This document shows positions 1 through 64,000 of a DNA stretch of 64,000 nucleotides, one piece after another. Source of the stretch: Sphingomonas sp. Leaf357 (GTDB lineage: Bacteria; Pseudomonadota; Alphaproteobacteria; Sphingomonadales; Sphingomonadaceae). Location of the stretch: assembly GCF_001423845.1 (NCBI RefSeq), contig NZ_LMPM01000001.1:2468153-2532152 (forward strand), written 5' to 3'. A model generated the notes under the pieces. It saw nothing but the letters and a program-made list of their open reading frames with translations. It did not search any database and was not told the origin of the DNA. A program made the position numbers and the translations under genes. Position 1 is the first letter of the stretch; each line of letters begins with the position of its first letter.

Positions 1-14
1 TGGGCTTACAAACC

Positions 15-1997
15 TCAGCCCGGCCGGCCCTTGCCGAGATACCAGCTCATCTTGTTCGTCGCACTGGCCGACCGCGCCTGGGCCGGGTTCATCAGATCGT
101 AGACGACCGCATTCTCCAGCACGCGCTGCACGTAGTTGCGCGTTTCCTGCAGCGGAATCGCCTCGATCCAGTCGACGATATCGATCGTGCCCATGCGCGG
201 ATCGCCATTGGCGCGGAGCCACTTGTTAACGTTGCCGGACCCGGCATTGTACGCCGCGATCGCCAGCGGATAGCTCGCGAAATTGCCGTAGATGCGCTGG
301 AAATAGGTCGATCCGAGCTGGATGTTATAGTCCGTATTGGCGGTCAGCGCGGCCGGATCGTACGACATGCCGAGCTTGCCCGCCTGCTCGCGCGCAGTGC
401 CGGGCATCAACTGCATCAGCCCGCGCGCGCCGACCCGGCTGATCGCGGCGCGATCGAACTGGCTTTCCTGCCGCGCGATGGCGTGGATCATCGACCAGTT
501 CGCCGCCTGGTCCGCCGGCACCTTCACGCTCGGGAACGCGACCGTCGTATAATCGGTCAGCCCGTTCTGCATCGCGCTGCGCCCGACCATCACGCCGAGA
601 TCGGGCCGGCCGATTACGCGCGAAAATTCGCTGGCCAGCGCATGATCGCTGTCGCTCTTGGCGTCGATCGCGATCTGGCGGACGAACAGGCTCTGGTCCT
701 CCCAGCGCCCGGTGGTGCCGAGATATTGCGCGGCGCGCACGACCTCGCGATTGTAGAATTTGCTGCGCGCGCTGGCGTCGATCGGCCGGGCGAGCGGCGC
801 GGCGGGCGGGGTCAGCGACTGGCCCAGCCGCTCGATCGCCAACTGGCCGTAGAACAGATCGCGATAGCCGGCGGCGCGGGCGAACCAGGCGCGCGCATCC
901 ACCTGACGTCCGGCGGCCTCCGCCGCGCGTCCGGCCCAGTAATAGCCTTTCGACTGGGATTGCGGTGTCTGCGATCCGCGGGCGTAGCGATCGTACATGC
1001 CGATCGCGTCCGCCGGGCGGCCGGCCTTCATCGCGGTCTGCCCGGCGAGCCAGACGAGGCTGGTGTAATCGTCGCGTTCGCTCAGCGGTGCCTTCGACAC
1101 GTCGGTGCCGGCGGGATAGGCATCGTCGACCTTGCTGGCGATGTCATAGGCCAGCGTCAACTGACCGTCATTGGCGGATTCGCGCGCGTTGGTCAGCAGC
1201 ACGTCGTACCAGCGCCCGACATCGCCCGGCCGGGTGGCGAGAAGGCGCGGGCGGGCGAGCAGGGTGCGCGCGGCCGGGGCGGCCGCGCCGTTGCGGAGCC
1301 AGATCGCGCGATCGGCGATGAAGCCGGGATCGTTCGCGCCGGTCGCTTCGACGGAAGTTGCCAAAGTTGCCGCCTGTGGGGCATTCATGCGCAAGGCCAG
1401 GCGGGCCTCGAAAATCGGTCGTTTCAAGGGGCTTACGAAGAAAATCTGGCGCTGGGCCGATTGCAGGCTGTTCTGCCAGAGCAATTTGTCCATCCGCGCG
1501 TCCTGATCGAGCGGGCCGAAGGCGGAGGAGAAATCGGCCTGAAGCTTGGCCTCGTCGGTGGCGGCGAGCGATCCACCGACCCACGCCTTGCGCGCCGCCG
1601 CATTGGCCTCGTCGCGGAAGCCGCTCATCGCCAGGGCACTGGCGAACGCCGTGCCGCCCGCGCCCGAACGCGGCGGGAAGCGACGGAAGAAGGCGACCAC
1701 GGTGGAGGGCGCCCAGGCACCCTTGGCCAATGCGCGCTCGGCCGTGTCGCGCAGACCCGTTTCGCCCGGCCAGCCGGGATGCGCGAGCAGGAAACGGGCG
1801 TAATTCTCGAACGGATAGCCGGGCGACTGGCGCAGCGATTGCCACTCGACCACCGCCGAGGCGAGAGCGGCATCCTGCGACGGGGTCTGGCCCTCCAGCA
1901 TCTGCTGCACGCGGCCCCAGCCGAGCTGTTCCTGCCCGGCCGCCATCAGGCCGGCTGCGGTGGCAAACATCAGGGCGGTCTTGAACAGCGGTATCAT
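15..1997 (-). CDS. Soluble lytic murein transglycosylase (Slt70-like)
   Basis: Periplasmic enzyme that cleaves the MurNAc-GlcNAc bond of peptidoglycan to leave a 1,6-anhydro end. The 660-residue product begins with a short hydrophobic signal-like segment (MIPLFKTALMFATAAG), continues with a long alanine-rich superhelical region of TPR-like pairs, and ends in an SLT domain from about residue 495. The catalytic glutamate is in ARQESQFD (about residue 511), followed by GARGLMQLMPGTA and AIAAYNAGSGNV, all standard SLT motifs. I place the start at 1997, where the signal segment begins; two upstream in-frame ATGs (2015, 2117) would add a polar leader and run into dapA. No strong Shine-Dalgarno precedes any of the three. 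Divergent from dapA. Length agrees with the family. Confidence 0.9.
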   Translation of the reverse strand: MIPLFKTALMFATAAGLMAAGQEQLGWGRVQQMLEGQTPSQDAALASAVVEWQSLRQSPGYPFENYARFLLAHPGWPGETGLRDTAERALAKGAWAPSTVVAFFRRFPPRSGAGGTAFASALAMSGFRDEANAAARKAWVGGSLAATDEAKLQADFSSAFGPLDQDARMDKLLWQNSLQSAQRQIFFVSPLKRPIFEARLALRMNAPQAATLATSVEATGANDPGFIADRAIWLRNGAAAPAARTLLARPRLLATRPGDVGRWYDVLLTNARESANDGQLTLAYDIASKVDDAYPAGTDVSKAPLSERDDYTSLVWLAGQTAMKAGRPADAIGMYDRYARGSQTPQSQSKGYYWAGRAAEAAGRQVDARAWFARAAGYRDLFYGQLAIERLGQSLTPPAAPLARPIDASARSKFYNREVVRAAQYLGTTGRWEDQSLFVRQIAIDAKSDSDHALASEFSRVIGRPDLGVMVGRSAMQNGLTDYTTVAFPSVKVPADQAANWSMIHAIARQESQFDRAAISRVGARGLMQLMPGTAREQAGKLGMSYDPAALTANTDYNIQLGSTYFQRIYGNFASYPLAIAAYNAGSGNVNKWLRANGDPRMGTIDIVDWIEAIPLQETRNYVQRVLENAVVYDLMNPAQARSASATNKMSWYLGKGRPG

Positions 1998-2085
1998 GTG
2001 GACAGGATATGCCATCGCTTCGTATCTGTCGCCCACCAAAAGCGCCGGGATCGGCGGATTGTCGCACCACAGGAGCAGATTAGCC

Positions 2086-2967
2086 ATGTTTTCCGGATCG
2101 ATCCCGGCGCTCGTCACCCCGTTCGAATCCGACGGGTCGTTCGCGGAACAAACCTATCGCGATTTCATCGAATGGCAGATCGCGGAAGGATCGAACGGCC
2201 TGGTCCCCTGCGGCACCACCGGCGAGGCGGCGACGCTGTCGGCCGAGGAGCATTTCCATGCCGTGCGGGTGTGCGTCGATCAGGCGAAGGGTCGCGTGCC
2301 GGTGATCGCCGGGGCCGGTTCCAACGACACGCGGGTGGCGATCGCCAACATCCGGGCGGCCAGGGATGCGGGCGCCGATGCCGCGCTGATGGTGCCGCCA
2401 TATTACAACCGCCCGAACCAGGACGGCATCTTCCGCCATTTCGAGGCGGTGGTGCAGTCCTGCGATCTGCCGATCGTGCTGTACAATGTGCCGGGCCGGA
2501 CGGTGACCGACATCGCGGTCGAGACGGTCGCGCGCATCGCCAAGGCGTTCCCGAGCGTGGTAGGCATCAAGGACGCGACCGGCGTGATCCAGCGCGCCTC
2601 GGCCCAGCGGATCGCGGCGGGGGCGGATTTCTGCCAATTGTCGGGGAATGACGACATGGCGCTGGCGTTCAACGCGTCGGGCGGGGTCGGCTGCATCTCG
2701 GTCACGGCGAACGTCGCGCCGCGCCTGTGCGCCGAATTCCAGGCGGCGTGCGCGGACGAGGATTATACGCTGGCGCTGGACTTGCAGGACAAGCTGTTCC
2801 CGCTGCACGTCGCGATGTTCACCGATGCCTCGCCCGGGCCGGTGAAGTACGCGCTGGGCAAGCTGAAGCCCGAATGGCCGATGTATCTGCGCCTGCCGAT
2901 GACCCCGCCGAACGAAGCGAGCCGCGCGGCGGTGGATGCGGCGCTGGTCGCGGCGGACGTGCTGTGA
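2086..2967 (+). CDS. dapA: 4-hydroxy-tetrahydrodipicolinate synthase
   Basis: Condenses pyruvate with aspartate semialdehyde in the lysine/diaminopimelate pathway, cytoplasmic. 293 residues, a single TIM barrel of normal length. The Schiff-base lysine is K162 in VVGIKDATG; the GTTGE motif (residues 43-47) and Y133 of YNVPGRT are the other signature active-site elements. AGGAG at 2071-2075 lies ten bases before the ATG and supports this start. Diverges from the lytic transglycosylase, a common arrangement in sphingomonads, and is followed by a 390-base region of palindromic repeats before smpB. Confidence 0.97.
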   Translation: MFSGSIPALVTPFESDGSFAEQTYRDFIEWQIAEGSNGLVPCGTTGEAATLSAEEHFHAVRVCVDQAKGRVPVIAGAGSNDTRVAIANIRAARDAGADAALMVPPYYNRPNQDGIFRHFEAVVQSCDLPIVLYNVPGRTVTDIAVETVARIAKAFPSVVGIKDATGVIQRASAQRIAAGADFCQLSGNDDMALAFNASGGVGCISVTANVAPRLCAEFQAACADEDYTLALDLQDKLFPLHVAMFTDASPGPVKYALGKLKPEWPMYLRLPMTPPNEASRAAVDAALVAADVL

Positions 2968-3057
2968 TCGGACGCGCGATAACGGCGTAGCCGTTCCTCC
3001 CTCGTCCCTGCGTCCTCCGCGCCTCTGCGCGAACCCTTATGTGGATAGAAAAGAGGG

Positions 3058-3142
3058 TTTCGCACGAAGACACGAAGACACGAAGAGCAAGAAAAAGAAG
3101 GTGTTTCTCTTCGTAGTCTTCTCTTCGTGGCTTCGTGCGAAA
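3058..3142. repeat. Imperfect palindrome built on CACGAAGA units
   Basis: The left part carries TTTCGCACGAAG followed by two further ACACGAAG units; the right part is its approximate reverse complement, ending CTTCGTGCGAAA at 3142, so the whole 85 bases can fold on itself. The flanking segment 2999-3033 (CTCCGCGCCTCTGCGCGAA) resembles another motif often found beside such elements. It lies between dapA and smpB in a 390-base stretch (2968-3357) with no convincing gene; that stretch also holds the perfect inverted repeat at 3203-3280. Confidence 0.8.
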
Positions 3143-3202
3143 TAGTCTTTGAAGCTGCCGCCGCCAGATCGAGAGCCGCGCGCCAGATCGACGAACCCCC
3201 GT

Positions 3203-3280
3203 CCGTTCGTTTCGAGCGCAGTCGAGAAAGTTGGGCACAGCGCTCGCAGCCTGTTTCTCGACTGCGCTCGAAACGAACGG
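3203..3280. repeat. Perfect 27-bp inverted repeat
   Basis: Arms 3203-3229 and 3254-3280 are exact reverse complements around a 24-base spacer. The arm begins CCGTTCGTTTCGAGCGCAG. There is no T-run after it, so it is not a classical rho-independent terminator, although a transcript would form a very stable hairpin between dapA and smpB. I read it as an interspersed palindromic element. Confidence 0.9.
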
Positions 3281-3357
3281 GAGAGTAGGGGCGAATTCGG
3301 AATCCGCGCCCGCCGCGCTTCCCTTCCGCGTCGCCCGCGCCTACATCGCTGCCTCCC

Positions 3358-3840
3358 ATGGCCAGACCCAAACCCGCTACCTTCGAAAAGACCAAGGTCG
3401 TCGCCGAGAACCGGCGCGCGAAGTTCGACTATTTCATCGAGACGGTATTCGAGGCGGGGATCGCTCTGGTCGGCACCGAAGTGAAGTCGCTGCGCTTCGG
3501 ACAGGGCTCGATCGTCGAGAGCTATGCCGAGGTGTCCGACGGGCAGGTCGTGCTGATCAATTCCAACATTCCCGAATTCAGCCACGGCAACCGTTTCAAC
3601 CACGAACCCAAGCGGCCGCGCAAATTGCTGCTGCACGAGCGCGAGATCAAGAAGATACACGGCGCGGTGGCGCGCGACGGCATGACGCTGGTGCCGCTGT
3701 CGGTCTACTTCAATCCCTCGGGCAAGGCGAAGGTCGAACTCGCGCTGGCCAAGGGCAAGAAGGCGCACGACAAGCGCGACACGATCAAGGAACGCGACTG
3801 GAAGCGGGAGCAGGGGAGGATCATGCGTGATCGTGGGTGA
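3358..3840 (+). CDS. smpB: SsrA-binding protein SmpB
   Basis: Binds tmRNA and delivers it to stalled ribosomes for trans-translation. 160 residues, the family length. Signature segments are GTEVKSLR (about 39-46), the beta-barrel core with [19 protein letters not shown], and the basic KGKKAHDKR stretch (about 132-140), followed by the lysine/arginine-rich tail that inserts into the ribosomal mRNA channel. ATG start at 3358. Upstream is the repeat-rich spacer; downstream another palindrome. The tmRNA gene itself is not in this window. Confidence 0.97.
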
Positions 3841-3860
3841 GCCCAGCGCTCCGAAGTACC

Positions 3861-3969
3861 CCGTCATCCTGAACTTGTTTCAGGATCCAGGCGCGTACAC
3901 TTGCCAAACGGGCGGTGTTGTAGGGGCGGGCGACCGCGCCTGGATGCTGAAACACGTTCAGCATGACGG
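3861..3969. repeat. Interspersed palindrome, TCCTGAA/TTCAGGA family, copy 1
   Basis: Arms 3861-3895 and 3935-3969 are near-perfect reverse complements around a 39-base spacer; each arm contains its own smaller dyad (TCCTGAACTTGTTTCAGGA on the left, ATGCTGAAACACGTTCAGCAT in diverged form on the right). The same element recurs at 20256-20364. Sits between smpB and the DUF2062 gene. Confidence 0.88.
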
Positions 3970-4021
3970 TGCGTTTTGAAGGCAATCCCTGATCAGGACC
4001 AACTGACGGTTTCGCTTGGTC

Positions 4022-4594
4022 GTGGCTGAAAAACCCGGCCTGCCCGCCCGCCTCGCCGCATGGTGGCGCCGGTCGATGCCGACGCGCGAGAGCCTGGAGG
4101 GCAATCGCTATCTCAAGCCGGTGGCGCACCGCGTGCTGGCGCCCGAATTGTGGCGCTTCACCCGGCGTTCGGTGCCGCGCGGCGTCGCGCTGGGCATGGT
4201 GACGGGAATTCTGTTTCCCGTGGCGCAGATCGTTCTTTCGGCGGTGCTCGCTTTGCCGTTCCGCGCCAATATCCCGACCGCCGCGGCGACAACGTTCATC
4301 ACCAATCCGCTGACGACGCCGCCTTTGTGGGTCGCGGCCTATTGGATCGGCAAGACGGTGCTTCGGCTCGATCAGGCCGTGCCGGGCGATCCGATCGCGC
4401 AGACCGTGGCGGCCAATACCGACTGGATCCACTGGCTTTGGGCGGGCGCGCTGCCGGCGACGATCGTCGGGCTGGTGGTGATCACCGTCGCGCTGTCGGT
4501 CGCCGGCTACGCGCTGACGGCGCTCGGCTGGCGGCTGTGGATCGGGCATAAATGGCGCAATCGGCACAACCGCGCGGAGGCCTTCGAGGGCTGA
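4022..4594 (+). CDS. DUF2062 family inner-membrane protein
   Basis: Membrane protein of unknown function, about 190 residues. It matches the DUF2062 pattern: a basic N-terminus with MPTRESLEGNRYLKP, then PRGVALGMVTGILFPVAQ (first membrane segment), a second hydrophobic segment, the conserved TTFITNPLTTPPLW signature, and a final hydrophobic span near the C-terminus. No ATG lies upstream of residue 19; GTG at 4022 gives a sensible N-terminus, and TTG at 4016 is an alternative. There is no clear Shine-Dalgarno. The family has no agreed biochemical role, and the neighbours (smpB, M13 peptidase) do not suggest one. Confidence 0.82.
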   Translation: MAEKPGLPARLAAWWRRSMPTRESLEGNRYLKPVAHRVLAPELWRFTRRSVPRGVALGMVTGILFPVAQIVLSAVLALPFRANIPTAAATTFITNPLTTPPLWVAAYWIGKTVLRLDQAVPGDPIAQTVAANTDWIHWLWAGALPATIVGLVVITVALSVAGYALTALGWRLWIGHKWRNRHNRAEAFEG

Positions 4595-4604
4595 CTCGAT
4601 ATTT

Positions 4605-4623
4605 CTCCCCTGCTTCCAGGGAG
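4605..4623 (+). terminator. Possible terminator hairpin after DUF2062 gene
   Basis: CTCCC-CTG and CAGGGAG pair around a CTTC loop with one bulged C, eleven bases after the stop codon. No T-run follows, so intrinsic termination is uncertain. Confidence 0.35.
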
Positions 4624-4735
4624 GAGAGTCGACAGCCGTCATCCCGGCATCCGGTAAAATTTGTTACCACTATTTGACAAGCGTATTGGCGACGTAGAAC
4701 ACACGCGGCATCCCGCTCTTTCGGAGTCGCCGTAT

Positions 4736-6805
4736 ATGAACCGTTCGCTCGCCATCGTTCTTCTGTCCGCCACCGCGCTCGCCGGGTTCGCCGCGGCCCA
4801 AGCCAAGGATGCCAAGCCTGTCGCCAAGGCCGCGGCTCCCGCGGCACCGGCGGCCGCGCCCGCGTCCAAGCCCGCATATGGCACGTTCGGTTTCGACGAG
4901 GCTGGCATGGACCGGAGCGTGAAGCCGGGCGACAGCTTTTACGATTACGCCAGCGGCACCTGGGCGAAGACCACGCCGATCCCGGCCGACAAATCCAATT
5001 ACGGCGCGTTCAACATCCTGTCCGACCTGTCCGAATCGCGCACGCGCGGCATTCTGGATGAGCAGGCCAAGATGTCGTCGTCCAAGATCGGTATCGCCTA
5101 TGCGACCTATCTCGATCGCGCCGCGATCGACGCCAAGGGCCTCGCTCCGATCAAGCCGCTGATCGCCAAGATCAAGGCGACGTCGAAGGCCGGCTATTCC
5201 GCGTTGCTCGGCGAGATGGCGACGATCGGCGTGCGCAGCCCGATCGGCGGCGGCGTGGGGCAGGACGACAAGAACCCCAACGCCTATATCTTCAGCGTGT
5301 ATCAGGCCGGGCTCGGCCTGCCGGATCGGGATTACTACCTCAGCAAGGATGCCAAGCTGGCCGAGGCCAAGGCAGCGTATCAGGTGCACATCGCCAAGAT
5401 GCTGACGCTGGCCGGCGAGCCGGATGCCGATGCCCGCGCCAAGGCGATCGTCGATTTCGAGACCGCGATCGCGAACGTCAGCTGGACGCGCATCGACAGC
5501 CGCGATGCGACCAAGACCTATAACAAGATGACGGTCGCGCAACTGCGCAAGCTCGCGCCCGGCGTGGATTTCGACGCGATGTTCAAGGCCGGCGGCGCGG
5601 CGAACGTCACCGACCTCGTCGTCGCGCAGCCGAGCGCGGTGGCGGCCATCGCGAAACTGGTCGCCGACGCGCCGATCGGCGTGCTGCGCGATCAATTGAT
5701 CGTCAACGCGCTGGGCAATTTCTCGGACGTGCTGCCCAAGGCGCTGGACGACGAGAATTTCGCCTTTTTCGGCACGATCCTGGGCGGCACGCCGCAGCAG
5801 GAAGAGCGCTGGAAGCGCGCGGTGCAGTTCACCAGCGGCGCGATGGATGACGAAGTCAGCAAGCTGTACGTCGCGAAATATTTCCCGCCCGAGACCAAGG
5901 CGGCGGCGGACCAGCTGGTGAAGAACATCATCTCGGCGATGGATTCGCGGATCGACAAGCTGGAGTGGATGGCGCCCGAGACCAAGGTGAAGGCGCATGC
6001 CAAGCTGGCCGCGTTCGTGCCCAAGATCGGTTATCCCGATCGCTGGAAGGACTATTCCGGCCTGCAGATCGTTGCCGGCGACGCGTTCGGCAACAACCTG
6101 CGCGCGAACAAGTGGCAGATCGCCTATCAGGTCGCCAAGCTGGGCAAGCCGGTCGAGCGCTGGGAATGGGGCATGACGCCGATGACGGTGAACGCCTATG
6201 CCAATTTCGGCATGGTCGAGATCGTCTTCCCGGCCGCGATCCTGCAGCCGCCCTTCTTCGATCCGGCGGCCGACCCGGCGGTGAATTATGGCGGCATCGG
6301 CGCGGTGATCGGCCACGAACTGAGCCACCATTTCGACGATCAGGGCGCGAAGTACGACGCCAGCGGAACGCTGTCCGACTGGTGGACGCCGGCCGACGTG
6401 AAAAACTTCACCGCGCTGACCGGCAAGGTCGTGGCGCAGTACGATGCGTACGAGCCGCTGCCGGGCATGCATGTGAAGGGCGCGCTGACGCTGGGCGAGA
6501 ACATGGCCGATCTGGCCGGCCTGACGGTTGCGTACGACGCCTACAAGAAATCGCTGAACGGGGCGGCGGCTCCGGTGATCGACGGGTTCTCGGGCGACCA
6601 GCGCTTCTATCTCGGCTGGGCGCAGGTGTGGCGGCGCAGCTATCGCGAGGCGACGCTGCGCCAGCGCCTGCTGACCGATCCGCACAGCCCGTCCGAACAG
6701 CGCGCCTCGATCGTGCGCAACATGGACCCGTGGTACGGCGCGTTCCAGCCCAAGCCGGGCGAGAAGCTGTATCTGGCGCCGGCGGATCGCCTGAAGGTCT
6801 GGTAA
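4736..6805 (+). CDS. Secreted M13-family (neprilysin/PepO-like) zinc metallopeptidase
   Basis: Zinc endopeptidase, 689 residues, exported by a signal peptide (MNRSLAIVLLSATALAGFAAA) followed by an Ala/Pro/Lys-rich linker. M13_N covers roughly 60-430 and the catalytic M13 domain the rest. The zinc motif is H527-E-L-S-H531 with the third ligand E588 in ENMAD; the upstream NAYANFG and FPAAILQPPFF segments are also typical. TCGGAG at 4721-4726 supports the ATG at 4736. TTGACA at 4674-4679 could be a -35 element, but no convincing -10 follows at normal spacing. Probably degrades peptides in the periplasm or outside; substrates are unknown. Monocistronic in appearance. Confidence 0.94.
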   Translation: MNRSLAIVLLSATALAGFAAAQAKDAKPVAKAAAPAAPAAAPASKPAYGTFGFDEAGMDRSVKPGDSFYDYASGTWAKTTPIPADKSNYGAFNILSDLSESRTRGILDEQAKMSSSKIGIAYATYLDRAAIDAKGLAPIKPLIAKIKATSKAGYSALLGEMATIGVRSPIGGGVGQDDKNPNAYIFSVYQAGLGLPDRDYYLSKDAKLAEAKAAYQVHIAKMLTLAGEPDADARAKAIVDFETAIANVSWTRIDSRDATKTYNKMTVAQLRKLAPGVDFDAMFKAGGAANVTDLVVAQPSAVAAIAKLVADAPIGVLRDQLIVNALGNFSDVLPKALDDENFAFFGTILGGTPQQEERWKRAVQFTSGAMDDEVSKLYVAKYFPPETKAAADQLVKNIISAMDSRIDKLEWMAPETKVKAHAKLAAFVPKIGYPDRWKDYSGLQIVAGDAFGNNLRANKWQIAYQVAKLGKPVERWEWGMTPMTVNAYANFGMVEIVFPAAILQPPFFDPAADPAVNYGGIGAVIGHELSHHFDDQGAKYDASGTLSDWWTPADVKNFTALTGKVVAQYDAYEPLPGMHVKGALTLGENMADLAGLTVAYDAYKKSLNGAAAPVIDGFSGDQRFYLGWAQVWRRSYREATLRQRLLTDPHSPSEQRASIVRNMDPWYGAFQPKPGEKLYLAPADRLKVW

Positions 6806-6834
6806 TCGCCACCAGCGCCATGCGCTAACCCCAA

Positions 6835-6924
6835 CCCGTTCGTGCCGAGCGTGTCGAAGCACCGTTTTCCTTCTTCGAACGACAGGAGGAAGAACGGCCT
6901 TTCGACAGGCTGAGGGCGAACGGG
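6835..6924. repeat. Interspersed palindrome, GAGC-TGTCGAAG family, copy 1
   Basis: Starts CCCGTTCGTGCCGAGCGTGTCG and ends with an imperfect complement (TTTCGACAGGCTGAGGGCGAACGGGG). Five copies of this family occur in the window: here, 11418-11506, 20396-20488, 28110-28197 and a shorter one at 29299-29359. It fills the spacer between the M13 peptidase and cckA. Confidence 0.85.
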
Positions 6925-6991
6925 GAGGGGCTGTTGCCTAACGCGCGCCTAACCCCTTGACGCCAAAGCCACAGGCTCCAAGACAAGGTCG

Positions 6992-9385
6992 ATGGCCAGC
7001 CTCCCCGTTAGTACCGATCCCCACCCCAGCCGCACCGCCGCGCTGATCGCCGGCGGATGCGGCGTCGCGGCGGCCGCGCTCGTGCTGTGGCTGATCGGCA
7101 ATATCGCCATCGCCGGCGCGTTCCTGGCCACCGGACTGATCCTTGCCGGCGGCGTGGTCGCCACGCGGCGGCTGTTTCCCGAAACGCGCGGCAAGGTGGC
7201 CGAGCCCGACTGGAGCGTGGCCCGCGCGCTCGCCGCCGCCAGCCCCGACGCGGTGGCGATCACCGACCGCGCCGGCCGGCTGATCTGCGCCAACGACCGC
7301 TATGAGGAACTGTTCGCCGGCTTCCCCACGCCGCCGGGCCTGCCGGTGGACGATAATGGCGTCGATCGCCTGAGCGTCGCCGGGCGCGCGGCGTGGCGCG
7401 ACGGCAGCGCGCGGGTCGATCGCATCCTCGCGCGCGGCACGCCGCTCGCCGCGATGGTCGAGCGGGCCGGGCAGGCCGACGATCTGCTCGTCTGGCGCTT
7501 TCGCGGCGCGGAGGGGCTGGACATGGCCGCCTCGGTCGAGGGCCTGATCTCCGGGCCGACCGGCGATCGCCTCGCCGCCGCCGGCATCATGACCGCCCTG
7601 ATCGGTCCGGAAGGGCGCATTCGCAGCGCCAACCGCGTGTTTCGCGCCCGGGCGATGGGGCAGGACGACAGCGCCGTCTCCGGCCGCGATTTCGCGCGTT
7701 TCCTGATCACCGACGATCACGGCCAGGTGCGCTTCGAGCGCGAGGGGCTGAGCGGCGTGCCGCTGCGCGTACTGCAGATCCCGTTCCTCGAGGGCGACGA
7801 CGCGCCCTTGCTCGTCGCGTTGCTCGACGAGGAAACGAACATCGCCACCCCGGCGATCGGCGGGAACGCCACCGCGCATGTCCGCAGCCTCGTCAGCCTG
7901 ATGCCGTTCGGCATGGCGTTGGTCGATCGCGACGGGCGCTTCATCCAGATGAACGACGCCTTCGCACGCGCCGCGCAGGTCGATTCGCACAGTCCGCCGC
8001 TCTATCCCGGCGATCTGCTGGTGCGCGAGGACAAGGGCGTGGTCGCCGACGCGATCCGCCGCTTCGCCAATGGCGCGACGCATTCGACCGACCTGGCCGT
8101 GCGGCTGAAGGATCATCCCGACGAGCCGGTCGCCTTGTCGATCGCCGGCGCGCGCGGGCTGGGCGAGGCGGCGGTTCTTCTCAGCCTCAAGGATAATGGC
8201 GAGGAAACCCGCCTCAAGCGCGAGGTGGCGCAGGCGACCAAGATGCAGGCGGTGGGGCAGCTCGCCGGCGGCGTCGCGCACGATTTCAACAACATCCTCA
8301 CCGCGATCATCGGGCATTGCGACCTGATGCTGATGCGCCATACGCCGGGCGACAGCGATTATGACGACATCCAGCAGATCCGCGCCAATTCGAACCGCGC
8401 GGCCAGCCTGACGCGGCAATTGCTCGCCTTCTCGCGCCAGCAGACGCTGCGCCCGCAGGTGCTGCAGCTGCCGGACGTGATTTCCGAGGTGTCGAACCTG
8501 CTCAAGCGGCTGCTCGGCGAGACCGTCACGCTGACGGTCAAGCATGGTCGCAGCCTCGGTGCGGTACGGGCCGATCCGGGGCAGCTCGAACAGGTCGTCG
8601 TCAACCTCGCGGTCAATGCGCGCGACGCGATGATGTCGAAAGGCGGCGGCGGCGTCCTGTCGATCCAGACCCGGCAGATCTCCTCGGCGCAGGTCCGCCA
8701 CATGGGCAACGACATCCTGCCGATCGCCGATTACGTCGCGCTGGAGATCGCCGATACCGGCACCGGCATTCCGGCCGAGATCCTGCCCAAGATCTTCGAA
8801 CCGTTCTTCACCACCAAGGAAGTGGGCAAGGGCACCGGCCTCGGCCTCTCGACCGTCTACGGCATCGTCAAGCAATCCGGCGGCTATATCTTCGCCGACA
8901 ACAACAAGAGCGGACCAGGCACCACCTTCACCATCTATCTGCCGGTCCATACCGCGACCGCCGCGCCCGAACCGGCGCGCGCGCCCGTTGTGGCGAAGGA
9001 AAGGCCGACCGATCTTTGGGGCACCGGCACGATCCTGCTGGTCGAGGACGAGGACATGGTCCGCGCGATCGCCGAGCGCGCGCTCAGTCGTCAGGGCTAT
9101 ACCGTGCTGACCGCGGAACATGGCGAGGCCGCGCTGGAAGTATTGGCCAAGAACGACCGGCCGGATTTGCTGATCTCCGACGTGATGATGCCGATCATGG
9201 ACGGTCCGACGATGGTGCGACAGGCCCGCGAGCGCTATCCCGACCTTCCGATCCTCTTCATGTCGGGCTATGCCGAAGAGACGTTGCGCAAGTCGATCGA
9301 TCTCGACAACGTTCAGTTCCTGGCAAAACCCTTTTCGGTGCAGCAACTTGCCGAGGCCGCCCGCGCCGTTCTGGTTGCGAAATAA
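6992..9385 (+). CDS. cckA: Hybrid sensor histidine kinase CckA
   Basis: Cell-cycle hybrid kinase that, in Caulobacter and relatives, phosphorylates CtrA and CpdR via ChpT. 797 residues: two membrane spans (about 15-57), PAS-like sensor regions to about 400, a HisKA domain with phospho-acceptor H430 in [14 protein letters not shown] (the exact CckA signature), a HATPase domain ([29 protein letters not shown]), and a C-terminal receiver with phospho-acceptor D730 in [17 protein letters not shown] just upstream supports ATG 6992. Immediately followed by a single-domain response regulator. Domain order and motifs make the call strong; the signalling partners are not in the window. Confidence 0.93.
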
Positions 9386-9422
9386 GGTGGCGATAAAGGG
9401 GCGCATTGGCTAAGGCCGTGAT

Positions 9423-9776
9423 ATGACGGCTCCGCAACGCATCCTCATCGTCGAGGACGAACCCCTGATCGCGATGATGCTCGAGGATTTCCTCGAAGTC
9501 CTGGGCAAGGAGCTGGCGGGCCAGGCGGATAATGTCGGCGATGCGCTCGCTCTCGTCGCGGGCGGCGGGATCGACGCGGCGATTCTGGACGTCAACCTGC
9601 GCGGCGGCGAGAAGAGCTTCGCGATCGCCGATGCGCTGGCGGCGCAGGGCGTGCCGTTCGTCTTCGCCACCGGCGGATCGCAGGACGGCCTAGGCGACGA
9701 TCACCGCGACCGCCCGACCCTGGCCAAGCCGTTCACGATGGACGGCGTGGCTAAGGCCCTGGAAGGCCTGGCCTGA
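9423..9776 (+). CDS. Single-domain response regulator
   Basis: 117 residues consisting only of a receiver domain. Acidic pocket E11/D12, phospho-acceptor D56 in AAILDVNLRGG, conserved T83 region (FATGGS) and K102 in LAKPFT are all present, so it should be phosphorylatable. There is no output domain. It starts 37 bases after cckA, on the same strand, and could be co-transcribed with it, making it a candidate phosphate sink or adaptor for the CckA relay or for another kinase. It does not match CpdR closely enough for me to use that name. Confidence 0.88.
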   Translation: MTAPQRILIVEDEPLIAMMLEDFLEVLGKELAGQADNVGDALALVAGGGIDAAILDVNLRGGEKSFAIADALAAQGVPFVFATGGSQDGLGDDHRDRPTLAKPFTMDGVAKALEGLA

Positions 9777-9818
9777 CCGGCTGCGGCGCGCCGGTCCGGC
9801 GTGTTGGAAATAAATTTC

Positions 9819-9833
9819 GTTCCACTCTTGTTC
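9819..9833. promoter_or_regulatory. LexA (SOS) box upstream of recA
   Basis: GTTCCACTCTTGTTC is a perfect GTTC-N7-GTTC direct repeat, the alphaproteobacterial LexA operator. It ends 77 bases before the recA start. The box at 27025-27039 differs by one base. Confidence 0.92.
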
Positions 9834-9910
9834 CATGAGAACAAAGGCGATACATGCTGCTTCGACGATTGAACGCAACGGGCGTTCGGTCTAGCGGTGG
9901 AGCTTCGCAC

Positions 9911-11020
9911 ATGGCGGCATCTTTGAAGGTCATCGACAGCAAAATGGCAGCATCCAACGACAAGGCCGCAGAAAAGGCCTCCGGCGAACGCGCCAAGGCG
10001 CTCGAGGCGGCGCTCGCGCAGATCGATCGCGCCTTCGGCAAGGGTTCGGCGATGAAGCTGGGGTCGAAGCAGACGATGCAGGTCGAGACGATCTCGACCG
10101 GGTCGCTCGGGCTGGACATCGCGCTCGGCGTCGGTGGCCTGCCACGCGGCCGCGTGATCGAGATCTACGGCCCGGAAAGCTCGGGCAAGACGACGCTTGC
10201 GCTTCACGTCATCGCCGAGGCGCAGAAGACGGGCGGCACGGCCGCGTTCGTCGATGCCGAACATGCGCTCGACCCGGTCTATGCCAAGAAGCTGGGCGTC
10301 AATATCGACGAGCTGATCGTCTCGCAGCCGGATACCGGCGAGCAGGCGCTGGAGATCGTCGATACGCTGGTGCGGTCGAACGCGATCGACGTGCTGGTGG
10401 TGGATTCGGTCGCGGCGCTCGTGCCGCGCGCGGAAATCGAGGGCGAGATGGGCGACAGCCATGTCGGGCTTCAGGCCCGCCTCATGTCGCAGTCGCTGCG
10501 CAAACTGACCGGATCGATCAGCCGCTCGCGCTGCATGGTGATCTTCATCAACCAGCTGCGCATGAAGATCGGCGTGATGTACGGCAATCCGGAAACGACG
10601 ACCGGCGGCAACGCACTGAAATTCTACGCGTCGGTCCGTCTCGATATCCGTCGCACCGGTCAGATCAAGGATCGCGACGATATCATCGGCAACACCACCC
10701 GGGTGAAGGTGGTCAAGAACAAGGTGGCGCCGCCGTTCAAGCAGGTCGAGTTCGACATCATGTACGGTCAGGGCGTGTCGAAGATCGGCGAGATCCTCGA
10801 TCTTGGCGTCAAGGCCGGGCTGGTCGAGAAATCGGGCGCGTGGTTCTCGTACGACAGCGTGCGCATCGGACAGGGTCGCGAGAATTCGAAGACCTATCTC
10901 AAGGAGCATCCGGAAATGTGCGACCGCCTGGAACTGGCGATCCGTACCCGCACCGACAAGGTGGCCGAGGAAATGATGGCCGGGCCGGAGCCCGAGGACG
11001 ATACCGACGACGAGATGTGA
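9911..11020 (+). CDS. recA: Recombinase RecA
   Basis: ATP-dependent strand-exchange protein and LexA co-protease in the SOS response. 369 residues. Walker A is GPESSGKT (87-94), Walker [14 protein letters not shown] ([12 protein letters not shown]), the L2 region has [12 protein letters not shown], and the C-terminus is acidic ([11 protein letters not shown]). Start chosen at 9911 because GTGGAG at 9897-9902 is well spaced; an in-frame ATG at 9854 would add 19 residues without family support. A LexA box at 9819-9833 indicates SOS autoregulation. alaS, which usually follows recA closely, is here more than 6 kb away. Confidence 0.98.
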
Positions 11021-11028
11021 TCGCCTGC

Positions 11029-11050
11029 GCCCCTCTCAGGTGAGAGGGGC
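11029..11050 (+). terminator. Terminator-like hairpin after recA
   Basis: GCCCCTCTC and GAGAGGGGC form a perfect 9-bp stem with a four-base loop eight bases after the recA stop. It lacks a strong T-run. Confidence 0.55.
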
Positions 11051-11159
11051 GGGGTTCTGGACATAGAGCTGCCCACTACCGGTTGGCCGGAAAACTCCAC
11101 TCAGCGTCCAGCACAAAGAATTTCAAGGCGGCGTTCGACTGCGCGTCGCACACACATGG

Positions 11160-11187
11160 AAAGGCTCGCCCGCGTCGGCGAGCCTTT
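11160..11187. terminator. Strong AAAGGCTCGCC hairpin in the recA downstream spacer
   Basis: An 11-bp perfect stem (11160-11170 with 11177-11187) around CGCGTC; the right arm ends GCCTTT. It has the form of an intrinsic terminator readable in either direction, placed about 140 bases after recA with no gene between. It may end a read-through transcript or a small RNA starting in 11060-11160. The rest of the 576-base spacer (11021-11596) holds two palindromic repeats and nothing I recognise as coding. Confidence 0.5.
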
Positions 11188-11264
11188 CGCGTTGGTTTTC
11201 GCGGACGTCCCCGGCGAGACTGTCACGGTATCTCGGCGGCAATTTCGCTCCAGCATATCAGTGT

Positions 11265-11357
11265 CGTCATTTCCGAGCAGGCGGGAATCCATGCTGGCCA
11301 CCGCTGCGAGAATACCAGACGTCGAGACTATGGACTTTCGCCTGCGCGGAAATGACG
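11265..11357. repeat. Degenerate palindrome, GTCATTCCCGC-GCGGGAATGAC family, copy 1
   Basis: CGTCATTTCCGAGCAGGCGG at the left and an imperfect complement ending CGCGGAAATGACG at 11357. It looks like a decayed relative of the element at 59794-59878. Confidence 0.7.
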
Positions 11358-11417
11358 GATTGGCGCACCTCGGATATCGGCCTCGACACCGCCTCATTCG
11401 GATCGACCACATCATTC

Positions 11418-11506
11418 CCGTTCGTCCTGAACTTGCCGAAGGGCCGTCCTTTCTTTTCGGCGGTAAAGAAAAAAGAACAGTGCTTCGACAGGCTCAGCAC
11501 GAACGG
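11418..11506. repeat. Interspersed palindrome, GAGC-TGTCGAAG family, copy 2
   Basis: CCGTTCGTCCTGAACTTGCC at the left and CTTCGACAGGCTCAGCACGA reading out to 11506 at the right, with a purine-rich centre (GGTAAAGAAAAAAGAACAG). Lies upstream of the methyltransferase gene. Confidence 0.85.
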
Positions 11507-11596
11507 CGGTGAGGTGAATTCGCCGGCCTGACTTTACCCGCAAACACTTGCGCCCGTTCCAACGCAGGTAGAGACTCGCGCCAAAGGAGCACGATC

Positions 11597-12427
11597 ATCG
11601 ACGCGAGCGAATGGACCGGGCCGGTCGGGGATGTCTGGGCGGCGGAATGGCGGCGGACCGATCGGACGTTCGCGGATCTGTCGCGCCACCTCGATGCCGC
11701 GATCCGGGACCGGATGGACGGTGCCGCAATGCTCGTCGGCGATGTCGGTTGCGGGGCGGGTGCCACATCGATCGCTGCGGCGCGGGCCAATTCCAAGGCG
11801 CGGATCATCGGCATGGACCTGTCCGAAGCGTTGCTCGCCGTCGCGGCGGAGCGTGCCGCCGGGCTCGACAATCTCGGCTTCGTCGCCGGGCCGGTCGAGG
11901 ACATCCTCCCGCCGCTCGGCCCGTTCGACCTGATCGTATCGCGGCATGGCGTGATGTTCTTTCCCGATCCCGTGGACGGGCTCGCCGCGATGCGGGCTGG
12001 GGCGGCACCGGGCGCCGGGCTGATCTTCTCCTGTTTCCGGGCGCCGTCGCACAATCTCTGGTCGTCGGAGATCGTCGCCGCCATGCTCGACGCGCCGCCA
12101 CCGCCGCCCGAAGCCTATGCCCCCGGGCCGTTCGCCTTTGCCGACGAGAAGTTCGTGCGGTCGGTACTGGCGGCGGCGGGCTGGTCGAACGCGGAGCCGC
12201 GCGCGGTGGATTTCACCTATCGTGCCGGCGAGGGCGAAGACCCGGTCGCCGATGCGGTCGCCTTCTTCACGCGCATCGGTCCCGCCGCGCGCGTGCTGCG
12301 CGATGCGCCCGCCGGACGCCGACGGGACATGCTCGACCGCGTGGCGGAGGTCTGCGCACGCTACCGCCATGGCAATGCTGTGGATTTCCCTGCCGCGGCA
12401 TGGCTATGGTCGGCCGAGAACCGATAG
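11597..12427 (+). CDS. Class I SAM-dependent methyltransferase with non-canonical ATC start
   Basis: SAM-dependent methyltransferase, substrate unknown, about 276 residues. Motif I is VGDVGCGAGATS (about 48-59), acidic loop GMDLSEALL, then the motif II-like PFDLIVSRHGVMFFPDP. The reading frame has no ATG, GTG or TTG upstream of an internal ATG at 11714, which would cut off 39 residues just before motif I. The omitted stretch (DASEWTGPVGDVWAAEWRR) reads like a genuine N-terminus and AAAGGAG at 11583-11589 is perfectly spaced to ATC at 11597, so I place the start there. The stop codon overlaps the GST ribosome-binding site, so the two genes are probably co-translated. An ATG-to-ATC mutation or a sequencing error is the alternative. 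Confidence 0.75.
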   Translation: MDASEWTGPVGDVWAAEWRRTDRTFADLSRHLDAAIRDRMDGAAMLVGDVGCGAGATSIAAARANSKARIIGMDLSEALLAVAAERAAGLDNLGFVAGPVEDILPPLGPFDLIVSRHGVMFFPDPVDGLAAMRAGAAPGAGLIFSCFRAPSHNLWSSEIVAAMLDAPPPPPEAYAPGPFAFADEKFVRSVLAAAGWSNAEPRAVDFTYRAGEGEDPVADAVAFFTRIGPAARVLRDAPAGRRRDMLDRVAEVCARYRHGNAVDFPAAAWLWSAENR

Positions 12428-12437
12428 GAGAGCGCCA

Positions 12438-13076
12438 GTGACCATCCCCGGGACGATCATCGTCCATCATCTCGAAAATTCGCGCTCGCAACGCATTCTT
12501 TGGATGCTCGAGGAACTCGGCCTGCCGTATGAGATCAAGCGCTACGAGCGCAACAAGCAGACCATGCTCGCACCGCCGGAACTCAAGAAGGTCCATCCGC
12601 TCGGCAAGTCGCCGGTGATCGAGGATGACGGTCGGGTCATCGTCGAAACCGGCGCGATCTGCGAGTATCTGGTCGAGAAGGCGGATGGCAGATTGGGGCC
12701 AAGCGGGCATCGCGAATCGGTGCTGCGCTACCGCCAGTTCCTGCATTATGCGGAAGGCTCGATGATGCCGCCCTTGTTGCTGTTGCTGATCCTCGGGCGG
12801 ATCCCGTTCTTCGGCAAGAAGGCGATCAAGCGCGTGCAACCGATGGCGGACGCTCATCTCGATTATGTCGAAAGCGAACTCGCCTCCCGCCCCTGGTTCG
12901 CCGGCGACGAGATGACCGCCGCCGACATCATGATGAGCTTCCCGCTGGAAGCCGCGCGCGGCCGCGCCGGCCTGAACGAATCGCGTCCGGCGACGATCGC
13001 CTGGCTGAACAAGATCCACGCCCGGCCGGCGTATCAGACGGCGCTCGAGAAGGGCGGGCCTTACGCCTACGCCTGA
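12438..13076 (+). CDS. Glutathione S-transferase family protein
   Basis: 212 residues. The N-terminal thioredoxin-like domain (1-80) contains the glutathione-site segments HHLENSRSQRILW and HPLGKSPVIEDDG plus ETGAICEYL; the helical C-terminal domain contains WFAGDEMTAADIMMSFPL, the usual GST capping box. Start GTG at 12438 is chosen because AGGAG (12426-12430) precedes it by seven bases; that AGGAG includes part of the methyltransferase stop codon. Likely detoxification or thiol chemistry; the substrate cannot be inferred. Converges on dctA. Confidence 0.88.
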   Translation: MTIPGTIIVHHLENSRSQRILWMLEELGLPYEIKRYERNKQTMLAPPELKKVHPLGKSPVIEDDGRVIVETGAICEYLVEKADGRLGPSGHRESVLRYRQFLHYAEGSMMPPLLLLLILGRIPFFGKKAIKRVQPMADAHLDYVESELASRPWFAGDEMTAADIMMSFPLEAARGRAGLNESRPATIAWLNKIHARPAYQTALEKGGPYAYA

Positions 13077-13088
13077 TCCCTCCCGTCC

Positions 13089-13106
13089 TCGCCGCCCGTG
13101 CGGCGA
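13089..13106. terminator. Hairpin between converging GST and dctA genes
   Basis: TCGCCGC and GCGGCGA pair around CCGT in the 58-base gap between two converging genes; a plausible bidirectional terminator without T-run. Confidence 0.45.
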
Positions 13107-13134
13107 TGGCGGGTCGGGCATCGGCGCGAAGCCC

Positions 13135-14454
13135 TCACCCCTGAAAACTGTCCCGATCGACCCTCGGGCCGTGTCCGGACGGCGCGGGCAGGGGATCGAT
13201 CACCGGTGATTCCAGCGGATCGAGATTGCCCTCCCACTTCGCGATCACCGCGCTCGCCACCGCATTGCCCACCACGTTGGTGGCGGAGCGGCCCATGTCG
13301 AGGAAGTGATCGACCGCGAGGATCAGCAGCAGGCCGGCCTCCGGGATGTCGAAGAACGCCAGGGTCGCGGCGATCACGACCAGGCTGGCGCGCGGCACGC
13401 CGGCGACGCCCTTGGACGTGACCATCAGCACCAGCAGCATCGTGATCTGGTGCCCGATCGTCAGCGGGATGCCGTACGCCTGGGCGATGAACATCGTCGC
13501 GAAGGTCATGTAGATCATCGATCCGTCGAGGTTGAACGAATAGCCCAGCGGCAGCACGAAGCTGGCGATGCGCGGCGGCACGCCGAATTTGTCGAGCGCC
13601 TCCAGCGTGCGCGGATAGGCGGCCTCGGACGAAGCGGTGGAGAAAGCGAGCAGCAACGGCTCGCGGATATATTTCACCAGCAACGCCGTGCGCCGCCCGA
13701 CGATCAGGAAGCACACGCCGATCAGCAGGCACCACAGCAGCCCCATCGCGATGTAGAACGTGCCCATGAAATAGGCGAGCCGGCCGATGATCGACGGCCC
13801 CTGTTCGGCGAGCGTCGCGGTGACGGCGGCGAACACCGCGAGCGGGGCGAAGCGCATCACATAGTTCGTCACCTGCAGCATCACCTGCGCCAGCGCATCG
13901 ACGCCGCGCACCAACGGCGCGGCCTTCTCGCCCACCGCGGTGATGCCGACGCCGACGAACAGCGAGAAGACGACGATCTGCAGGATCTCGTTCTTGGCCA
14001 TCGCGTCGACCATCGACGACGGCACGATATGGGTGATGAAATCCTTGATGTTGAACGCGGCACGATCCACGCCGCTGGCCGCATCGACCGGCGGGACCGG
14101 AATGGCGAGGCCGACGCCCGGCTGGAACAGATTGACCAGGATCAGCCCCAGGGTCAGCGATACCAGGCTGCAGCAGATGAACCACGCGACGGCGCGGAAC
14201 CCGACGCGGCCGAGCGCCTGCGTGTCGCCCATATGCGCGATGCCGACGACGAGCGTGGAGAAAACGAGAGGCGCGATGATCATCTTGATCAGGCGCAGGA
14301 ACAGCGCCGTGACGATCGAGAAATACCCGGCGATCTCGGCGGCGAACTTCGTCCCCGGCCCGCCATCGTCGTCGTAATAGCCGTTGATGGCGAGGCCGAG
14401 CGCGAGGCCGGCGACCAGCCCGATCAGGATGTAATAGGTCAGGCGCTTGCCCAT
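13135..14454 (-). CDS. Dicarboxylate/amino-acid:cation symporter (SDF family, DctA/GltP-like)
   Basis: Inner-membrane secondary carrier coupling uptake of C4-dicarboxylates or acidic amino acids to Na+ or H+. 439 residues with the multi-span SDF fold. Hallmarks: the serine-rich hairpin motif STASSEAAYP, FNLDGSMIY (NMDGT equivalent), SKGVAGVPRASLVV (second hairpin) and DHFLDMGRSATNVVGN in the last span, which holds the substrate-binding Asp/Arg/Asn. Start at 14454 (MGKRLTYYILIG) puts the first membrane span at the N-terminus; longer in-frame extensions upstream overlap the divergent peptidase gene. Substrate choice between glutamate and dicarboxylate is not resolvable here. Confidence 0.92.
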   Translation of the reverse strand: MGKRLTYYILIGLVAGLALGLAINGYYDDDGGPGTKFAAEIAGYFSIVTALFLRLIKMIIAPLVFSTLVVGIAHMGDTQALGRVGFRAVAWFICCSLVSLTLGLILVNLFQPGVGLAIPVPPVDAASGVDRAAFNIKDFITHIVPSSMVDAMAKNEILQIVVFSLFVGVGITAVGEKAAPLVRGVDALAQVMLQVTNYVMRFAPLAVFAAVTATLAEQGPSIIGRLAYFMGTFYIAMGLLWCLLIGVCFLIVGRRTALLVKYIREPLLLAFSTASSEAAYPRTLEALDKFGVPPRIASFVLPLGYSFNLDGSMIYMTFATMFIAQAYGIPLTIGHQITMLLVLMVTSKGVAGVPRASLVVIAATLAFFDIPEAGLLLILAVDHFLDMGRSATNVVGNAVASAVIAKWEGNLDPLESPVIDPLPAPSGHGPRVDRDSFQG

Positions 14455-14530
14455 GAATGCTCCGGTGTTCGTTGTCGCGGGCAAGGAAGGGGATTGCGGC
14501 GGCGCGGTCAAGCGCCGTATCGCATGATGC

Positions 14531-15793
14531 ATGAGGCAAGCCCCCTTCAACCGCCGCCAGCTGATCGGTGCCGCTGCAGCCATGCCGTTGCTGTCGATGC
14601 CCGCCGTGCTGCGCGCCGCCGAGCCGGACCTCTCAGGCCTGTCCGACATGACCAGGGGCGTCGTGCCGATCGGCGAGGCGGAGCGGCGTGCGCGGGTCGC
14701 GCGGGCGCAGGGCTTGATGCGCGCCAACGGCATCGGCTCCGTGCTGATCGAGGCGGGCTCGTCGCTGACCTATTTCACCGGCGTGCGCTGGGGCCGAAGC
14801 GAGCGGCTGACCTGTGTCGTCCTGCCGGTCGAGGGCATGCCGTGCATCGTCACGCCGTTCTTCGAGGCACCCTCGGTGCGCGAGACTCTGGGTATCGCGG
14901 CCGATGTGCGCGTGTGGCAGGAGGATCAGGATCCGCTGGCGGTGGTCGCCGGGTTCCTGAAGGAGCGCAAGCTGGCGGTGCGACCGATCGGGATCGAGGA
15001 GACGGTGCGCTATTTCGCGGTCGACGGTCTGGCGCGCGCGCTGCCCGGGGCGAAGATCGTCTCCGCCAACCCGGTCGTGCGCGGCTGTCGCGGCATCAAG
15101 ACCGCGCCCGAGATCGCGCTGATGCAGGCGGCGACCGACGTGACGATCGCCGCCTATCGCTGGACGCATGGCCGGATCGAAAAGGGCATGAGCAACGCCG
15201 ATGTCGGCGCGCTGATGAACGCCGCGACGCGCAAGCTGGGCGGAAGTCCCGAATTCGCCTTGGTTCTGATCGGCGAGGCGGCGGCCTATCCGCATGGCAG
15301 CCGGAAACCGCAGATCGTCGCCGACGGGCAGATCGTGCTGATGGATTGCGGCTGCACGGTGCAGGGCTATCAATCGGACGTATCGCGCACGTTCGTGTTC
15401 GGGAGCGCCGACGCGGCGCAGCGCAAGGTGTGGGATCAGGTCGCGCGCGGCCAGCAGACGGCGTTCGCCGCTGCGAAGCTCGGCGCGACGGCGGGCAGCG
15501 TCGACGATGCCGTGCGGCGCTATTATACATCGCTCGGTTACGGCCCGGACTACAGGCTGCCGGGCCTGTCGCATCGCACCGGCCACGGCATCGGCATGGA
15601 CGGGCACGAGCCCGTCAATCTGGTGCGCGGCGAGACGGCGCGGCTGGAGCCCGGCATGTGCTTCTCGAACGAGCCGGGCATCTACATCCCGGGCAAGTTC
15701 GGCGTGCGGCTGGAGGATTGCTTCCACATGACCGCGACCGGGCCGGCCTGGTTCTCGAAGCCGCCGACCTCCATCGACGCTCCGTTCGGGTGA
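14531..15793 (+). CDS. Secreted M24 family peptidase (Xaa-Pro aminopeptidase-like)
   Basis: Pita-bread-fold metallopeptidase, 420 residues, with an N-terminal creatinase-like domain (about 45-190) and a catalytic M24 domain. All five metal ligands are present: D272, D283, H352, E381 and E395, in MDCGC, QSDVSR, GHGIGMDGHE, SNEPG and RLEDC. The N-terminus NRRQLIGAAAAMPLLSMPA resembles a twin-arginine signal, so the enzyme is probably exported folded to the periplasm. Divergent from dctA; its stop overlaps the start of the lipid kinase gene (GTGA). Likely cleaves Xaa-Pro peptides. Confidence 0.92.
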   Translation: MRQAPFNRRQLIGAAAAMPLLSMPAVLRAAEPDLSGLSDMTRGVVPIGEAERRARVARAQGLMRANGIGSVLIEAGSSLTYFTGVRWGRSERLTCVVLPVEGMPCIVTPFFEAPSVRETLGIAADVRVWQEDQDPLAVVAGFLKERKLAVRPIGIEETVRYFAVDGLARALPGAKIVSANPVVRGCRGIKTAPEIALMQAATDVTIAAYRWTHGRIEKGMSNADVGALMNAATRKLGGSPEFALVLIGEAAAYPHGSRKPQIVADGQIVLMDCGCTVQGYQSDVSRTFVFGSADAAQRKVWDQVARGQQTAFAAAKLGATAGSVDDAVRRYYTSLGYGPDYRLPGLSHRTGHGIGMDGHEPVNLVRGETARLEPGMCFSNEPGIYIPGKFGVRLEDCFHMTATGPAWFSKPPTSIDAPFG

Positions 15794-16701
15794 GCGCGCC
15801 CGTCCCCGTTCTGATCCCCGTCCTGATCAACGCCGGCGGCGGGACCGCCGCGTCGAAGGGGGACAAGCTCGAAGCCGAAGTCCGCGCCGCCTTTGCCGGG
15901 GCGGGGCTCGCGATTGACCTGCAGCTGATCGAAGGCTGCGACATGCAGGACGCGGTGAAGGCGCGCGCGCACCTGCCGCTGGTCGTGGTCGGCGGCGGCG
16001 ACGGCACGATCGGCTGCGCGGCGGGCGAGGTGCTGACGGGCAAGGCGGCGCTCGGCATCCTGGCGCTCGGCACGCGCAACCATCTCGCGCGCGAGCTCGG
16101 CGTACCGCTGGACCTGCCCGGCGCGGCGAAACTGATCGCCTCGGGCGAGCGGCGGCGGATCGATGTCGCGCGCGTCAACGGGCATCTGTTCATCAACAAT
16201 GCCTCGATCGGCCTGTATCCGGAAATGGTGCGGCTGCGCGACGAGGAGCAGGCCCAGTTCAGGCTGCCCAAATGGCTCGCGGCGGTCCCGGCGTCGTGGG
16301 GCACGCTGAAACGGCTGCGCCACCATCGCCTGCGCCTCCACGCGCCGGGCGGGTTCAGCGACGTCGTCACGCCGATGCTGTTCGTCGGCAACAACCATTA
16401 CGAGCTGAAGGCCGGCCAGGTCGGCACGCGCAGCGCGCTGGACGACGGCAAGCTCTCGGTCTTCGCGGTGGCCGAGCGGAGCCGAACGGCGCTGATCGGT
16501 TTCGCGCTGCGCACGCTGGTCGGGCGCGCCGATCGCCGGCAGGATTTCGCCGCGATCGGCGATGTCGCCGCGCTCACCGTCACCGGCCGCTCGCGCAAGG
16601 TGGATATCGCGCTGGACGGCGAGGTGATCGACCTGCCGCTGCCGCTCGAGTTCACGATCGAGCCGGGCGCCCTGGCCGTGGTGGCACCCCCGATCCCCTG
16701 A
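15790..16701 (+). CDS. Diacylglycerol kinase family lipid kinase
   Basis: 303 residues of the DAGK-catalytic/YegS-type superfamily. The nucleotide-binding signature VVGGGDGTIG (about 66-75) and the GTRNHLARELGVP motif are intact, followed by NNASIGLYPEMV and a C-terminal beta-sandwich region (SRKVDIALDGEVIDLPLP) typical of these enzymes. Starts with GTG at 15790 overlapping the M24 stop, indicating translational coupling. The family phosphorylates diacylglycerol, ceramide or related lipids; in sphingolipid-making sphingomonads a sphingosine or ceramide substrate is conceivable, but this is inference only. Confidence 0.88.
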   Translation: MSAPVPVLIPVLINAGGGTAASKGDKLEAEVRAAFAGAGLAIDLQLIEGCDMQDAVKARAHLPLVVVGGGDGTIGCAAGEVLTGKAALGILALGTRNHLARELGVPLDLPGAAKLIASGERRRIDVARVNGHLFINNASIGLYPEMVRLRDEEQAQFRLPKWLAAVPASWGTLKRLRHHRLRLHAPGGFSDVVTPMLFVGNNHYELKAGQVGTRSALDDGKLSVFAVAERSRTALIGFALRTLVGRADRRQDFAAIGDVAALTVTGRSRKVDIALDGEVIDLPLPLEFTIEPGALAVVAPPIP

Positions 16702-16725
16702 AACAGGCGGGCGCGGCGGCGGCGA

Positions 16726-16932
16726 TCAGGGCTTCGCGCTCTCCGCCGCCGGGGGCGCGGCGGCCTCGGCGATCGCCCGCGCCGTGCCGGAGGCTGGGCG
16801 GAGCTGGAACATCTCGGTCTGGCTGATGATCACCACCGCGGCGATGATCGCCAGCACCAGCGCCATCACCCCGAGAGCGGGGCGCGACGTATAGGTCTTC
16901 GGGTTCGAGCCTCGGCCGTGCGTGCTTTTCAT
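16726..16932 (-). CDS. Small single-span membrane protein, unknown function
   Basis: 68 residues: a basic polar N-terminus, one hydrophobic span (about 20-37, ALGVMALVLAIIAAVVII) and an Ala/Pro-rich tail. GGAGA is well placed before ATG at 16932; the in-frame ATG at 16944 lies within that ribosome-binding region and is less likely. Converges on the lipid kinase with a 24-base gap. I do not recognise a family. Confidence 0.65.
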   Translation of the reverse strand: MKSTHGRGSNPKTYTSRPALGVMALVLAIIAAVVIISQTEMFQLRPASGTARAIAEAAAPPAAESAKP

Positions 16933-17032
16933 GAACATCTCCATTCGCGTTCAGGTGCAGAACGAAGATCGTTTGGCTGGCGGTAGAACCGATCGTGACA
17001 TTTTGTTGCGAACCGCGACGCGCTGCCCGCGC

Positions 17033-17434
17033 TCACTCCGGATCCCGGTCGTAGACCCGGATGCTGGCCGGCAATTCCACCCAGCCATGCCGCCGGCAAT
17101 CATAGACCGAATCCTCGGGCGGCGGGAAATCGGGATCGCCGAACGCACCCACCGCGACGCTCACCGACGATCGGTTACATCCCTCCTCGGTGTGGAAGAG
17201 GGACGTTCCGCAAACGGGGCAGAAGCGGAAGCGGAACCGCGCGCCGTGATCGCCGGTGCGGACATAGTCCGTCGCCTCGCCCGTCACCGTATACGGCGCG
17301 TCGAACCCGGCCAGCGCGGCGAACACGCTGCCGGTGCGCCGCTGGCAGGCGAGGCAGTGGCACACGCCGACACCGCGCAGCGCACCCGCGAGATGGATCT
17401 GCAACTGGCCGCAGCTGCACGATGCGGTGCGCAC
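17033..17434 (-). CDS. GFA family (CENP-V/Gfa-like) zinc-binding protein
   Basis: 133 residues with the GFA cysteine pattern: CSC near the N-terminus, CHCLAC at 25-30 and FCPVCGTSLF at about 77-86, which bind structural and catalytic zinc. The founding member, Gfa, promotes formation of S-hydroxymethylglutathione, but most paralogues are of unknown function. GTG at 17434 is chosen because GGGAGAA precedes it at seven bases and the family begins right here (VRTASCSCG); longer in-frame extensions reach into the alaS promoter region. Divergent from alaS. Confidence 0.87.
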   Translation of the reverse strand: MRTASCSCGQLQIHLAGALRGVGVCHCLACQRRTGSVFAALAGFDAPYTVTGEATDYVRTGDHGARFRFRFCPVCGTSLFHTEEGCNRSSVSVAVGAFGDPDFPPPEDSVYDCRRHGWVELPASIRVYDRDPE

Positions 17435-17556
17435 GACGTTTCTCCCGGCGGAACGTTTCCAACAGGCAAAATATGGTGGCATCGGCATATCGTCCAGCCA
17501 TGGCTTGAGCGCAGGCGCGCGCTCGCCTAGATCGCTTGCCCATGACCGCACACTTC

Positions 17557-20202
17557 ATGTCCACCAACGACATCCGCCGCTCCTTCCTCGACTATTTCGA
17601 GAATGCGGGGCACGCCCGCGTCGCCTCCGCGCCGCTCGTGCCGCAGAACGATCCAACGCTGATGTTCGTCAATGCCGGCATGGTGCCGTTCAAGAACGTC
17701 TTCACCGGGCTGGAAAGCCGCCCGTACACGACCGCGACGTCGAGCCAGAAATGCGTGCGCGCCGGGGGCAAGCACAACGATCTCGACAATGTCGGCTATA
17801 CCGCGCGGCACCATACGTTCTTCGAGATGCTCGGCAATTTCTCGTTCGGGCAATATTTCAAGGACCAGGCGATCACGCACGCCTGGACGTTGCTGACCGA
17901 GGTCTGGGGCCTGCCCGCCGACAAGCTGACCGTCACCGTCTATCATACCGACGACGAGGCGTTCGAGCTGTGGCGCAAGATCGCCGGCCTGCCCGACGAG
18001 CGGATCATCCGCATCCCCACCTCGGACAATTTCTGGACGATGGGCGATAACGGACCGTGCGGGCCGTGTTCCGAGATTTTCTACGATCACGGCGATCATA
18101 TTCCCGGTGGCCCGCCGGGCAGCCCGGACGAGGACGGCGATCGCTTCGTCGAGATCTGGAACCTCGTCTTCATGCAATACGAGCAGGCCGACAACGTCAT
18201 CGTCGCCGATCTGCCCAAGCCGTCGATCGATACCGGCATGGGGCTGGAGCGCATCGCCGCCGTGCTGCAGGGCGTGCACGACAATTACGATACGGACACG
18301 TTCAAGGCGCTGATCGCGGCATCGGGCGCGCTGACCGGCACGGCGACGACCGGCGACAATCAGGCGAGCCATCGCATCATCGCCGATCACCTGCGTACGT
18401 CCGGCTTCCTTGTCGCGGACGGCGTGCTACCGGCCAACGAGGGGCGCGGCTACGTGCTGCGCCGGATCATGCGCCGCGCGATGCGGCACGCGCATCTGCT
18501 CGGCGCGAAGGAGCCGTTGATGCACCGGCTGGTCCCGGCGCTGATCGCCGAGATGGGCGCGGCCTATCCCGAACTGCTGCGCGCGCAGGCGTCGATCGAA
18601 TCGACCCTGTTGCAGGAGGAAACCCAGTTCCGCCGCACGCTGACCAACGGCCTGCGCCTGCTGGACGAGGCGACCGCGAGCATGACGGCGGGCGATACGT
18701 TGCCGGGCGAAACCGCGTTCAAGCTCTACGATACGTTCGGCTTCCCCTACGACCTGACCGAGGATGCCCTGCGCAGCCTCGGCATGCACATCGACCGCGC
18801 CGGGTTCGACACGGCGATGGCGGAGCAGAAGCGGGCGGCGCGCGCCGCCTGGAAGGGTTCGGGCGCGAAGGCCTCGGACGATATCTGGTTCGACATCGCC
18901 GAAGTCTCGGGCGGCACCGAATTCCTCGGCTATACCGCGACGGCGGGCGAGGGGCAGGTGGTCGCTCTGGTCAAGGACGGCGCACGCGTCGAGCATGCCG
19001 CGACCGGCGATACCGTGGCGATCGTCGTCAACCAGACGCCATTCTATGGCGAGAGTGGCGGGCAGGTCGGCGATACCGGCACGATCTCGAACGACGATGG
19101 CCTGCGCGCGCACGTCACCGAAACGTCGAAGCAGTTGGGCCGCGTGTTCGTGCATCAGGCGATCGTCGACGCCGGCGGCGTCCGCGTCGGCGATACCGTG
19201 AAGCTCAACGTCGATGTCGCGCGCCGCGACCAGATCCGCGCCAATCACAGCGCCACCCATCTGCTGCACGAGGCGCTGCGCCAGCGCCTCGGCCTGCACG
19301 TCGCCCAGAAGGGCAGCCTGGTCGCGCCCGATCGGCTGCGTTTCGATTTCTCGCAGCCCAGCGCGATCGATCCGGCGCGGATCGGCGAGGTCGAGGCCGA
19401 TGTGAACCACCAGATCCGCGGCAACGGCGCCGTTTCGACGCGCCTGATGACGCCCGACGAAGCGATCGAGGAAGGCGCGATGGCTTTGTTCGGCGAGAAA
19501 TATGGCGACGAGGTGCGCGTCGTCTCGATGGGCGCGGAAGCGGACGGCAGGGTCTATTCGCTCGAACTGTGCGGCGGCACGCATGTCACGGCGCTCGGCG
19601 ATATCGGTCTGTTCAAGGTGGTCGGCGAGAGCGCGGTGTCGAGTGGCGTGCGGCGGATCGAGGCGCTGACCGGCGAGGCGGCGCGCCACTATCTGACGTC
19701 GCGCGACGACAAATTGCGCGAGGCGGCGGCGACGCTGAAGGCGACCCCCGACGAGGTTCCGGCGCGCGTCGCGGCCCTGGTCGAGGATCGTCGCCGGCTG
19801 GAGCGCGAACTGGCCGAGGCGAAGAAGGCACTGGCGCTGGGCGGCGGGGCAGGGGCGCCTCCGGCCGGCCCGGAACAGGTCGGCGGGATCAATTTCGTCG
19901 GTCAGGTGCTGCAGGATTTCGAGGCCAAGGGGCTGCGCGGCGCAGTGGACGAAGCGAAGCAGCGCATCGGCTCGGGCATCGCCGCGATCGTCGCGGTCAA
20001 CGAGGGCCGCGCCTCGATCGCGGTCGGCGTGACGCCCGATCTCGCCGGCAGCCACAATGCGGTCGATCTTTTGAAGATCGCTGTGGCGGCGCTGGGCGGT
20101 CAGGGCGGCGGCGGCCGTCCCGATATGGCACAGGGTGGTGGCCCCGACGGCGCGAAGGCGGACGAGGCGATCGCCGCGATCCGCGCGGCGCTGGCGGGGT
20201 AG
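17557..20202 (+). CDS. alaS: Alanyl-tRNA synthetase
   Basis: Charges tRNA-Ala; cytoplasmic class II synthetase with editing. About 881 residues. Class II catalytic core at the N-terminus ([27 protein letters not shown]), editing domain with zinc ligands H564 and H568 (HSATH), C672 and H676 (CGGTH), then a C-terminal DHHA1 domain ending [12 protein letters not shown]. The start is taken as ATG 17557 ([14 protein letters not shown]), the usual family N-terminus; ATG 17542 would add five residues. No clear Shine-Dalgarno for either. Followed by a 607-base repeat-rich spacer. Confidence 0.97.
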
Positions 20203-20255
20203 AACGGGATCGTATCTCCCGACCCGTTAATGCTTATGCCATCGCGACATGTACC

Positions 20256-20364
20256 CCGTCCTCCTGAACATGTTTCAGGAGCCAGGCGCGGTCGTGTGCC
20301 AAGAATACGGTGTCCGTGGACCGGCTGATCGCGCCTGGATGCTGAAACGAGTTCAGCATGACGA
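20256..20364. repeat. Interspersed palindrome, TCCTGAA/TTCAGGA family, copy 2
   Basis: Same architecture as 3861-3969: left arm 20256-20290 with TCCTGAACATGTTTCAGGA, right arm 20330-20364 with CGCGCCTGGATGCTGAAAC. The arms diverge at a few positions and the spacer differs in sequence, indicating that the arms are what is conserved. Confidence 0.88.
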
Positions 20365-20395
20365 CACCTGTTTAAGTGACATAAAACTCACCCGA

Positions 20396-20488
20396 TCATG
20401 CTGAGCTTGTCGAAGCATCGTACTTCATGCCGCGAACTCGTCGCGTGTCGATCAAGGAACGGTGCTTCGACAAGCTCAGCACGAACGG
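20396..20488. repeat. Interspersed palindrome, GAGC-TGTCGAAG family, copy 3
   Basis: ATCATGCTGAGCTTGTCGAA at the left and GTGCTTCGACAAGCTCAGCA at the right form a long stem with a variable centre. It directly follows copy 2 of the other family, so two palindromes sit side by side after alaS. Confidence 0.87.
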
Positions 20489-20721
20489 TGGAATAGGCAC
20501 CAGCTTCAGGTTTCGCGGTCAACCTCACCCTTCGCCGCCCATTCCCTCCCCCCTCGGGAGAGAGCATCGGCTGGTCATGACCCCGGCATGACCTGAAATC
20601 CGGCCGCGCTATGTCCTACACGCCGGCAACTTGCTAGACAGCTAACGCTGTTTGAAATCGCTGCTTCAGAGCTGACGTCAGGTCAGCACCCCTCCCGCAA
20701 TTTCCGCGCGAGGGTCTCCCC

Positions 20722-20775
20722 GATTGGGGCGAGATGCCCCGGAGTGCGTGACGTTGTGTGAACTTCGCCCCAATC
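20722..20775. other. 11-bp inverted repeat in the alaS / antiporter spacer
   Basis: GATTGGGGCGA at 20722-20732 and its exact complement at 20765-20775, 32 bases apart. It lies in the convergent 607-base spacer 20203-20809 between alaS and the antiporter gene, which otherwise holds two palindromic repeats and no convincing gene. Could be part of a transcription terminator or another repeat element. Confidence 0.45.
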
Positions 20776-20809
20776 TCGCCGCATTTCGCGACGCCGGAGG
20801 GGACGCCGG

Positions 20810-22621
20810 TCAGGCCACGTTCTCGCCCAGCGTGCTCGGCCCCGGCGTCTGGCGCCGCAGCCGCTTGAGTCGCGGATCGCGGTCCATTTCCGCCACAGCC
20901 CGGATTTCCTTGCGCAATTCGTCGCGCTTTTCGTGGATCGAGGCGATCACCGGGCCGACCGCGACGCCGAGATCGACCAGCACCGCCTCGGACAATTGCA
21001 GCGAACTTTCCAGCGTTTCGGGCACCGCGTCGGTCGCGCCGGCCTTGTAGAGTTGCGCGGCATGCGCCGTGTCGCGGGCGCGCGCCACGATCGTCAGGTC
21101 GGGCACCCAGCCGCGCACGCGCCGCGTCAGGTGCACCGACAATACCGGATCGTCCATCGTCAGGATCAGCGCCTTGGCCCGGCCGAGATTGAGCCGGTCG
21201 ACCAGTTCGCTGCGCGCGACGTCGCCGAAGATCACCGGATAGCCTTCCAGCCGCGCCGCCGCGACCGCATCGATATCCGCCTCGACCGCGATGAACGGCT
21301 GGTTGTGGACCTTCAGCATGTCGGCGACCATCCGCCCGACCCGGCCGAAGCCGATCACCACCGTGCCGGGGCCTTCGGGCGGGATTTCCAGCGCACCGGC
21401 ATCGTCCTTGGTGCGCAATTCGATACGCTTCGATACGCGCTTGCCGAGCAACGCGAGCAGCGGCGTGATCGTCAGGCCGATCGCGGTGACGGTCTGCCAG
21501 AAATTGGCGGTCGAGGGCTGGATCAGCTGCGCGGTCGATGCCGCGCCGAGCACGATCAGCGTGGTTTCGGACGGGCTGGCCATCAGCACGCCGGTTTCCG
21601 CCGCCACGCCGTTGCGGATGCCGGACAGCTTGAGCAGGCCGAACGTCACCGCCGTCTTCACCGCGACGACCCCGGCGATGGCGAGCAGCAGGCTGACCCA
21701 ATTCTCCGCGATCAGCTCGAGGTTCAGGCTCATCCCCACCGTGATCAGGAACACGCCCAGCGCAAGCCCCTTGAACGGCGCGGTGATAACTTCGACCTCG
21801 CTATGATAATCGGTCTCCGCGATCAGCAGCCCGGCGAGCAGGGCGCCGACGATCGGGGACAGGCCGGCAGCGGTGGTGGCGAGGCTGGCGGCGATCACCA
21901 CCAGAAGCGACGCGGCGAGGAACAGCTCCGGGCTCTTGGTGCGCGCGGCCTGCGCGAACAGCTTGGGCAGCAGCAACCGCCCGCCGACGAAGATGATCAC
22001 GACGGTGATCACGCCGCGCCCGAGCACGCCGACGATGTTGGTCAGCCCGTCGCCCGCCGCATGCGGGGCCAGCGCGCCGAGCACGAAGATGATCGGAACG
22101 AGCGCCAGATCCTCGAACAGCAACATCGCGAACGACGATCGCCCGACCGCGCTGCTCGTTCCCGCGATCGGCAACACCAGGGCGGTCGAGGACAAGGCCA
22201 GCGCCATGCCGAGCGCCGCCGCGCCGACCGGCGCCTGGCCGACGAGGTACAGGCCGAGCCCGATCATCAGGCCCGATGTCAACAGCTTGCCCGCGCCGGT
22301 GCCGAACACCTGCCCGCGCATCGACCACAGGCGCTTGAGCGACAATTCCAGGCCGATCGAGAACAACAGCAGGATGATGCCGAATTCGGCGAACGGTTCG
22401 ATCGAATGCGCGTTGGAGATGGTGAGATAATAGAGCCAGGGATATTCGTTGACCCACGCGCCGAGGCCGGACGGGCCGACCAGCAGGCCGACCAAGATGA
22501 AGCCGATGACCGGGCTGATCTTGAACCGCGCGAACGCCGGGATCACGATGCCGGCCGCGCCCAGAATCACCAGCGCGTCGCTGAAACCGCTATTGTCGAG
22601 TGGTGAAGCCATGGCGGGCAT
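20810..22621 (-). CDS. Monovalent cation:proton antiporter-2 (KefB/C-type) with RCK domain
   Basis: 603-residue CPA2-family membrane protein: about 12-13 hydrophobic segments to residue 400 (Na_H_Exchanger domain, including FEDLALVPIIF and GLSPIVGALLAGLLIAETDY), then a cytosolic TrkA-N/RCK nucleotide-binding domain starting at VVIGFGRVGRMVADML. Exports K+ (or Na+) in exchange for protons, gated in Kef systems by glutathione adducts or NAD(H). ATG at 22621 is used; the in-frame ATG at 22612 is equally possible, as neither has a clear ribosome-binding site. No Kef ancillary (KefF/G) gene is adjacent. Divergent from the FAD monooxygenase. Confidence 0.9.
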   Translation of the reverse strand: MPAMASPLDNSGFSDALVILGAAGIVIPAFARFKISPVIGFILVGLLVGPSGLGAWVNEYPWLYYLTISNAHSIEPFAEFGIILLLFSIGLELSLKRLWSMRGQVFGTGAGKLLTSGLMIGLGLYLVGQAPVGAAALGMALALSSTALVLPIAGTSSAVGRSSFAMLLFEDLALVPIIFVLGALAPHAAGDGLTNIVGVLGRGVITVVIIFVGGRLLLPKLFAQAARTKSPELFLAASLLVVIAASLATTAAGLSPIVGALLAGLLIAETDYHSEVEVITAPFKGLALGVFLITVGMSLNLELIAENWVSLLLAIAGVVAVKTAVTFGLLKLSGIRNGVAAETGVLMASPSETTLIVLGAASTAQLIQPSTANFWQTVTAIGLTITPLLALLGKRVSKRIELRTKDDAGALEIPPEGPGTVVIGFGRVGRMVADMLKVHNQPFIAVEADIDAVAAARLEGYPVIFGDVARSELVDRLNLGRAKALILTMDDPVLSVHLTRRVRGWVPDLTIVARARDTAHAAQLYKAGATDAVPETLESSLQLSEAVLVDLGVAVGPVIASIHEKRDELRKEIRAVAEMDRDPRLKRLRRQTPGPSTLGENVA

Positions 22622-22651
22622 CTAACCGGGAATGGAAGGCGTTGTCAGCCC

Positions 22652-23860
22652 ATGGTCGAGACGGAAGTGGCGATAATCGGCGGCGGACCGGCCGGAATGA
22701 TGGCCGGTCTGCTGTTCGCCCGGGCCGGCGTGAAGACGCTGGTGCTGGAGAAGCATGCGGATTTCCTGCGGGATTTTCGCGGCGATACGGTGCACCCGTC
22801 GACGCTCAGGATCTTCCACGACCTTGGCCTGCTGAACGAGTTGCTCGCGCGGCCGCACCAGAAGGTCGAGCAGCTCGGGGCACGGATCGCCGGGCGCGAT
22901 CTGACGATGGTCGATTTTCGCCACCTGCCGGTGCCGGCACCGTACATCGCGTTGATGCCGCAATGGGAATTCCTCGATTTCGTGGCCGAGGCGGCGGCGC
23001 GCTATCCGGCCTTCTCGCTGCGCAGGCGTTGCGAGGGGATGGATCTGATCGAGGATCGGGGCCGCGTCATCGGCGTGCGGACCGGGGACGGGGAGGAGGT
23101 GCGCGCCAGGCTGGTGATCGCCTGCGACGGGCGGGATTCGCGACATCGCGGCGGCTTGCCGGTCACCGATATCGGCGCGCCGATGGATGTCTTTTGGTTC
23201 CGCATCCCCAAGACCGAGCGGGCGACCAACGATTCGATGGGCGTGTTCGATACCGGACGGATCTTCGTACTGATCGATCGCGGCGACTATTGGCAATGCG
23301 CGTTCGTCTTTCCCAAGGGCGGTGCGGAAAAGGTGCGGGGCGAGGGGTTGGCCGCATTCGTCGATCGCGTCCGCGCCGTGGGTGCGGAAACCGCGCGGGT
23401 CGGCGAGAGCGTGACGCGTTGGGACGATGTGAAACTGCTGACCGTGACGGTCGACCGGCTCGCGCAATGGCATCGCCCGGGTCTGCTGGTGATCGGCGAT
23501 GCGGCGCATGCGATGTCGCCGATCGGCGGCGTCGGCATCAATCTGGCGGTGCAGGATGCGGTGGCGACGGCGAACCTGCTCGCCGGGCCGATCGCGGCGG
23601 GGCGCGACCCCGATCCGCTGCTGCACAAGGTCCGCGATCGGCGGATCGGTGCGGTAAGGATCACTCAGGGTCTACAGAAGCTGGTGCAGAACCGGATTAT
23701 CGCCCCGGTGCTGAGTGCGACCGAACCGATGGAACGGCCGCCCTTGGTGGCGCGGATGATTGACCGGGTCCCCCCGCTGCGCCGGATCCCGGCTCGCATC
23801 GTTGGGATGGGATTCCGGCCGGAACAGATCCGCTCGCCGGATGCCGGCGAGCGGACCTGA
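22652..23860 (+). CDS. FAD-dependent monooxygenase (UbiH/p-hydroxybenzoate hydroxylase family)
   Basis: 402 residues, group A flavin monooxygenase fold. Dinucleotide-binding GGGPAG at 10-15, the DG motif in ACDGRDSRHR, and the FAD-ribityl GD motif in VIGDAAHAMSPIGGVGIN are all intact. Likely hydroxylates an aromatic substrate with NAD(P)H; no substrate can be assigned from sequence, and ubiquinone-biosynthesis enzymes of the family have a different gene context. Starts 30 bases from the antiporter gene on the opposite strand and ends three bases before the convergent icd stop. Confidence 0.88.
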   Translation: MVETEVAIIGGGPAGMMAGLLFARAGVKTLVLEKHADFLRDFRGDTVHPSTLRIFHDLGLLNELLARPHQKVEQLGARIAGRDLTMVDFRHLPVPAPYIALMPQWEFLDFVAEAAARYPAFSLRRRCEGMDLIEDRGRVIGVRTGDGEEVRARLVIACDGRDSRHRGGLPVTDIGAPMDVFWFRIPKTERATNDSMGVFDTGRIFVLIDRGDYWQCAFVFPKGGAEKVRGEGLAAFVDRVRAVGAETARVGESVTRWDDVKLLTVTVDRLAQWHRPGLLVIGDAAHAMSPIGGVGINLAVQDAVATANLLAGPIAAGRDPDPLLHKVRDRRIGAVRITQGLQKLVQNRIIAPVLSATEPMERPPLVARMIDRVPPLRRIPARIVGMGFRPEQIRSPDAGERT

Positions 23861-23863
23861 GCG

Positions 23864-25084
23864 TCAGGCGCGCGCGCCCATCGCGGTTTCGAGGTTGACG
23901 CGGACCTGTTCGAAGAACTGCTCCGTGGTCATCCAGGGCTGTTCCGGGCCGATCAGGATCGCGAGATCCTTGGTCATGTGGCCGTTCTCGACCGTCTGGA
24001 CGCAGACGCGCTCCAGCAGTTCGGCGAACTCGGTCACTTCCGGCGTGCCGTCGAACTTGCCGCGATATTTCAGGCCACCGGTCCAGGCGAAGATCGAGGC
24101 GATCGGGTTGGTCGAAGTCGCCTTGCCCTGTTCGTGCATGCGGAAGTGGCGCGTGACGGTGCCGTGCGCGGCTTCGGCCTCGACGGTCTTGCCGTCCGGG
24201 GTCAGCAGCACCGACGTCATCAGGCCGAGCGAGCCGAAGCCCTGCGCGACCTGATCCGACTGCACGTCACCGTCGTAATTCTTGCACGCCCACACGAACT
24301 CGCCGTTCCACTTCAGCGCCGATGCGACCATGTCGTCGATCAGGCGATGTTCGTAGACGATGCCCGCTTCTTTGAACTTGTCCTTGAATTCGGCCTCGAA
24401 GACCTCGGCGAAGATGTCCTTGAAGCGGCCGTCATAGGCCTTCAGGATCGTGTTCTTGGTGCTGAGATAGACCGGCCATTTCAGGTTGAGGCCGTAATGC
24501 ATCGAGGCGCGGGCGAAATCGCGGATCGAATCGTCGAGATTGTACATCGCCATCGCGACGCCGGCGCTCGGGAACTGAAACACCTCCTCGTCGATGATCG
24601 TGCCGTCATCGCCCTCGAACACCAGGCGCAGCTTGCCGGGGCCGGGCACCTTGTAATCGGTCGCGCGATACTGATCGCCGAACGCATGGCGGCCGACCAC
24701 GATCGGGTGGGTCCAGCTCGGGATCAGGCGAGGGACGTTCTTGATCACGATCGGTTCGCGGAACACCACGCCGCCCAGGATGTTGCGGATCGTGCCGTTG
24801 GGCGACTTCCACATCTTCTTGAGGCCGAATTCCTCGACGCGCTGCTCGTCCGGGGTGATCGTCGCGCACTTCACGCCGACGCCGTATTTCTGGATCGCCT
24901 TGGCGCTGTCTACGGTGATCCTGTCGTCCGTCTCGTCGCGCTTCTGGATGCCGAGATCGAAATAGATCAGGTCGATATCGAGATAGGGGAGGATCAGGCG
25001 CTCGCGGATCCACTGCCAGATGATCCGCGTCATCTCGTCGCCGTCGATCTCCACGACAGGCGTCTTAACCTTGATCTTCGCCAT
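23864..25084 (-). CDS. icd: NADP-dependent isocitrate dehydrogenase
   Basis: TCA-cycle enzyme converting isocitrate to 2-oxoglutarate. 406 residues of the eukaryotic-like (type II) homodimeric form rather than the E. coli type: begins [20 protein letters not shown], with [10 protein letters not shown], the Mg-isocitrate site segment [11 protein letters not shown] and the cofactor segment [12 protein letters not shown]. The start at 25084 is the family N-terminus; longer in-frame extension to 25132 is not conserved. Divergent from psd. Confidence 0.97.
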
Positions 25085-25238
25085 GCTGCTCTTGTCCATT
25101 CTGGGGAGGTTTGACGATGCGTCTAGGAGCAAGGACCGTGTCGATCAACCTTTGGGATCAACCTTTGGCCGGCCGTCTGGACGGCGTGCCGCGCCGAGGA
25201 ACGTTGTCAGCGTCCGCCGCGACCGATAGAACGCAGGC

Positions 25239-25970
25239 ATGGCATCCCTAGACAATTCGCCGACCGGCAAGCCGCCGGTCAAATGGCGCTTCCCCGAAAT
25301 GCATACGGAGGGGCGCAAATACGTGATGATCGCGCTGGCGATCACGCTGTTGTGCACCTGGCTGATCTCCAAGGTACTGTTCTGGCCGCTGCTCGGCGTG
25401 ACGGCCTGGGTGGTCGTGTTCTTCCGCGATCCGGTGCGCGTGACGCCGCACGGCGACGATCTGATCGTCGCGCCGGCCGACGGGCTGATCACGATGATCG
25501 AGCGCGTGGCCGTCCCGCGCGAACTGGCCGGCGAGAATGGTCTGGGCGACGTACCTTTGGTGCGCGTGTCGATCTTCATGTCGGTGTTCGACGTGCACAT
25601 CAACCGTACGCCGATCGCGGGAACGATCCGGCAGGTCGTCTATATCTCCGGCAAATTCCTCAATGCCGATCTCGACAAGGCATCGGACGAGAATGAGCGC
25701 CAGCACATCGTGGTCGAGGGCAAGGACGGGCGACGCGTGGGCTTCACGCAGATCGCCGGGCTGGTCGCGCGGCGCATCCTGGGGTTCGTCAAGCCGGGCG
25801 ACATGGTCGCGACCGGGCAGCGTGTCGGGCTGATCCGCTTCGGCAGCCGCGTCGACGTATTCCTGCCCGACGACGTCGCGTGCCAAGTGTGCCTGGGCCA
25901 GCGCAGCGTTGCGGGCGAAACGGTGCTGGGCCGGGTCGGCGGCGGGGTGCCGAGTGGTATCTCGCAGTGA
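25239..25970 (+). CDS. psd: Phosphatidylserine decarboxylase proenzyme (short form)
   Basis: Makes phosphatidylethanolamine from phosphatidylserine. 243 residues, the short bacterial form. Self-cleavage to the pyruvoyl enzyme is expected between G202 and S203 in [11 protein letters not shown] hydrophobic segment near residues 28-60 anchors it to the inner membrane, and the core [16 protein letters not shown] is diagnostic. Eleven bases upstream of pssA on the same strand; the two consecutive steps of phosphatidylethanolamine synthesis are thus encoded as an operon. Confidence 0.96.
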
Positions 25971-25980
25971 TATTGGCACG

Positions 25981-26790
25981 ATGAGGCGGCCGTTACCCCG
26001 GGTCCGGCGCGGGCTTCCGTTGCGCGCCGTGGCGCCGAATGCCGTCACCGCCCTGGCTTTGTGCTGTGGGCTGACCGGGATTCGTTTCGGTATTTCCGGC
26101 GATTTCGAGATCGCGGTCACGATGATCATGCTGGCGGGCGTGCTCGATGGGCTCGACGGGCGGATCGCCCGGATGCTGCACGGCGAGAGTCGCTTCGGTG
26201 CGGAACTCGATTCGCTCGCCGACGCGATTTCATTTGGCGTGTCTCCGGCACTGATCCTGTATCTGTGGTCGCTGAAGGATCTGCCGCGTATCGGTTGGCT
26301 TTGCGCCCTCGTTCTGGCGGTATTCTGCGCACTGAGGCTCGCGAGATTCAATGCTCAGATCGATCTGGAGGAGCAGCCGCACAAATCGGCCGGCTTCCTC
26401 ACCGGGGTACCCGCCCCGGCTGGAGCTGCGCTGGCGATGCTACCATTGTTCTTCTGGGTCTGGACCGGCGAGCCGGTGTTTCGCTCGCCCTATCTCGTCG
26501 CGCCCTGGGTCGCTCTGATGGCGACATTGATGATATCGAGCGTTGCGACGTTTTCCTGGGGATCGCTCAAGTTGCGGCGTAATATCCGGTTCGAGGCACT
26601 GGCAGTGGTGGTCCTGCTCGGTGCCGCGGTCATCTCCGCGCCCTGGCACACCGTGTCCGCGTTATGCGTCGTTTATATTCTGTCGATTCCGTTCAGCATC
26701 GCCAGCTATGCGCGCATCAAGCGGCTGCGCGGTGCGCCGGCCGGGGTTGCGGTGCCAGGCGGACCCGCGGGGCAGGGCGTCGATCCCTGA
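25981..26790 (+). CDS. pssA: CDP-diacylglycerol--serine O-phosphatidyltransferase
   Basis: Makes phosphatidylserine from CDP-diacylglycerol and serine. 269 residues, multi-span. The CDP-alcohol phosphotransferase motif is complete: D59-G60-x2-A63-R64-x8-G73-x3-D77-x3-D81. ATG 25981 follows the psd stop by ten bases, so the genes are likely co-transcribed. The 3' end overlaps a convergent small gene on the minus strand by 74 bases. Confidence 0.95.
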   Translation: MRRPLPRVRRGLPLRAVAPNAVTALALCCGLTGIRFGISGDFEIAVTMIMLAGVLDGLDGRIARMLHGESRFGAELDSLADAISFGVSPALILYLWSLKDLPRIGWLCALVLAVFCALRLARFNAQIDLEEQPHKSAGFLTGVPAPAGAALAMLPLFFWVWTGEPVFRSPYLVAPWVALMATLMISSVATFSWGSLKLRRNIRFEALAVVVLLGAAVISAPWHTVSALCVVYILSIPFSIASYARIKRLRGAPAGVAVPGGPAGQGVDP

Positions 26791-26935
26791 GCACGAGTTG
26801 CGGCATCGTCGCGACATCTTTGCCCGAGAACAAGGCGATGATTCGCGGCATCGCCGGCGCGAGCGTATGACCGATTACCGTCAGCGATACTGCCAGTGCG
26901 ATTCCGAAAACCAAGAAAACCACGATCGTCATCAT
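26717..26935 (-). CDS. Small single-span membrane protein, probably LexA-controlled
   Basis: 72 residues: one N-terminal membrane span (about 3-26, TIVVFLVFGIALAVSLTVIG), an amphipathic linker (PRIIALFSGKDVATMPQ) and an Arg/Pro/Ala-rich tail that would be cytoplasmic or periplasmic. GGGAG is spaced eight bases before the tandem ATGs (26935/26932). A TTGACA element and a perfect LexA box (27025-27039) lie about 90 bases upstream in the right orientation. The coding region overlaps the end of pssA on the opposite strand by 74 bases, so part of the Arg/Pro-rich tail may be constrained by pssA. No family recognised. By analogy with the Caulobacter SOS-induced membrane peptide SidA, a division inhibitor role is conceivable but unproven. 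Confidence 0.68.
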   Translation of the reverse strand: MMTIVVFLVFGIALAVSLTVIGHTLAPAMPRIIALFSGKDVATMPQLVLRDRRPAPRVRLAPQPRPAHRAAA

Positions 26936-27019
26936 TGCCCAACTCCCTGCATGTGGGCCAGAGTTCGGAAACGCTAACACCTCATGGTGCATTCGGTTCC
27001 TTGTCCGCCTTACGGACCC

Positions 27020-27049
27020 CGTATGTTCCACTCCTGTTCCACATGTCAA
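27020..27049 (-). promoter_or_regulatory. Putative promoter of the small membrane protein gene
   Basis: Read on the minus strand: TTGACA (27049-27044), an 18-base spacer, then CATACG (27025-27020). The LexA box occupies most of the spacer, the ideal position for repression. The -35 is a consensus match; the -10 is weak, as is common in alphaproteobacteria. Confidence 0.5.
27025..27039. promoter_or_regulatory. LexA (SOS) box between pssA and rpsB
   Basis: GTTCCACTCCTGTTC, perfect GTTC-N7-GTTC, 14 of 15 bases identical to the recA box at 9819-9833. It is 144 bases before rpsB and 90 before the minus-strand small gene; only the latter has a fitting promoter around it. Confidence 0.88.
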
Positions 27050-27182
27050 CGCTTGATTTGCACCGGAAGGTCGTCTAGGGACCGCGCCTTCACACCGCAT
27101 GGGAAGCATACATAGCCGGTGTCCGGGGCTTCGCCCGATGGATCACTCGCTTCCCAGAGGAACAACCGGAAAGGAACTACCT

Positions 27183-28073
27183 ATGGCGGCACCTGTCGTC
27201 TCGATGCAGCAATTGCTCGAAACTGGCGCGCACTTCGGACACCAGACGCACCGCTGGAACCCGAAGATGAAGCCCTACATCTTTGGCGACCGTAACGGCG
27301 TCCACATCCTCGATCTGTCGCAGACCGTCCCGCTGTTCGCCCGCGCGCTCGAATTCGTCGCCGCCTCGACCGCCGCTGGCGGCAAGGTGCTGTTCGTCGG
27401 CACGAAGCGCCAGGCGCAGGATCCGGTTGCGGATGCCGCCCGTCGTTCGGGCCAGCACTTCGTCAACCATCGCTGGCTGGGCGGCATGCTCACCAACTGG
27501 AAGACGATCAGCAACTCGATCAAGCGCCTCAAGACGCTCGAAGAGCAGCTGTCCGGCGACACGCACGGCCTGACCAAGAAGGAAGTCCTGCAGCTGACGC
27601 GCGAGAAGGACAAGCTGGAGCTTTCGCTCGGCGGCATCCGCGACATGGGCGGAATTCCGGACGTGATGTTCGTGATCGACGCCAACAAGGAAGAGCTGGC
27701 GATCAAGGAAGCCAACACGCTGGGTATTCCGGTCGTTGCGATCCTCGATTCGAACGTCTCGCCCGACGGCATCGCTTTCCCGGTTCCGGCGAACGACGAC
27801 GCGAGCCGTGCTATCCGCCTGTATTGCGAAGCGATCGCCATCGCCGCGACGCGTGGCGGCCAGCAGGAGCAGGCCCGTCGCGTCGACGTGGGTTCGCTCG
27901 AGCAGCCCCCGGTCGAGGAAGCGCTGACGGTTGCCCCGGTCGAGGCTTCGCCTTCGGTTGCGGCCGATACGTCGGTGACCGAGGCGGATTTCGCCGCTGC
28001 CGATCCGGAAACCCCGGCGGCTTCGACCGAGCCGGAAACGGCGGTCGAAGGCGAGCGCCAGATCGACGCGTAA
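27183..28073 (+). CDS. rpsB: 30S ribosomal protein S2
   Basis: Small-subunit ribosomal protein, 296 residues. Canonical S2 core ([51 protein letters not shown]) to about residue 235, then an Ala/Glu/Pro-rich acidic C-terminal extension of about 60 residues ([16 protein letters not shown] and on) not present in E. coli S2. AAAGGA at 27170-27175 supports the ATG. A roughly 100-base leader precedes it with a GGGGCTTCGCCC hairpin. Followed by tsf, the usual pair, but with a palindromic repeat in between. Confidence 0.97.
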
Positions 28074-28109
28074 ACGTCACGGAGCGTGACTATATAAGTC
28101 ACTCTCTCA

Positions 28110-28197
28110 CCGTTCGTGCCGGGCTTGTCGAAGCATCGTTCTTCCTTTTCCAACCGGAAAAAGACGGACGGCCCTTTGACAGGCTCGGGGCGAACGG
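28110..28197. repeat. Interspersed palindrome, GAGC-TGTCGAAG family, copy 4
   Basis: CCGTTCGTGCCGGGCTTGTC at the left and an imperfect complement ending CTCGGGGCGAACGG at 28197. It sits within the rpsB-tsf intergenic region (28074-28252). A second small hairpin (GGCCCC at 28211-28216 with GGGGCC at 28227-28232) follows before the tsf ribosome-binding site AAGGA (28240-28244). Confidence 0.85.
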
Positions 28198-28252
28198 TTT
28201 GGTTTTGAAAGGCCCCGCAGAGCAAAGGGGCCGCAATGGAAGGATTAGAGAC

Positions 28253-29185
28253 ATGGCCGAGATCACGGCAGCAGCGGTGAAGGATCTGCGCGAAAAGAGC
28301 GGCGCGGGCATGATGGATTGCAAGAAGGCGCTGACCGAAACCGGTGGCGACATGACGGCGGCGATCGATTGGCTGCGCGCCAAGGGCCTCGCTTCGGCAG
28401 CCAAGAAGTCCAGCCGCACCGCGGCCGAGGGCCTGGTCGGCGTCGAGGTGTCGGGCACCAAGGGTGCGGCGGTCGAGGTGAATTCCGAGACCGATTTCGT
28501 CGCCAAGAATGCGCAGTTCCAGACGTTCGTTCGTGACGTGACCTCGGTCGCGCTCGAACTGGGCGATTCGATCGAGACGATCAAGGCGACCTCGCTGGGC
28601 GAGAAGACCGTCGAGGAAACGCTGACCAACAACATCGCGACGATCGGCGAGAACCAGAACATCCGCCGCGCCAAGCGCCTGGAAGTGACGTCGGGCGCGG
28701 TCGTGCCCTATGTCCACAACGCCGCTGCACCGGGCCTGGGCAAGATCGGCGTGCTCGTCGCACTTGAGAGCGAAGCGGGCGCGGACGTGCTCGAGCCGCT
28801 CGGCAAGCAGATCGCGATGCACATCGCGGCCGCTTTCCCGCTGGCGCTGAACGAGGAAGACCTGGATCCGGAAGTGATCGAGCGCGAGCGCGCGATCGCC
28901 ACCGAAAAGGCCGCCGAGAGCGGCAAGCCTGCCGACATCGTCGCCAAGATGGTCGAAGGCGGCATTGCCAAGTATCGCAAGGAGAATGCGCTGGTCAGCC
29001 AGCTGCTGGTGATGGACGGCAAGACCAAGATCTCCGACGTCGTCGCCAATGCGGCGAAGGCAGCGGGCAAGCCGATCAAGCTGGTCGACTATGTCCGCTT
29101 CCAGCTCGGCGAGGGCATCGAGAAGGAAGCCTCCGATTTCGCGGCTGAAGTCGCCGCCGCTTCGGGTGTCAAGCAGCCGGCCTGA
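28253..29185 (+). CDS. tsf: Translation elongation factor Ts
   Basis: Nucleotide exchange factor for EF-Tu, 310 residues. The N-terminal UBA-like domain has [16 protein letters not shown], the signature TDFVAKN occurs around residue 82-88, and two dimerisation subdomains follow ([31 protein letters not shown]). Start at 28253 with AAGGA nine bases upstream. Terminated by a textbook hairpin at 29210-29240. Confidence 0.97.
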
Positions 29186-29209
29186 GCCGCTGCCACTTGA
29201 TCGAAACGG

Positions 29210-29240
29210 AAGGGCCGCGTCGCGAGACGCGGCCCTTTTT
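29210..29240 (+). terminator. Rho-independent terminator after tsf
   Basis: Perfect 12-bp GC-rich stem (AAGGGCCGCGTC) with a GCGA tetraloop, running into TTTTT at 29236-29240. It closes the rpsB-tsf unit. Confidence 0.92.
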
Positions 29241-29298
29241 GATTCGAGCCAGCCGTTTGAATTGAACGAACAAGGGATGGTTCGAACAAAGTCGTATA

Positions 29299-29359
29299 GT
29301 CCTGAGCCTGTCGAAAGACGTGTTCGAGGCATGAGCCTCGACAAGCTCGGCACGAACGG
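29299..29359. repeat. Interspersed palindrome, GAGC-TGTCGAAG family, copy 5 (short)
   Basis: GTCCTGAGCCTGTCGAAAGACG at the left and GCCTCGACAAGCTCGGCACG at the right with a short centre; a trimmed copy of the family, between the tsf terminator and the TPR-sulfotransferase gene. Confidence 0.72.
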
Positions 29360-29438
29360 ATTGGAAATGGGGTCAAACTGAAACGGACCCTCCGCCGAGC
29401 GTGATTGACACCACATCGCGGCCGGGCTTGATCGCGCG

Positions 29439-31244
29439 ATGACCCAACCCGATCCCGCCGCCGCTTTCCAAACCGAGATCACCAGGGCGCAGGCGCATGT
29501 CGATGCACAGCATTGGCGCGAGGCGATCGACGCGCTGGAGCGCGCCTTGCGCCTTCGGCCCGACGCGGACGGTGCCTGGCGTGCGCTCGGTGACGCCAGG
29601 CGGGCGGCCGGCGACGGGGCGGGGGCCTCGTTCGCGCACGATCGCGCCGCGAGCCTGTCGATCTCCCGGCCGCCGCTCGGCGACGCGCTGGTCGCGATCG
29701 ACGGCAACCGGCTGGCGACGGCGGAACAGATCGTGCGTGAACGGTTGCGCACCGCGCCGACCGACGTCGCCGCGATCGCGGTGTTGGCGGACATCGCCGC
29801 CCGGGCCGGACGTTTCGCGGATGCGGTGCGGTTCCTGAATCACGCGCTGGAGATCGCGCCAGATCACGAGCGGGCGCGCGGCCAGCTTGCGCGGGTCCGA
29901 TACGGGAGCCGCGATCTTCCCGAGGCCCTGGCGGAGTTCGATCGGCTGCTGCTGCTGAACCCGAAACATCACGGCTATCGCAACCTGCGTGCCGCGACGC
30001 TGGATCTGCTCGGCGATTATCCGGGCGCGGTCTCGGCGTATAACGACATGCTCGCCGATGATGCGGCCCAGCCGCTGGTGTGGATGACGCTCGGCAACGT
30101 CCTAAAGACGATCGGCGACGTCCCTGCCGCCATCGCCGCGTTTCGACGCAGTCTGGAATTGGCACCGGAAACCGGGGAAAGCTGGTGGGGCCTGGCCAAT
30201 TTGAAGTCGTTCGCGTTCGACGAGGCCGATATCGCCGCGATGCAGGCGGAACTGGCGCGCCCGGCGCTGAGCGACGTCAACCGCATCTGCCTGGAATTCG
30301 CTCTGGGCAAGGCTCTGGAAGATCACGGCCGGTATCCCGATTCCTTTGCCCATTACAGCGCCGGCAACCGGCTGCAGCAGGCTCACGCCCCGCACGATCC
30401 CGAACATCTGTCGACCTTCGCCCGGCGCTGCGAGGCTCTTTTCACGCCGGATTTCTTCACCGCGCGCGTCGGCAGCGGCGATCCCGCGCCCGACCCGATC
30501 TTCGTCCTGGGCATGCCGCGTTCGGGCTCGACTTTGGTCGAACAGATCCTCGCCAGCCATCCAGCGATCGAGGGCACGATGGAATTGCCCGAACTTCCAC
30601 GCATCGTCCGCCTGTTGGGGGGTATCGGCGATCCGGCGACGATGCCCTATCCCGACAGCATCGCCAAGCTTTCCGCCGCGCAACTCGCCGGGCTGGGCGC
30701 GGAATATCTGCATCGCGCGGCGCGCTGGCGAAACACGGATCGGCCGTTCTTCATCGACAAATTACCGATGAACTTCATGTCGGTCGGGCTGATCCGCCTG
30801 ATCCTGCCCAACGCGAAGATCGTCGATGTGCGCCGTCATCCGCTCGGTTGCGGTTTTTCGGTGTTCAAGCAATATTTCCCGACCGGGCAGAGCTTTGCCA
30901 CGTCGATCGAGCATGTCGGGCGCTTCTATGCCGATTACGTGCGGCTGATGCGATCGTGGGATGCGCGGTTGCCCGGTTTCGTCCATCGGGTGATGTACGA
31001 AGACCTCATCGCCGATGCCGAGACTGAAGTGCGGCGGCTGCTCGATTTTCTTGGGCTCCCGTTCGATCCGGCCTGCCTCGAATTCCACGCCAGCACCCGC
31101 GCCGTCCGCACGCCGAGCGCGGAACAGGTGCGGCAGCCGATCTACACAGAAGCCGTCGATCATTGGCGTCACTACGAGGCGTGGCTGGGTCCGATGAAGG
31201 ATGCGCTCGGCGACGTCCTCACGCGCTATCCCGAGGTGCCGTAG
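29439..31244 (+). CDS. TPR-repeat sulfotransferase family protein
   Basis: 601 residues. The N-terminal half (about 1-270) is a run of tetratricopeptide repeats (AIDALERALRLRPDADGAWRAL, AVRFLNHALEIAPDHERA, AIAAFRRSLELAPETGES). The C-terminal half is a sulfotransferase domain with the PAPS-binding loop GMPRSGST at 358-365, the KLPMNFM and DVRRHPLGCGFSVF segments of the 3'-phosphate site, and YEDLIADAETEVRRLLDFLG. Expected to transfer sulfate from PAPS to a protein or glycan; the acceptor is unknown. Its own terminator-separated position between tsf and pyrH is unusual because those genes are commonly adjacent. Confidence 0.87.
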   Translation: MTQPDPAAAFQTEITRAQAHVDAQHWREAIDALERALRLRPDADGAWRALGDARRAAGDGAGASFAHDRAASLSISRPPLGDALVAIDGNRLATAEQIVRERLRTAPTDVAAIAVLADIAARAGRFADAVRFLNHALEIAPDHERARGQLARVRYGSRDLPEALAEFDRLLLLNPKHHGYRNLRAATLDLLGDYPGAVSAYNDMLADDAAQPLVWMTLGNVLKTIGDVPAAIAAFRRSLELAPETGESWWGLANLKSFAFDEADIAAMQAELARPALSDVNRICLEFALGKALEDHGRYPDSFAHYSAGNRLQQAHAPHDPEHLSTFARRCEALFTPDFFTARVGSGDPAPDPIFVLGMPRSGSTLVEQILASHPAIEGTMELPELPRIVRLLGGIGDPATMPYPDSIAKLSAAQLAGLGAEYLHRAARWRNTDRPFFIDKLPMNFMSVGLIRLILPNAKIVDVRRHPLGCGFSVFKQYFPTGQSFATSIEHVGRFYADYVRLMRSWDARLPGFVHRVMYEDLIADAETEVRRLLDFLGLPFDPACLEFHASTRAVRTPSAEQVRQPIYTEAVDHWRHYEAWLGPMKDALGDVLTRYPEVP

Positions 31245-31349
31245 CAGCCGGCCCGAAAGCGACGACGCCATAGCGCCTTCCCGCTTCCAATCCCGCGCCT
31301 GCCCAACTAAGGTCCGCGCCGCCCCCCGACAGCAGCCTATTGGAATCCC

Positions 31350-32072
31350 GTGACAGTCCCTTCGTACAAACGCATCCTGCTCAAATTGTCGGGTGAAGTC
31401 CTGATGGGAGAGGGTGGTCTGGCGATCGATCCGGCCGTGACGGCGCGCGTCGCCCAGGAGATCGCCGATGCCAAGAACCAGGGATTCGAGCTTTGCGTCG
31501 TGGTCGGCGGCGGCAACATCTTCCGCGGCATGGCCGGCGCGGCGCGCGGCATGGACCGGGCGACCGGCGACTATATGGGCATGCTCGCCACCGTCATGAA
31601 CGCGCTCGCCGTGCAGAACGCGCTCGAGCAGATCAATGTCGAGACGCGCGTGCAATCCGCGATCCCGATGGCCAGCGTGTGCGAGCCGTTCATCCGCCGC
31701 CGCGCGATGCGGCATCTCGAAAAGGGCCGGGTGGTGATCTTCGCCGCCGGCACCGGCAGCCCGTTCTTCACCACCGACAGCGGTGCCGCGCTGCGCGCCG
31801 CCGAGATGAAGTGCGACGCTCTGTTCAAGGGCACGTCGGTGGACGGGGTGTACGACGCCGATCCCAAGACCGTTCCGACCGCCAAGCGTTACGATACCGT
31901 GAGTTACGACACCGTGCTTGCAGACAATCTCAAGGTGATGGACGCCAGCGCCATCGCCCTGTGCCGCGACAACGACATTCCGATCGTCGTGTTCAACATC
32001 CGCGATCACGGCAATCTCGCCGCGGTGCTGGCGGGTGAGGGCATTTCGACGACCGTTAAGAAGGAGGGCTGA
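31350..32072 (+). CDS. pyrH: Uridylate kinase (UMP kinase)
   Basis: Phosphorylates UMP to UDP; hexameric amino-acid-kinase fold. 240 residues with [14 protein letters not shown] at the N-terminus, [10 protein letters not shown], the temperature/GTP loop region [11 protein letters not shown] and the uracil-binding [18 protein letters not shown] start at 31350. Leads the tight run pyrH-frr-uppS-cdsA-dxr-rseP. Confidence 0.97.
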
Positions 32073-32074
32073 AC

Positions 32075-32632
32075 ATGGCCGCATACGATAAAGCCGATCT
32101 CGAACGCCGCATGGCCGGTAGCGTCGAGGCGTTGAAGAGCGATCTGGTGGGGCTGCGCACAGGGCGTGCCTCCACCTCGCTGCTCGATCCCGTGACGGTC
32201 GAGGTGTACGGCGCGCACATGCCGCTTAACCAGCTCGCGACCGTGTCCGTGCCCGAGCCGCGCATGCTATCGGTTCAGGTGTGGGACAAGATGAACGTCG
32301 GCCCGGTCGACAAGGCGATCCGTTCGGCCGGCCTCGGCCTCAACCCGATCGTCGACGGCACGACGCTGCGCCTGCCGATCCCGGACCTGACCGAGGAACG
32401 CCGCAAGGAACTGGCCAAGCTGGCCGGCAAATATGCCGAGGACGCCCGCATCGCCGCACGCAACGTGCGCCGCGACGGCATGGATTCGCTGAAGACCGAC
32501 GAAAAGAAGGGCCTGTTCGGCGAGGACGATCGCAAGAAGCTCGAGACCGAGGTCCAGAAGCTCACCGACAAGACGATCGCCGATATCGATGCGGCGGCGT
32601 CGGCCAAGGAAAAGGAAATCCTGGGCAAGTGA
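32075..32632 (+). CDS. frr: Ribosome recycling factor
   Basis: Splits post-termination ribosomes with EF-G. 185 residues, full length, with [14 protein letters not shown], the hinge region around [16 protein letters not shown] and the C-terminal long helix ([44 protein letters not shown]). AAGGAGG overlaps the end of pyrH; two bases separate the genes. Confidence 0.97.
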
Positions 32633-33384
32633 GCCCGGCGCCGGCCAGGATTCCCGCCGCGGTGGGTGAGGCGTCGGGCGGACCGTCGCATTTGCCGCGC
32701 CATGTCGCCATCATCATGGACGGCAACGGGCGCTGGGCGAAAAAGCGTTTCCTGCCGCGGCTCGCCGGACACAAGGCCGGGGTCGAGGCGGTGCGCAAGG
32801 TGACGCGGGCCGCGCGCGCGCTCGGGATCGAGGCGCTGACGCTCTACGCCTTCTCCTCCGAGAATTGGCGGCGGCCGGAGGAAGAGGTCAGCGACCTGAT
32901 GGGGTTGCTGCGCATCTTCATCCGCAGCGATCTGGACGAACTGGCGCGCGAGAACGTGCGGCTGCGCGTGATCGGCGATTACCGCCGCTTCTTGCCCGAT
33001 CTGGTCAAGCTGGTCGACGATGCGATCGCGCGCACCGCGAGCAATGACGGGCCGATCCTGGCGATCGCGCTCAATTACGGCGCGCAGGCGGAGATCGCCG
33101 CCGCCGCGCGCGCGCTGGCGGCCAAGGTCGCGGCGGGCGACCTCGCCGCCGATGCGATCGACGAGGCCGCGATCGAGCGCGAACTCGACACGCACGATCT
33201 GCCGCCGCTCGATCTGATGATCCGCACGTCGGGCGAAATCCGGTTGTCGAATTTCCTGCTGTGGCAGGCGGCCTATGCCGAGTTGCTGTTCGTCGACACG
33301 CTCTGGCCCGATTTCGACGGCGCCGCGCTCGAACAGGCAGTGGCGACGTTCGGCCAGCGTCAACGGCGCTTCGGCGGCCTGTGA
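32629..33384 (+). CDS. uppS: Undecaprenyl diphosphate synthase (di-trans,poly-cis isoprenyl transferase)
   Basis: Builds the C55 carrier lipid for cell wall synthesis. 251 residues; [13 protein letters not shown] with catalytic D31, H48, SSENW and the C-terminal substrate segment [19 protein letters not shown] are all present. GTG start overlaps the frr stop (GTGA), and its own stop overlaps the cdsA start, so translation is coupled on both sides. Confidence 0.96.
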
Positions 33385-34187
33385 GCCCAGATGTGAACGG
33401 GGCGAAACGCTCGTCCGATCTGCCCGTCCGTGCCGTCACGGGCGTGGCGATGATCGCGGTCGCCGCCACGGCCTTGTGGGCGGGCGGGATCTGGTTCTGG
33501 CTGCTCTGCGTCGCTGGCGCGATCGTGATGATGGGCGAATGGGCCGATCTGGTCGGTGCCGGGGCGGCGCACAAGCGGATCGCGCAGTTCAGCCTGTCGG
33601 TGCCGCTGGCGACGATGGCGCCGCCGTCCTTGATCCTCGAGGTGCATTATTTCTTCACGCTGGGGCTGCTCGCCGGCGCCGCGTTCTTCGCGGTGATCGT
33701 CACGCGGCGGCGCGATCTGGCGGCCGGCTTGGTCTATTGCGGATTGCCGGTGCTGGCATTGGTGTTCCTGCGCCGGCAGGATGCCGGGATCGTCTTCACG
33801 CTCTGGGCACTGGCGCTGGTTTGGGCGTGTGACATCGGCGCCTATTTTTCCGGTCGCACGATCGGCGGGCCGAAGCTCGCGCCTGGGATCAGCCCCAACA
33901 AGACGTGGGCCGGGCTGATCGGCGGCGTCGTCGCGGCAAGCCTGTTCGCAGGTGTGATGCATATCGAGTACGGCCTGCCGTGGCGCATGACGCTGGCGAC
34001 TCCGGTGCTGGCCGTTCTGGCGCAGGGCGGAGACCTGTTCGAAAGCTGGTTGAAGCGCCGTGCCGGCGTCAAGGATAGCGGATCGATCCTGCCCGGCCAT
34101 GGCGGCGTGCTTGATCGGCTCGACGGCCTCGTCCCGGTCGCGCCTCTCGCCGCCTTCCTGCTGATCCTGCCGAGATTCTATACATGA
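33381..34187 (+). CDS. cdsA: Phosphatidate cytidylyltransferase
   Basis: Integral membrane enzyme making CDP-diacylglycerol from phosphatidate and CTP, the precursor used by PssA in this window. 268 residues with about seven hydrophobic spans and the family signature SWLKRRAGVKDSGSILPGHG followed by GVLDRLDGL near the C-terminus. GTG start overlaps the uppS stop; the stop overlaps the dxr ATG. Confidence 0.95.
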   Translation: MSPDVNGAKRSSDLPVRAVTGVAMIAVAATALWAGGIWFWLLCVAGAIVMMGEWADLVGAGAAHKRIAQFSLSVPLATMAPPSLILEVHYFFTLGLLAGAAFFAVIVTRRRDLAAGLVYCGLPVLALVFLRRQDAGIVFTLWALALVWACDIGAYFSGRTIGGPKLAPGISPNKTWAGLIGGVVAASLFAGVMHIEYGLPWRMTLATPVLAVLAQGGDLFESWLKRRAGVKDSGSILPGHGGVLDRLDGLVPVAPLAAFLLILPRFYT

Positions 34188-35341
34188 AGACCGTGACTAT
34201 CCTCGGCGCGACCGGTTCGGTCGGCACCTCCACGCTCGACCTGATCGAGCGCGAGCCCGACCGTTTCGAGATCCTCGCGCTCACCGCCAATTGCGATACC
34301 GAGAAGCTGGCGGCCGCGGCCATTCGCACCCATGCTAAGCGCGCGGTGGTGGCCGACGAAGCCTGCCTGGCGGACCTGCGCGAACGGCTCGCCGGAACCG
34401 GAGTCGAGGCGGCGGGCGGCGCGCAGGCGTTGCTCGAAGCGTCGGCGATGGGCGCGGACTGGACGATGGGCGCGATCGTCGGCTGCGCCGGGCTGGAACC
34501 CGTGATGGCGGCGGTGGAGCACGGGGGCATCGTGGTGCTCGCCAACAAGGAGCCGTTGGTGTCGGCGGGCGACGTGATCCTCAAGGCGGCGGAGCGCAGC
34601 GGCGCGACGTTGCTGCCGGCGGATTCCGAACATAACGCGATCTTCCAATGCTTCGACGCGAGCCGCCCGGGCAACGTCCGGCGCATCATCCTGACGTGCA
34701 GCGGCGGACCGTTCCGCGACTGGTCGACCGAGCGGATGCGCGACGTGACGCCCGAACAGGCGGTGGCCCATCCCAATTGGTCGATGGGTGCGAAGATCTC
34801 GGTCGATTCGGCGACCTGCATGAACAAGGGCCTCGAATTGATCGAGGCGGCGCGCCTCTTCCCGGTGCCGCACGACGCGATCGAGATCGTCATCCACCCG
34901 CAATCGGTGATCCATTCGCTGGTCGACTATGTCGACGGATCGGTGCTGGCCCAGCTCGGGCCGCCCGACATGCGTACGCCGATCGCGCATTGCCTTGCCT
35001 GGCCCGATCGCATGGCCACGCCGATGGCACCGCTCGACCTGATCGCGATCGGCCGGCTCGATTTCGCCGCACCCGACGACACGCGCTTCCCGGCATTGCG
35101 GTTGGCACGCGAGGCGCTGGACGCGGGCGGCGCTCGCCCCGCCATCCTTAATGCCGCAAACGAGATCGCCGTTGCCGCGTTTCTCAAGAAACGCATCGGC
35201 TTCCTCGAAATTGCCGCAATCGTCGCCGATACGCTCGATCGTTACGATCCGCCGGCACCCGAAACGCTGGACGAGGTTTTGGCAATCGACGCGGGGGCGC
35301 GTAGAATTGCAGATGAGCGTGTAAAGGATTGCGTACGTTGA
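34184..35341 (+). CDS. dxr: 1-deoxy-D-xylulose 5-phosphate reductoisomerase
   Basis: First committed step of the MEP isoprenoid pathway, NADPH-dependent, making MEP; IspD and IspF of the same pathway are fused elsewhere in this window. 385 residues. NADPH-binding GATGSVG at 8-14, LANKEPLVSAG, metal and substrate site around ADSEHNAIFQC, and the flexible loop SGGPFRDW. ATG overlaps the cdsA stop, and the stop overlaps the rseP TTG start. Confidence 0.97.
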   Translation: MKTVTILGATGSVGTSTLDLIEREPDRFEILALTANCDTEKLAAAAIRTHAKRAVVADEACLADLRERLAGTGVEAAGGAQALLEASAMGADWTMGAIVGCAGLEPVMAAVEHGGIVVLANKEPLVSAGDVILKAAERSGATLLPADSEHNAIFQCFDASRPGNVRRIILTCSGGPFRDWSTERMRDVTPEQAVAHPNWSMGAKISVDSATCMNKGLELIEAARLFPVPHDAIEIVIHPQSVIHSLVDYVDGSVLAQLGPPDMRTPIAHCLAWPDRMATPMAPLDLIAIGRLDFAAPDDTRFPALRLAREALDAGGARPAILNAANEIAVAAFLKKRIGFLEIAAIVADTLDRYDPPAPETLDEVLAIDAGARRIADERVKDCVR

Positions 35342-36471
35342 TCGAAGCCCCCGGCCTTTTTCTGACCATCCTGGCGTTCGCTCTGGTCATCGGGCCGCTC
35401 GTGTTCGTGCACGAGATGGGCCACTACCTCGCCGGGCGCTGGTTCGGCGTGAAGGCGGAGGCGTTCTCGATCGGCTTCGGCAAGGAAGTGTTCGGCTTCA
35501 CCGACCAGCGCGGTACGCGCTGGAAGTTCGGCTGGCTGCCGCTCGGCGGCTACGTCAAGTTCGCCGGCGACATGAACCCCGCGAGCCAGCCCGACCCGGA
35601 TTGGTATCTGCTGCCCGCCGACGTGCGCGAACAGACCTTCCAGGCCAAGCCGCTGTGGCAGCGCGCGATCATCGTCGCGGCGGGGCCGTTCGTGAACTTC
35701 GTACTGGCCTTCCTGATCCTGATGGGGTTCGCGCTCACGTACGGCGACGGTCGCACACCGGCCGTGGCGCGTGAGATCGTCGCCGGCAGCGCTGCCGCCA
35801 AGGCCGGGATGCAGGCCGGCGACCGCATCACCGCGCTCGGCGGTCGCAGCGTCGAGACGTTCGACGATGTCGCCAAATACATCCAGCTGCGCGCCAACGA
35901 GACGGTGCAGGTCGATTTCGACCGCAACGGTCGCGCGATGCGCGTCGACGCCGCCGTCGGCTCGCAGACGTTGCGCGATCGCTTCGGCAACGAATTCAAG
36001 CTCGGCCTGCTCGGCATCGCGCCGGTCAAGCCGGTCTGGGTTCCCGTCGGGGTGGTCGAGGCTCCGGTCGTCGCGGTCAAGCGGATGGGATCGATCCTGA
36101 CGATGATGGTCGACAGCATCGGCCAGATCGTCACCGGCAAGAGGCCGGTGAGCGAATTGGGTGGTCCTTTGCGCATCGCCAAAGTCTCGGGCGAACAACT
36201 GGCGCTCGGCATTCCGGATCTGATCGGTTTGATTGCGCTGGTGTCGATTAATTTGGGGTTCATCAATATTTTGCCAGTTCCGATGCTGGATGGCGGTCAT
36301 CTGTTCTTCTACGCGATCGAAGGCATCCGGCGGCGTCCGGTTCCGGCGGCGGTGCAGGAATGGGCGTTCCGCGGCGGATTGATCGCAATTCTGGCGCTGA
36401 TGCTGATGGTGACGTTCAACGATCTCGGCACGTTCGGGCTATGGAAGAGCCTCGCCGGGTTGATCGGTTGA
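35338..36471 (+). CDS. rseP: RseP/RIP-type site-2 zinc metalloprotease
   Basis: Intramembrane protease that cleaves anti-sigma factors and signal-peptide remnants. 377 residues. Zinc motif H25-E-M-G-H29 in the first membrane span, a PDZ domain (about 130-215, SAAAKAGMQAGDRITALGG), and the second metal motif NILPVPMLDGGH with D318. No ATG or GTG fits; TTG at 35338 overlaps the dxr stop and gives the family N-terminus (MIEAPGLFLTIL). TTG at 35329 is an alternative. Followed after 70 bases by bamA, the envelope-assembly block. Confidence 0.94.
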   Translation: MIEAPGLFLTILAFALVIGPLVFVHEMGHYLAGRWFGVKAEAFSIGFGKEVFGFTDQRGTRWKFGWLPLGGYVKFAGDMNPASQPDPDWYLLPADVREQTFQAKPLWQRAIIVAAGPFVNFVLAFLILMGFALTYGDGRTPAVAREIVAGSAAAKAGMQAGDRITALGGRSVETFDDVAKYIQLRANETVQVDFDRNGRAMRVDAAVGSQTLRDRFGNEFKLGLLGIAPVKPVWVPVGVVEAPVVAVKRMGSILTMMVDSIGQIVTGKRPVSELGGPLRIAKVSGEQLALGIPDLIGLIALVSINLGFINILPVPMLDGGHLFFYAIEGIRRRPVPAAVQEWAFRGGLIAILALMLMVTFNDLGTFGLWKSLAGLIG

Positions 36472-36541
36472 CGCAGGTAAGGCAGGGCGGGCGCGCGATT
36501 TTAGGCGGCCCGCGTAATTTCTCCGTTTTTGGGGTGGGATA

Positions 36542-39295
36542 GTGACAGCGATCAAGGTTTCGAAATACGGCGTGCGCGCTACGACGGCTCTGCTGGCTGG
36601 CACGATGCTGTCCAGCCTGCCGATCGCCGCTCGTGCGCAGCAGGCACCGGCCGCCCCGGTTCGCCAGCTTGTCACGCCGGCCCCGGTCGTCGCGCCGGTG
36701 ACGCGCACGATCAAGTCGCTGCGCGTCGAGGGATCGCAGCGCATCGAGCCCGACACGGTGTTGTCCTATACCAAGCTGCGGGTCGGCCAGGCGTACACCA
36801 ACGAAAGCCTCGATCAGGCGATCAAGGATCTCTACGCGAGCGACTTCTTCGCCGACGTGTCGATCGCCGGCGCGGAAAAGGGCGATATTGTCCTGCGCAT
36901 CCGCGAGAACCCGGTGATCAACCGCGTCATCCTGGAAGGCAACAAGCGCCTGAAAGAAGACAAGATCCGCAAGGAGATCAAGCTCGCGCCGCGCCAGATC
37001 TTCACGCGGACCGCCGTCCGTCAGGATATCGCGCGGATCGTCGAGCTGTATCGTCGCCAGGGCCGCTTCGCCGCCTCGATCCAGCCGAAGATGGTCACGC
37101 TCGATCAGAACCGCGTCGATGTGGTGTTCGAGATCAGCGAAGGTGCCAAGTCGAAGGTCCGCGCGATCAACATCATCGGCAACGAGGTGTTCAAGGATAG
37201 CAAGCTGCGCGAGCAGATGGCGACCAAGCAGGCGCGCCTGCTGACCCTGCTCAGCTCGAACACCAGCTATGATCAGGACCGGATGGCGTACGACCAGCAG
37301 AAGCTGCGTCAGTTCTACCTGACCGAGGGCTATGCCGATTTCCGCGTCACCTCCGCCGTGGCGGAACTGACGCCGGACAAGAAGGACTTCATCATCACCT
37401 ATGTGGTGGAGGAAGGCCCGCGCTATAAATTCGGCGACGTCACGGTCGACAGTTCGATCCGCGATTTCGACAACAAGAAGCTGGCCGAGGGTCTGACGAT
37501 CAAGAAGGGCGACTGGTACGACGCGAAGAAGGTCGAGAATTCGGTCGATCAGCTGAGCGAGACTGCCGGTCTGTTCGGCTACGCCTTCACCGAAGTGAAT
37601 CCGGAGTTCAACCGCGACCGTGAAACGCTCACGATGTCGATGAACTTCAACATCGCCGAAGCCAAGCGCTCCTATGTCGAGCGGGTCGAGATCAACGGCA
37701 ACACCAATACGCAGGACAAGGTCATCCGCCGGGAAATCCGTTTGGCGGAAGGCGATGCGTTCAACAGCTTCCAGGTCAAGCGGTCGACCGATCGCATCAA
37801 CTCGCTGGGCTATTTCCAGGACAAGTTCGAGCTGAAGCAGAATCCGGGGTCAGCACCCGATCGTGTGGTGCTGACCGCCGACGTGGAGGAAAAGTCGACC
37901 GGCGAACTGCAATTGTCGGCGGGCTTCTCGAGCTTGGAGAGCTTCATCGTCCAGGCCTCGATCAAGCAGCGCAATTTCCGCGGCAAGGGCCAGGAACTGC
38001 GCGCCAGCGTCAATTATTCGAGCTATTCCAAGTCCGTCGAACTCGGCTTTACCGAGCCGTATCTGTTCGACAAGAATATCGCGATCGGCGGCGACATCTT
38101 CCGGCGCGACTACAATTCGTTCAATCTGACCGCGAGCGGCGACCGCAACACGACCTATCAACAGGTTTCCACCGGTTTCCAGATCCGCACCGGCGTGCCG
38201 CTGACCGAATATTGGTCGCTGTCCGGTCGCTACGGTCTCAGCTTCGACAACGTCACGCTGGATCAGAGTACCTATTATTCCAACGGCGTCTGCGACCCGA
38301 TCAAGGCCGGGCGCTATCTGTGCGACTCGATCGGCAACCGTGCGACATCGTCGGTCGGCTACTCGCTGGTCTATGACAGCCTGAACAGCCGACTGCGCCC
38401 GAGCGCCGGGCATCGCTTCATCTTCAGCCAGGATTTCGCCGGCCTCGGCGGTGACGTGAAATATATCCGCACCAAGTTCGATGCCTCGAAATATTGGGGG
38501 ATTGGCGGGGGCTTCATCGCGTCGGCCACGGCGGAAGGCGGCTATATCAAGTCGCTCGAAGGCAGTCGCGGGCCCGGCATCGACAAGGTCCGCATCACCG
38601 ATCGCTTCTATCTCGGCGAGCCGGAATTCCGCGGCTTCGACATTCGCGGTGTCGGCCCGCGCGTCCAGCGCGTGCCCTACGTCACCGATTCGAATGGCGT
38701 ACAGACGCTGACCACCGACAAGAACAGCATCGTCGACGATGCGCTCGGCGGCCGGGCTTATTATTCCGGTCGTCTCGAACTCGAAATCCCGCTCGGTGCC
38801 GGTGCGCGCGAACTGGGTCTGCGGCCGTCGATCTACGTGCAGGCCGGTGCCCTGTTCGGCGTGACCAAGCCGCTCCCGACGATCAGCACCTGCACGAACG
38901 GGGCAACCCTCAATTGCTTCACTCAGTCCACCGACGCCAATGGCGTGACGACGATCGGATCGGCGTTCGTTCCGGTGCTGGATACGGCCGGCAATCAGCT
39001 CTATTACTTCACGCAGGCTGACGGCGGTCTGGTGTCGACCTCCTGCCGCGCGGGTCTTCCCGACGCCAGCGGCGCGTGCAATGGCATCATTCCCAATACG
39101 CCTCAGGGTTCGACGATCTCGCCGTTCCTCGAGCGCTTCGTCGGCAACTCGGCCAAGCCCCGCATCTCGATCGGTGCCGGCGTCAACTGGACCTCGCCGT
39201 TCGGGCCGCTGCGCATCGACGTGGCCTATGCCCTCGTCAAGGACAAGGGCGACGACACCAAACTCGTAACATTCAACGTAGGGACAAGTTTCTGA
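36542..39295 (+). CDS. bamA: Outer membrane protein assembly factor BamA
   Basis: Core of the BAM complex that inserts beta-barrels in the outer membrane. 917 residues: signal peptide ending near ARAQQ, five POTRA domains (from IKSLRVEGSQRIEPDTVLSY to about 440), then a 16-stranded Omp85 barrel including the RGF-type motif FRGFDIRGVGP and a terminal aromatic residue (GTSF). Longer than E. coli BamA because of an extra extracellular-loop insert (about residues 775-850, with paired cysteines). GTG start. Stop overlaps the skp ATG by one base. Confidence 0.96.
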   Translation: MTAIKVSKYGVRATTALLAGTMLSSLPIAARAQQAPAAPVRQLVTPAPVVAPVTRTIKSLRVEGSQRIEPDTVLSYTKLRVGQAYTNESLDQAIKDLYASDFFADVSIAGAEKGDIVLRIRENPVINRVILEGNKRLKEDKIRKEIKLAPRQIFTRTAVRQDIARIVELYRRQGRFAASIQPKMVTLDQNRVDVVFEISEGAKSKVRAINIIGNEVFKDSKLREQMATKQARLLTLLSSNTSYDQDRMAYDQQKLRQFYLTEGYADFRVTSAVAELTPDKKDFIITYVVEEGPRYKFGDVTVDSSIRDFDNKKLAEGLTIKKGDWYDAKKVENSVDQLSETAGLFGYAFTEVNPEFNRDRETLTMSMNFNIAEAKRSYVERVEINGNTNTQDKVIRREIRLAEGDAFNSFQVKRSTDRINSLGYFQDKFELKQNPGSAPDRVVLTADVEEKSTGELQLSAGFSSLESFIVQASIKQRNFRGKGQELRASVNYSSYSKSVELGFTEPYLFDKNIAIGGDIFRRDYNSFNLTASGDRNTTYQQVSTGFQIRTGVPLTEYWSLSGRYGLSFDNVTLDQSTYYSNGVCDPIKAGRYLCDSIGNRATSSVGYSLVYDSLNSRLRPSAGHRFIFSQDFAGLGGDVKYIRTKFDASKYWGIGGGFIASATAEGGYIKSLEGSRGPGIDKVRITDRFYLGEPEFRGFDIRGVGPRVQRVPYVTDSNGVQTLTTDKNSIVDDALGGRAYYSGRLELEIPLGAGARELGLRPSIYVQAGALFGVTKPLPTISTCTNGATLNCFTQSTDANGVTTIGSAFVPVLDTAGNQLYYFTQADGGLVSTSCRAGLPDASGACNGIIPNTPQGSTISPFLERFVGNSAKPRISIGAGVNWTSPFGPLRIDVAYALVKDKGDDTKLVTFNVGTSF

Positions 39296-39957
39296 TGAAC
39301 ACGAACACAAAGATGCTGCTGATCGCCATTCTCGCGGCCCCCGCCGCGACGCTCGGCGCGGCCCAGGCCAATGCTCAGGCGGTCGCGGTCGCCGATCCGC
39401 AGGGGGCGATCGCCAACACCAAGGCGTTCGGCGCCGCGGTCGCGCAGATCAAGACCACCTACAAGACTCAGCTCGATCAATCCACCGCACGCCGCGCCGC
39501 CGTCCAGAAGGAAATCGAGGCGCTCGCGCTTGCTCTCGATACCGACAAGAACGGCCAGGTCAGCCAGCAGGAACTGGAAGCCGCTCAGGCTGCCAAGCGT
39601 CCCGAGATCGCCGCGATCCAGCAGAAGCAGGCCGCGGTCCAGCAGGAAGTCAGCCGCCTAGAGGCACCGGCCGCACGCGCGCAGCAATATGCCGCCGAGC
39701 AGATCGCGATGAAGTACGAAGCTGCGCTGCAGTCGGTCGTTTCCAAGCGTAGCGTTCAACTGATCGTTCGTCCGGATGCGGTGATCTTCGCCCAGCCGGC
39801 GGCGGACCTGACCCCGGCGATCACTGCCGAACTCGACACGGTCGTGCCGAGCGTCAGCACCACGCCACCGGCGAACTGGCAGCCGGGCCAGGCTGGTGCC
39901 GCGCAGGCTGCTCCGGCCGCGACGACCGCTCCGGCCAAGAAGCCGACCACGCGGTGA
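39295..39957 (+). CDS. skp: OmpH/Skp family periplasmic chaperone with EF-hand-like loop
   Basis: Periplasmic holdase for unfolded outer-membrane proteins. 220 residues: signal peptide (cleavage near ANAQA, residue 28), a beta segment [17 protein letters not shown], a long coiled-coil hairpin to about 140, the return strand [14 protein letters not shown], and an Ala/Pro/Thr-rich tail. At the hairpin tip, residues 82-93 ([12 protein letters not shown]) match the 12-residue EF-hand calcium loop at every ligand position, which is not part of classical Skp. The start overlaps the bamA stop and the stop overlaps the fabZ start, so bamA-skp-fabZ are coupled. Confidence 0.9.
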
Positions 39958-40445
39958 GTGAAGACGCAGTCCAGGCTGCGGAGGCGGTGACGCTTGGTCC
40001 GCTCGATATCGGGCGGATCATGGCGGCTCTGCCGCATCGTTATCCGATGCTGTTGGTCGATCGTGTCGAGGAAGTGATCCTCGACCGGTCGATCGTGGCG
40101 ATCAAGGCGGTGACGATCAACGAGCAGTTCTTCCAGGGGCATTTCCCTGGACGGCCGATCATGCCCGGCGTACTCATCGTCGAGGCGATGGCGCAGGCCG
40201 CAGGCATCCTCGCGCTGGAATCGCTCGGGCTCGCCGGTACCGGCAAGCTCGTCTATTTCATGTCGATCGACGAAGTGAAGTTTCGCAAGCCGGTCGAACC
40301 CGGCGTGTTGCTGCGCCTTGAGGTCGAGATCGTGCAGAAAAGCTCGCGCAGTACCAAATTCGCCGGTCGCGCGCTGATCGACGGGAAGCTCGCCGCCGAG
40401 GCGAAGTTCATGGCGATGATCGCGGATCCGCCCAAAGCCGGCTGA
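39954..40445 (+). CDS. fabZ: 3-hydroxyacyl-[acyl-carrier-protein] dehydratase FabZ
   Basis: Hot-dog-fold dehydratase in fatty-acid elongation. 163 residues with catalytic H63 in [12 protein letters not shown] and E77 in [12 protein letters not shown] start overlaps the skp stop (GTGA). Closes the bamA-skp-fabZ group; in many Proteobacteria lpxD/lpxA follow here, but in this genome they do not. Confidence 0.97.
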
Positions 40446-40486
40446 CCGGTCAAGCCACCTCGGCTTAAACACCTTGCTCTACTTGG

Positions 40487-40535
40487 GCGCGGCGTGTAGT
40501 GCGCCGCGCTTGTCCCGGCTGGTCGGAAACCAGCC
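40487..40535 (+). promoter_or_regulatory. Two-hairpin leader upstream of rpmE
   Basis: First stem GCGCGGCG (40487-40494) with CGCCGCGC (40502-40509); second stem GGCTGGT (40517-40523) with ACCAGCC (40529-40535), loop CGGAA, ending five bases before the Shine-Dalgarno CGGAG (40541-40545). The position fits an autoregulatory r-protein leader; a terminator role for fabZ is the alternative for the first hairpin. Confidence 0.45.
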
Positions 40536-40552
40536 ACTGACGGAGATTGATC

Positions 40553-40783
40553 ATGAAGAAGAACATTCACCCCGATTATCACACCATCAAGGTGCAGATG
40601 ACCGACGGCACCGTGTACGAAACCCGCTCCACCTGGGGCAAGGAAGGCGACACGATGACGCTCGAAATCGATCCGCTCGCGCATCCGGCCTGGACCGGCG
40701 GCCGTGGCACGATGCTCGACACCGGTGGCCAGGTTGCGCGCTTCAACAAGCGCTTTGGTGGCCTCTCGTTCGGCAAGAAATAA
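40553..40783 (+). CDS. rpmE: 50S ribosomal protein L31 (cysteine-free form)
   Basis: 76 residues of bL31 beginning [20 protein letters not shown], with HPAWTGG and [11 protein letters not shown]. None of the four zinc-binding cysteines of the C+ form is present: the protein has no cysteine, so it is the zinc-independent type. CGGAG seven bases before the ATG; TTG at 40547 is not needed. Possible two-hairpin leader immediately upstream. Confidence 0.94.
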
Positions 40784-40866
40784 TATCCTGCCTGGTGCGT
40801 CGTTCTTAACGGCGCATTAGGCATCGCAGGACTAGGCTTTCCCTCGTTATCGACGAGAGGAAAGCC

Positions 40867-41193
40867 ATGTTCGCCGCCGAATTCGAATCCGCCGAGGTAA
40901 CCGGACACCGGCGTGCCCCGCGCGCTCCGGTATCGATCAACGCGCGCGTCGGTCGCGGCGGTTTTTATCGCACCTTGTGCAAGGTCACCGATCTCACGAT
41001 CCACGGCGCACGGCTCCAGACCTATTCGGCGATGCGCAAGGGCGACACGATCTGGCTGACCTTGCCGTTGATCGGGCAGGTCGCGGCCACGGTGATGTGG
41101 GCCGACGATTTCGAGGCCGGCTGCCGTTTCGGCCACCCGCTCGACACCCACGCCTTCGACGAACTGACGGCCTTGGCGACGCCCGTCACCTGA
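40867..41193 (+). CDS. PilZ domain protein (c-di-GMP binding)
   Basis: 108 residues comprising one PilZ domain. The c-di-GMP motifs are present: RRAPR (15-19, RxxxR) and DLTIHGARL (D/NxSxxG with T for S). Stand-alone PilZ proteins act as c-di-GMP-responsive adaptors in motility, exopolysaccharide or cell-cycle control; the target is unknown. GAGAGGAAAGCC precedes the ATG, a good ribosome-binding site. Confidence 0.88.
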   Translation: MFAAEFESAEVTGHRRAPRAPVSINARVGRGGFYRTLCKVTDLTIHGARLQTYSAMRKGDTIWLTLPLIGQVAATVMWADDFEAGCRFGHPLDTHAFDELTALATPVT

Positions 41194-41202
41194 CGGATCT
41201 GG

Positions 41203-41287
41203 CGGAAGGGGTGGGATTCGAACCCACGGATACTTGCGCATCGGCGGTTTTCAAGACCGCTGCAATCGACCACTCTGCCACCCTTCC
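41203..41287 (-). tRNA. tRNA-Ser (anticodon UGA)
   Basis: Minus-strand cloverleaf: acceptor GGAAGGG pairs with CCCTTCC, anticodon stem GCGGT/ACCGC around loop CTTGAAA (anticodon TGA), a long class II variable arm as required for tRNA-Ser, T-arm GTGGG-TTCGAAT-CCCAC and discriminator G. CCA is not encoded. Lies between two plus-strand genes. Confidence 0.95.
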
Positions 41288-41380
41288 GGCACCGTCCGCA
41301 TAATCGCCCTGCGCCGCTTTGTGCAAGCACTGCGACCATCGGGGGTTCATGTCGCCGACACGGTGTGGCAAGGTCGCGGT

Positions 41381-42424
41381 ATGTGGGGACGGTTTAGAAA
41401 GAAGTTCTGGGTCGGCGCGGCGATGGCTGCGGCGGCCTTCGTTTTCAGCGGCGGGCCGGCGGCGGCACAGGACGAAGCGGGCTTTCAGGCGTATCTCGTC
41501 CAGCTCCGTGCTCAGGCCATCGCCAAGGGCGTCAGCGCGCGCACGCTCGATATGGTCTTGCCGACGCTGACGCTCAACACCCGCGTGATCGAACTGGATC
41601 GCGCGCAGCCCGGTGCCAGCCCCAACGCAGCCGTGCCCAATTTCGCACCGTATCAGGCCCAGCATGTCGGCGCGGCGATAATCGCGCGCGGGCGGAGCGC
41701 CTATCAGTCGCAACGCTGGCGGCTGCAAAGAATCGAGGATCAGACGGGCGTGCCCGAATCGGTGATGGTCGCGATCTGGGGGCATGAGACGAGCTACGGC
41801 GTGGTGATGGGCGGCTTCGATCTGCCGCGCGCTCTCGCCTCGCTCGCCTATGAAGGGCGGCGGCGGCAGTTGTTCGCGGACGAATTCATCGCCGCGATGC
41901 AGATGGTCGATCGCGGCGTGCCGGTATCGCAGTTGAAGGGTAGTTGGGCCGGAGCGACCGGCGGGCCGCAATTCCTGCCCTCGGTCTATCTGCGCCTGTC
42001 GCGCGACGGCGACGGCGACGGGCGGGCGGATATCTGGACCAGCCCGGCCGACACCCTGGCCTCGATCGGCAATTATTTCACCAACGCCGGATGGCGCCGC
42101 GGCCAGCCCTGGGGCCTGGCCGTGACCGTGCCCGCCCAGTTCGATCGGTCCGGCATCGCCAACCGGCTGATCTCGCCCCGCTGCGAACGGGTGTTCGCAC
42201 GGCATAGCGGCTGGAAGACGATCGGCGAGTGGCGTGCATTGGGGATCAGCCCGCAGACGCGTACCTGGCCGGACGATCGCGTGCTGGCGACGTTGCTCGA
42301 ACCCGATGGCCCGGGAAAAACCGCATACCTGCTAACCGGAAATTATCGGGTCATCCTCGATTACAATTGCTCGAACTTTTACGCACTTTCAGTCGGGCTG
42401 CTCGCGGATGCTGTCGAACACTAA
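41381..42424 (+). CDS. Lytic murein transglycosylase (MltB-like, GH103)
   Basis: 347 residues with signal peptide (cut near GPAAAQ, residue 30). Catalytic glutamate E136 in AIWGHETSYG; the family segments GSWAGATGGPQFLPS, DGDGDGRADIWTSPADTLASIGNYF and the C-terminal NYRVILDYNCSNFYALSVG are complete. Cleaves peptidoglycan to anhydro-muropeptides in the periplasm. Its last 17 bases overlap the start of rlpA, which also acts on the cell wall, so the two are translationally coupled. Confidence 0.92.
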   Translation: MWGRFRKKFWVGAAMAAAAFVFSGGPAAAQDEAGFQAYLVQLRAQAIAKGVSARTLDMVLPTLTLNTRVIELDRAQPGASPNAAVPNFAPYQAQHVGAAIIARGRSAYQSQRWRLQRIEDQTGVPESVMVAIWGHETSYGVVMGGFDLPRALASLAYEGRRRQLFADEFIAAMQMVDRGVPVSQLKGSWAGATGGPQFLPSVYLRLSRDGDGDGRADIWTSPADTLASIGNYFTNAGWRRGQPWGLAVTVPAQFDRSGIANRLISPRCERVFARHSGWKTIGEWRALGISPQTRTWPDDRVLATLLEPDGPGKTAYLLTGNYRVILDYNCSNFYALSVGLLADAVEH

Positions 42425-43511
42425 GATCTTTCTAGGTTTCACCATGGTTCTCGCCGGGTGCGGTGGGGCGGTATTCGCCGACGTACCGCGTATAGCGAAC
42501 GCGCCCGCCGGTCTTCGCGATGCGCCGCCCGCCTCGGCACCCGAATTGGACCGAGCGGGCCATGTGCTGCAGGGGGATTACCCGCCCGAACCCGGTGTTC
42601 CCGCACAAGATTTCGCACCCGAACCGGCCCGTCGACAGGCACACCCGCCGCGCACCGGCGCCGGTTATGACGCACCGCCGCCAGCGCCCGTACCGGATGG
42701 CCAATCCCAACCGACCGACATGCCCCCGGCGGTCGCCGCCAGCACCGGCCCGCGCGGCACTTCGGGCGAGGCGCAGCGCTACGACACGGTCGGCTACGCC
42801 ACCTGGTATGGCGAAGAAATGCAGGGCAGCAACACCGCATCCGGTCAGCCGTTCGACGCAAATGCGATCACCGTCGCGCATCGCACGCTGCCGCTGGGGT
42901 CGATCGTCGAGGTGACCGCACTGGATACCGGCCGCACGATCCTCGCGCTGGTCAACGATCGCGGGCCGGGCCAGCGTGATCTGGAAATCGATCTGTCGCG
43001 CGGCGCGGCACAATTACTCGGCGTGACCGCCGCCGCTCCGGTGCGCGTCCGTCTGGTGAATGCGACTCCACCCGACCTGATGGCGCTCCGTTCGGGTCAT
43101 CCAGCCTCGCCGCGAATCGATGCGCCGCAATCCCTGCTGACGGCGTTGCGCCGGAAATTGCCGCTACGGGCCATGCCGATTGCACGACCGGCCGCTGCGT
43201 CCATCCCTGCGCCGAAGCCGCGTCCGGCCCGAAGGCCCCTTCCGATGACGGACATGCCACCGGCACGCCCCGAACCACAGCCCATACCGGCTCCGATCTC
43301 CACTTCGGGCATCTTCGTGCAGGTTGCGGCGTTGTCCAACGAATCGAAAGCCAAGGCGCTCGCCACCCGGCTCAACGGGCGCGTGCAGCGCGTCGGGGCG
43401 ATCTACCGCATACAGATCGGGCCGTATGCAAATACCGCTTCGGCGAAAGCCGCGCGTGACGGCGTCGCCCGGCAGGGCTATGGGGATGCTCGTATCGTGC
43501 AAACGAACTGA
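42408..43511 (+). CDS. rlpA: Septal ring lytic transglycosylase RlpA (lipoprotein with SPOR domain)
   Basis: 367 residues. Lipobox LAGC with lipidated C18; a Pro/Ala-rich low-complexity linker (about 30-125); a double-psi beta-barrel RlpA domain (about 127-217, YATWYGEEMQGSNTASGQPF, VNDRGPGQRDLEIDLSRGAA) containing the catalytic-site residues; another proline-rich linker; and a C-terminal SPOR domain (about 294-365, GIFVQVAALSNESKAKAL) that binds denuded septal glycan. Together with the preceding transglycosylase and the following D,D-carboxypeptidase this forms a peptidoglycan-remodelling cassette. Confidence 0.92.
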   Translation: MLSNTKIFLGFTMVLAGCGGAVFADVPRIANAPAGLRDAPPASAPELDRAGHVLQGDYPPEPGVPAQDFAPEPARRQAHPPRTGAGYDAPPPAPVPDGQSQPTDMPPAVAASTGPRGTSGEAQRYDTVGYATWYGEEMQGSNTASGQPFDANAITVAHRTLPLGSIVEVTALDTGRTILALVNDRGPGQRDLEIDLSRGAAQLLGVTAAAPVRVRLVNATPPDLMALRSGHPASPRIDAPQSLLTALRRKLPLRAMPIARPAAASIPAPKPRPARRPLPMTDMPPARPEPQPIPAPISTSGIFVQVAALSNESKAKALATRLNGRVQRVGAIYRIQIGPYANTASAKAARDGVARQGYGDARIVQTN

Positions 43512-43539
43512 GTTCACCCTTAAGCGTCACGGACTGTCG

Positions 43540-44730
43540 ATGAAGAATCTGCCGATCAAGAAACTCCTGGCTGCCAGCGTCCTGACGCCGGCCTTGCTCT
43601 TCGCCAGCGCGGGCATCGCGGCGGCACCCGATTTCCCGACGCCGGCCCCGGTCGCCTATCTGACCGACCTGACGACCGGCGCGGTGTTGTTCTCCAAGGA
43701 CGCCGATCGTCGCATGCCGCCGGCCTCGATGGCCAAGATGATGACGGTCTACGTCGCCTTTGACATGCTCAAGAAAGGCGAGCTGAAACTCGGCCAGACC
43801 TTCCCGGTGCGCCCGGAGACGTGGCAGAAATGGCATGGCCCGGCCGCGGGCTCGACGATGTTCCTGTCGACCGGCGAGAATGTCAGCGTCGAAAATCTCC
43901 TGAAGGGGATCGTCACGCTCTCCGGCAACGACGCCTGCGTCGTGCTGGCCGAGGGGATTTCCGGCACCGAAGCGGCATTCACCGATCGGATGAACGAGGC
44001 GGCCAAGCGGCTCGGCCTGAGCAACAGCCATTTCGGCACGTCGAACGGCTGGCCCGACAATGGCGTGACCTATGTCACCGCGCGCGATCTGGCGAAGCTC
44101 GCCGCGGCCACGATCCAGGATCATCCGGCGCTCTACAAGAAGTTCTATTCGTTGCCGAATTTCACCTGGGGCAAGACGCTGGGGGCAGGGGCGGACATCA
44201 CGCAGGCGAATCGCGATCCGCTGCTCGGCCGCGTCGCCGGTGCCGATGGCCTGAAGACCGGGCACACCGACGAAGCCGGCTACGGCTTCACCGGGTCGGC
44301 GATGCAGAACGGCCGCCGCCTGGTGATGGTGATGGCCGGGCTGACCAGTGCCAACCAGCGGATCCAGGAATCGGTCAAGTTCATGGATTGGGGCTTCCGC
44401 GCCTGGCAGTCCAAGCCGGTCGTGCGCAAGGGCCGCAAGGTCGAGACGGCCGAGGTGCAATTAGGCAATGCCGCGACGGTCGGCCTTGTCGCAGGCACCG
44501 ATCTCGCCGTGACGTTGCCGTCCGGCGCGTCGCCGGCTTTGCAGGCCCGCGTGGTCTATGACGGGCCGATCAAGGCACCGATCAAGGCTGGGCAGCATAT
44601 CGCTGATCTGGTCGTGACCTCGCCGGGCCTGCCGTCGCAGACGCTGCCTCTGGTCGCCGAGAGCGATGTGGGCGAGGCCGGGTTCTTCGGTCGCGCCTGG
44701 GCCGGGCTCAAGGGTCTGTTCGGCGGGTGA
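43540..44730 (+). CDS. D-alanyl-D-alanine carboxypeptidase (PBP5/DacA-DacC type)
   Basis: Low-molecular-weight penicillin-binding protein that trims the terminal D-Ala of peptidoglycan stem peptides. 396 residues: signal peptide to about 29, catalytic domain with S63-M-A-K66, S128-G-N130 and K239-T-G241 (serine nucleophile and oxyanion triads intact), then a PBP5_C beta domain and a C-terminal amphipathic helix (FFGRAWAGLKGLFGG) that would anchor it to the inner membrane. Start at 43540; only a weak CGGA precedes it. Stop overlaps tmk GTG. Confidence 0.93.
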   Translation: MKNLPIKKLLAASVLTPALLFASAGIAAAPDFPTPAPVAYLTDLTTGAVLFSKDADRRMPPASMAKMMTVYVAFDMLKKGELKLGQTFPVRPETWQKWHGPAAGSTMFLSTGENVSVENLLKGIVTLSGNDACVVLAEGISGTEAAFTDRMNEAAKRLGLSNSHFGTSNGWPDNGVTYVTARDLAKLAAATIQDHPALYKKFYSLPNFTWGKTLGAGADITQANRDPLLGRVAGADGLKTGHTDEAGYGFTGSAMQNGRRLVMVMAGLTSANQRIQESVKFMDWGFRAWQSKPVVRKGRKVETAEVQLGNAATVGLVAGTDLAVTLPSGASPALQARVVYDGPIKAPIKAGQHIADLVVTSPGLPSQTLPLVAESDVGEAGFFGRAWAGLKGLFGG

Positions 44731-45353
44731 GGGGCCGCTTCATCTCGCTCGAAGGCGGCGAGGGAGCGGGCAAATCCACGCAGGTTCGCAGGCTCGCCGA
44801 GGCGCTGGCCGCGCGCGGCGTCGAGACGCTGGTCACGCGCGAACCGGGCGGCAGCGAAGGTGCCGAGGCGATCCGGGGCTTGCTGATGTCGGGTGAGGTC
44901 GCTCGGTGGAGCCCGCATAGCGAGGCGCTGCTGTTCGCCGCCGCACGTGCCGATCATGTCGAGAAGACGATCCAGCCGGCATTGGGCGCGGGCGTGTGGG
45001 TGATCTGCGACCGTTTCATCGACAGCAGTCGCGCATATCAGGGCGTGGCGGGCGGGATCGACGACGCCGCGGTGCTGGCGCTGCACGGCTTTGGATCGCG
45101 CGGAGTGCTGCCCGATCGCACTTTCGTGCTGGAAGTACCGGTCGCGCAGGGCCGTGCGCGCGCCGAAGTGCGGGACGGCGCGGCGGCGGATCGCTTCGCT
45201 GCGCGCGGCGACGAGTTTCACGGCGCGGTCGCGTCGGCCTTTCGGGGATATGCCGAGCACGAGCCGGATCGGGTGCGGCTGATCGACGCGTCGGCCAGCG
45301 CCGAAGCGGTCACGGAAGCGCTGCTGGCGGGCCTTGCCGACCTGTTGTCATGA
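44727..45353 (+). CDS. tmk: Thymidylate kinase
   Basis: Phosphorylates dTMP to dTDP. 208 residues; P-loop GGEGAGKST at 10-18, DRFIDSSRAYQG (dTMP site) and TREPGGSEGAEAIR. GTG start overlaps the carboxypeptidase stop and its stop overlaps the holB ATG. The tmk-holB pairing is widely conserved. Confidence 0.97.
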   Translation: MRGRFISLEGGEGAGKSTQVRRLAEALAARGVETLVTREPGGSEGAEAIRGLLMSGEVARWSPHSEALLFAAARADHVEKTIQPALGAGVWVICDRFIDSSRAYQGVAGGIDDAAVLALHGFGSRGVLPDRTFVLEVPVAQGRARAEVRDGAAADRFAARGDEFHGAVASAFRGYAEHEPDRVRLIDASASAEAVTEALLAGLADLLS

Positions 45354-46330
45354 GCCTGCCGCTGGGCAACTCGGCGGCGCACGCCGCCTTCGCCGCGGCG
45401 ATGGACAGCGGTGCGCTGCACCACGCCTGGCTGTTCGCCGGGCCGGAAGGCGTGGGCAAGGCCAGTTTCGCGCGGATCGCGGCCCTGCGGTTGCTGGCGG
45501 ACGGCGCGGCCAAATCCCCGTTGCCGCCGGGTTATGACGTCCCGGCCGACAATTATACGCGCAACCTGATCGCCGCCGGATCGCACCCCGACTATCGCGA
45601 GCTCGCCCGCGCGCCCAAGGACGCCGACAAGCCCGGTCAGGATCTCGCCCGCTCGATCCCGATCGCCCAAGTGCGGGCGTTGCAGCCATTGTTCGCGGTG
45701 ACGCCGAGCATGTCCTCGCGCCGTGTGATCCTGATCGACGCGATCGACGATCTCGAACGCGCCGGTGCCAACGCCTTGCTCAAGAATTTGGAGGAGCCGC
45801 CGCAGGGCACGATCTTCCTGCTCATCAGCCACGCGCCCGGGCGTTTGCTGCCCACGATCCGTTCCCGCTGCCGTCTGCTGCGTTTCGAATCGCTCGATGA
45901 TCGTACGATGGAACAGGTGCTGCGCGGGCAACAGCCCAACGCGCCAAATGCGGAGATCGCCGCCCTGATCGCGGCGGGGCAAGGTTCGCCGGGTCGGGCT
46001 TTGGGCTTTGCCGGCTTGGACATGGCCGCGCTCGACAGCGCGATGGCGGCCATCGCCCGCGACGGCGATCCGAGCAACGCCCAGCGTTCGAAGCTCGCCA
46101 AGTCGCTCGCCCCGAAGGCCGCCCAACCACGATACGAAGCCTTCCTCGAACGTGCGCCTGCCTTCATCGCCGCCAGCGCCCCGGGCCGGCAGGGGGCGGC
46201 CTTGCGAACCGCGCTCGACAGTTATGATGCGGCACGGTCGCTGGCCGCGAGTGCGCGGGGCCTTTCACTCGATGCGCAGGCGACGGTGTTCGAGATGGCT
46301 GGATTTGTGGCGACGCTCGCACCGCGTTGA
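45350..46330 (+). CDS. holB: DNA polymerase III delta-prime subunit
   Basis: Clamp-loader subunit, 326 residues. AAA+ fold with a degenerate P-loop GPEGVGKAS (31-39, no Ser/Thr directly after the lysine), the Walker-B region RRVILIDAIDDLERAGANALLK and the SRC motif in TIRSRCRLLRF, characteristic of delta-prime. No zinc-binding CxxC cluster is visible. Coupled to tmk by an ATGA overlap and followed after 52 bases by metG. Confidence 0.94.
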   Translation: MSLPLGNSAAHAAFAAAMDSGALHHAWLFAGPEGVGKASFARIAALRLLADGAAKSPLPPGYDVPADNYTRNLIAAGSHPDYRELARAPKDADKPGQDLARSIPIAQVRALQPLFAVTPSMSSRRVILIDAIDDLERAGANALLKNLEEPPQGTIFLLISHAPGRLLPTIRSRCRLLRFESLDDRTMEQVLRGQQPNAPNAEIAALIAAGQGSPGRALGFAGLDMAALDSAMAAIARDGDPSNAQRSKLAKSLAPKAAQPRYEAFLERAPAFIAASAPGRQGAALRTALDSYDAARSLAASARGLSLDAQATVFEMAGFVATLAPR

Positions 46331-46382
46331 ATCTGCTATCGCAGCAGTTCCAGTCCCCCCAAAACCGCGCTAGAGCCACGCC

Positions 46383-47942
46383 ATGGCCGAACCCTATTAC
46401 ATCACCACCGCGATCAGCTATCCCAACGGACGCCCCCATATCGGCCACGCCTACGAAGCGATCGCCGCCGACGCGATCGCCCGTTTTCACCGCCAGGCCG
46501 GGCGCGATGTGAAGTTCCAGACCGGCACCGACGAACATGGCCTGAAGATGGTCCAGGCCGCGCGCGACAAGGGCGTTGCCGTTTCCGATCTTGCCGACGA
46601 AATGTCGGGCTATTTCCGTGCGATGAACGACGCGCTGAACATCAGTTATGATCGTTTCATCCGCACTACCGAACCCGGTCACCACAGGGCCAGCCAAGCG
46701 ATCTGGCAAGCGATGGCCGACACCGGAGACCTGTATCTCAGCCGCTACGAAGGCTGGTATTCGGTCCGCGATGAGGCGTTCTACGAGGAAAAGGAACTGA
46801 CCGAGGGGGAAGGGGGCGTCAAGCTCTCGCCCCAGGGTACGCCGGTCGACTGGACCGCAGAGGAAAGCTGGTTCTTCCGCCTGTCGAAATACCAGCAACC
46901 GCTGCTGGACCACATCGCGGCCAACCCCGATTTCATTCGCCCCGAAAGCCGCCGCAACGAAGTGGTGAAATTCGTCGAGGGTGGCTTGATGGACCTGTCG
47001 GTCTCGCGCACCAGCTTCGATTGGGGCGTCAAGGTGCCGGGCAGCGACGGGCATGTCATGTATGTCTGGGTCGATGCGCTGACCAATTATCTGACCGGCG
47101 CGGGCTATCCCCACGATGCGGACGCGCTGGCGAAATGGTGGCCCGCCGATCTGCATCTGATCGGCAAGGATATCGTGCGATTCCATGCCGTTTACTGGCC
47201 GGCGTTCCTGATGTCCGCGAAGCTGGCTTTGCCCAAGGCCGTATTCGGTCACGGCTTCCTGCTCCACCGTGGCGAGAAGATGTCGAAGTCGATCGGCAAC
47301 GTCGTCGATCCGATCGGATTGTCGGACGCGTTCGGCGTCGATGCGCTACGCTATTTCCTGCTCCGCGAAGTCAGCTTCGGGCAGGATGGCAGCTATTCCG
47401 CAGACGCCATCGTCACGCGGGTGAATGCCGAACTGGCCAACAGCTTCGGCAATCTGGCGCAGCGTACCTTGTCGCAGATCTTCAAGAATTGCGGCGGCGG
47501 GTTGCCGGAAATCCATGGCCTCGATCCGGCCGACGATGCGCTGTTCGATGTCGTCGACAAGGCAGTGCGTGGTACGATGCCGACAGCCTTTGGCGACCTG
47601 GCGCTATCGCAGGGCATCGAGCAGTGGATGCAGGCAGTCTATGCGTGCAACGCCTATGTCGACGAGCAGGCCCCGTGGGCGCTGCGCAAGACCGATCCTG
47701 CCCGGATGGAGACGGTGCTGGCCGTGCTGTATATCTGCATCGCGCAGCTGACGGTGGCGATCGCCCCGATCATCCCGGCAAGCGCGAAGATTCTGCTTGA
47801 TCGCATGGGGATCGCCGAGGATCTGCGCACCTTCAGCGCGATCGGATCGCATTGGTATTCGCCGATGGCCGAAAGCGACTTCAAGATCGATCAGCCGGTC
47901 GGCCTGTTCCCACGCCTCGAACTCCCAACCGAAGCCGCCTGA
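46383..47942 (+). CDS. metG: Methionyl-tRNA synthetase
   Basis: Class I synthetase, 519 residues, lacking the C-terminal tRNA-binding extension of E. coli MetRS. HIGH-type motif P-H19-I-G-H22, KMSKS at 299-303, and the anticodon-binding helical domain (EQAPWALRKTDPARMETVL). The connective-peptide region lacks the zinc-knuckle cysteine clusters. Stop overlaps the tatD ATG by one base. Confidence 0.96.
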   Translation: MAEPYYITTAISYPNGRPHIGHAYEAIAADAIARFHRQAGRDVKFQTGTDEHGLKMVQAARDKGVAVSDLADEMSGYFRAMNDALNISYDRFIRTTEPGHHRASQAIWQAMADTGDLYLSRYEGWYSVRDEAFYEEKELTEGEGGVKLSPQGTPVDWTAEESWFFRLSKYQQPLLDHIAANPDFIRPESRRNEVVKFVEGGLMDLSVSRTSFDWGVKVPGSDGHVMYVWVDALTNYLTGAGYPHDADALAKWWPADLHLIGKDIVRFHAVYWPAFLMSAKLALPKAVFGHGFLLHRGEKMSKSIGNVVDPIGLSDAFGVDALRYFLLREVSFGQDGSYSADAIVTRVNAELANSFGNLAQRTLSQIFKNCGGGLPEIHGLDPADDALFDVVDKAVRGTMPTAFGDLALSQGIEQWMQAVYACNAYVDEQAPWALRKTDPARMETVLAVLYICIAQLTVAIAPIIPASAKILLDRMGIAEDLRTFSAIGSHWYSPMAESDFKIDQPVGLFPRLELPTEAA

Positions 47943-48718
47943 TGCTCGCCGACAGCCATTGTCATCTGAATTACAAGGGCTTGGCCGAGGATCAGCAGGC
48001 CGTGTTGCAACGCGCCCGAGCGCGTGGCGTCACCGCCATGCTCAATATCGCAACGCGGGAGAGCGAGTGGGACGATGTTCTCGCCACGGCCGAGCGTGAG
48101 ACTGAAGTCTGGGCCACGGTCGGCATTCATCCACATGAGGCGGACAAGCACGCGCACATCGATACCGCCAAGCTGGTGGCGCGCGCGCGCCATCCCCGCG
48201 TGGTCGGAATCGGGGAGAGCGGGCTCGATTATTATTACGACCATAGTGACCGCGAACGACAGCAGATCAGTTTCCGGGCGCACATTGCGGCATGCCGCGA
48301 AACGCAGTTGCCGATCGTCGTCCATACCCGCGATGCCGAAGAGGATACGGGGGCGATCCTGCGCGAAGAGATGGGGAAGGGGGCCTATCCCGGCGTCATC
48401 CACTGTTTCACCGCCAGCGGTGCGTTTGCCGACATCGCGCTCGACCTCGGCTTCTACATCTCGATTTCCGGCATCGTGACGTTCAAGAACGCCAGGGATC
48501 TGCAGGAAACCGCCGCACGCCTGCCGCTTGAAAGGCTGCTGATCGAGACCGACGCTCCGTTTCTCGCGCCCGTGCCGCACCGGGGCAAAACCGGCGAGCC
48601 GGCGTTCGTTGCCGACACTGCCAAGTTTCTGGCGGATTTGCGGGGCGAGAGCGTCGAGCGACTGACCGAGGCGACCGCGCGGAATTTCCACACGCTCTTC
48701 GCCAAGACGGCCGCATGA
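47942..48718 (+). CDS. tatD: TatD family metal-dependent deoxyribonuclease
   Basis: 258 residues, TIM-barrel hydrolase. Metal ligands H6 and H8 (DSHCH), E in GIGESGLDYYYD, H in PIVVHTRDAEED, HCFTASG and D in IETDAPFLAP are present. Acts as a 3'-5' exonuclease in DNA repair/turnover in characterised relatives. Sits between metG and an MBL hydrolase, as in many bacteria. Confidence 0.94.
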   Translation: MLADSHCHLNYKGLAEDQQAVLQRARARGVTAMLNIATRESEWDDVLATAERETEVWATVGIHPHEADKHAHIDTAKLVARARHPRVVGIGESGLDYYYDHSDRERQQISFRAHIAACRETQLPIVVHTRDAEEDTGAILREEMGKGAYPGVIHCFTASGAFADIALDLGFYISISGIVTFKNARDLQETAARLPLERLLIETDAPFLAPVPHRGKTGEPAFVADTAKFLADLRGESVERLTEATARNFHTLFAKTAA

Positions 48719-48728
48719 AGGCTGTCGC

Positions 48729-49493
48729 GTGAAGGTTCGCATCCTCGGCTCCGGCACCTCGTCGGGCGTTCCCCGTATCGGCAATGATTGGGGCGTGTGC
48801 GATCCGACGAACCCGCGCAACCGCCGCACACGGGCTTCGATTCTCGTCGAGTCGGCGACCACGCGCATCCTGGTCGATACCAGCCCGGACATGCGCGAAC
48901 AGCTGCTTGCCGCCGACGTGTCCGATGTCGATGCGGTGATCTGGACGCACGATCACGCCGATCATTGCCACGGCATCGACGATCTGCGGCAAGTGTATCA
49001 TGCGAAGGGCGTGCCGGTGCGCGGATTGGCGCGGGCGGAGACGCTCGATCATCTGACCGCGCGGTTCGCTTATGCGTTCAGCGGGCGCACGGGCTATCCG
49101 CCGACCGTCGCCGGCGAGGTGTTGCCCGATGAATTGCAGATCGGGGATATCCGGCTAAGCGTCGTCGATCAGCCGCACGGCAATATCCATTCCGCCGGCC
49201 TGCGCTTTGCATGCGCCGGCAAGTCGATCGGTTATGCCACCGATTTCAATATCTTAACCGATGATATGCGAGCCCTGTATCAGGATCTGGACATCTGGAT
49301 CGTCGACGCCCTGCGCAGGTCTCCTCACCCGTCCCATCCCGAACTCTCGGCAGTGTTGGATTGGATCAGGGAGCTGCGACCAGGCAGGTCGGCGTTGATC
49401 CATATGGACCATTCGATGGACTATGCCGCGCTTGTGGCGGAGTTGCCCGACGGGGTGGAGCCTGGGTATGACGGCTTGGAATTGACGGCATGA
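48729..49493 (+). CDS. MBL-fold metallohydrolase (PhnP-like)
   Basis: 254 residues of the metallo-beta-lactamase fold. T73-H74-D75-H76-A77-D78-H79 is the dinuclear metal motif; the N-terminal GSGTSSGVPRIG and the C-terminal LIHMDHSMDY are typical of the PhnP-like phosphodiesterase group. The tatD-MBL pair recurs widely, but a specific in vivo substrate is not known. GTG start at 48729, ten bases after tatD. Confidence 0.88.
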   Translation: MKVRILGSGTSSGVPRIGNDWGVCDPTNPRNRRTRASILVESATTRILVDTSPDMREQLLAADVSDVDAVIWTHDHADHCHGIDDLRQVYHAKGVPVRGLARAETLDHLTARFAYAFSGRTGYPPTVAGEVLPDELQIGDIRLSVVDQPHGNIHSAGLRFACAGKSIGYATDFNILTDDMRALYQDLDIWIVDALRRSPHPSHPELSAVLDWIRELRPGRSALIHMDHSMDYAALVAELPDGVEPGYDGLELTA

Positions 49494-50098
49494 GCGACCG
49501 GGGTGCCGACGTCGCGTATCTGGCGCTCATGTTGATCCTGCCCGTGTCGGCGCTGATGGCACGGCGCTTGCCGATCGGTAGCGTCATGAAGATGGTTCTG
49601 GCCTGGGTGGCGATCTTCGGCGTGCTGATCGTCATCGTCGGCAATTGGGGTCGCGTTGCGCCCATGCTGCAGCCGATCGCGGATACGCTGGGCATCAGCG
49701 ACCAATCCGTGTCCGGATCGACGGTGCGGATCCGCATGGCGCAGGACGGGCATTTCTGGGCGGCGGTGTCGGTCAACGGCGTTGCGCGGCGTATGCTGGT
49801 CGATAGCGGCGCGACCACGACGGCCTTGTCGTCCGCCACGGCGGAAGCGGCGGGCCTGGATTTGAGCGAGAGCATCATGCCGGCGGTGCTCGATACCGCC
49901 AACGGCCCGGTCACCGCGAAACACGCGACGATCGCCAAGCTCGACATCGGCGGCATTCAGGCGATCGATCTGCCGGCGGTGGTATCGCCGGCATTCAGCG
50001 ACACCGACGTGATCGGAATGAATTTCCTGTCGCGGCTCAAATCCTGGCGGGTCGAGGGGGAAATGCTGGTTTTGGAGCCGAAGGGATCGGATAATTGA
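49490..50098 (+). CDS. Membrane-anchored retropepsin-like aspartic protease
   Basis: 202 residues. Two hydrophobic segments (about 8-24 and 33-51) precede a periplasmic or extracytoplasmic retropepsin-like domain with one catalytic motif VDSGATTT (D105), plus DTANGPV (flap region) and DVIGMNFLSRL. Such clan AA proteins work as homodimers, as in retroviral proteases. ATGA overlap with the MBL gene implies coupling. Function in bacteria is largely unknown. Confidence 0.88.
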   Translation: MSDRGADVAYLALMLILPVSALMARRLPIGSVMKMVLAWVAIFGVLIVIVGNWGRVAPMLQPIADTLGISDQSVSGSTVRIRMAQDGHFWAAVSVNGVARRMLVDSGATTTALSSATAEAAGLDLSESIMPAVLDTANGPVTAKHATIAKLDIGGIQAIDLPAVVSPAFSDTDVIGMNFLSRLKSWRVEGEMLVLEPKGSDN

Positions 50099-50125
50099 AC
50101 CCACACGCGAAACGTCAGCAGATTT

Positions 50126-50145
50126 AACATAATGTATATTATCGG
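50126..50145. promoter_or_regulatory. AT-rich dyad upstream of mazG
   Basis: AACATAATGTATATTATCGG is strikingly AT-rich for this genome and contains ATAAT-N4-ATTAT; TATATT could serve as a -10 for mazG, which starts nine bases later, so any such transcript would be almost leaderless. Confidence 0.4.
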
Positions 50146-50153
50146 ACTTTTAG

Positions 50154-50972
50154 ATGGTTGAAGCGACAGGGGGCTCCTCCGGCTCCGTTCCCCCTTCCGA
50201 TCCAATCCGGTTTCCCGAGATCCAGCGGCTGGTTGCGATCATGGCGCGGTTGCGCGATCCGGTTTCGGGCTGCGAATGGGATCGTGCGCAGGATTTTGCG
50301 TCGATCGCGCCCTATACGATCGAGGAAGCCTATGAGGTTGCCGATGCGATCGCGCGTGGCGATCTGGGCGATCTCAAGGACGAACTCGGTGATCTGCTGC
50401 TCCAGGTGATCTTCCACAGCCGCATGGCCGAGGAAGCCGGCCTCTTCGCGCTGGAGGATGTCGCGGCGGCCATCTGCGACAAGATGGAGCGCCGCCATCC
50501 GCACATCTTCGGCAACGCAGCGAATGGCGGCCATCATCAATGGGAAAAGATCAAAGCGGAGGAACGCGCGGCCAAGGGTAAGCCCGACTCTCCGGTCGGG
50601 GCGCTGGACGGCGTGGCGATCGGTCTGCCCGCCCTGCTTCGCGCCGAAAAGCTGCAAAAACGCGCCGCGCGCACCGGTTTCGACTGGCCCGATGCCAGCG
50701 GCGCGCGCGCCAAGCTGTTTGAGGAGATCGCCGAGATTGACGCGGCCACGGCTGCCGAGCAAGAGGGTGAGGTCGGCGACCTGCTCTTTTCGGTGGTCAA
50801 CTGGGCGCGACATCTGGGGATCGATCCCGAGGCCGCATTGCGCGGGGCGAACGCGAAATTCGAATTGCGGTTCAAGGCGATGGAAGCGAGAGCTGGCGAC
50901 CGTTTCTCAGCCTTGCCGCTTGAGAAAAAGGAGGCGCTGTGGGTTTCGGTCAAGCAGCCGGATCGGGAATGA
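50154..50972 (+). CDS. mazG: Nucleoside triphosphate pyrophosphohydrolase MazG
   Basis: Hydrolyses (d)NTPs to NMP and PPi, a house-cleaning enzyme. 272 residues with two MazG domains: the first has DPVSGCEWDRAQDFASIAPY, EEAYEVADAI and ELGDLLLQVIFHS (the EExxE and ExxD metal motifs), the second KLFEEIAEID and EVGDLLFSVVNWAR. The 3' end overlaps the convergent GNAT gene by 23 bases. The E. coli MazEF toxin pair is not present beside it. Confidence 0.95.
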   Translation: MVEATGGSSGSVPPSDPIRFPEIQRLVAIMARLRDPVSGCEWDRAQDFASIAPYTIEEAYEVADAIARGDLGDLKDELGDLLLQVIFHSRMAEEAGLFALEDVAAAICDKMERRHPHIFGNAANGGHHQWEKIKAEERAAKGKPDSPVGALDGVAIGLPALLRAEKLQKRAARTGFDWPDASGARAKLFEEIAEIDAATAAEQEGEVGDLLFSVVNWARHLGIDPEAALRGANAKFELRFKAMEARAGDRFSALPLEKKEALWVSVKQPDRE

Positions 50973-51594
50973 CCGCCGACGCGTAGGACGCGTGGTCCTT
51001 CCACCCCAAAGCGAGATACAGCGCCCTACCCTGATCGGTCGCGACCAGCACGTTCTCAGATGCCGGTGATCGCCGTTCCGCAGCGAGCGTGCCCATCACC
51101 AGTCCGCCGAGCCCGCGACGCTGATGCCCAGGCTGGGTTACGATGCGATCGTAGACGAAAGCACCGTCCGTCTCGGCGCCATACCCACTGGCGGCCAGCA
51201 GGCCGTCAGCCGTTTCGATCCGCACCTCGATCATGCCGGTCCCCCGCCGGACAATTATCGTGTAACCGGGTGGCAGGTGTGGCACCGCGATTGCCGCCGG
51301 CCCGGTCATCATCCAACTTGGATCGCCGATCCGCCATTGTGGTGGAAGTAACGCCGCGAGCGCCCGGTCCTCGATGCACGCCTTGAGAAATATCCGTGGC
51401 CGATCGATCGTTCGCGCCAGCTTGGCCACAGTGTCGGATGCCCCGGCGAAGACATAGCGTCGAAGCTCCGTGTCGCTGCCGATCTCTGCGCACCAGCCGT
51501 CGTGATAGGATGTCGGTTCTGGTTGGCTCCTGGCGATCGACCGGCCGCGGACCCAGGCCGCGACCAGATCGGGATCGGCCCGCAAATCATTCAC
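50950..51594 (-). CDS. GNAT family N-acetyltransferase
   Basis: 214 residues. The C-terminal half has the acetyl-CoA site AFVYDRIVTQPGHQRRGLGG, with Q/RxxGxG in HQRRGLGGLVMG, followed by RALYLALGWKDH. The N-terminal half (about 1-120) is a less conserved region with two tryptophan-rich segments. GTG at 51594 overlaps the hflX stop by eight bases, so it is the last gene of the ntr-hfq-hflX block. The acceptor is unknown. Confidence 0.85.
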   Translation of the reverse strand: MNDLRADPDLVAAWVRGRSIARSQPEPTSYHDGWCAEIGSDTELRRYVFAGASDTVAKLARTIDRPRIFLKACIEDRALAALLPPQWRIGDPSWMMTGPAAIAVPHLPPGYTIIVRRGTGMIEVRIETADGLLAASGYGAETDGAFVYDRIVTQPGHQRRGLGGLVMGTLAAERRSPASENVLVATDQGRALYLALGWKDHASYASAVIPDPAA

Positions 51595-52882
51595 CGCGTT
51601 GCAGGAACCGTTCGTAATCGCGGGGCGCCATCCGTACGTCGTAGGACGCGGTATCGCCCGCCACGTCCTGCGCCAGCACTTCGCCATGGGCGTGGAGCCA
51701 GGCCGCGCCTGCGCCGTCGCCGGCGTCGAGCGTGATCGCGTAGCGGCGATGGCCTGCGGTCAACAATGATGCGATCGTGTGGAGCAGGACCGCGACCCCT
51801 TCCCCGCTCAACGCCGAGATCGCCACGACATCCTCGCGCCGTTCCGCCTCGCCAAGCAATTCGACGCGGTCGTTCTCGTCCAGCAGATCGAGCTTGTTCC
51901 ACGCCTCGATCCGCGGCGTGGTATCGTCCACACCGATGTCGCGCAGCACCGCTTCGACGTCGTCGCGCTGTGCCATCGTGTCGGGATGCGCGATGTCGCG
52001 CACGTGGATCAGCAGATCGGCGGAGATCACCTCCTCGAGCGTCGCCTTGAACGCGGCGACTAACTGCGTCGGCAGTTCGGACACGAACCCGACCGTGTCG
52101 GACAGGATCGCCTTGTCCACGCCCGGCAGGCTGATCTGGCGCAGCGTCGGGTCGAGCGTGGCGAAAAGCAGGTCTTCCGCCATGACGTCGGCACCGGTCA
52201 GGCGATTGAAAAGCGTGGATTTTCCGGCATTAGTATAACCAACCAAGGCGATCACCGGCCATGGCGCGCGTTGCCGCCGGTCGCGGTGCAGCCCGCGCGT
52301 GCGGCTGACCTGCTCTAGTTCCTTCTTCAGTCGCGCCATGCGGTCGCGGATCAGGCGCCGGTCGGCCTCGATCTGGGTTTCGCCCGGGCCGCCGAGAAAG
52401 CCGAAGCCGCCGCGCTGGCGTTCGAGATGGGTCCAGCTGCGCACGAGGCGACCGGCCTGATAATCGAGATGCGCGAGTTCGACTTGCAACCGACCCTCGG
52501 CGGTCGCGGCGCGTTCGCCGAAGATTTCGAGGATCAGACCCGTCCGGTCGATCACCTTGGCACCGAGTTCCTTTTCGAGATTGCGCTGCTGCACCGGCGT
52601 CAGCGCGGCGTCGAACACGACGAGGTCGGCCTCCTCCATCCGCACCGTGGCGGCGAGCATCTCGACCTGCCCGCTGCCGATCAGGGTCGCGGGGCGCGCG
52701 GCGCGCACGCGGTAGGAAACCTTGTCCGCCACCACGACGCCGATCGCCATGGCGAGCCCAGCCGTTTCTTCGAGCCTGGCCGCCACGTCGCGCGATGAGA
52801 TGCCATGTTCCGGAAACACCACGACGCATCGTGCGCCGCGAGCGAACTCATCCTTATCCCGTTCGAAACCCGTGGTGCTCAA
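51587..52882 (-). CDS. hflX: GTPase HflX
   Basis: Ribosome-splitting/heat-stress GTPase, 431 residues. N-terminal HflX domain (about 1-190, including the glycine-rich linker [19 protein letters not shown]), then the G domain: G1 [10 protein letters not shown]3 DTVGF, G4 NKLD, and the HflX-specific C-terminal region. Begins with TTG whose last two bases overlap the hfq stop codon (TTGA). Conserved hfq-hflX order. Confidence 0.94.
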
Positions 52883-53370
52883 TCGTCGTCGCCATCCGCC
52901 TGCTCATCGGCGAGATTGAGCGGATGTGCCGGCTGGATCGTCGAGACGGCATGCTTGTACACGAGCTGCGACATGCCGTCGCGCTGGAGCAGCATGCAGA
53001 ACAGGTCGAATGCGGCGATCTGCCCCTGCAGCATCACGCCGTTGACCAGGAACATCGTTACGCTGTCTTCGGACTTGCGCACGGCGTTGAGAAAGATTTC
53101 CTGCAACAGCGGCGCGCGCTTCTGCGCCTCGCCGACGGCATTGACGATCGCGGCGACATCGACGCTGCCCGACGGCATGATCGTGGAAATCGCGTGTTTG
53201 TAGATCAGCTGGCTCTGCCCGTCGCGACGCAACAGCACAGAGAAATTGTCGAACCAGGTGACAATTCCCTGCAATTTCACGCCCTTGACGAGAAACATCG
53301 TCACCGGCGTCTTCGAGCGGCGGAGCGCGTTTAAAAACAGGTCCTGAAGGGAAGTCTGCTTGTCGGCCAT
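52879..53370 (-). CDS. hfq: RNA chaperone Hfq, tandem double-Sm form
   Basis: 163 residues containing two complete Hfq domains: residues 5-66 ([12 protein letters not shown] to [10 protein letters not shown]) and 87-147 ([12 protein letters not shown] to [10 protein letters not shown]), joined by a 20-residue linker and ending in an acidic tail ([10 protein letters not shown]). Domain 1 keeps the proximal-face Q9, Y57-K58-H59, rim R17-R18 and distal-face K32, Q34. Domain 2 keeps Q90, Y138-K139-H140 and Q115, but the rim is R98-K99 and the distal lysine is replaced by M113. Normal Hfq is 70-100 residues. Three chains could form a pseudo-hexamer with alternating subunits. AAGGA precedes ATG 53370. 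Confidence 0.96.
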
Positions 53371-53389
53371 CGGTCGATCCTTGTTCTTG

Positions 53390-53460
53390 GCGGGAATTTC
53401 CCGCTTTGCGCCGTTTCCCGGCGTCGGATTGCACGGGTGCGTTGCCGTACGGGTGCAATC
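53390..53460 (-). promoter_or_regulatory. Dyad elements in the hfq upstream region
   Basis: A 15-base palindrome GCGGGAATTTCCCGC (53390-53404) lies 20 bases before the hfq start, and further upstream (53427-53460) an 8-bp dyad (GATTGCAC/GTGCAATC) encloses two GCACCCGT direct repeats. They lie in the 235-base ntrX-hfq spacer, where an hfq promoter and leader are expected. Confidence 0.45.
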
Positions 53461-53605
53461 TAGGGATGCCGCGCGCCAACGTCTACCGGTCAGCAGACTA
53501 TTCGTCGCCGCTTCGTCCGTCACCCCGACGCTGGACGGGTTCCCAGCGGGCGTTCGGTCTGCCTGCGTCTTGAAGTCCCAGCCTGCACTGGGAGGACGGC
53601 AGGTG

Positions 53606-54979
53606 CTAATCCTCACGTGTTTCCGTGATCCCCAGCAGCTTCAACTTCCGGTGCAACGCGGAACGTTCCATGCCGATGAAGTGCGCCGTGCGCGAGATGT
53701 TGCCGGAGAAGCGCCGGATCTGCACACGCAGATATTCCCGCTCGAACGTCTCGCGCGCCTCCCTGAGGGGCGAACCCATGATCGCGTTGCTGCCCCCGCC
53801 CATCTCGCCCGGATCGCCGAGCACCTCCGCCGGCAGCAGATCGAGGTCGATCCGCCCGATCCGGTCGCCCGGCGCCATGATGATCGTGCGCTCGACGACG
53901 TTGCGAAGCTGGCGGACGTTGCCCGGCCATTCGTAACTTTGCAGCGCGACCATCGCATCCGGCGCAATTTCCGGTGTCGGCACCCGGCGTTCGTTGGCGT
54001 AATGCGCCATGAAATGCATCACCAGCGCCGGGATATCCTCGCGCCGCTCGGACAGACCGGGGATCAGCACCGGCACGACGTTGAGGCGGTAATAGAGATC
54101 TTCGCGAAACCGGCCTTCGGCGATCTCCTGCATCAGATCGCGCGCCGTGGCCGAGACGACGCGCACGTCCACCTTTACCACGCGCTGCCCGCCGACGCGC
54201 GTAAAGCTCTGGTCGGTCAGCACGCGCAGGATCCGCGCCTGCGTGGTGATCGGCATGTCGGCGATCTCGTCCAGAAACAGGGTGCCGCCATGCGCCTGTT
54301 CGAGCAGCCCGGGGCGGACGAGGCCGCCGCTTTCCTCGACGCCGAACAATTCCTCCTCGACCCGCTCGGGCGTCATGCGCGCGGCGCTGACGATCACGAA
54401 GGGCGCGTCGGTGCGCTGGCTCCAGCCATGGAGCAGCCGCGCGGCGACCTCCTTGCCGACCCCCGCCCCGCCCATCACCAGCACCCGGCTGCCGGTCGAG
54501 GCGACGCGCTTCAAGGTCGCGCGCACGCCGTTGATCGCCGTCGAATTGCCGGTCAGATCGTCGTCGCGGCCGACAGAGGCGCGCAACGTCGCCACTTCGC
54601 GGCGCAACCGCTCGGTCTCGGTCGCCCGCGCGACCATCAGCAGCAGGCGTTCGGCTTCGAACGGCTTCTCGATGAAATCCACCGCACCGCGCCGGATCGC
54701 GGCGACGGCGGTATCGAGATTGCCGTGCCCGGAGATGACCAGCACGGGAATCGACGGATCGCGGCGCTTCATCTCGTCGAGCAGATCCAGCCCGTCGAGT
54801 TTCGAGTCTTTCAGCCAAACGTCGAGCAACACGAGCGACGGACGCCGGGCGGCGATTGCCTCCAGCGCGGCGTCGCTGTCGGCGGCAGTGCGCGCATCAT
54901 AGCCTTCGTCTTCCAGGACACCCGATACGAGTTCCCGGATATCGCGTTCGTCATCGACGATGAGGATGTCGAGCGCCAT
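53606..54979 (-). CDS. ntrX: Response regulator NtrX
   Basis: 457 residues: receiver with phospho-acceptor D53 ([15 protein letters not shown]), AAA+ domain (about 140-370) with Walker [11 protein letters not shown] and Walker [14 protein letters not shown], and a C-terminal Fis-type helix-turn-helix ([20 protein letters not shown]). The sigma-54 contact motif GAFTGA is absent: the loop reads [13 protein letters not shown]. Regulates nitrogen and redox-linked genes with NtrY in alphaproteobacteria. Three bases downstream of ntrY. Confidence 0.95.
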
Positions 54980-54982
54980 GAT

Positions 54983-57190
54983 TTATGTCCGTATCTTGAG
55001 GTCTGAGGGGCGACGGCCGACATCGTCTTCGTCTTCGGCGTCGCTGCCGGTGTCGAGCCGGGCGAGCGCGGCGGCATCGAACCGCATCGTAACGAGGGTG
55101 CCACCGCCCTCGCGGTCGGCGAAGGTCATCGTGCCGCAATGCTCCTCGACGATCTTGTTGACGATCGCGAGTCCTAGCCCGGTACCGCGCGCCCGCGTCG
55201 TCATATAGGGTTCGACGATGCGGTCGCGCGCGGCGGGCAGGCCGACGCCATTGTCGGAAATCTCCACGGTCACCTGCCGCGCCGGATCGCCGGACAGGGT
55301 CATGATGACCTCGCCATCCTCGGCGTCCCTGGCCTCGATCGCCTCGATCGCGTTCTTGACGATATTGGTCAGCGCCTGCCCGATCTGACGCCGATCGCAT
55401 ACCAGATCGATCGCTTTGCGATCGTGCTCCAGCGCGACCCGAACGCCGGGATGCGCGACCTCGTGCAGGAACTGCGCCTGGCGGGCGATGTCCACCAGCG
55501 ATTCGCGCTTGAACAGCGGCTTGGGCATGCGCGCGAAGGACGAGAATTCGTCGACCATGCGGCGCAGATCGCCGACCTGGCGAATGATCGTCTCGGTCAG
55601 GCGAGCGAACGTACCGTCGTCGTTGACGATCTGCTTGCCGTAGCGGCGCTGCAAGCGTTCGGCGGCGAGCTGGATCGGGGTCAGCGGGTTCTTGATCTCG
55701 TGCGCGATGCGGCGCGCGACGTCCGACCAGGCGGCGCGGCGCTGATCGAGCAATTGCTGGGTGATGTCGTCGAAGGTGAGGATCGGCCCGGCGGCGGCGC
55801 GGGCGATGCGCACCGCCAGCGTGCGTGCCTCGCCATGCGCATCGACCTCGACGATCGCATCGCGCTGATCGGTATCGATCAACGCGGCGAGTTCGGGGGC
55901 GATATCGGCCAGTTGGCGTCCTACAGGGCTATCCTCGCCGGTGTTGAGCAATTCCGCCGCAGACCGGTTGATCAGCCGGATCGTGCCATCGCCGGCGATC
56001 GAGACGACTCCCGCGCTGACCCCGGACATCACCGCCTCGATCAGCGCCCGGCGGCTTTCAAGCGCGCCGGTCTGCGCCTGCAACCGGTCGGTCATCACGT
56101 TGAAGGCGTTGGCCAGCGTGCCGAACTCGTCGTTCGTGCCCGGGCGGGGCACACGCGCGGTAAGATCGCCCGAGGCCACCTTGTGCGCCGCCGCGACCAA
56201 CTCGCCGACCGGCCGCACCAGCCGATCGGCGACGACCAACGCAATCCACACCGCTATGCCAACGATGAGCAGCGACACGACCATCAGCGCCGCATTGAAG
56301 CGAAGCTGCAGCGCACGCGAGCGGGTCTGCAACGCGCTGTAATCGGCGATGATCGCGTCGCCGCGCTTGAGCTGTACCGCCAGCCGATCCTCGATCAGTC
56401 GCGAAGTGTAGAGGTACGTATCCTTGCCGAACGCCAGTTTCACCGCCGCGCCGACTCGCTTGTTGTCGGTGATCGGCACGACCTGCTCACCGCGATCCAG
56501 CCGGTCCATCACCGCGCGGCTGATGATGTTCTCGGTCGATCGGCCGTACGGGTTGAGCACGATCAACGGGTTGGCCTCGCCCTTGCGGACGATCATAGCT
56601 TCGGAAAGTTCGCGATTATAGGTCTGAAGGAACAGCAATTCCTGGAAACGCTTGGCATCGATCGGGATGGTCTGGAGATAGCCGACCAGATCCGGCCCCA
56701 TCGCGATCGCATTGCCCTCGACGCGCTCCACCTCGCGCTGGAAATTCTCCTGCACCAGCGACCGGGCGTTGCCGACCAAGGCGGCGGTGCGCTGCGACGA
56801 CCAGAATTCGACGCCGTACTGGAACAGCAAGGAGGCGAAGATCACCACCAGCAAGGTCGGCACGGCGGCGATCAGCGAGAACATCGCGACGAGTTGGACG
56901 TGCAGCCTGGCCCTGCCACCGATCGGCGATCGTGCCGCGCGCCGCACCGCAATGCGCCGGCCCAGCAGCACCAGCAACGCGATTCCGGGCAGCAGGTTGG
57001 AGACCAGCAGGAAGGCGACGACCGGCGGCGTCAGGATGTTTTGTGGCGTCCCACTGGACTTGAGCAGGAAATAACTCCCCACCGCGATCGCGATCGCGAC
57101 GATGAGCACGACCAGTTCGACGAAGGGCATCACGCTGAACCGGTGGTTCGTCGCTGTCGGGGCTTCCATCGTTATGGTTTCGGCCGTCAT
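54983..57190 (-). CDS. ntrY: Sensor histidine kinase NtrY
   Basis: 735-residue membrane kinase: two N-terminal spans and a third near residue 100, a periplasmic sensor region (about 130-300), another span (about 305-330), a HAMP domain (DRLVRPVGELVAAAH), a PAS domain (IEAVMSGVSAGVVSIAGDG), a HisKA domain with H in RRIAHEIKNPLTPIQL, and HATPase (NIVKNAIEAIEA, DNGVGLP, GTGLGLAIV). AAGG five bases before ATG 57190 supports this start; ATG 57169 is an alternative. Cognate of NtrX; follows ntrC after a 54-base gap. Confidence 0.94.
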   Translation of the reverse strand: MTAETITMEAPTATNHRFSVMPFVELVVLIVAIAIAVGSYFLLKSSGTPQNILTPPVVAFLLVSNLLPGIALLVLLGRRIAVRRAARSPIGGRARLHVQLVAMFSLIAAVPTLLVVIFASLLFQYGVEFWSSQRTAALVGNARSLVQENFQREVERVEGNAIAMGPDLVGYLQTIPIDAKRFQELLFLQTYNRELSEAMIVRKGEANPLIVLNPYGRSTENIISRAVMDRLDRGEQVVPITDNKRVGAAVKLAFGKDTYLYTSRLIEDRLAVQLKRGDAIIADYSALQTRSRALQLRFNAALMVVSLLIVGIAVWIALVVADRLVRPVGELVAAAHKVASGDLTARVPRPGTNDEFGTLANAFNVMTDRLQAQTGALESRRALIEAVMSGVSAGVVSIAGDGTIRLINRSAAELLNTGEDSPVGRQLADIAPELAALIDTDQRDAIVEVDAHGEARTLAVRIARAAAGPILTFDDITQQLLDQRRAAWSDVARRIAHEIKNPLTPIQLAAERLQRRYGKQIVNDDGTFARLTETIIRQVGDLRRMVDEFSSFARMPKPLFKRESLVDIARQAQFLHEVAHPGVRVALEHDRKAIDLVCDRRQIGQALTNIVKNAIEAIEARDAEDGEVIMTLSGDPARQVTVEISDNGVGLPAARDRIVEPYMTTRARGTGLGLAIVNKIVEEHCGTMTFADREGGGTLVTMRFDAAALARLDTGSDAEDEDDVGRRPSDLKIRT

Positions 57191-57243
57191 CGTGGCCTTA
57201 GTACAACGCAATTGTGGCCATTAGAACACAGTTTATCGTCGGC

Positions 57244-58698
57244 CTATCCCGTCGCGCTCTCGCCCGGACGCCCGGCGGCAGGGTCGATGCCCAATGTATC
57301 GAGCCGTTTCCTCAACGTGTTACGATTGATTCCCAACGCGCGTGCAGCGCGCAACTGGTTCTGGCCATGGCGAGCGAGCATCGCCTCGATCAGCGGGCGT
57401 TCTACTTCTCCGATGATCCGATCGTAGAGCGTGCCATCGTCCAGCACCGCCGGTTCCTCGCGTGCCAGGCGTTCGAGCCGCGCCTGCACCGCCGCCTCGA
57501 TCCCCGCATCGCCATCGAACTGAGACCGCGGCGTGGCGGTGGCGCCTAGCATCGCGCGCACCTCGCCGGCGTCGATCCGCTCGTCGCGCGCCAGCACGGC
57601 CATGCGCCGCATGATATTCTCCAGCTCGCGCACGTTGCCGGGCCAGTCGTAATTCTCGAGCGAGACGATCGCCTGCGGTTCGAGCTGCTTGCGCGGCAAA
57701 CCGCTTTCCGCCGCCTTGTCGAGGAAATGCCGGGCAAGCAGAGCGATGTCCTGCCGCCGCGCCCGCAGCGCCGGCAGCAGGACGGGCACCACGTTCAGTC
57801 GGTAGAACAGATCCTCGCGAAACTGCCCGCTCGCCACCAGCCCGGACAGATCCTTGTTGGTCGCCGCGACGATGCGGACGTCGGCGCGGATCGTCCGCGC
57901 GCCGCCGACGGTGGTGAACTCCCCCGATTGCAGCACGCGCAACAAACGGGTCTGGGCATCCATCGGCATGTCGCCGATCTCGTCGAGAAACAATGTGCCG
58001 CCCGCCGCCTGCTCGAACCGTCCTGCGGAGCGGGTCTGAGCACCGGTGAACGCGCCGCGTTCGTGCCCGAACAGTTCCGCCTCGATCAGTTCGCGCGGGA
58101 TCGCCGCCATGTTGATGGCGATGAACGGGAAGCGCTTGCGCGGCCCCAGATCGTGGATCGCCCGCGCCACCAGTTCCTTGCCGGTGCCGGATTCGCCCGA
58201 GATCAGGACGGTCAGATCGTTCGACACGACACGCGCGATGATACGGTACACGTCCTGCATCGCCGCCGATCGCCCGATCAATGGCAGGGTGGCGTCATCC
58301 TCCCCCACCGGATCGATCGGCCCGCCGGTATCGCGCGCCAGCGCCCCCAGCACGGCGCGCGATAAGGCGTCCAGGTCGAAGGGCTTGGGCAAATAATCAT
58401 ATGCGCCGACCTCGGTCGCGCGCACCGCGGTGCTCAGCGTGTTCTGCGCCGACAGCACGATCACCGGCAGATGGGGGTGCTCTACCGTCAGGCGCGCGAT
58501 CCGGTCGAGCCCATTGCCGTCGGGCAGCACGACGTCGGAGATCAGCACGTCCGGCATGGCGATCGCCAGCTGCACCTCCAGCTCGGCAAGGGTGGCGACG
58601 GAGGTCACCCGGTGCCCCTCGCGGCGCAGCGATTGCGCGACGACGGTGCGGATCGCCGCATCGTCGTCCACCACCAGGATATTGCCGGCCTTAGTCAC
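57244..58698 (-). CDS. ntrC: Nitrogen regulation response regulator NtrC
   Basis: Sigma-54-dependent activator, 484 residues. Receiver with D55 (VLISDVVLPDGNG) and K in LPKPFD; AAA+ domain with GESGTGKE, the intact sigma-54 loop GAFTGA in HERGAFTGAQTR, and [14 protein letters not shown]-terminal Fis-type HTH ([22 protein letters not shown]). GTG at 58698 with AAGGG upstream fits the family N-terminus (TKAGNILVVDDD). Thirteen bases after the ntrB stop. Confidence 0.95.
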   Translation of the reverse strand: MTKAGNILVVDDDAAIRTVVAQSLRREGHRVTSVATLAELEVQLAIAMPDVLISDVVLPDGNGLDRIARLTVEHPHLPVIVLSAQNTLSTAVRATEVGAYDYLPKPFDLDALSRAVLGALARDTGGPIDPVGEDDATLPLIGRSAAMQDVYRIIARVVSNDLTVLISGESGTGKELVARAIHDLGPRKRFPFIAINMAAIPRELIEAELFGHERGAFTGAQTRSAGRFEQAAGGTLFLDEIGDMPMDAQTRLLRVLQSGEFTTVGGARTIRADVRIVAATNKDLSGLVASGQFREDLFYRLNVVPVLLPALRARRQDIALLARHFLDKAAESGLPRKQLEPQAIVSLENYDWPGNVRELENIMRRMAVLARDERIDAGEVRAMLGATATPRSQFDGDAGIEAAVQARLERLAREEPAVLDDGTLYDRIIGEVERPLIEAMLARHGQNQLRAARALGINRNTLRKRLDTLGIDPAAGRPGESATG

Positions 58699-58711
58699 TT
58701 GTTGCCCTTCA

Positions 58712-59773
58712 TCAATGCCCTCGGGGCAGAAGAATGCGGAACACTGTCGCCTCGGGCGACCCCTCGCGCGCATATTGGATGATCCCACCCATATCGCGGA
58801 CCAGCTTGTCGACCAGCGCCAGGCCCAGCCCCTGCCCCTCCGGCTTGCCGCTGATGAACGGATCGAAGAGATGTTCGGAGATTTCGGCCGGGGCGCCGGG
58901 GCCGTTGTCGATCACGCAGATCTCGATCGGCAGCGGCTGGCGCGGGCGACCCGGCCCGGCGCTCACCGCCATGCCGTGCCGATACGCGGTGGCGAGCGTG
59001 ATCCGCGCATCGGCCTGGAGGATCATCGCTTCGCAGGCGTTCTTGAGAAGGTTCAGCACCACCTGCAGGATCGCGTCGCGGTCGACCAGCACCGGCGGCA
59101 GCGACGGATCGAACCTTTCCTCTATCGTCACCTTGGCGGCGAAACCGGCGGTCGCGACGCGGCGCGCGTGATCCAGCAACGGATAGATGTTCTCCGGTGC
59201 CAGTTTCAGCGGGCGCGTGTCGGTAAAATCCTGCATCCGGTCGATCAATGCGGCGATACGATCGACCTCGGTGACGATCAACGTGGTGAGTTCGTCGCCG
59301 TCCGTGCCCCGCCCGAGCAACTGCGCCGCGCCGCGAATGCCGGACAGTGGGTTCTTGATCTCGTGCGCCAGCATCGCCGCCGCCCCGACGGCGGCGCGCG
59401 CGGCGGAGGCGCGATCGGCGCTGTGGCCGAGCCTGCGCGAGGTGGCGGCATGATGCAGCGTTATGGTGCGCCAGCCGGGATGATCGGCCACCCGAGCCTC
59501 GATGAAATCGGCCCGCACCCTGCCGCCGCGCGCCAGTTCGATTTCGCTGTCGAACGCCGCGAAGCCGTGATCGTCGCGCGCGGCCGGGTCGCGCGGCGAC
59601 CGGAGCACGGACTCGAGCGGCTGGCCCAGCATCGCGCGCTCCGACAGGTTGAGCAACGTCTCGCAATCGGCATTGGCATGCGCGATGTTGCCCTGCGGAT
59701 CGATCACCATCACCGCGACCGGTAGCGCCGCGAAAAGCTCGGCGAACCCCGGACCCGGTGCCTGCTCTTTCAT
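58712..59773 (-). CDS. ntrB: Nitrogen regulation sensor kinase NtrB
   Basis: Cytoplasmic two-component kinase/phosphatase of NtrC controlled by PII proteins. 353 residues: PAS domain (about 10-115, VAVMVIDPQGNIAHANADCE), HisKA with LAHEIKNPLSGIRGAAQLL, and HATPase (NLLKNACEAM, DNGPGAP, GQGLGLALVDKL). The ATG at 59773 is preferred over two upstream GTGs. First gene of the minus-strand ntrB-ntrC-ntrY-ntrX-hfq-hflX run; in many alphaproteobacteria dusB (nifR3) precedes ntrB, as here, though a repeat now lies between them. Confidence 0.95.
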   Translation of the reverse strand: MKEQAPGPGFAELFAALPVAVMVIDPQGNIAHANADCETLLNLSERAMLGQPLESVLRSPRDPAARDDHGFAAFDSEIELARGGRVRADFIEARVADHPGWRTITLHHAATSRRLGHSADRASAARAAVGAAAMLAHEIKNPLSGIRGAAQLLGRGTDGDELTTLIVTEVDRIAALIDRMQDFTDTRPLKLAPENIYPLLDHARRVATAGFAAKVTIEERFDPSLPPVLVDRDAILQVVLNLLKNACEAMILQADARITLATAYRHGMAVSAGPGRPRQPLPIEICVIDNGPGAPAEISEHLFDPFISGKPEGQGLGLALVDKLVRDMGGIIQYAREGSPEATVFRILLPRGH

Positions 59774-59793
59774 CACCACGACCAGAACCCCAA

Positions 59794-59878
59794 CGTCATC
59801 CCCGCGAAGGCGGGGATGACGCTTCTTCTACTTGGTGCGGGGCAAGGCAGCGGGATCCTCGCCTTCGCGGGGATGACG
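59794..59878. repeat. Palindrome, GTCATCCCCGCGAAGGCGGGGATGAC family, copy 2
   Basis: 59794-59821 is itself a near-perfect palindrome with CCCCGC-GAAG-GCGGGG at the centre; a second half (CTCGCCTTCGCGGGGATGAC) lies at 59859-59878. It occupies the dusB-ntrB intergenic space, inside what is normally one operon. Confidence 0.87.
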
Positions 59879-59891
59879 AGCAAGAGGGCGA

Positions 59892-60905
59892 TCACGCCGC
59901 GGCGCGGCTGCGATACGGCGCGTAGAATTCGGCAAGCATCGCCTGCACGACCTTGGGATCGGGGATCTGGTTGACGCGGTTGCGGAACTCGGCCGAGCCG
60001 TGGATGCCGCGCGTGTACCAGCCGATATGCTTGCGCGCCATGTTGACGCCGACTTCGTTGCCATAATGACTGAGCATCGCGTCGTAATGCTCAGCTATGA
60101 CGTCATATTGCTCCCCAAGATCGGGATCGGCGATGTGGCGTCCGGTGGAGAACCATTCCATCACCTTCGCCAGGAACCACGGCCGGCCGTAAGCGCCGCG
60201 CCCGATCATCACGCCATCCGCGCCGGACTGTTCCAGCGCCGCCTCGGCATCCTCAATCGTGTTGATGTCGCCATTGGCGATCACCGGCACCTCCACCGCG
60301 TCCTTCACCTTGCGGATGAAGGCCCAGTCGGCACTGCCCTTGTACATCTGATTCCGCGTGCGCCCGTGCACGGCGATCAGCTTCACGCCCAGCCCTTGCG
60401 CGATTTTTGCCAGTTCCGGCGCGTTCAGGCTGTCATGGCACCAGCCCATGCGCATCTTCAGTGTCACCGGCACCGTCACCGCCTCGACCACGCCCTTGAT
60501 GATCGCCGCGGCATTGTCCAGATCGCGCATCAGTGCCGAACCGGCATCGCCGTTCGTCACCTTGCGCACCGGGCAGCCCATGTTGATGTCGATGATCGCC
60601 GCGCCGCGATCCTCGGACAGTTTGGCCGCCTCGCCCATCTCGTGCGGCGTGCAGCCGACAAGCTGCATCGACACCGGGTCTTCGCTGGCATGCCATGCGG
60701 CCTTTTGTAGCGACTGACGCGTTTCGCGGATCGCCGCCTGGCTGGCGACCATCTCGGTGACGTTCAGCCCGGAGCCGTAGCGGCGGACGAGCGTACGGAA
60801 CGGCAGGTCGGTGACGCCGGTCATCGGTGCGAGCACGACGGGACGGTCGATCCGGACGGGGCCGACCTGAATGGGAGCCAGAGTCTTCAAAGGGGGTGTT
60901 TTCAT
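59892..60905 (-). CDS. dusB: tRNA-dihydrouridine synthase DusB (NifR3)
   Basis: FMN enzyme reducing uridine in tRNA. 337 residues, TIM barrel with catalytic C111 in NMGCPVRKV, the FMN-site segments [13 protein letters not shown] and IANGDINT, and [16 protein letters not shown]. Precedes ntrB on the same strand (the classical nifR3-ntrB arrangement) and diverges from ispDF. Confidence 0.96.
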
Positions 60906-60990
60906 AATGTGCCTGAAAAACGGGCAGTAGCGCCACGGGCTCGATATGGCAAGGCTGGCGACGCGGTTCGGCTTGGGCTAGGCGAAGCCG

Positions 60991-62139
60991 ATGTCCTCCC
61001 CCAACACCGCCGCCATCATCGTCGCCGCCGGTTCCGGCGCGCGTAGCGGCAGCGAATTGCCCAAGCAGTTCGTGACGATCGCCGGCAAACCGATGATTGC
61101 GCACAGCCATGTCGCGCTCGGCGCGCACCCGGCGATCTCGCGCATCGTCGTGGTGATCGGCGAAGGCCAGGAACAAATGCTGGCCCATGCCGTGCCAGGC
61201 GCGACCAGCGTCACCGGTGGCGCGACCCGCCGGCTGTCGGTGCTGGCGGGGCTCGAAGCCCTGGCCGACAGCGATGTGGACGCCGTGCTGATCCACGATG
61301 CCGCCCGCCCGTTCCTGTCCGCCGCGGTGATCGATCGCCTGATCGCCGCGTTGACCGAGGCCGAAGGTGCCCTGCCCGCTCTGCCGGTCGCCGATACGCT
61401 GGCGCGCGGCGATGCGGCACTCGGCGAGACGGTGGACCGGACCGGCCTGTGGCGCGTCCAGACCCCGCAGGCGTTCCGCTTCGCCGCCATCCTCGACGCC
61501 CACCGCAACTGGACCTTCGACGAACCGACCGACGACGCGCAGATGGTGCGACGGCTTGGCGGCAGCGTCGCGATGGTCGAAGGAGATATCATGCTCGACA
61601 AGATCACCTACCCCGCCGATTTCGCCGCCGCCGAGGCGCGCCACGACGCTGGCTCGCTCATCTCGCGCAACGCCAGCGGTTTCGACGTCCACCGGCTTGA
61701 ATTCGGCGAGGAACTCTGGCTCGGCGGCGTGCTGATCCCGCACGACAAGGGCCTGTCCGGCCATAGCGACGCGGATGTCGCGCTCCACGCGATCACCGAT
61801 GCGCTGCTCGGCACGATCGCGGCCGGCGACATCGGCACGCACTTTCCACCGAGCGATCCGCAGTGGAAGGGTGCCGATTCCGCGCAATTTCTCGAACATG
61901 CCGCCAGTCTCGTTCGCGCCGAGGGCGGGATCATCGACTTCATCGACCTGACCCTGATGTGCGAAGCCCCAAAGATCGGCCCGCACCGCGAGGCGATGCG
62001 CGCCCGCATCGCCAGCCTGCTCGGCCTGACCTCGCGTCAGGTGAGCGTGAAGGCCACGACCACGGAACGTCTCGGCTTTACGGGGCGAGGTGAAGGCATC
62101 GCGGCGCAGGCCATGGCGACGATCCGAATCCCGGCATGA
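60991..62139 (+). CDS. ispDF: Bifunctional IspDF (MEP cytidylyltransferase / MECDP synthase)
   Basis: Two MEP-pathway enzymes in one chain of 382 residues. IspD domain (1 to about 222): AAIIVAAGSGARSGSELPKQ (CTP site), IHDAARPFLS, TPQAFRF. IspF domain (about 226-382): FDVHRLEFGEELWLGGV, SGHSDADVALHAITDALLG (zinc histidines), and GFTGRGEGIAAQAMATI. Fusion skips IspE in pathway order and is common in alphaproteobacteria. Dxr of the same pathway is at 34184-35341. Confidence 0.97.
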   Translation: MSSPNTAAIIVAAGSGARSGSELPKQFVTIAGKPMIAHSHVALGAHPAISRIVVVIGEGQEQMLAHAVPGATSVTGGATRRLSVLAGLEALADSDVDAVLIHDAARPFLSAAVIDRLIAALTEAEGALPALPVADTLARGDAALGETVDRTGLWRVQTPQAFRFAAILDAHRNWTFDEPTDDAQMVRRLGGSVAMVEGDIMLDKITYPADFAAAEARHDAGSLISRNASGFDVHRLEFGEELWLGGVLIPHDKGLSGHSDADVALHAITDALLGTIAAGDIGTHFPPSDPQWKGADSAQFLEHAASLVRAEGGIIDFIDLTLMCEAPKIGPHREAMRARIASLLGLTSRQVSVKATTTERLGFTGRGEGIAAQAMATIRIPA

Positions 62140-62672
62140 GAAACGCTCTTGCCGCTCTGCTCGCCACCAGCCTGATCGCGGCACCGGCCGGCGCACAGCC
62201 GATGCGCTGCCTCAAACCCGAAGAGGCCGAGTCGCTCGCGCTCGTCGCCCTGCCCGACATCCTGCGCGAAACCGCCCGGATCTGCACCACGGCCCTGCCC
62301 CCCTCCGCCTTCGTTCGCGCCAATTCGGCGCCGCTGATCGCGAAATATCAGGCCGAGGCCGATCGCGCCTGGCCCTTCGCGCAGAAGGCACTGTTGAAGC
62401 TGACCGATCCGATCATCGAACCTCTGCTCAACACGCAGGTCGCGCGCCAGATGCTCACCACGCTGGCCGTGTCGCAGATCGTCGGCCGCATCGATGTCGG
62501 CGATTGCGGGAAGATCGATCGCATGGCGTCGCTGCTCCAGCCGCTGCCGCCCCGCAACACGGCGGGGTTGATCGTAACCGCTCTTCAGTATCTGAAGGAG
62601 CATAAGGCGGACGGGCGAAAGGGCGCGAAAGGCGTGCCCGATCTGCCGATCTGCGCGGAGCCGAAGCCATGA
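62136..62672 (+). CDS. Hypothetical exported protein
   Basis: 178 residues with a clear signal peptide (MRNALAALLATSLIAAPAGAQ, cut near residue 21). The mature part is mostly helical with four cysteines (in MRCLKP, RICTTA, VGDCGK and PICAEP) that could form two disulfides in the periplasm. The start overlaps the ispDF stop (ATGA) and the stop overlaps the cinA start, so it is embedded in a coupled operon. I do not recognise a family. Confidence 0.78.
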   Translation: MRNALAALLATSLIAAPAGAQPMRCLKPEEAESLALVALPDILRETARICTTALPPSAFVRANSAPLIAKYQAEADRAWPFAQKALLKLTDPIIEPLLNTQVARQMLTTLAVSQIVGRIDVGDCGKIDRMASLLQPLPPRNTAGLIVTALQYLKEHKADGRKGAKGVPDLPICAEPKP

Positions 62673-63208
62673 CGCCTGATGTGAGCGCGGACACGATCCT
62701 GCCGGCCGAGCTGGTCGAGGCCGCCCGCAAGGTGGTGGAGCGGAATCTCGCCATCGGCCGCCGCGTCAGCGTGGCGGAAAGCTGCACCGGCGGGCTGGTC
62801 TGCGCGGCGCTGACCGAGATTTCGGGCTCGTCCGAAGTTCTCGGCTGCGGTTTCGTGACCTATTCGAACGATGCGAAGCTCGATCTGCTGCGCGTCAGTT
62901 CCGATGTGCTGGAAACCTTCGGCGCGGTGTCGATCGCGGTCGCCTGGAGCATGGCGCAGGGCGCGCTGGAGCGGAGCGGCGCGGATGTCGCGGTGGCGAT
63001 CACCGGGATCGCCGGGCCGGAGGGCGGATCGGACAAGAAACCGGTCGGCACCGTCGTGTTCGCGCGCGCCGAGAAGGGCGCGGATCCGGCCAATATCATC
63101 GCCGATCGCAAGCAGTTCGGCAATATCGGGCGCGGCGGCGTGCGCCTTCAGGCGGCGCTGTGCGCGCTCGAACTGTTGTTGCCGCCGGAAGCCGCCGAGG
63201 CCCCGTAA
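62669..63208 (+). CDS. CinA C-terminal domain protein (NMN deamidase PncC type)
   Basis: 179 residues consisting of the stand-alone CinA-C domain: AESCTGG at 36-42, GFVTYSNDAK, and ITGIAGPEGGSDKKPVGTV. Characterised relatives (PncC) deamidate nicotinamide mononucleotide to NaMN for NAD recycling. Lacks the N-terminal MoCF-like domain of full CinA. Its last 61 bases overlap the convergent ratA gene. Confidence 0.93.
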   Translation: MTPDVSADTILPAELVEAARKVVERNLAIGRRVSVAESCTGGLVCAALTEISGSSEVLGCGFVTYSNDAKLDLLRVSSDVLETFGAVSIAVAWSMAQGALERSGADVAVAITGIAGPEGGSDKKPVGTVVFARAEKGADPANIIADRKQFGNIGRGGVRLQAALCALELLLPPEAAEAP

Positions 63209-63630
63209 AGCACCGCCGCACGCTCCTCGAACGCGCCGATCATCTTGCGTAGCGCCGCGCCGAACACCTGCCCCGCCAGCATCTCGAACACGCGGTTCTT
63301 GAACGCGAAATCGACCGTGAAATCGACGAAGCAGCCGCTGTCGCCATCAGGCCGGAACACCCAGTCGTTGCGCAGATATTTGAGCGGTCCGTCGAGATAA
63401 TCGACCTTGATGCCCGAGGGCCGCTGTTTCTCGACCTTCGACGTGAACGTCTCGCGCAGCCCCTTGAAGCCGACGATCATGTCGGCGACCAACTCGGTCG
63501 TGCTGTTCGATCGCACCCGGATCGCGGTGACCCAGGGCAGGAATTCGGCATAGCGGCCGACATCCGCGACCAGATCGAACATCTGTTCGCAGCTATAGGG
63601 CAGACGCCGGGTTTCGGAGTGGCGGGGCAT
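63148..63630 (-). CDS. RatA/COQ10 family START-like protein
   Basis: 160 residues of the START-like/SRPBCC fold: RRLPYSCEQMFDLVADVGRY, EFLPWVTAIRV, and DFTVDFAFKNRVFEMLAGQVF are the conserved blocks of the COQ10/RatA family. In eukaryotes and alphaproteobacteria the likely role is ubiquinone binding or respiratory support; the E. coli name RatA refers to ribosome association. GGGGAGG, provided by the end of the neighbouring palindrome, sits five to six bases before ATG 63630. Downstream of lipA, as in many sphingomonads. Confidence 0.9.
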   Translation of the reverse strand: MPRHSETRRLPYSCEQMFDLVADVGRYAEFLPWVTAIRVRSNSTTELVADMIVGFKGLRETFTSKVEKQRPSGIKVDYLDGPLKYLRNDWVFRPDGDSGCFVDFTVDFAFKNRVFEMLAGQVFGAALRKMIGAFEERAAVLYGASAASGGNNSSSAHSAA

Positions 63631-63634
63631 CAGG

Positions 63635-63763
63635 TCCTCCCCGGCACGGGGAGCTGGCATGCGAAGCATGACGGAGGGGGCTCTCCACGAGCGCACCGTT
63701 GCCGGCACGCCCCCTCCACCACGCCGCTTCGCGTCGCGGTCCCCCTCCCCGTGCCGGGGAGGA
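63635..63763. repeat. Complex palindrome with perfect 19-bp ends
   Basis: Ends 63635-63653 and 63745-63763 are exact complements (TCCTCCCCGGCACGGGGAG); an inner pair GGAGGGGGC (63673-63681) and GCCCCCTCC (63709-63717) nests inside. It fills the whole lipA-ratA spacer, four bases from the lipA stop and four from the ratA ATG. Confidence 0.9.
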
Positions 63764-63766
63764 TGA

Positions 63767-64000
63767 TCATGCCGAAACCTTGGCCAATTTCGCCTCACGC
63801 GCCGCGCGCAGGCGCATGAAATCGTCCCCGGCGTGATAGCTCGAGCGGGTCAGCGGCGACGATGCGACCAAGAGGAAGCCCTTCGCGCGCGCGATTGCGG
63901 CATAGGCGTCGAACGCCTGCGGGGTGACGAAATCGATCACCTTGGCATGGCGTGGGGTTGGCTGGAGATATTGGCCGAGCGTGAGGAAATCGACATCGGC
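63767..64000 (-). CDS. lipA: Lipoyl synthase, C-terminal part (cut by window end)
   Basis: Only the last 77 codons are in the window; the gene continues beyond position 64000. The segment reads [20 protein letters not shown], then [20 protein letters not shown], the hallmark C-terminus of LipA, including the Arg-Ser-Ser-Tyr motif whose serine ligates the auxiliary iron-sulfur cluster. Radical SAM enzyme inserting sulfur into octanoyl groups. Confidence 0.94.

Follow-up and report, generated by a model that had tools for sequence, protein, structure and literature searches.

A small membrane protein gene under a conserved LexA-type promoter in Sphingomonadaceae, a candidate SOS division checkpoint

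A minus-strand gene of 72 codons, located between pssA and rpsB in Sphingomonas sp. Leaf357, almost certainly encodes a real membrane protein under SOS control, as judged from sequence conservation. Its promoter, frame and span, and the selection acting on the frame and on its terminal -AA, are computed features. It is fairly probable that the product is an SOS-induced inner-membrane checkpoint protein, a reversible division brake of the SidA kind that carries a C-terminal proteolysis signal. More tentatively, and with slightly less than even confidence, Sphingomonadaceae may possess an SOS checkpoint protein of their own, present across the family and taking the part of SidA. It would be inverted in the membrane and evolve under hardly any sequence constraint while keeping its switch, its position, its span and an -AA proteolysis clock written into the pssA codons of the opposite strand.

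The locus, its promoter and its distribution

The window, meaning the whole stretch of 64,000 nucleotides that was analysed, holds the following features around the small gene.

26717..26935, minus strand: small open reading frame, 72 aa, single-span membrane protein (stop codon 26719-26717; supported by homologues and dN/dS)
25981..26790, plus strand: pssA (first ATG of the frame at 25981; start codon approximate)
27183..28073, plus strand: rpsB, the divergent neighbour (frame in the window)
26717..26790, both strands: tail-to-tail overlap of the small gene and pssA, 74 nt (from the end of the pssA frame)
26948-26943, minus strand: Shine-Dalgarno AGGGAG (from the sequence)
27039-27025, minus strand: LexA box GAACAGGAGTGGAAC, which is GTTCCACTCCTGTTC or GTTCN7GTTC on the plus strand (from pattern and conservation)
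27049-27044, minus strand: -35 element TTGACA (from the sequence; TTGAC conserved in homologues)
27020..27026, minus strand: probable -10 element overlapping the end of the box, with GAACATA conserved (from position counts over 136 promoters)
26861..26929, minus strand: membrane span, residues ~3-25, within a predicted helix 2-37 (AlphaFold2 pLDDT >90; composition of 142 homologues)
26720..26731, minus strand: C-terminal RAAA, a proposed proteolysis signal (conserved family end; role inferred)

The elements described in the initial annotation, namely the 72-aa frame, its tandem ATGs (26935 and 26932, minus strand), the Shine-Dalgarno, TTGACA and the box, are all present, and the 74-base overlap with pssA that it reported is borne out by a pssA frame ending at 26790. 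We take that frame to be phosphatidylserine synthase, from the label given in the initial annotation and from recognition. The promoter reads TTGACA-N4-GAACAGGAGTGGAACATA, which sets a candidate LexA operator between the -35 and -10 elements, and 89 nt separate the start codon from the near edge of the box. As had also been claimed, the box and GTTCCACTCTTGTTC at 9819-9833 differ at a single base; the frame downstream of the latter is presumably RecA.

Box counts within the window were rejected as a source of significance. GTTCN7GTTC occurs twice against 1.77 expected, so significance must rest on conservation. The same pattern has 113 sites in the organism's own genome versus 42 for the reversed pattern, and the longer pattern TTGACN1-7GAACN7GAAC has one site in the 3.87-Mb genome, at the small frame; its reversed control also has one.

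Protein similarity gathered 198 loci, many of them the same genomes reached twice, which reduce to 142 distinct proteins of 72-82 aa; L059-L146, spurious or gathered via rpsB, are excluded from the 198. The gene is antisense to rpsB in all 139 distinct loci that show rpsB, and pssA is a neighbour in 139 of the 142. Box counts refer to the 141 distinct homologues with at least 150 nt of upstream sequence. A perfect GAACN7GAAC stands within 300 nt upstream in 138/141, and in 136/141 the box follows TTGAC by 2-6 nt, compared with boxes in 5/2618 control windows of 300 nt drawn from both strands of the same loci. The three homologues lacking a perfect box are related loci in which GTAC replaces one GAAC, and two others keep the box and lack TTGAC. 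TTGAC, the box and an ATA directly behind it are common to the promoters, which places the operator between -35 and -10. The joint conservation of LexA box and span that the initial annotation proposed to check is found in the homologues. Its claim of LexA control over a membrane protein gene is backed by promoter (box and -35), frame, span and position, all conserved throughout the genus, and further by 27 of 30 genomes that the sequence profiles miss. Five promoters (L005, L007, L019, L023, L032) carry two perfect boxes 23 bp apart, an arrangement that suggests tighter or cooperative LexA control.

A protein search finds nine relatives besides the window protein; 9/61 genomes match, the organism's own included, all from the same genus, and in all nine the gene lies between pssA and rpsB, antisense to both, with the box upstream. 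A profile from a 13-row alignment matches 255/295 genomes of the genus (232/264 of good quality), while a 28-row profile matches 15/298 genomes of the family, in five genera, and 17/196 of the order. Three order-search matches (L059-L061) are spurious, having neither box nor pssA or rpsB alongside, and were dropped. A contig scan for the AERRIAVRR motif group yields 80 loci, 76 of them in records titled Sphingomonas, including S. melonis and S. paucimobilis. A Sphingomonas-type gene also stands on L151 and L179, contigs whose titles name Arthrobacter sp. TPD3018 and Microvirga sp. SRT01; these records are probably mislabelled. Among 5.8 billion proteins, 656 match the small protein at E <= 0.01; within the 120 matches listed, most are nameless and the named ones are 'hypothetical' or 'Uncharacterized protein', apart from one 'Glutaminase' label from one source.

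No similarity to any characterised family is detectable by sequence comparison. Pfam has no match to the window protein and NCBIfam only one below the cut-off, and Rfam gives no curated-level match around the small frame or in the rpsB leader. One of the 28 members of the larger alignment matches DUF1622 (E 0.003) and four of 28 weakly match an Rz-like spanin in PHROGs (best E 0.0002), matches that presumably reflect shared span composition. The best match among solved structures (E 0.008) is to a cytochrome construct.

Promoter, position and shape extend the family further. The rpsB loci of 30 profile-negative genomes were inspected, six from within the genus and 24 from elsewhere (one per genus), hand-picked from the listed negatives rather than random. 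Twenty-four of them have an antisense box no more than 1.5 kb upstream of rpsB and, behind it, a frame of ~70-96 aa whose single span is N-terminal. A normal TTGAC is missing at L069 and L090, and the complete frame of L088 was read as L291. Three genomes (G405, G321, G323) have the same promoter and the same kind of frame (84-106 aa) located elsewhere, which brings the positives to 27/30 genomes and 22/25 genera, and neither promoter nor frame was found in the remaining three (G368, G319, G358). The 27 proteins end in -AA in 26 cases and in -AV in one, and the ends played no part in the choice of these frames, which relied on span and promoter; their start codons are uncertain. In a random-anchor control under an identical frame criterion, a span-bearing frame ending in -AA or -VA arises in 0/4000 trials at outgroup loci and in 39/3332 at family loci, which leave the real gene within reach of an anchor. 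The kinship of the profile-negative genes is thus one of promoter, position and shape, not of sequence. Outside the GTDB family, the promoter is absent near rpsB at all 28 loci examined from other orders, of which L105 carries a lone box with neither -35 nor frame, and at all 22 from other families of Sphingomonadales, two with <1 kb of upstream sequence. Promoter, position and C-terminus therefore reveal the small gene even where a sequence profile fails.

The protein and its C-terminal end opposite pssA

Purifying selection acts on the small frame. In 223 close pairs the dN/dS ratio is ~0.16 overall, 0.16 in the first 40 codons and 0.20 in the last 30, computed from equal-length pairs of 75-99% identity with phylogeny ignored. 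Across 136 loci, median identity to the window counterpart is 37% for the small protein, 75% for PssA and 85% for RpsB. Such identity combined with such a dN/dS describes a protein that evolves fast and is nonetheless constrained.

AlphaFold2 predicts one helix, residues 2-37, for the window protein, with a low-confidence tail, and further helices at 45-64 and 69-76 for the AERRIAVRRWA group. The span is evenly hydrophobic, with a mean Eisenberg moment of 0.10 and a charged residue in 3/142 homologues. None of the 142 has a lysine or arginine before the span, each has at least four after it, and the median net charge of the tail is +6. Under the positive-inside rule, the bare N-terminus and cationic tail predict an N-out/C-in topology. 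No conserved enzyme motif is seen in the family alignments.

At the C-terminus, 130/142 distinct homologues end in -AA and 12/142 in -VA, while 8/141 open frames of the window (at least 200 codons, six frames) end in AA or VA. The 3' end overlaps the tail of pssA in 138/139 loci, by a median of 62 nt and in the same phase in 138/138, and the last codons face conserved residues of PssA, approximately [VI][KR]R[LQ]R. The -AA end might then be a by-product of PssA, an explanation rejected on two grounds. The first is codon choice. At the PssA arginine opposite residue -2, CGG or CGA gives Ala or Val in the small protein, and CGC or CGT gives Gly or Asp. CGC and CGT together occur there in 0/134 cases versus 58% in non-overlapped pssA (binomial ~1e-51, a naive value that ignores phylogeny and a local CGG lean beside the overlap). 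Among 114 clusters more than 10% apart, the codon is CGG in 98, CGA in 12, CAG in three and CCG in one. The nearest arginine position outside the overlap has CGC or CGT in 20/106, which is a local lean towards CGG rather than avoidance. The second ground is a set of five members (L049, L050, L057, L071, L287; four from one genus) that have no visible pssA opposite and keep the -AA end along with promoter and span; pssA absence was judged from frames by eye, and the first four also lack a tblastn match. Avoidance of CGC and CGT, together with -AA ends where pssA does not overlap, argues that the end itself is selected, and codon choice in the antisense pssA indicates selection on the -AA of the small protein. 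The locus offers a clear case in which selection on a protein C-terminus is read from the codons of an overlapping antisense gene.

What the end is selected for may be turnover, and a conserved -AA that acts as a proteolysis signal is the somewhat favoured explanation. The ClpX signal of Caulobacter CtrA is C-terminal. It appears in a review table as a sequence ending in -AA, labelled N-terminal there (PMC8138137), and the C-termini of SosA (PMC6851548) and YneA (PMC6051672) bear on turnover.

The initial annotation had further proposed that induction of the small gene might affect pssA mRNA. The overlap underlying this idea is conserved (138/139), and the idea is weakened by the five members that keep the gene without the overlap. 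A direct role of the overlap is accordingly not general in the family.

Proposed function and competing explanations

A division brake is the probable function, argued by analogy, and a checkpoint role like that of SidA fits the anatomy of the gene. In an undamaged cell, LexA bound to GAACN7GAAC between -35 and -10 would block transcription, as operator position and conservation imply. RecA-promoted cleavage of LexA after DNA damage is established for LexA in general, and at this locus it would free the promoter. The product would insert as one N-terminal helix, N-out/C-in, and would slow septum synthesis reversibly at the level of FtsW/FtsI/FtsN, like SidA. Its -AA end would expose it to ClpXP or FtsH or, should the topology be reversed, to a tail protease of the periplasm, and division would resume once LexA returns because the protein is short-lived. 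Induction, target and turnover are the parts of this scheme that we infer. SulA was considered as the local division inhibitor and rejected, the SulA domain (Pfam PF03846) being absent from all 41 genomes searched, the organism's own included, in a search whose control was positive in E. coli.

Caulobacter sidA adjoins dnaE. SidA of Caulobacter crescentus is a 29-aa, SOS-induced inner-membrane division inhibitor that acts on FtsW/FtsI/FtsN (PMC4211646), and a Caulobacter lexA mutant filaments through constitutive sidA expression (PMC12700426). The small gene is likewise alphaproteobacterial, with a GTTCN7GTTC-type LexA operator and one span in its product. Unlike SidA, the product has 72-82 aa and a cationic tail, and the gene is flanked by pssA and rpsB, not dnaE; the predicted topology differs as well.

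SidA-like genes occur elsewhere in the class. A class-wide scan for the promoter pattern matches 22/115 genomes, and in five of them (G762, G709, G769, G740, G790) the promoter precedes a single-span peptide of 29-47 aa directly upstream of dnaE. Regions upstream of dnaE add peptides at two of 13 usable loci, in G756 (no clear -35) and G703 (wider spacing); L337, L338, L346 and L349 have too little sequence and L324 and L325 lack dnaE. SidA-like loci were thus observed in seven alphaproteobacterial genomes outside the order (L299, L307/L322, L309, L312/L323, L320/L326, L347, L352), in an arrangement of peptide and dnaE that resembles Caulobacter sidA, and similar peptides stand behind the promoter with no dnaE seen at L300 and L308. 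In G709 dnaE is followed directly by rpsB, an order also seen in G740. The two genes are adjacent at 17/28 loci of other orders, 12/22 of other Sphingomonadales families and 0/32 of the organism's own family, and none of the 10 usable loci from other families of Sphingomonadales has such a peptide before dnaE.

A lysine or arginine precedes the span in each of the seven dnaE-linked peptides, which predicts a topology opposite to that of the small family, and none of them ends in -AA. The small family has no such residue before the span, ends in -AA or -VA and is longer. Given their shared promoter layout, the two sets of genes may be alternative solutions for one job, and the small family may fill the role of SidA with a differently built protein, whether or not the two share descent.

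Other SOS-induced division inhibitors offer further parallels. SosA of Staphylococcus aureus is a 77-aa, SOS-induced division inhibitor whose extracellular C-terminus is handled by CtpA (PMC6851548). SOS control, similar size and a single N-terminal span are shared, and the C-terminus of SosA governs its turnover, whereas the tail of the small protein is predicted to be cytoplasmic; the likeness is one of description, with no sequence relation claimed. YneA of Bacillus subtilis is LexA-controlled, has a single N-terminal span and is cleared by CtpA and YlbL during checkpoint recovery (PMC6051672). Apparent LexA control and the single span recur in the small family, but the extracellular part of YneA is larger. 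Membrane-bound SOS checkpoint proteins are described as having little in common beyond small size and the membrane (PMC6051672), for which reason homology searches miss them. By this analogy, the small gene is provisionally placed among the SOS-induced small membrane checkpoint proteins.

Another kind of DNA-damage effector in the membrane, for instance one that regulates lipid or envelope synthesis or that serves a protease as its membrane adaptor, would involve no direct block of division. SOS control and membrane location leave the target unspecified, and the gene usually overlaps pssA. This explanation is nevertheless unlikely, in view of the family alignments, which reveal no conserved enzyme motif, and of the best studied SOS small membrane proteins of this anatomy, which stop division (PMC4211646, PMC6051672, PMC6851548).

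A peptide that lowers membrane potential and so leads to dormancy or persistence, with no specific division block, would also account for an SOS operator, a single span and a cationic tail. Escherichia coli TisB, the model for such an activity, is LexA-controlled and amphipathic, with a long structured leader and an antisense RNA antitoxin. The small family shares with it a LexA-controlled short membrane protein and a long leader, with 75-181 nt between the end of the box and the start codon, but neither an amphipathic helix (mean Eisenberg moment 0.10; charged residue in 3/142 spans) nor a folding signal in the first 40 nt of the leader is seen. Those 40 nt have a mean z of -0.22 versus -0.18 in control segments, with no sign there of a tisB-like structure. 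Conserved end and purifying selection favour a specific protein instead, and the TisB-like explanation is a rather poor prospect.

It is very improbable that the antisense transcript is itself the product, acting only in cis to lower pssA mRNA, or rpsB by promoter competition. The tail-to-tail overlap in 138/139 loci would suit such action, as would an SOS -35 and a possible rpsB -35 (TTGATT) 3 nt apart in the window. A dN/dS of 0.16, a selected protein end, the retention of the gene in members without visible pssA overlap and the rarity of back-to-back -35 elements (20/171 family leaders) all speak against it. A chance box before a non-coding frame, compatible with a window box count that equals expectation, is ruled out for practical purposes by the conservation of both box (138/141 homologues versus 5/2618 control windows) and frame (dN/dS 0.16; matches in 255/295 genus genomes).

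The small gene would open the division checkpoint of sphingomonads to testing, and its hundreds of natural variants could help to map the minimal requirements of a division brake. A search of titles and abstracts, with most subscription journals and supplements outside it, found no paper on the small gene, and the literature so searched yielded no described division-checkpoint effector of sphingomonads. In Sphingopyxis granuli the SOS response includes induction of lexA, recA and imuAB-dnaE2, and the portion of that report consulted names no small membrane protein (PMC6472365).

The rpsB leader and the divergent promoters

At 27044-27058 of the window, the SOS -35 TTGACA (minus strand) stands back to back with TTGATT (plus strand), a possible rpsB -35 separated from it by 3 nt. 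Polymerases on the SOS and rpsB promoters might exclude each other. Present in 20/171 family leaders and 0/47 outgroup leaders, the arrangement was rejected as a general feature.

The rpsB leader itself (~27095-27175, plus strand) contains a strong stem that pairs TGGGAAGC with GCTTCCCA. In other genera both arms of this stem differ in sequence (TGGAAGGC, TGGAGAGC, TGGACGGC). Stems of at least 7 nt occur in 132/165 distinct family leaders versus 25/165 after shuffling. This is probably an S2 autoregulatory leader. CCGGT and ACCGG near the Shine-Dalgarno could form a pseudoknot, and the CCGGT...ACCGG pair is present in 150/165 distinct family leaders.
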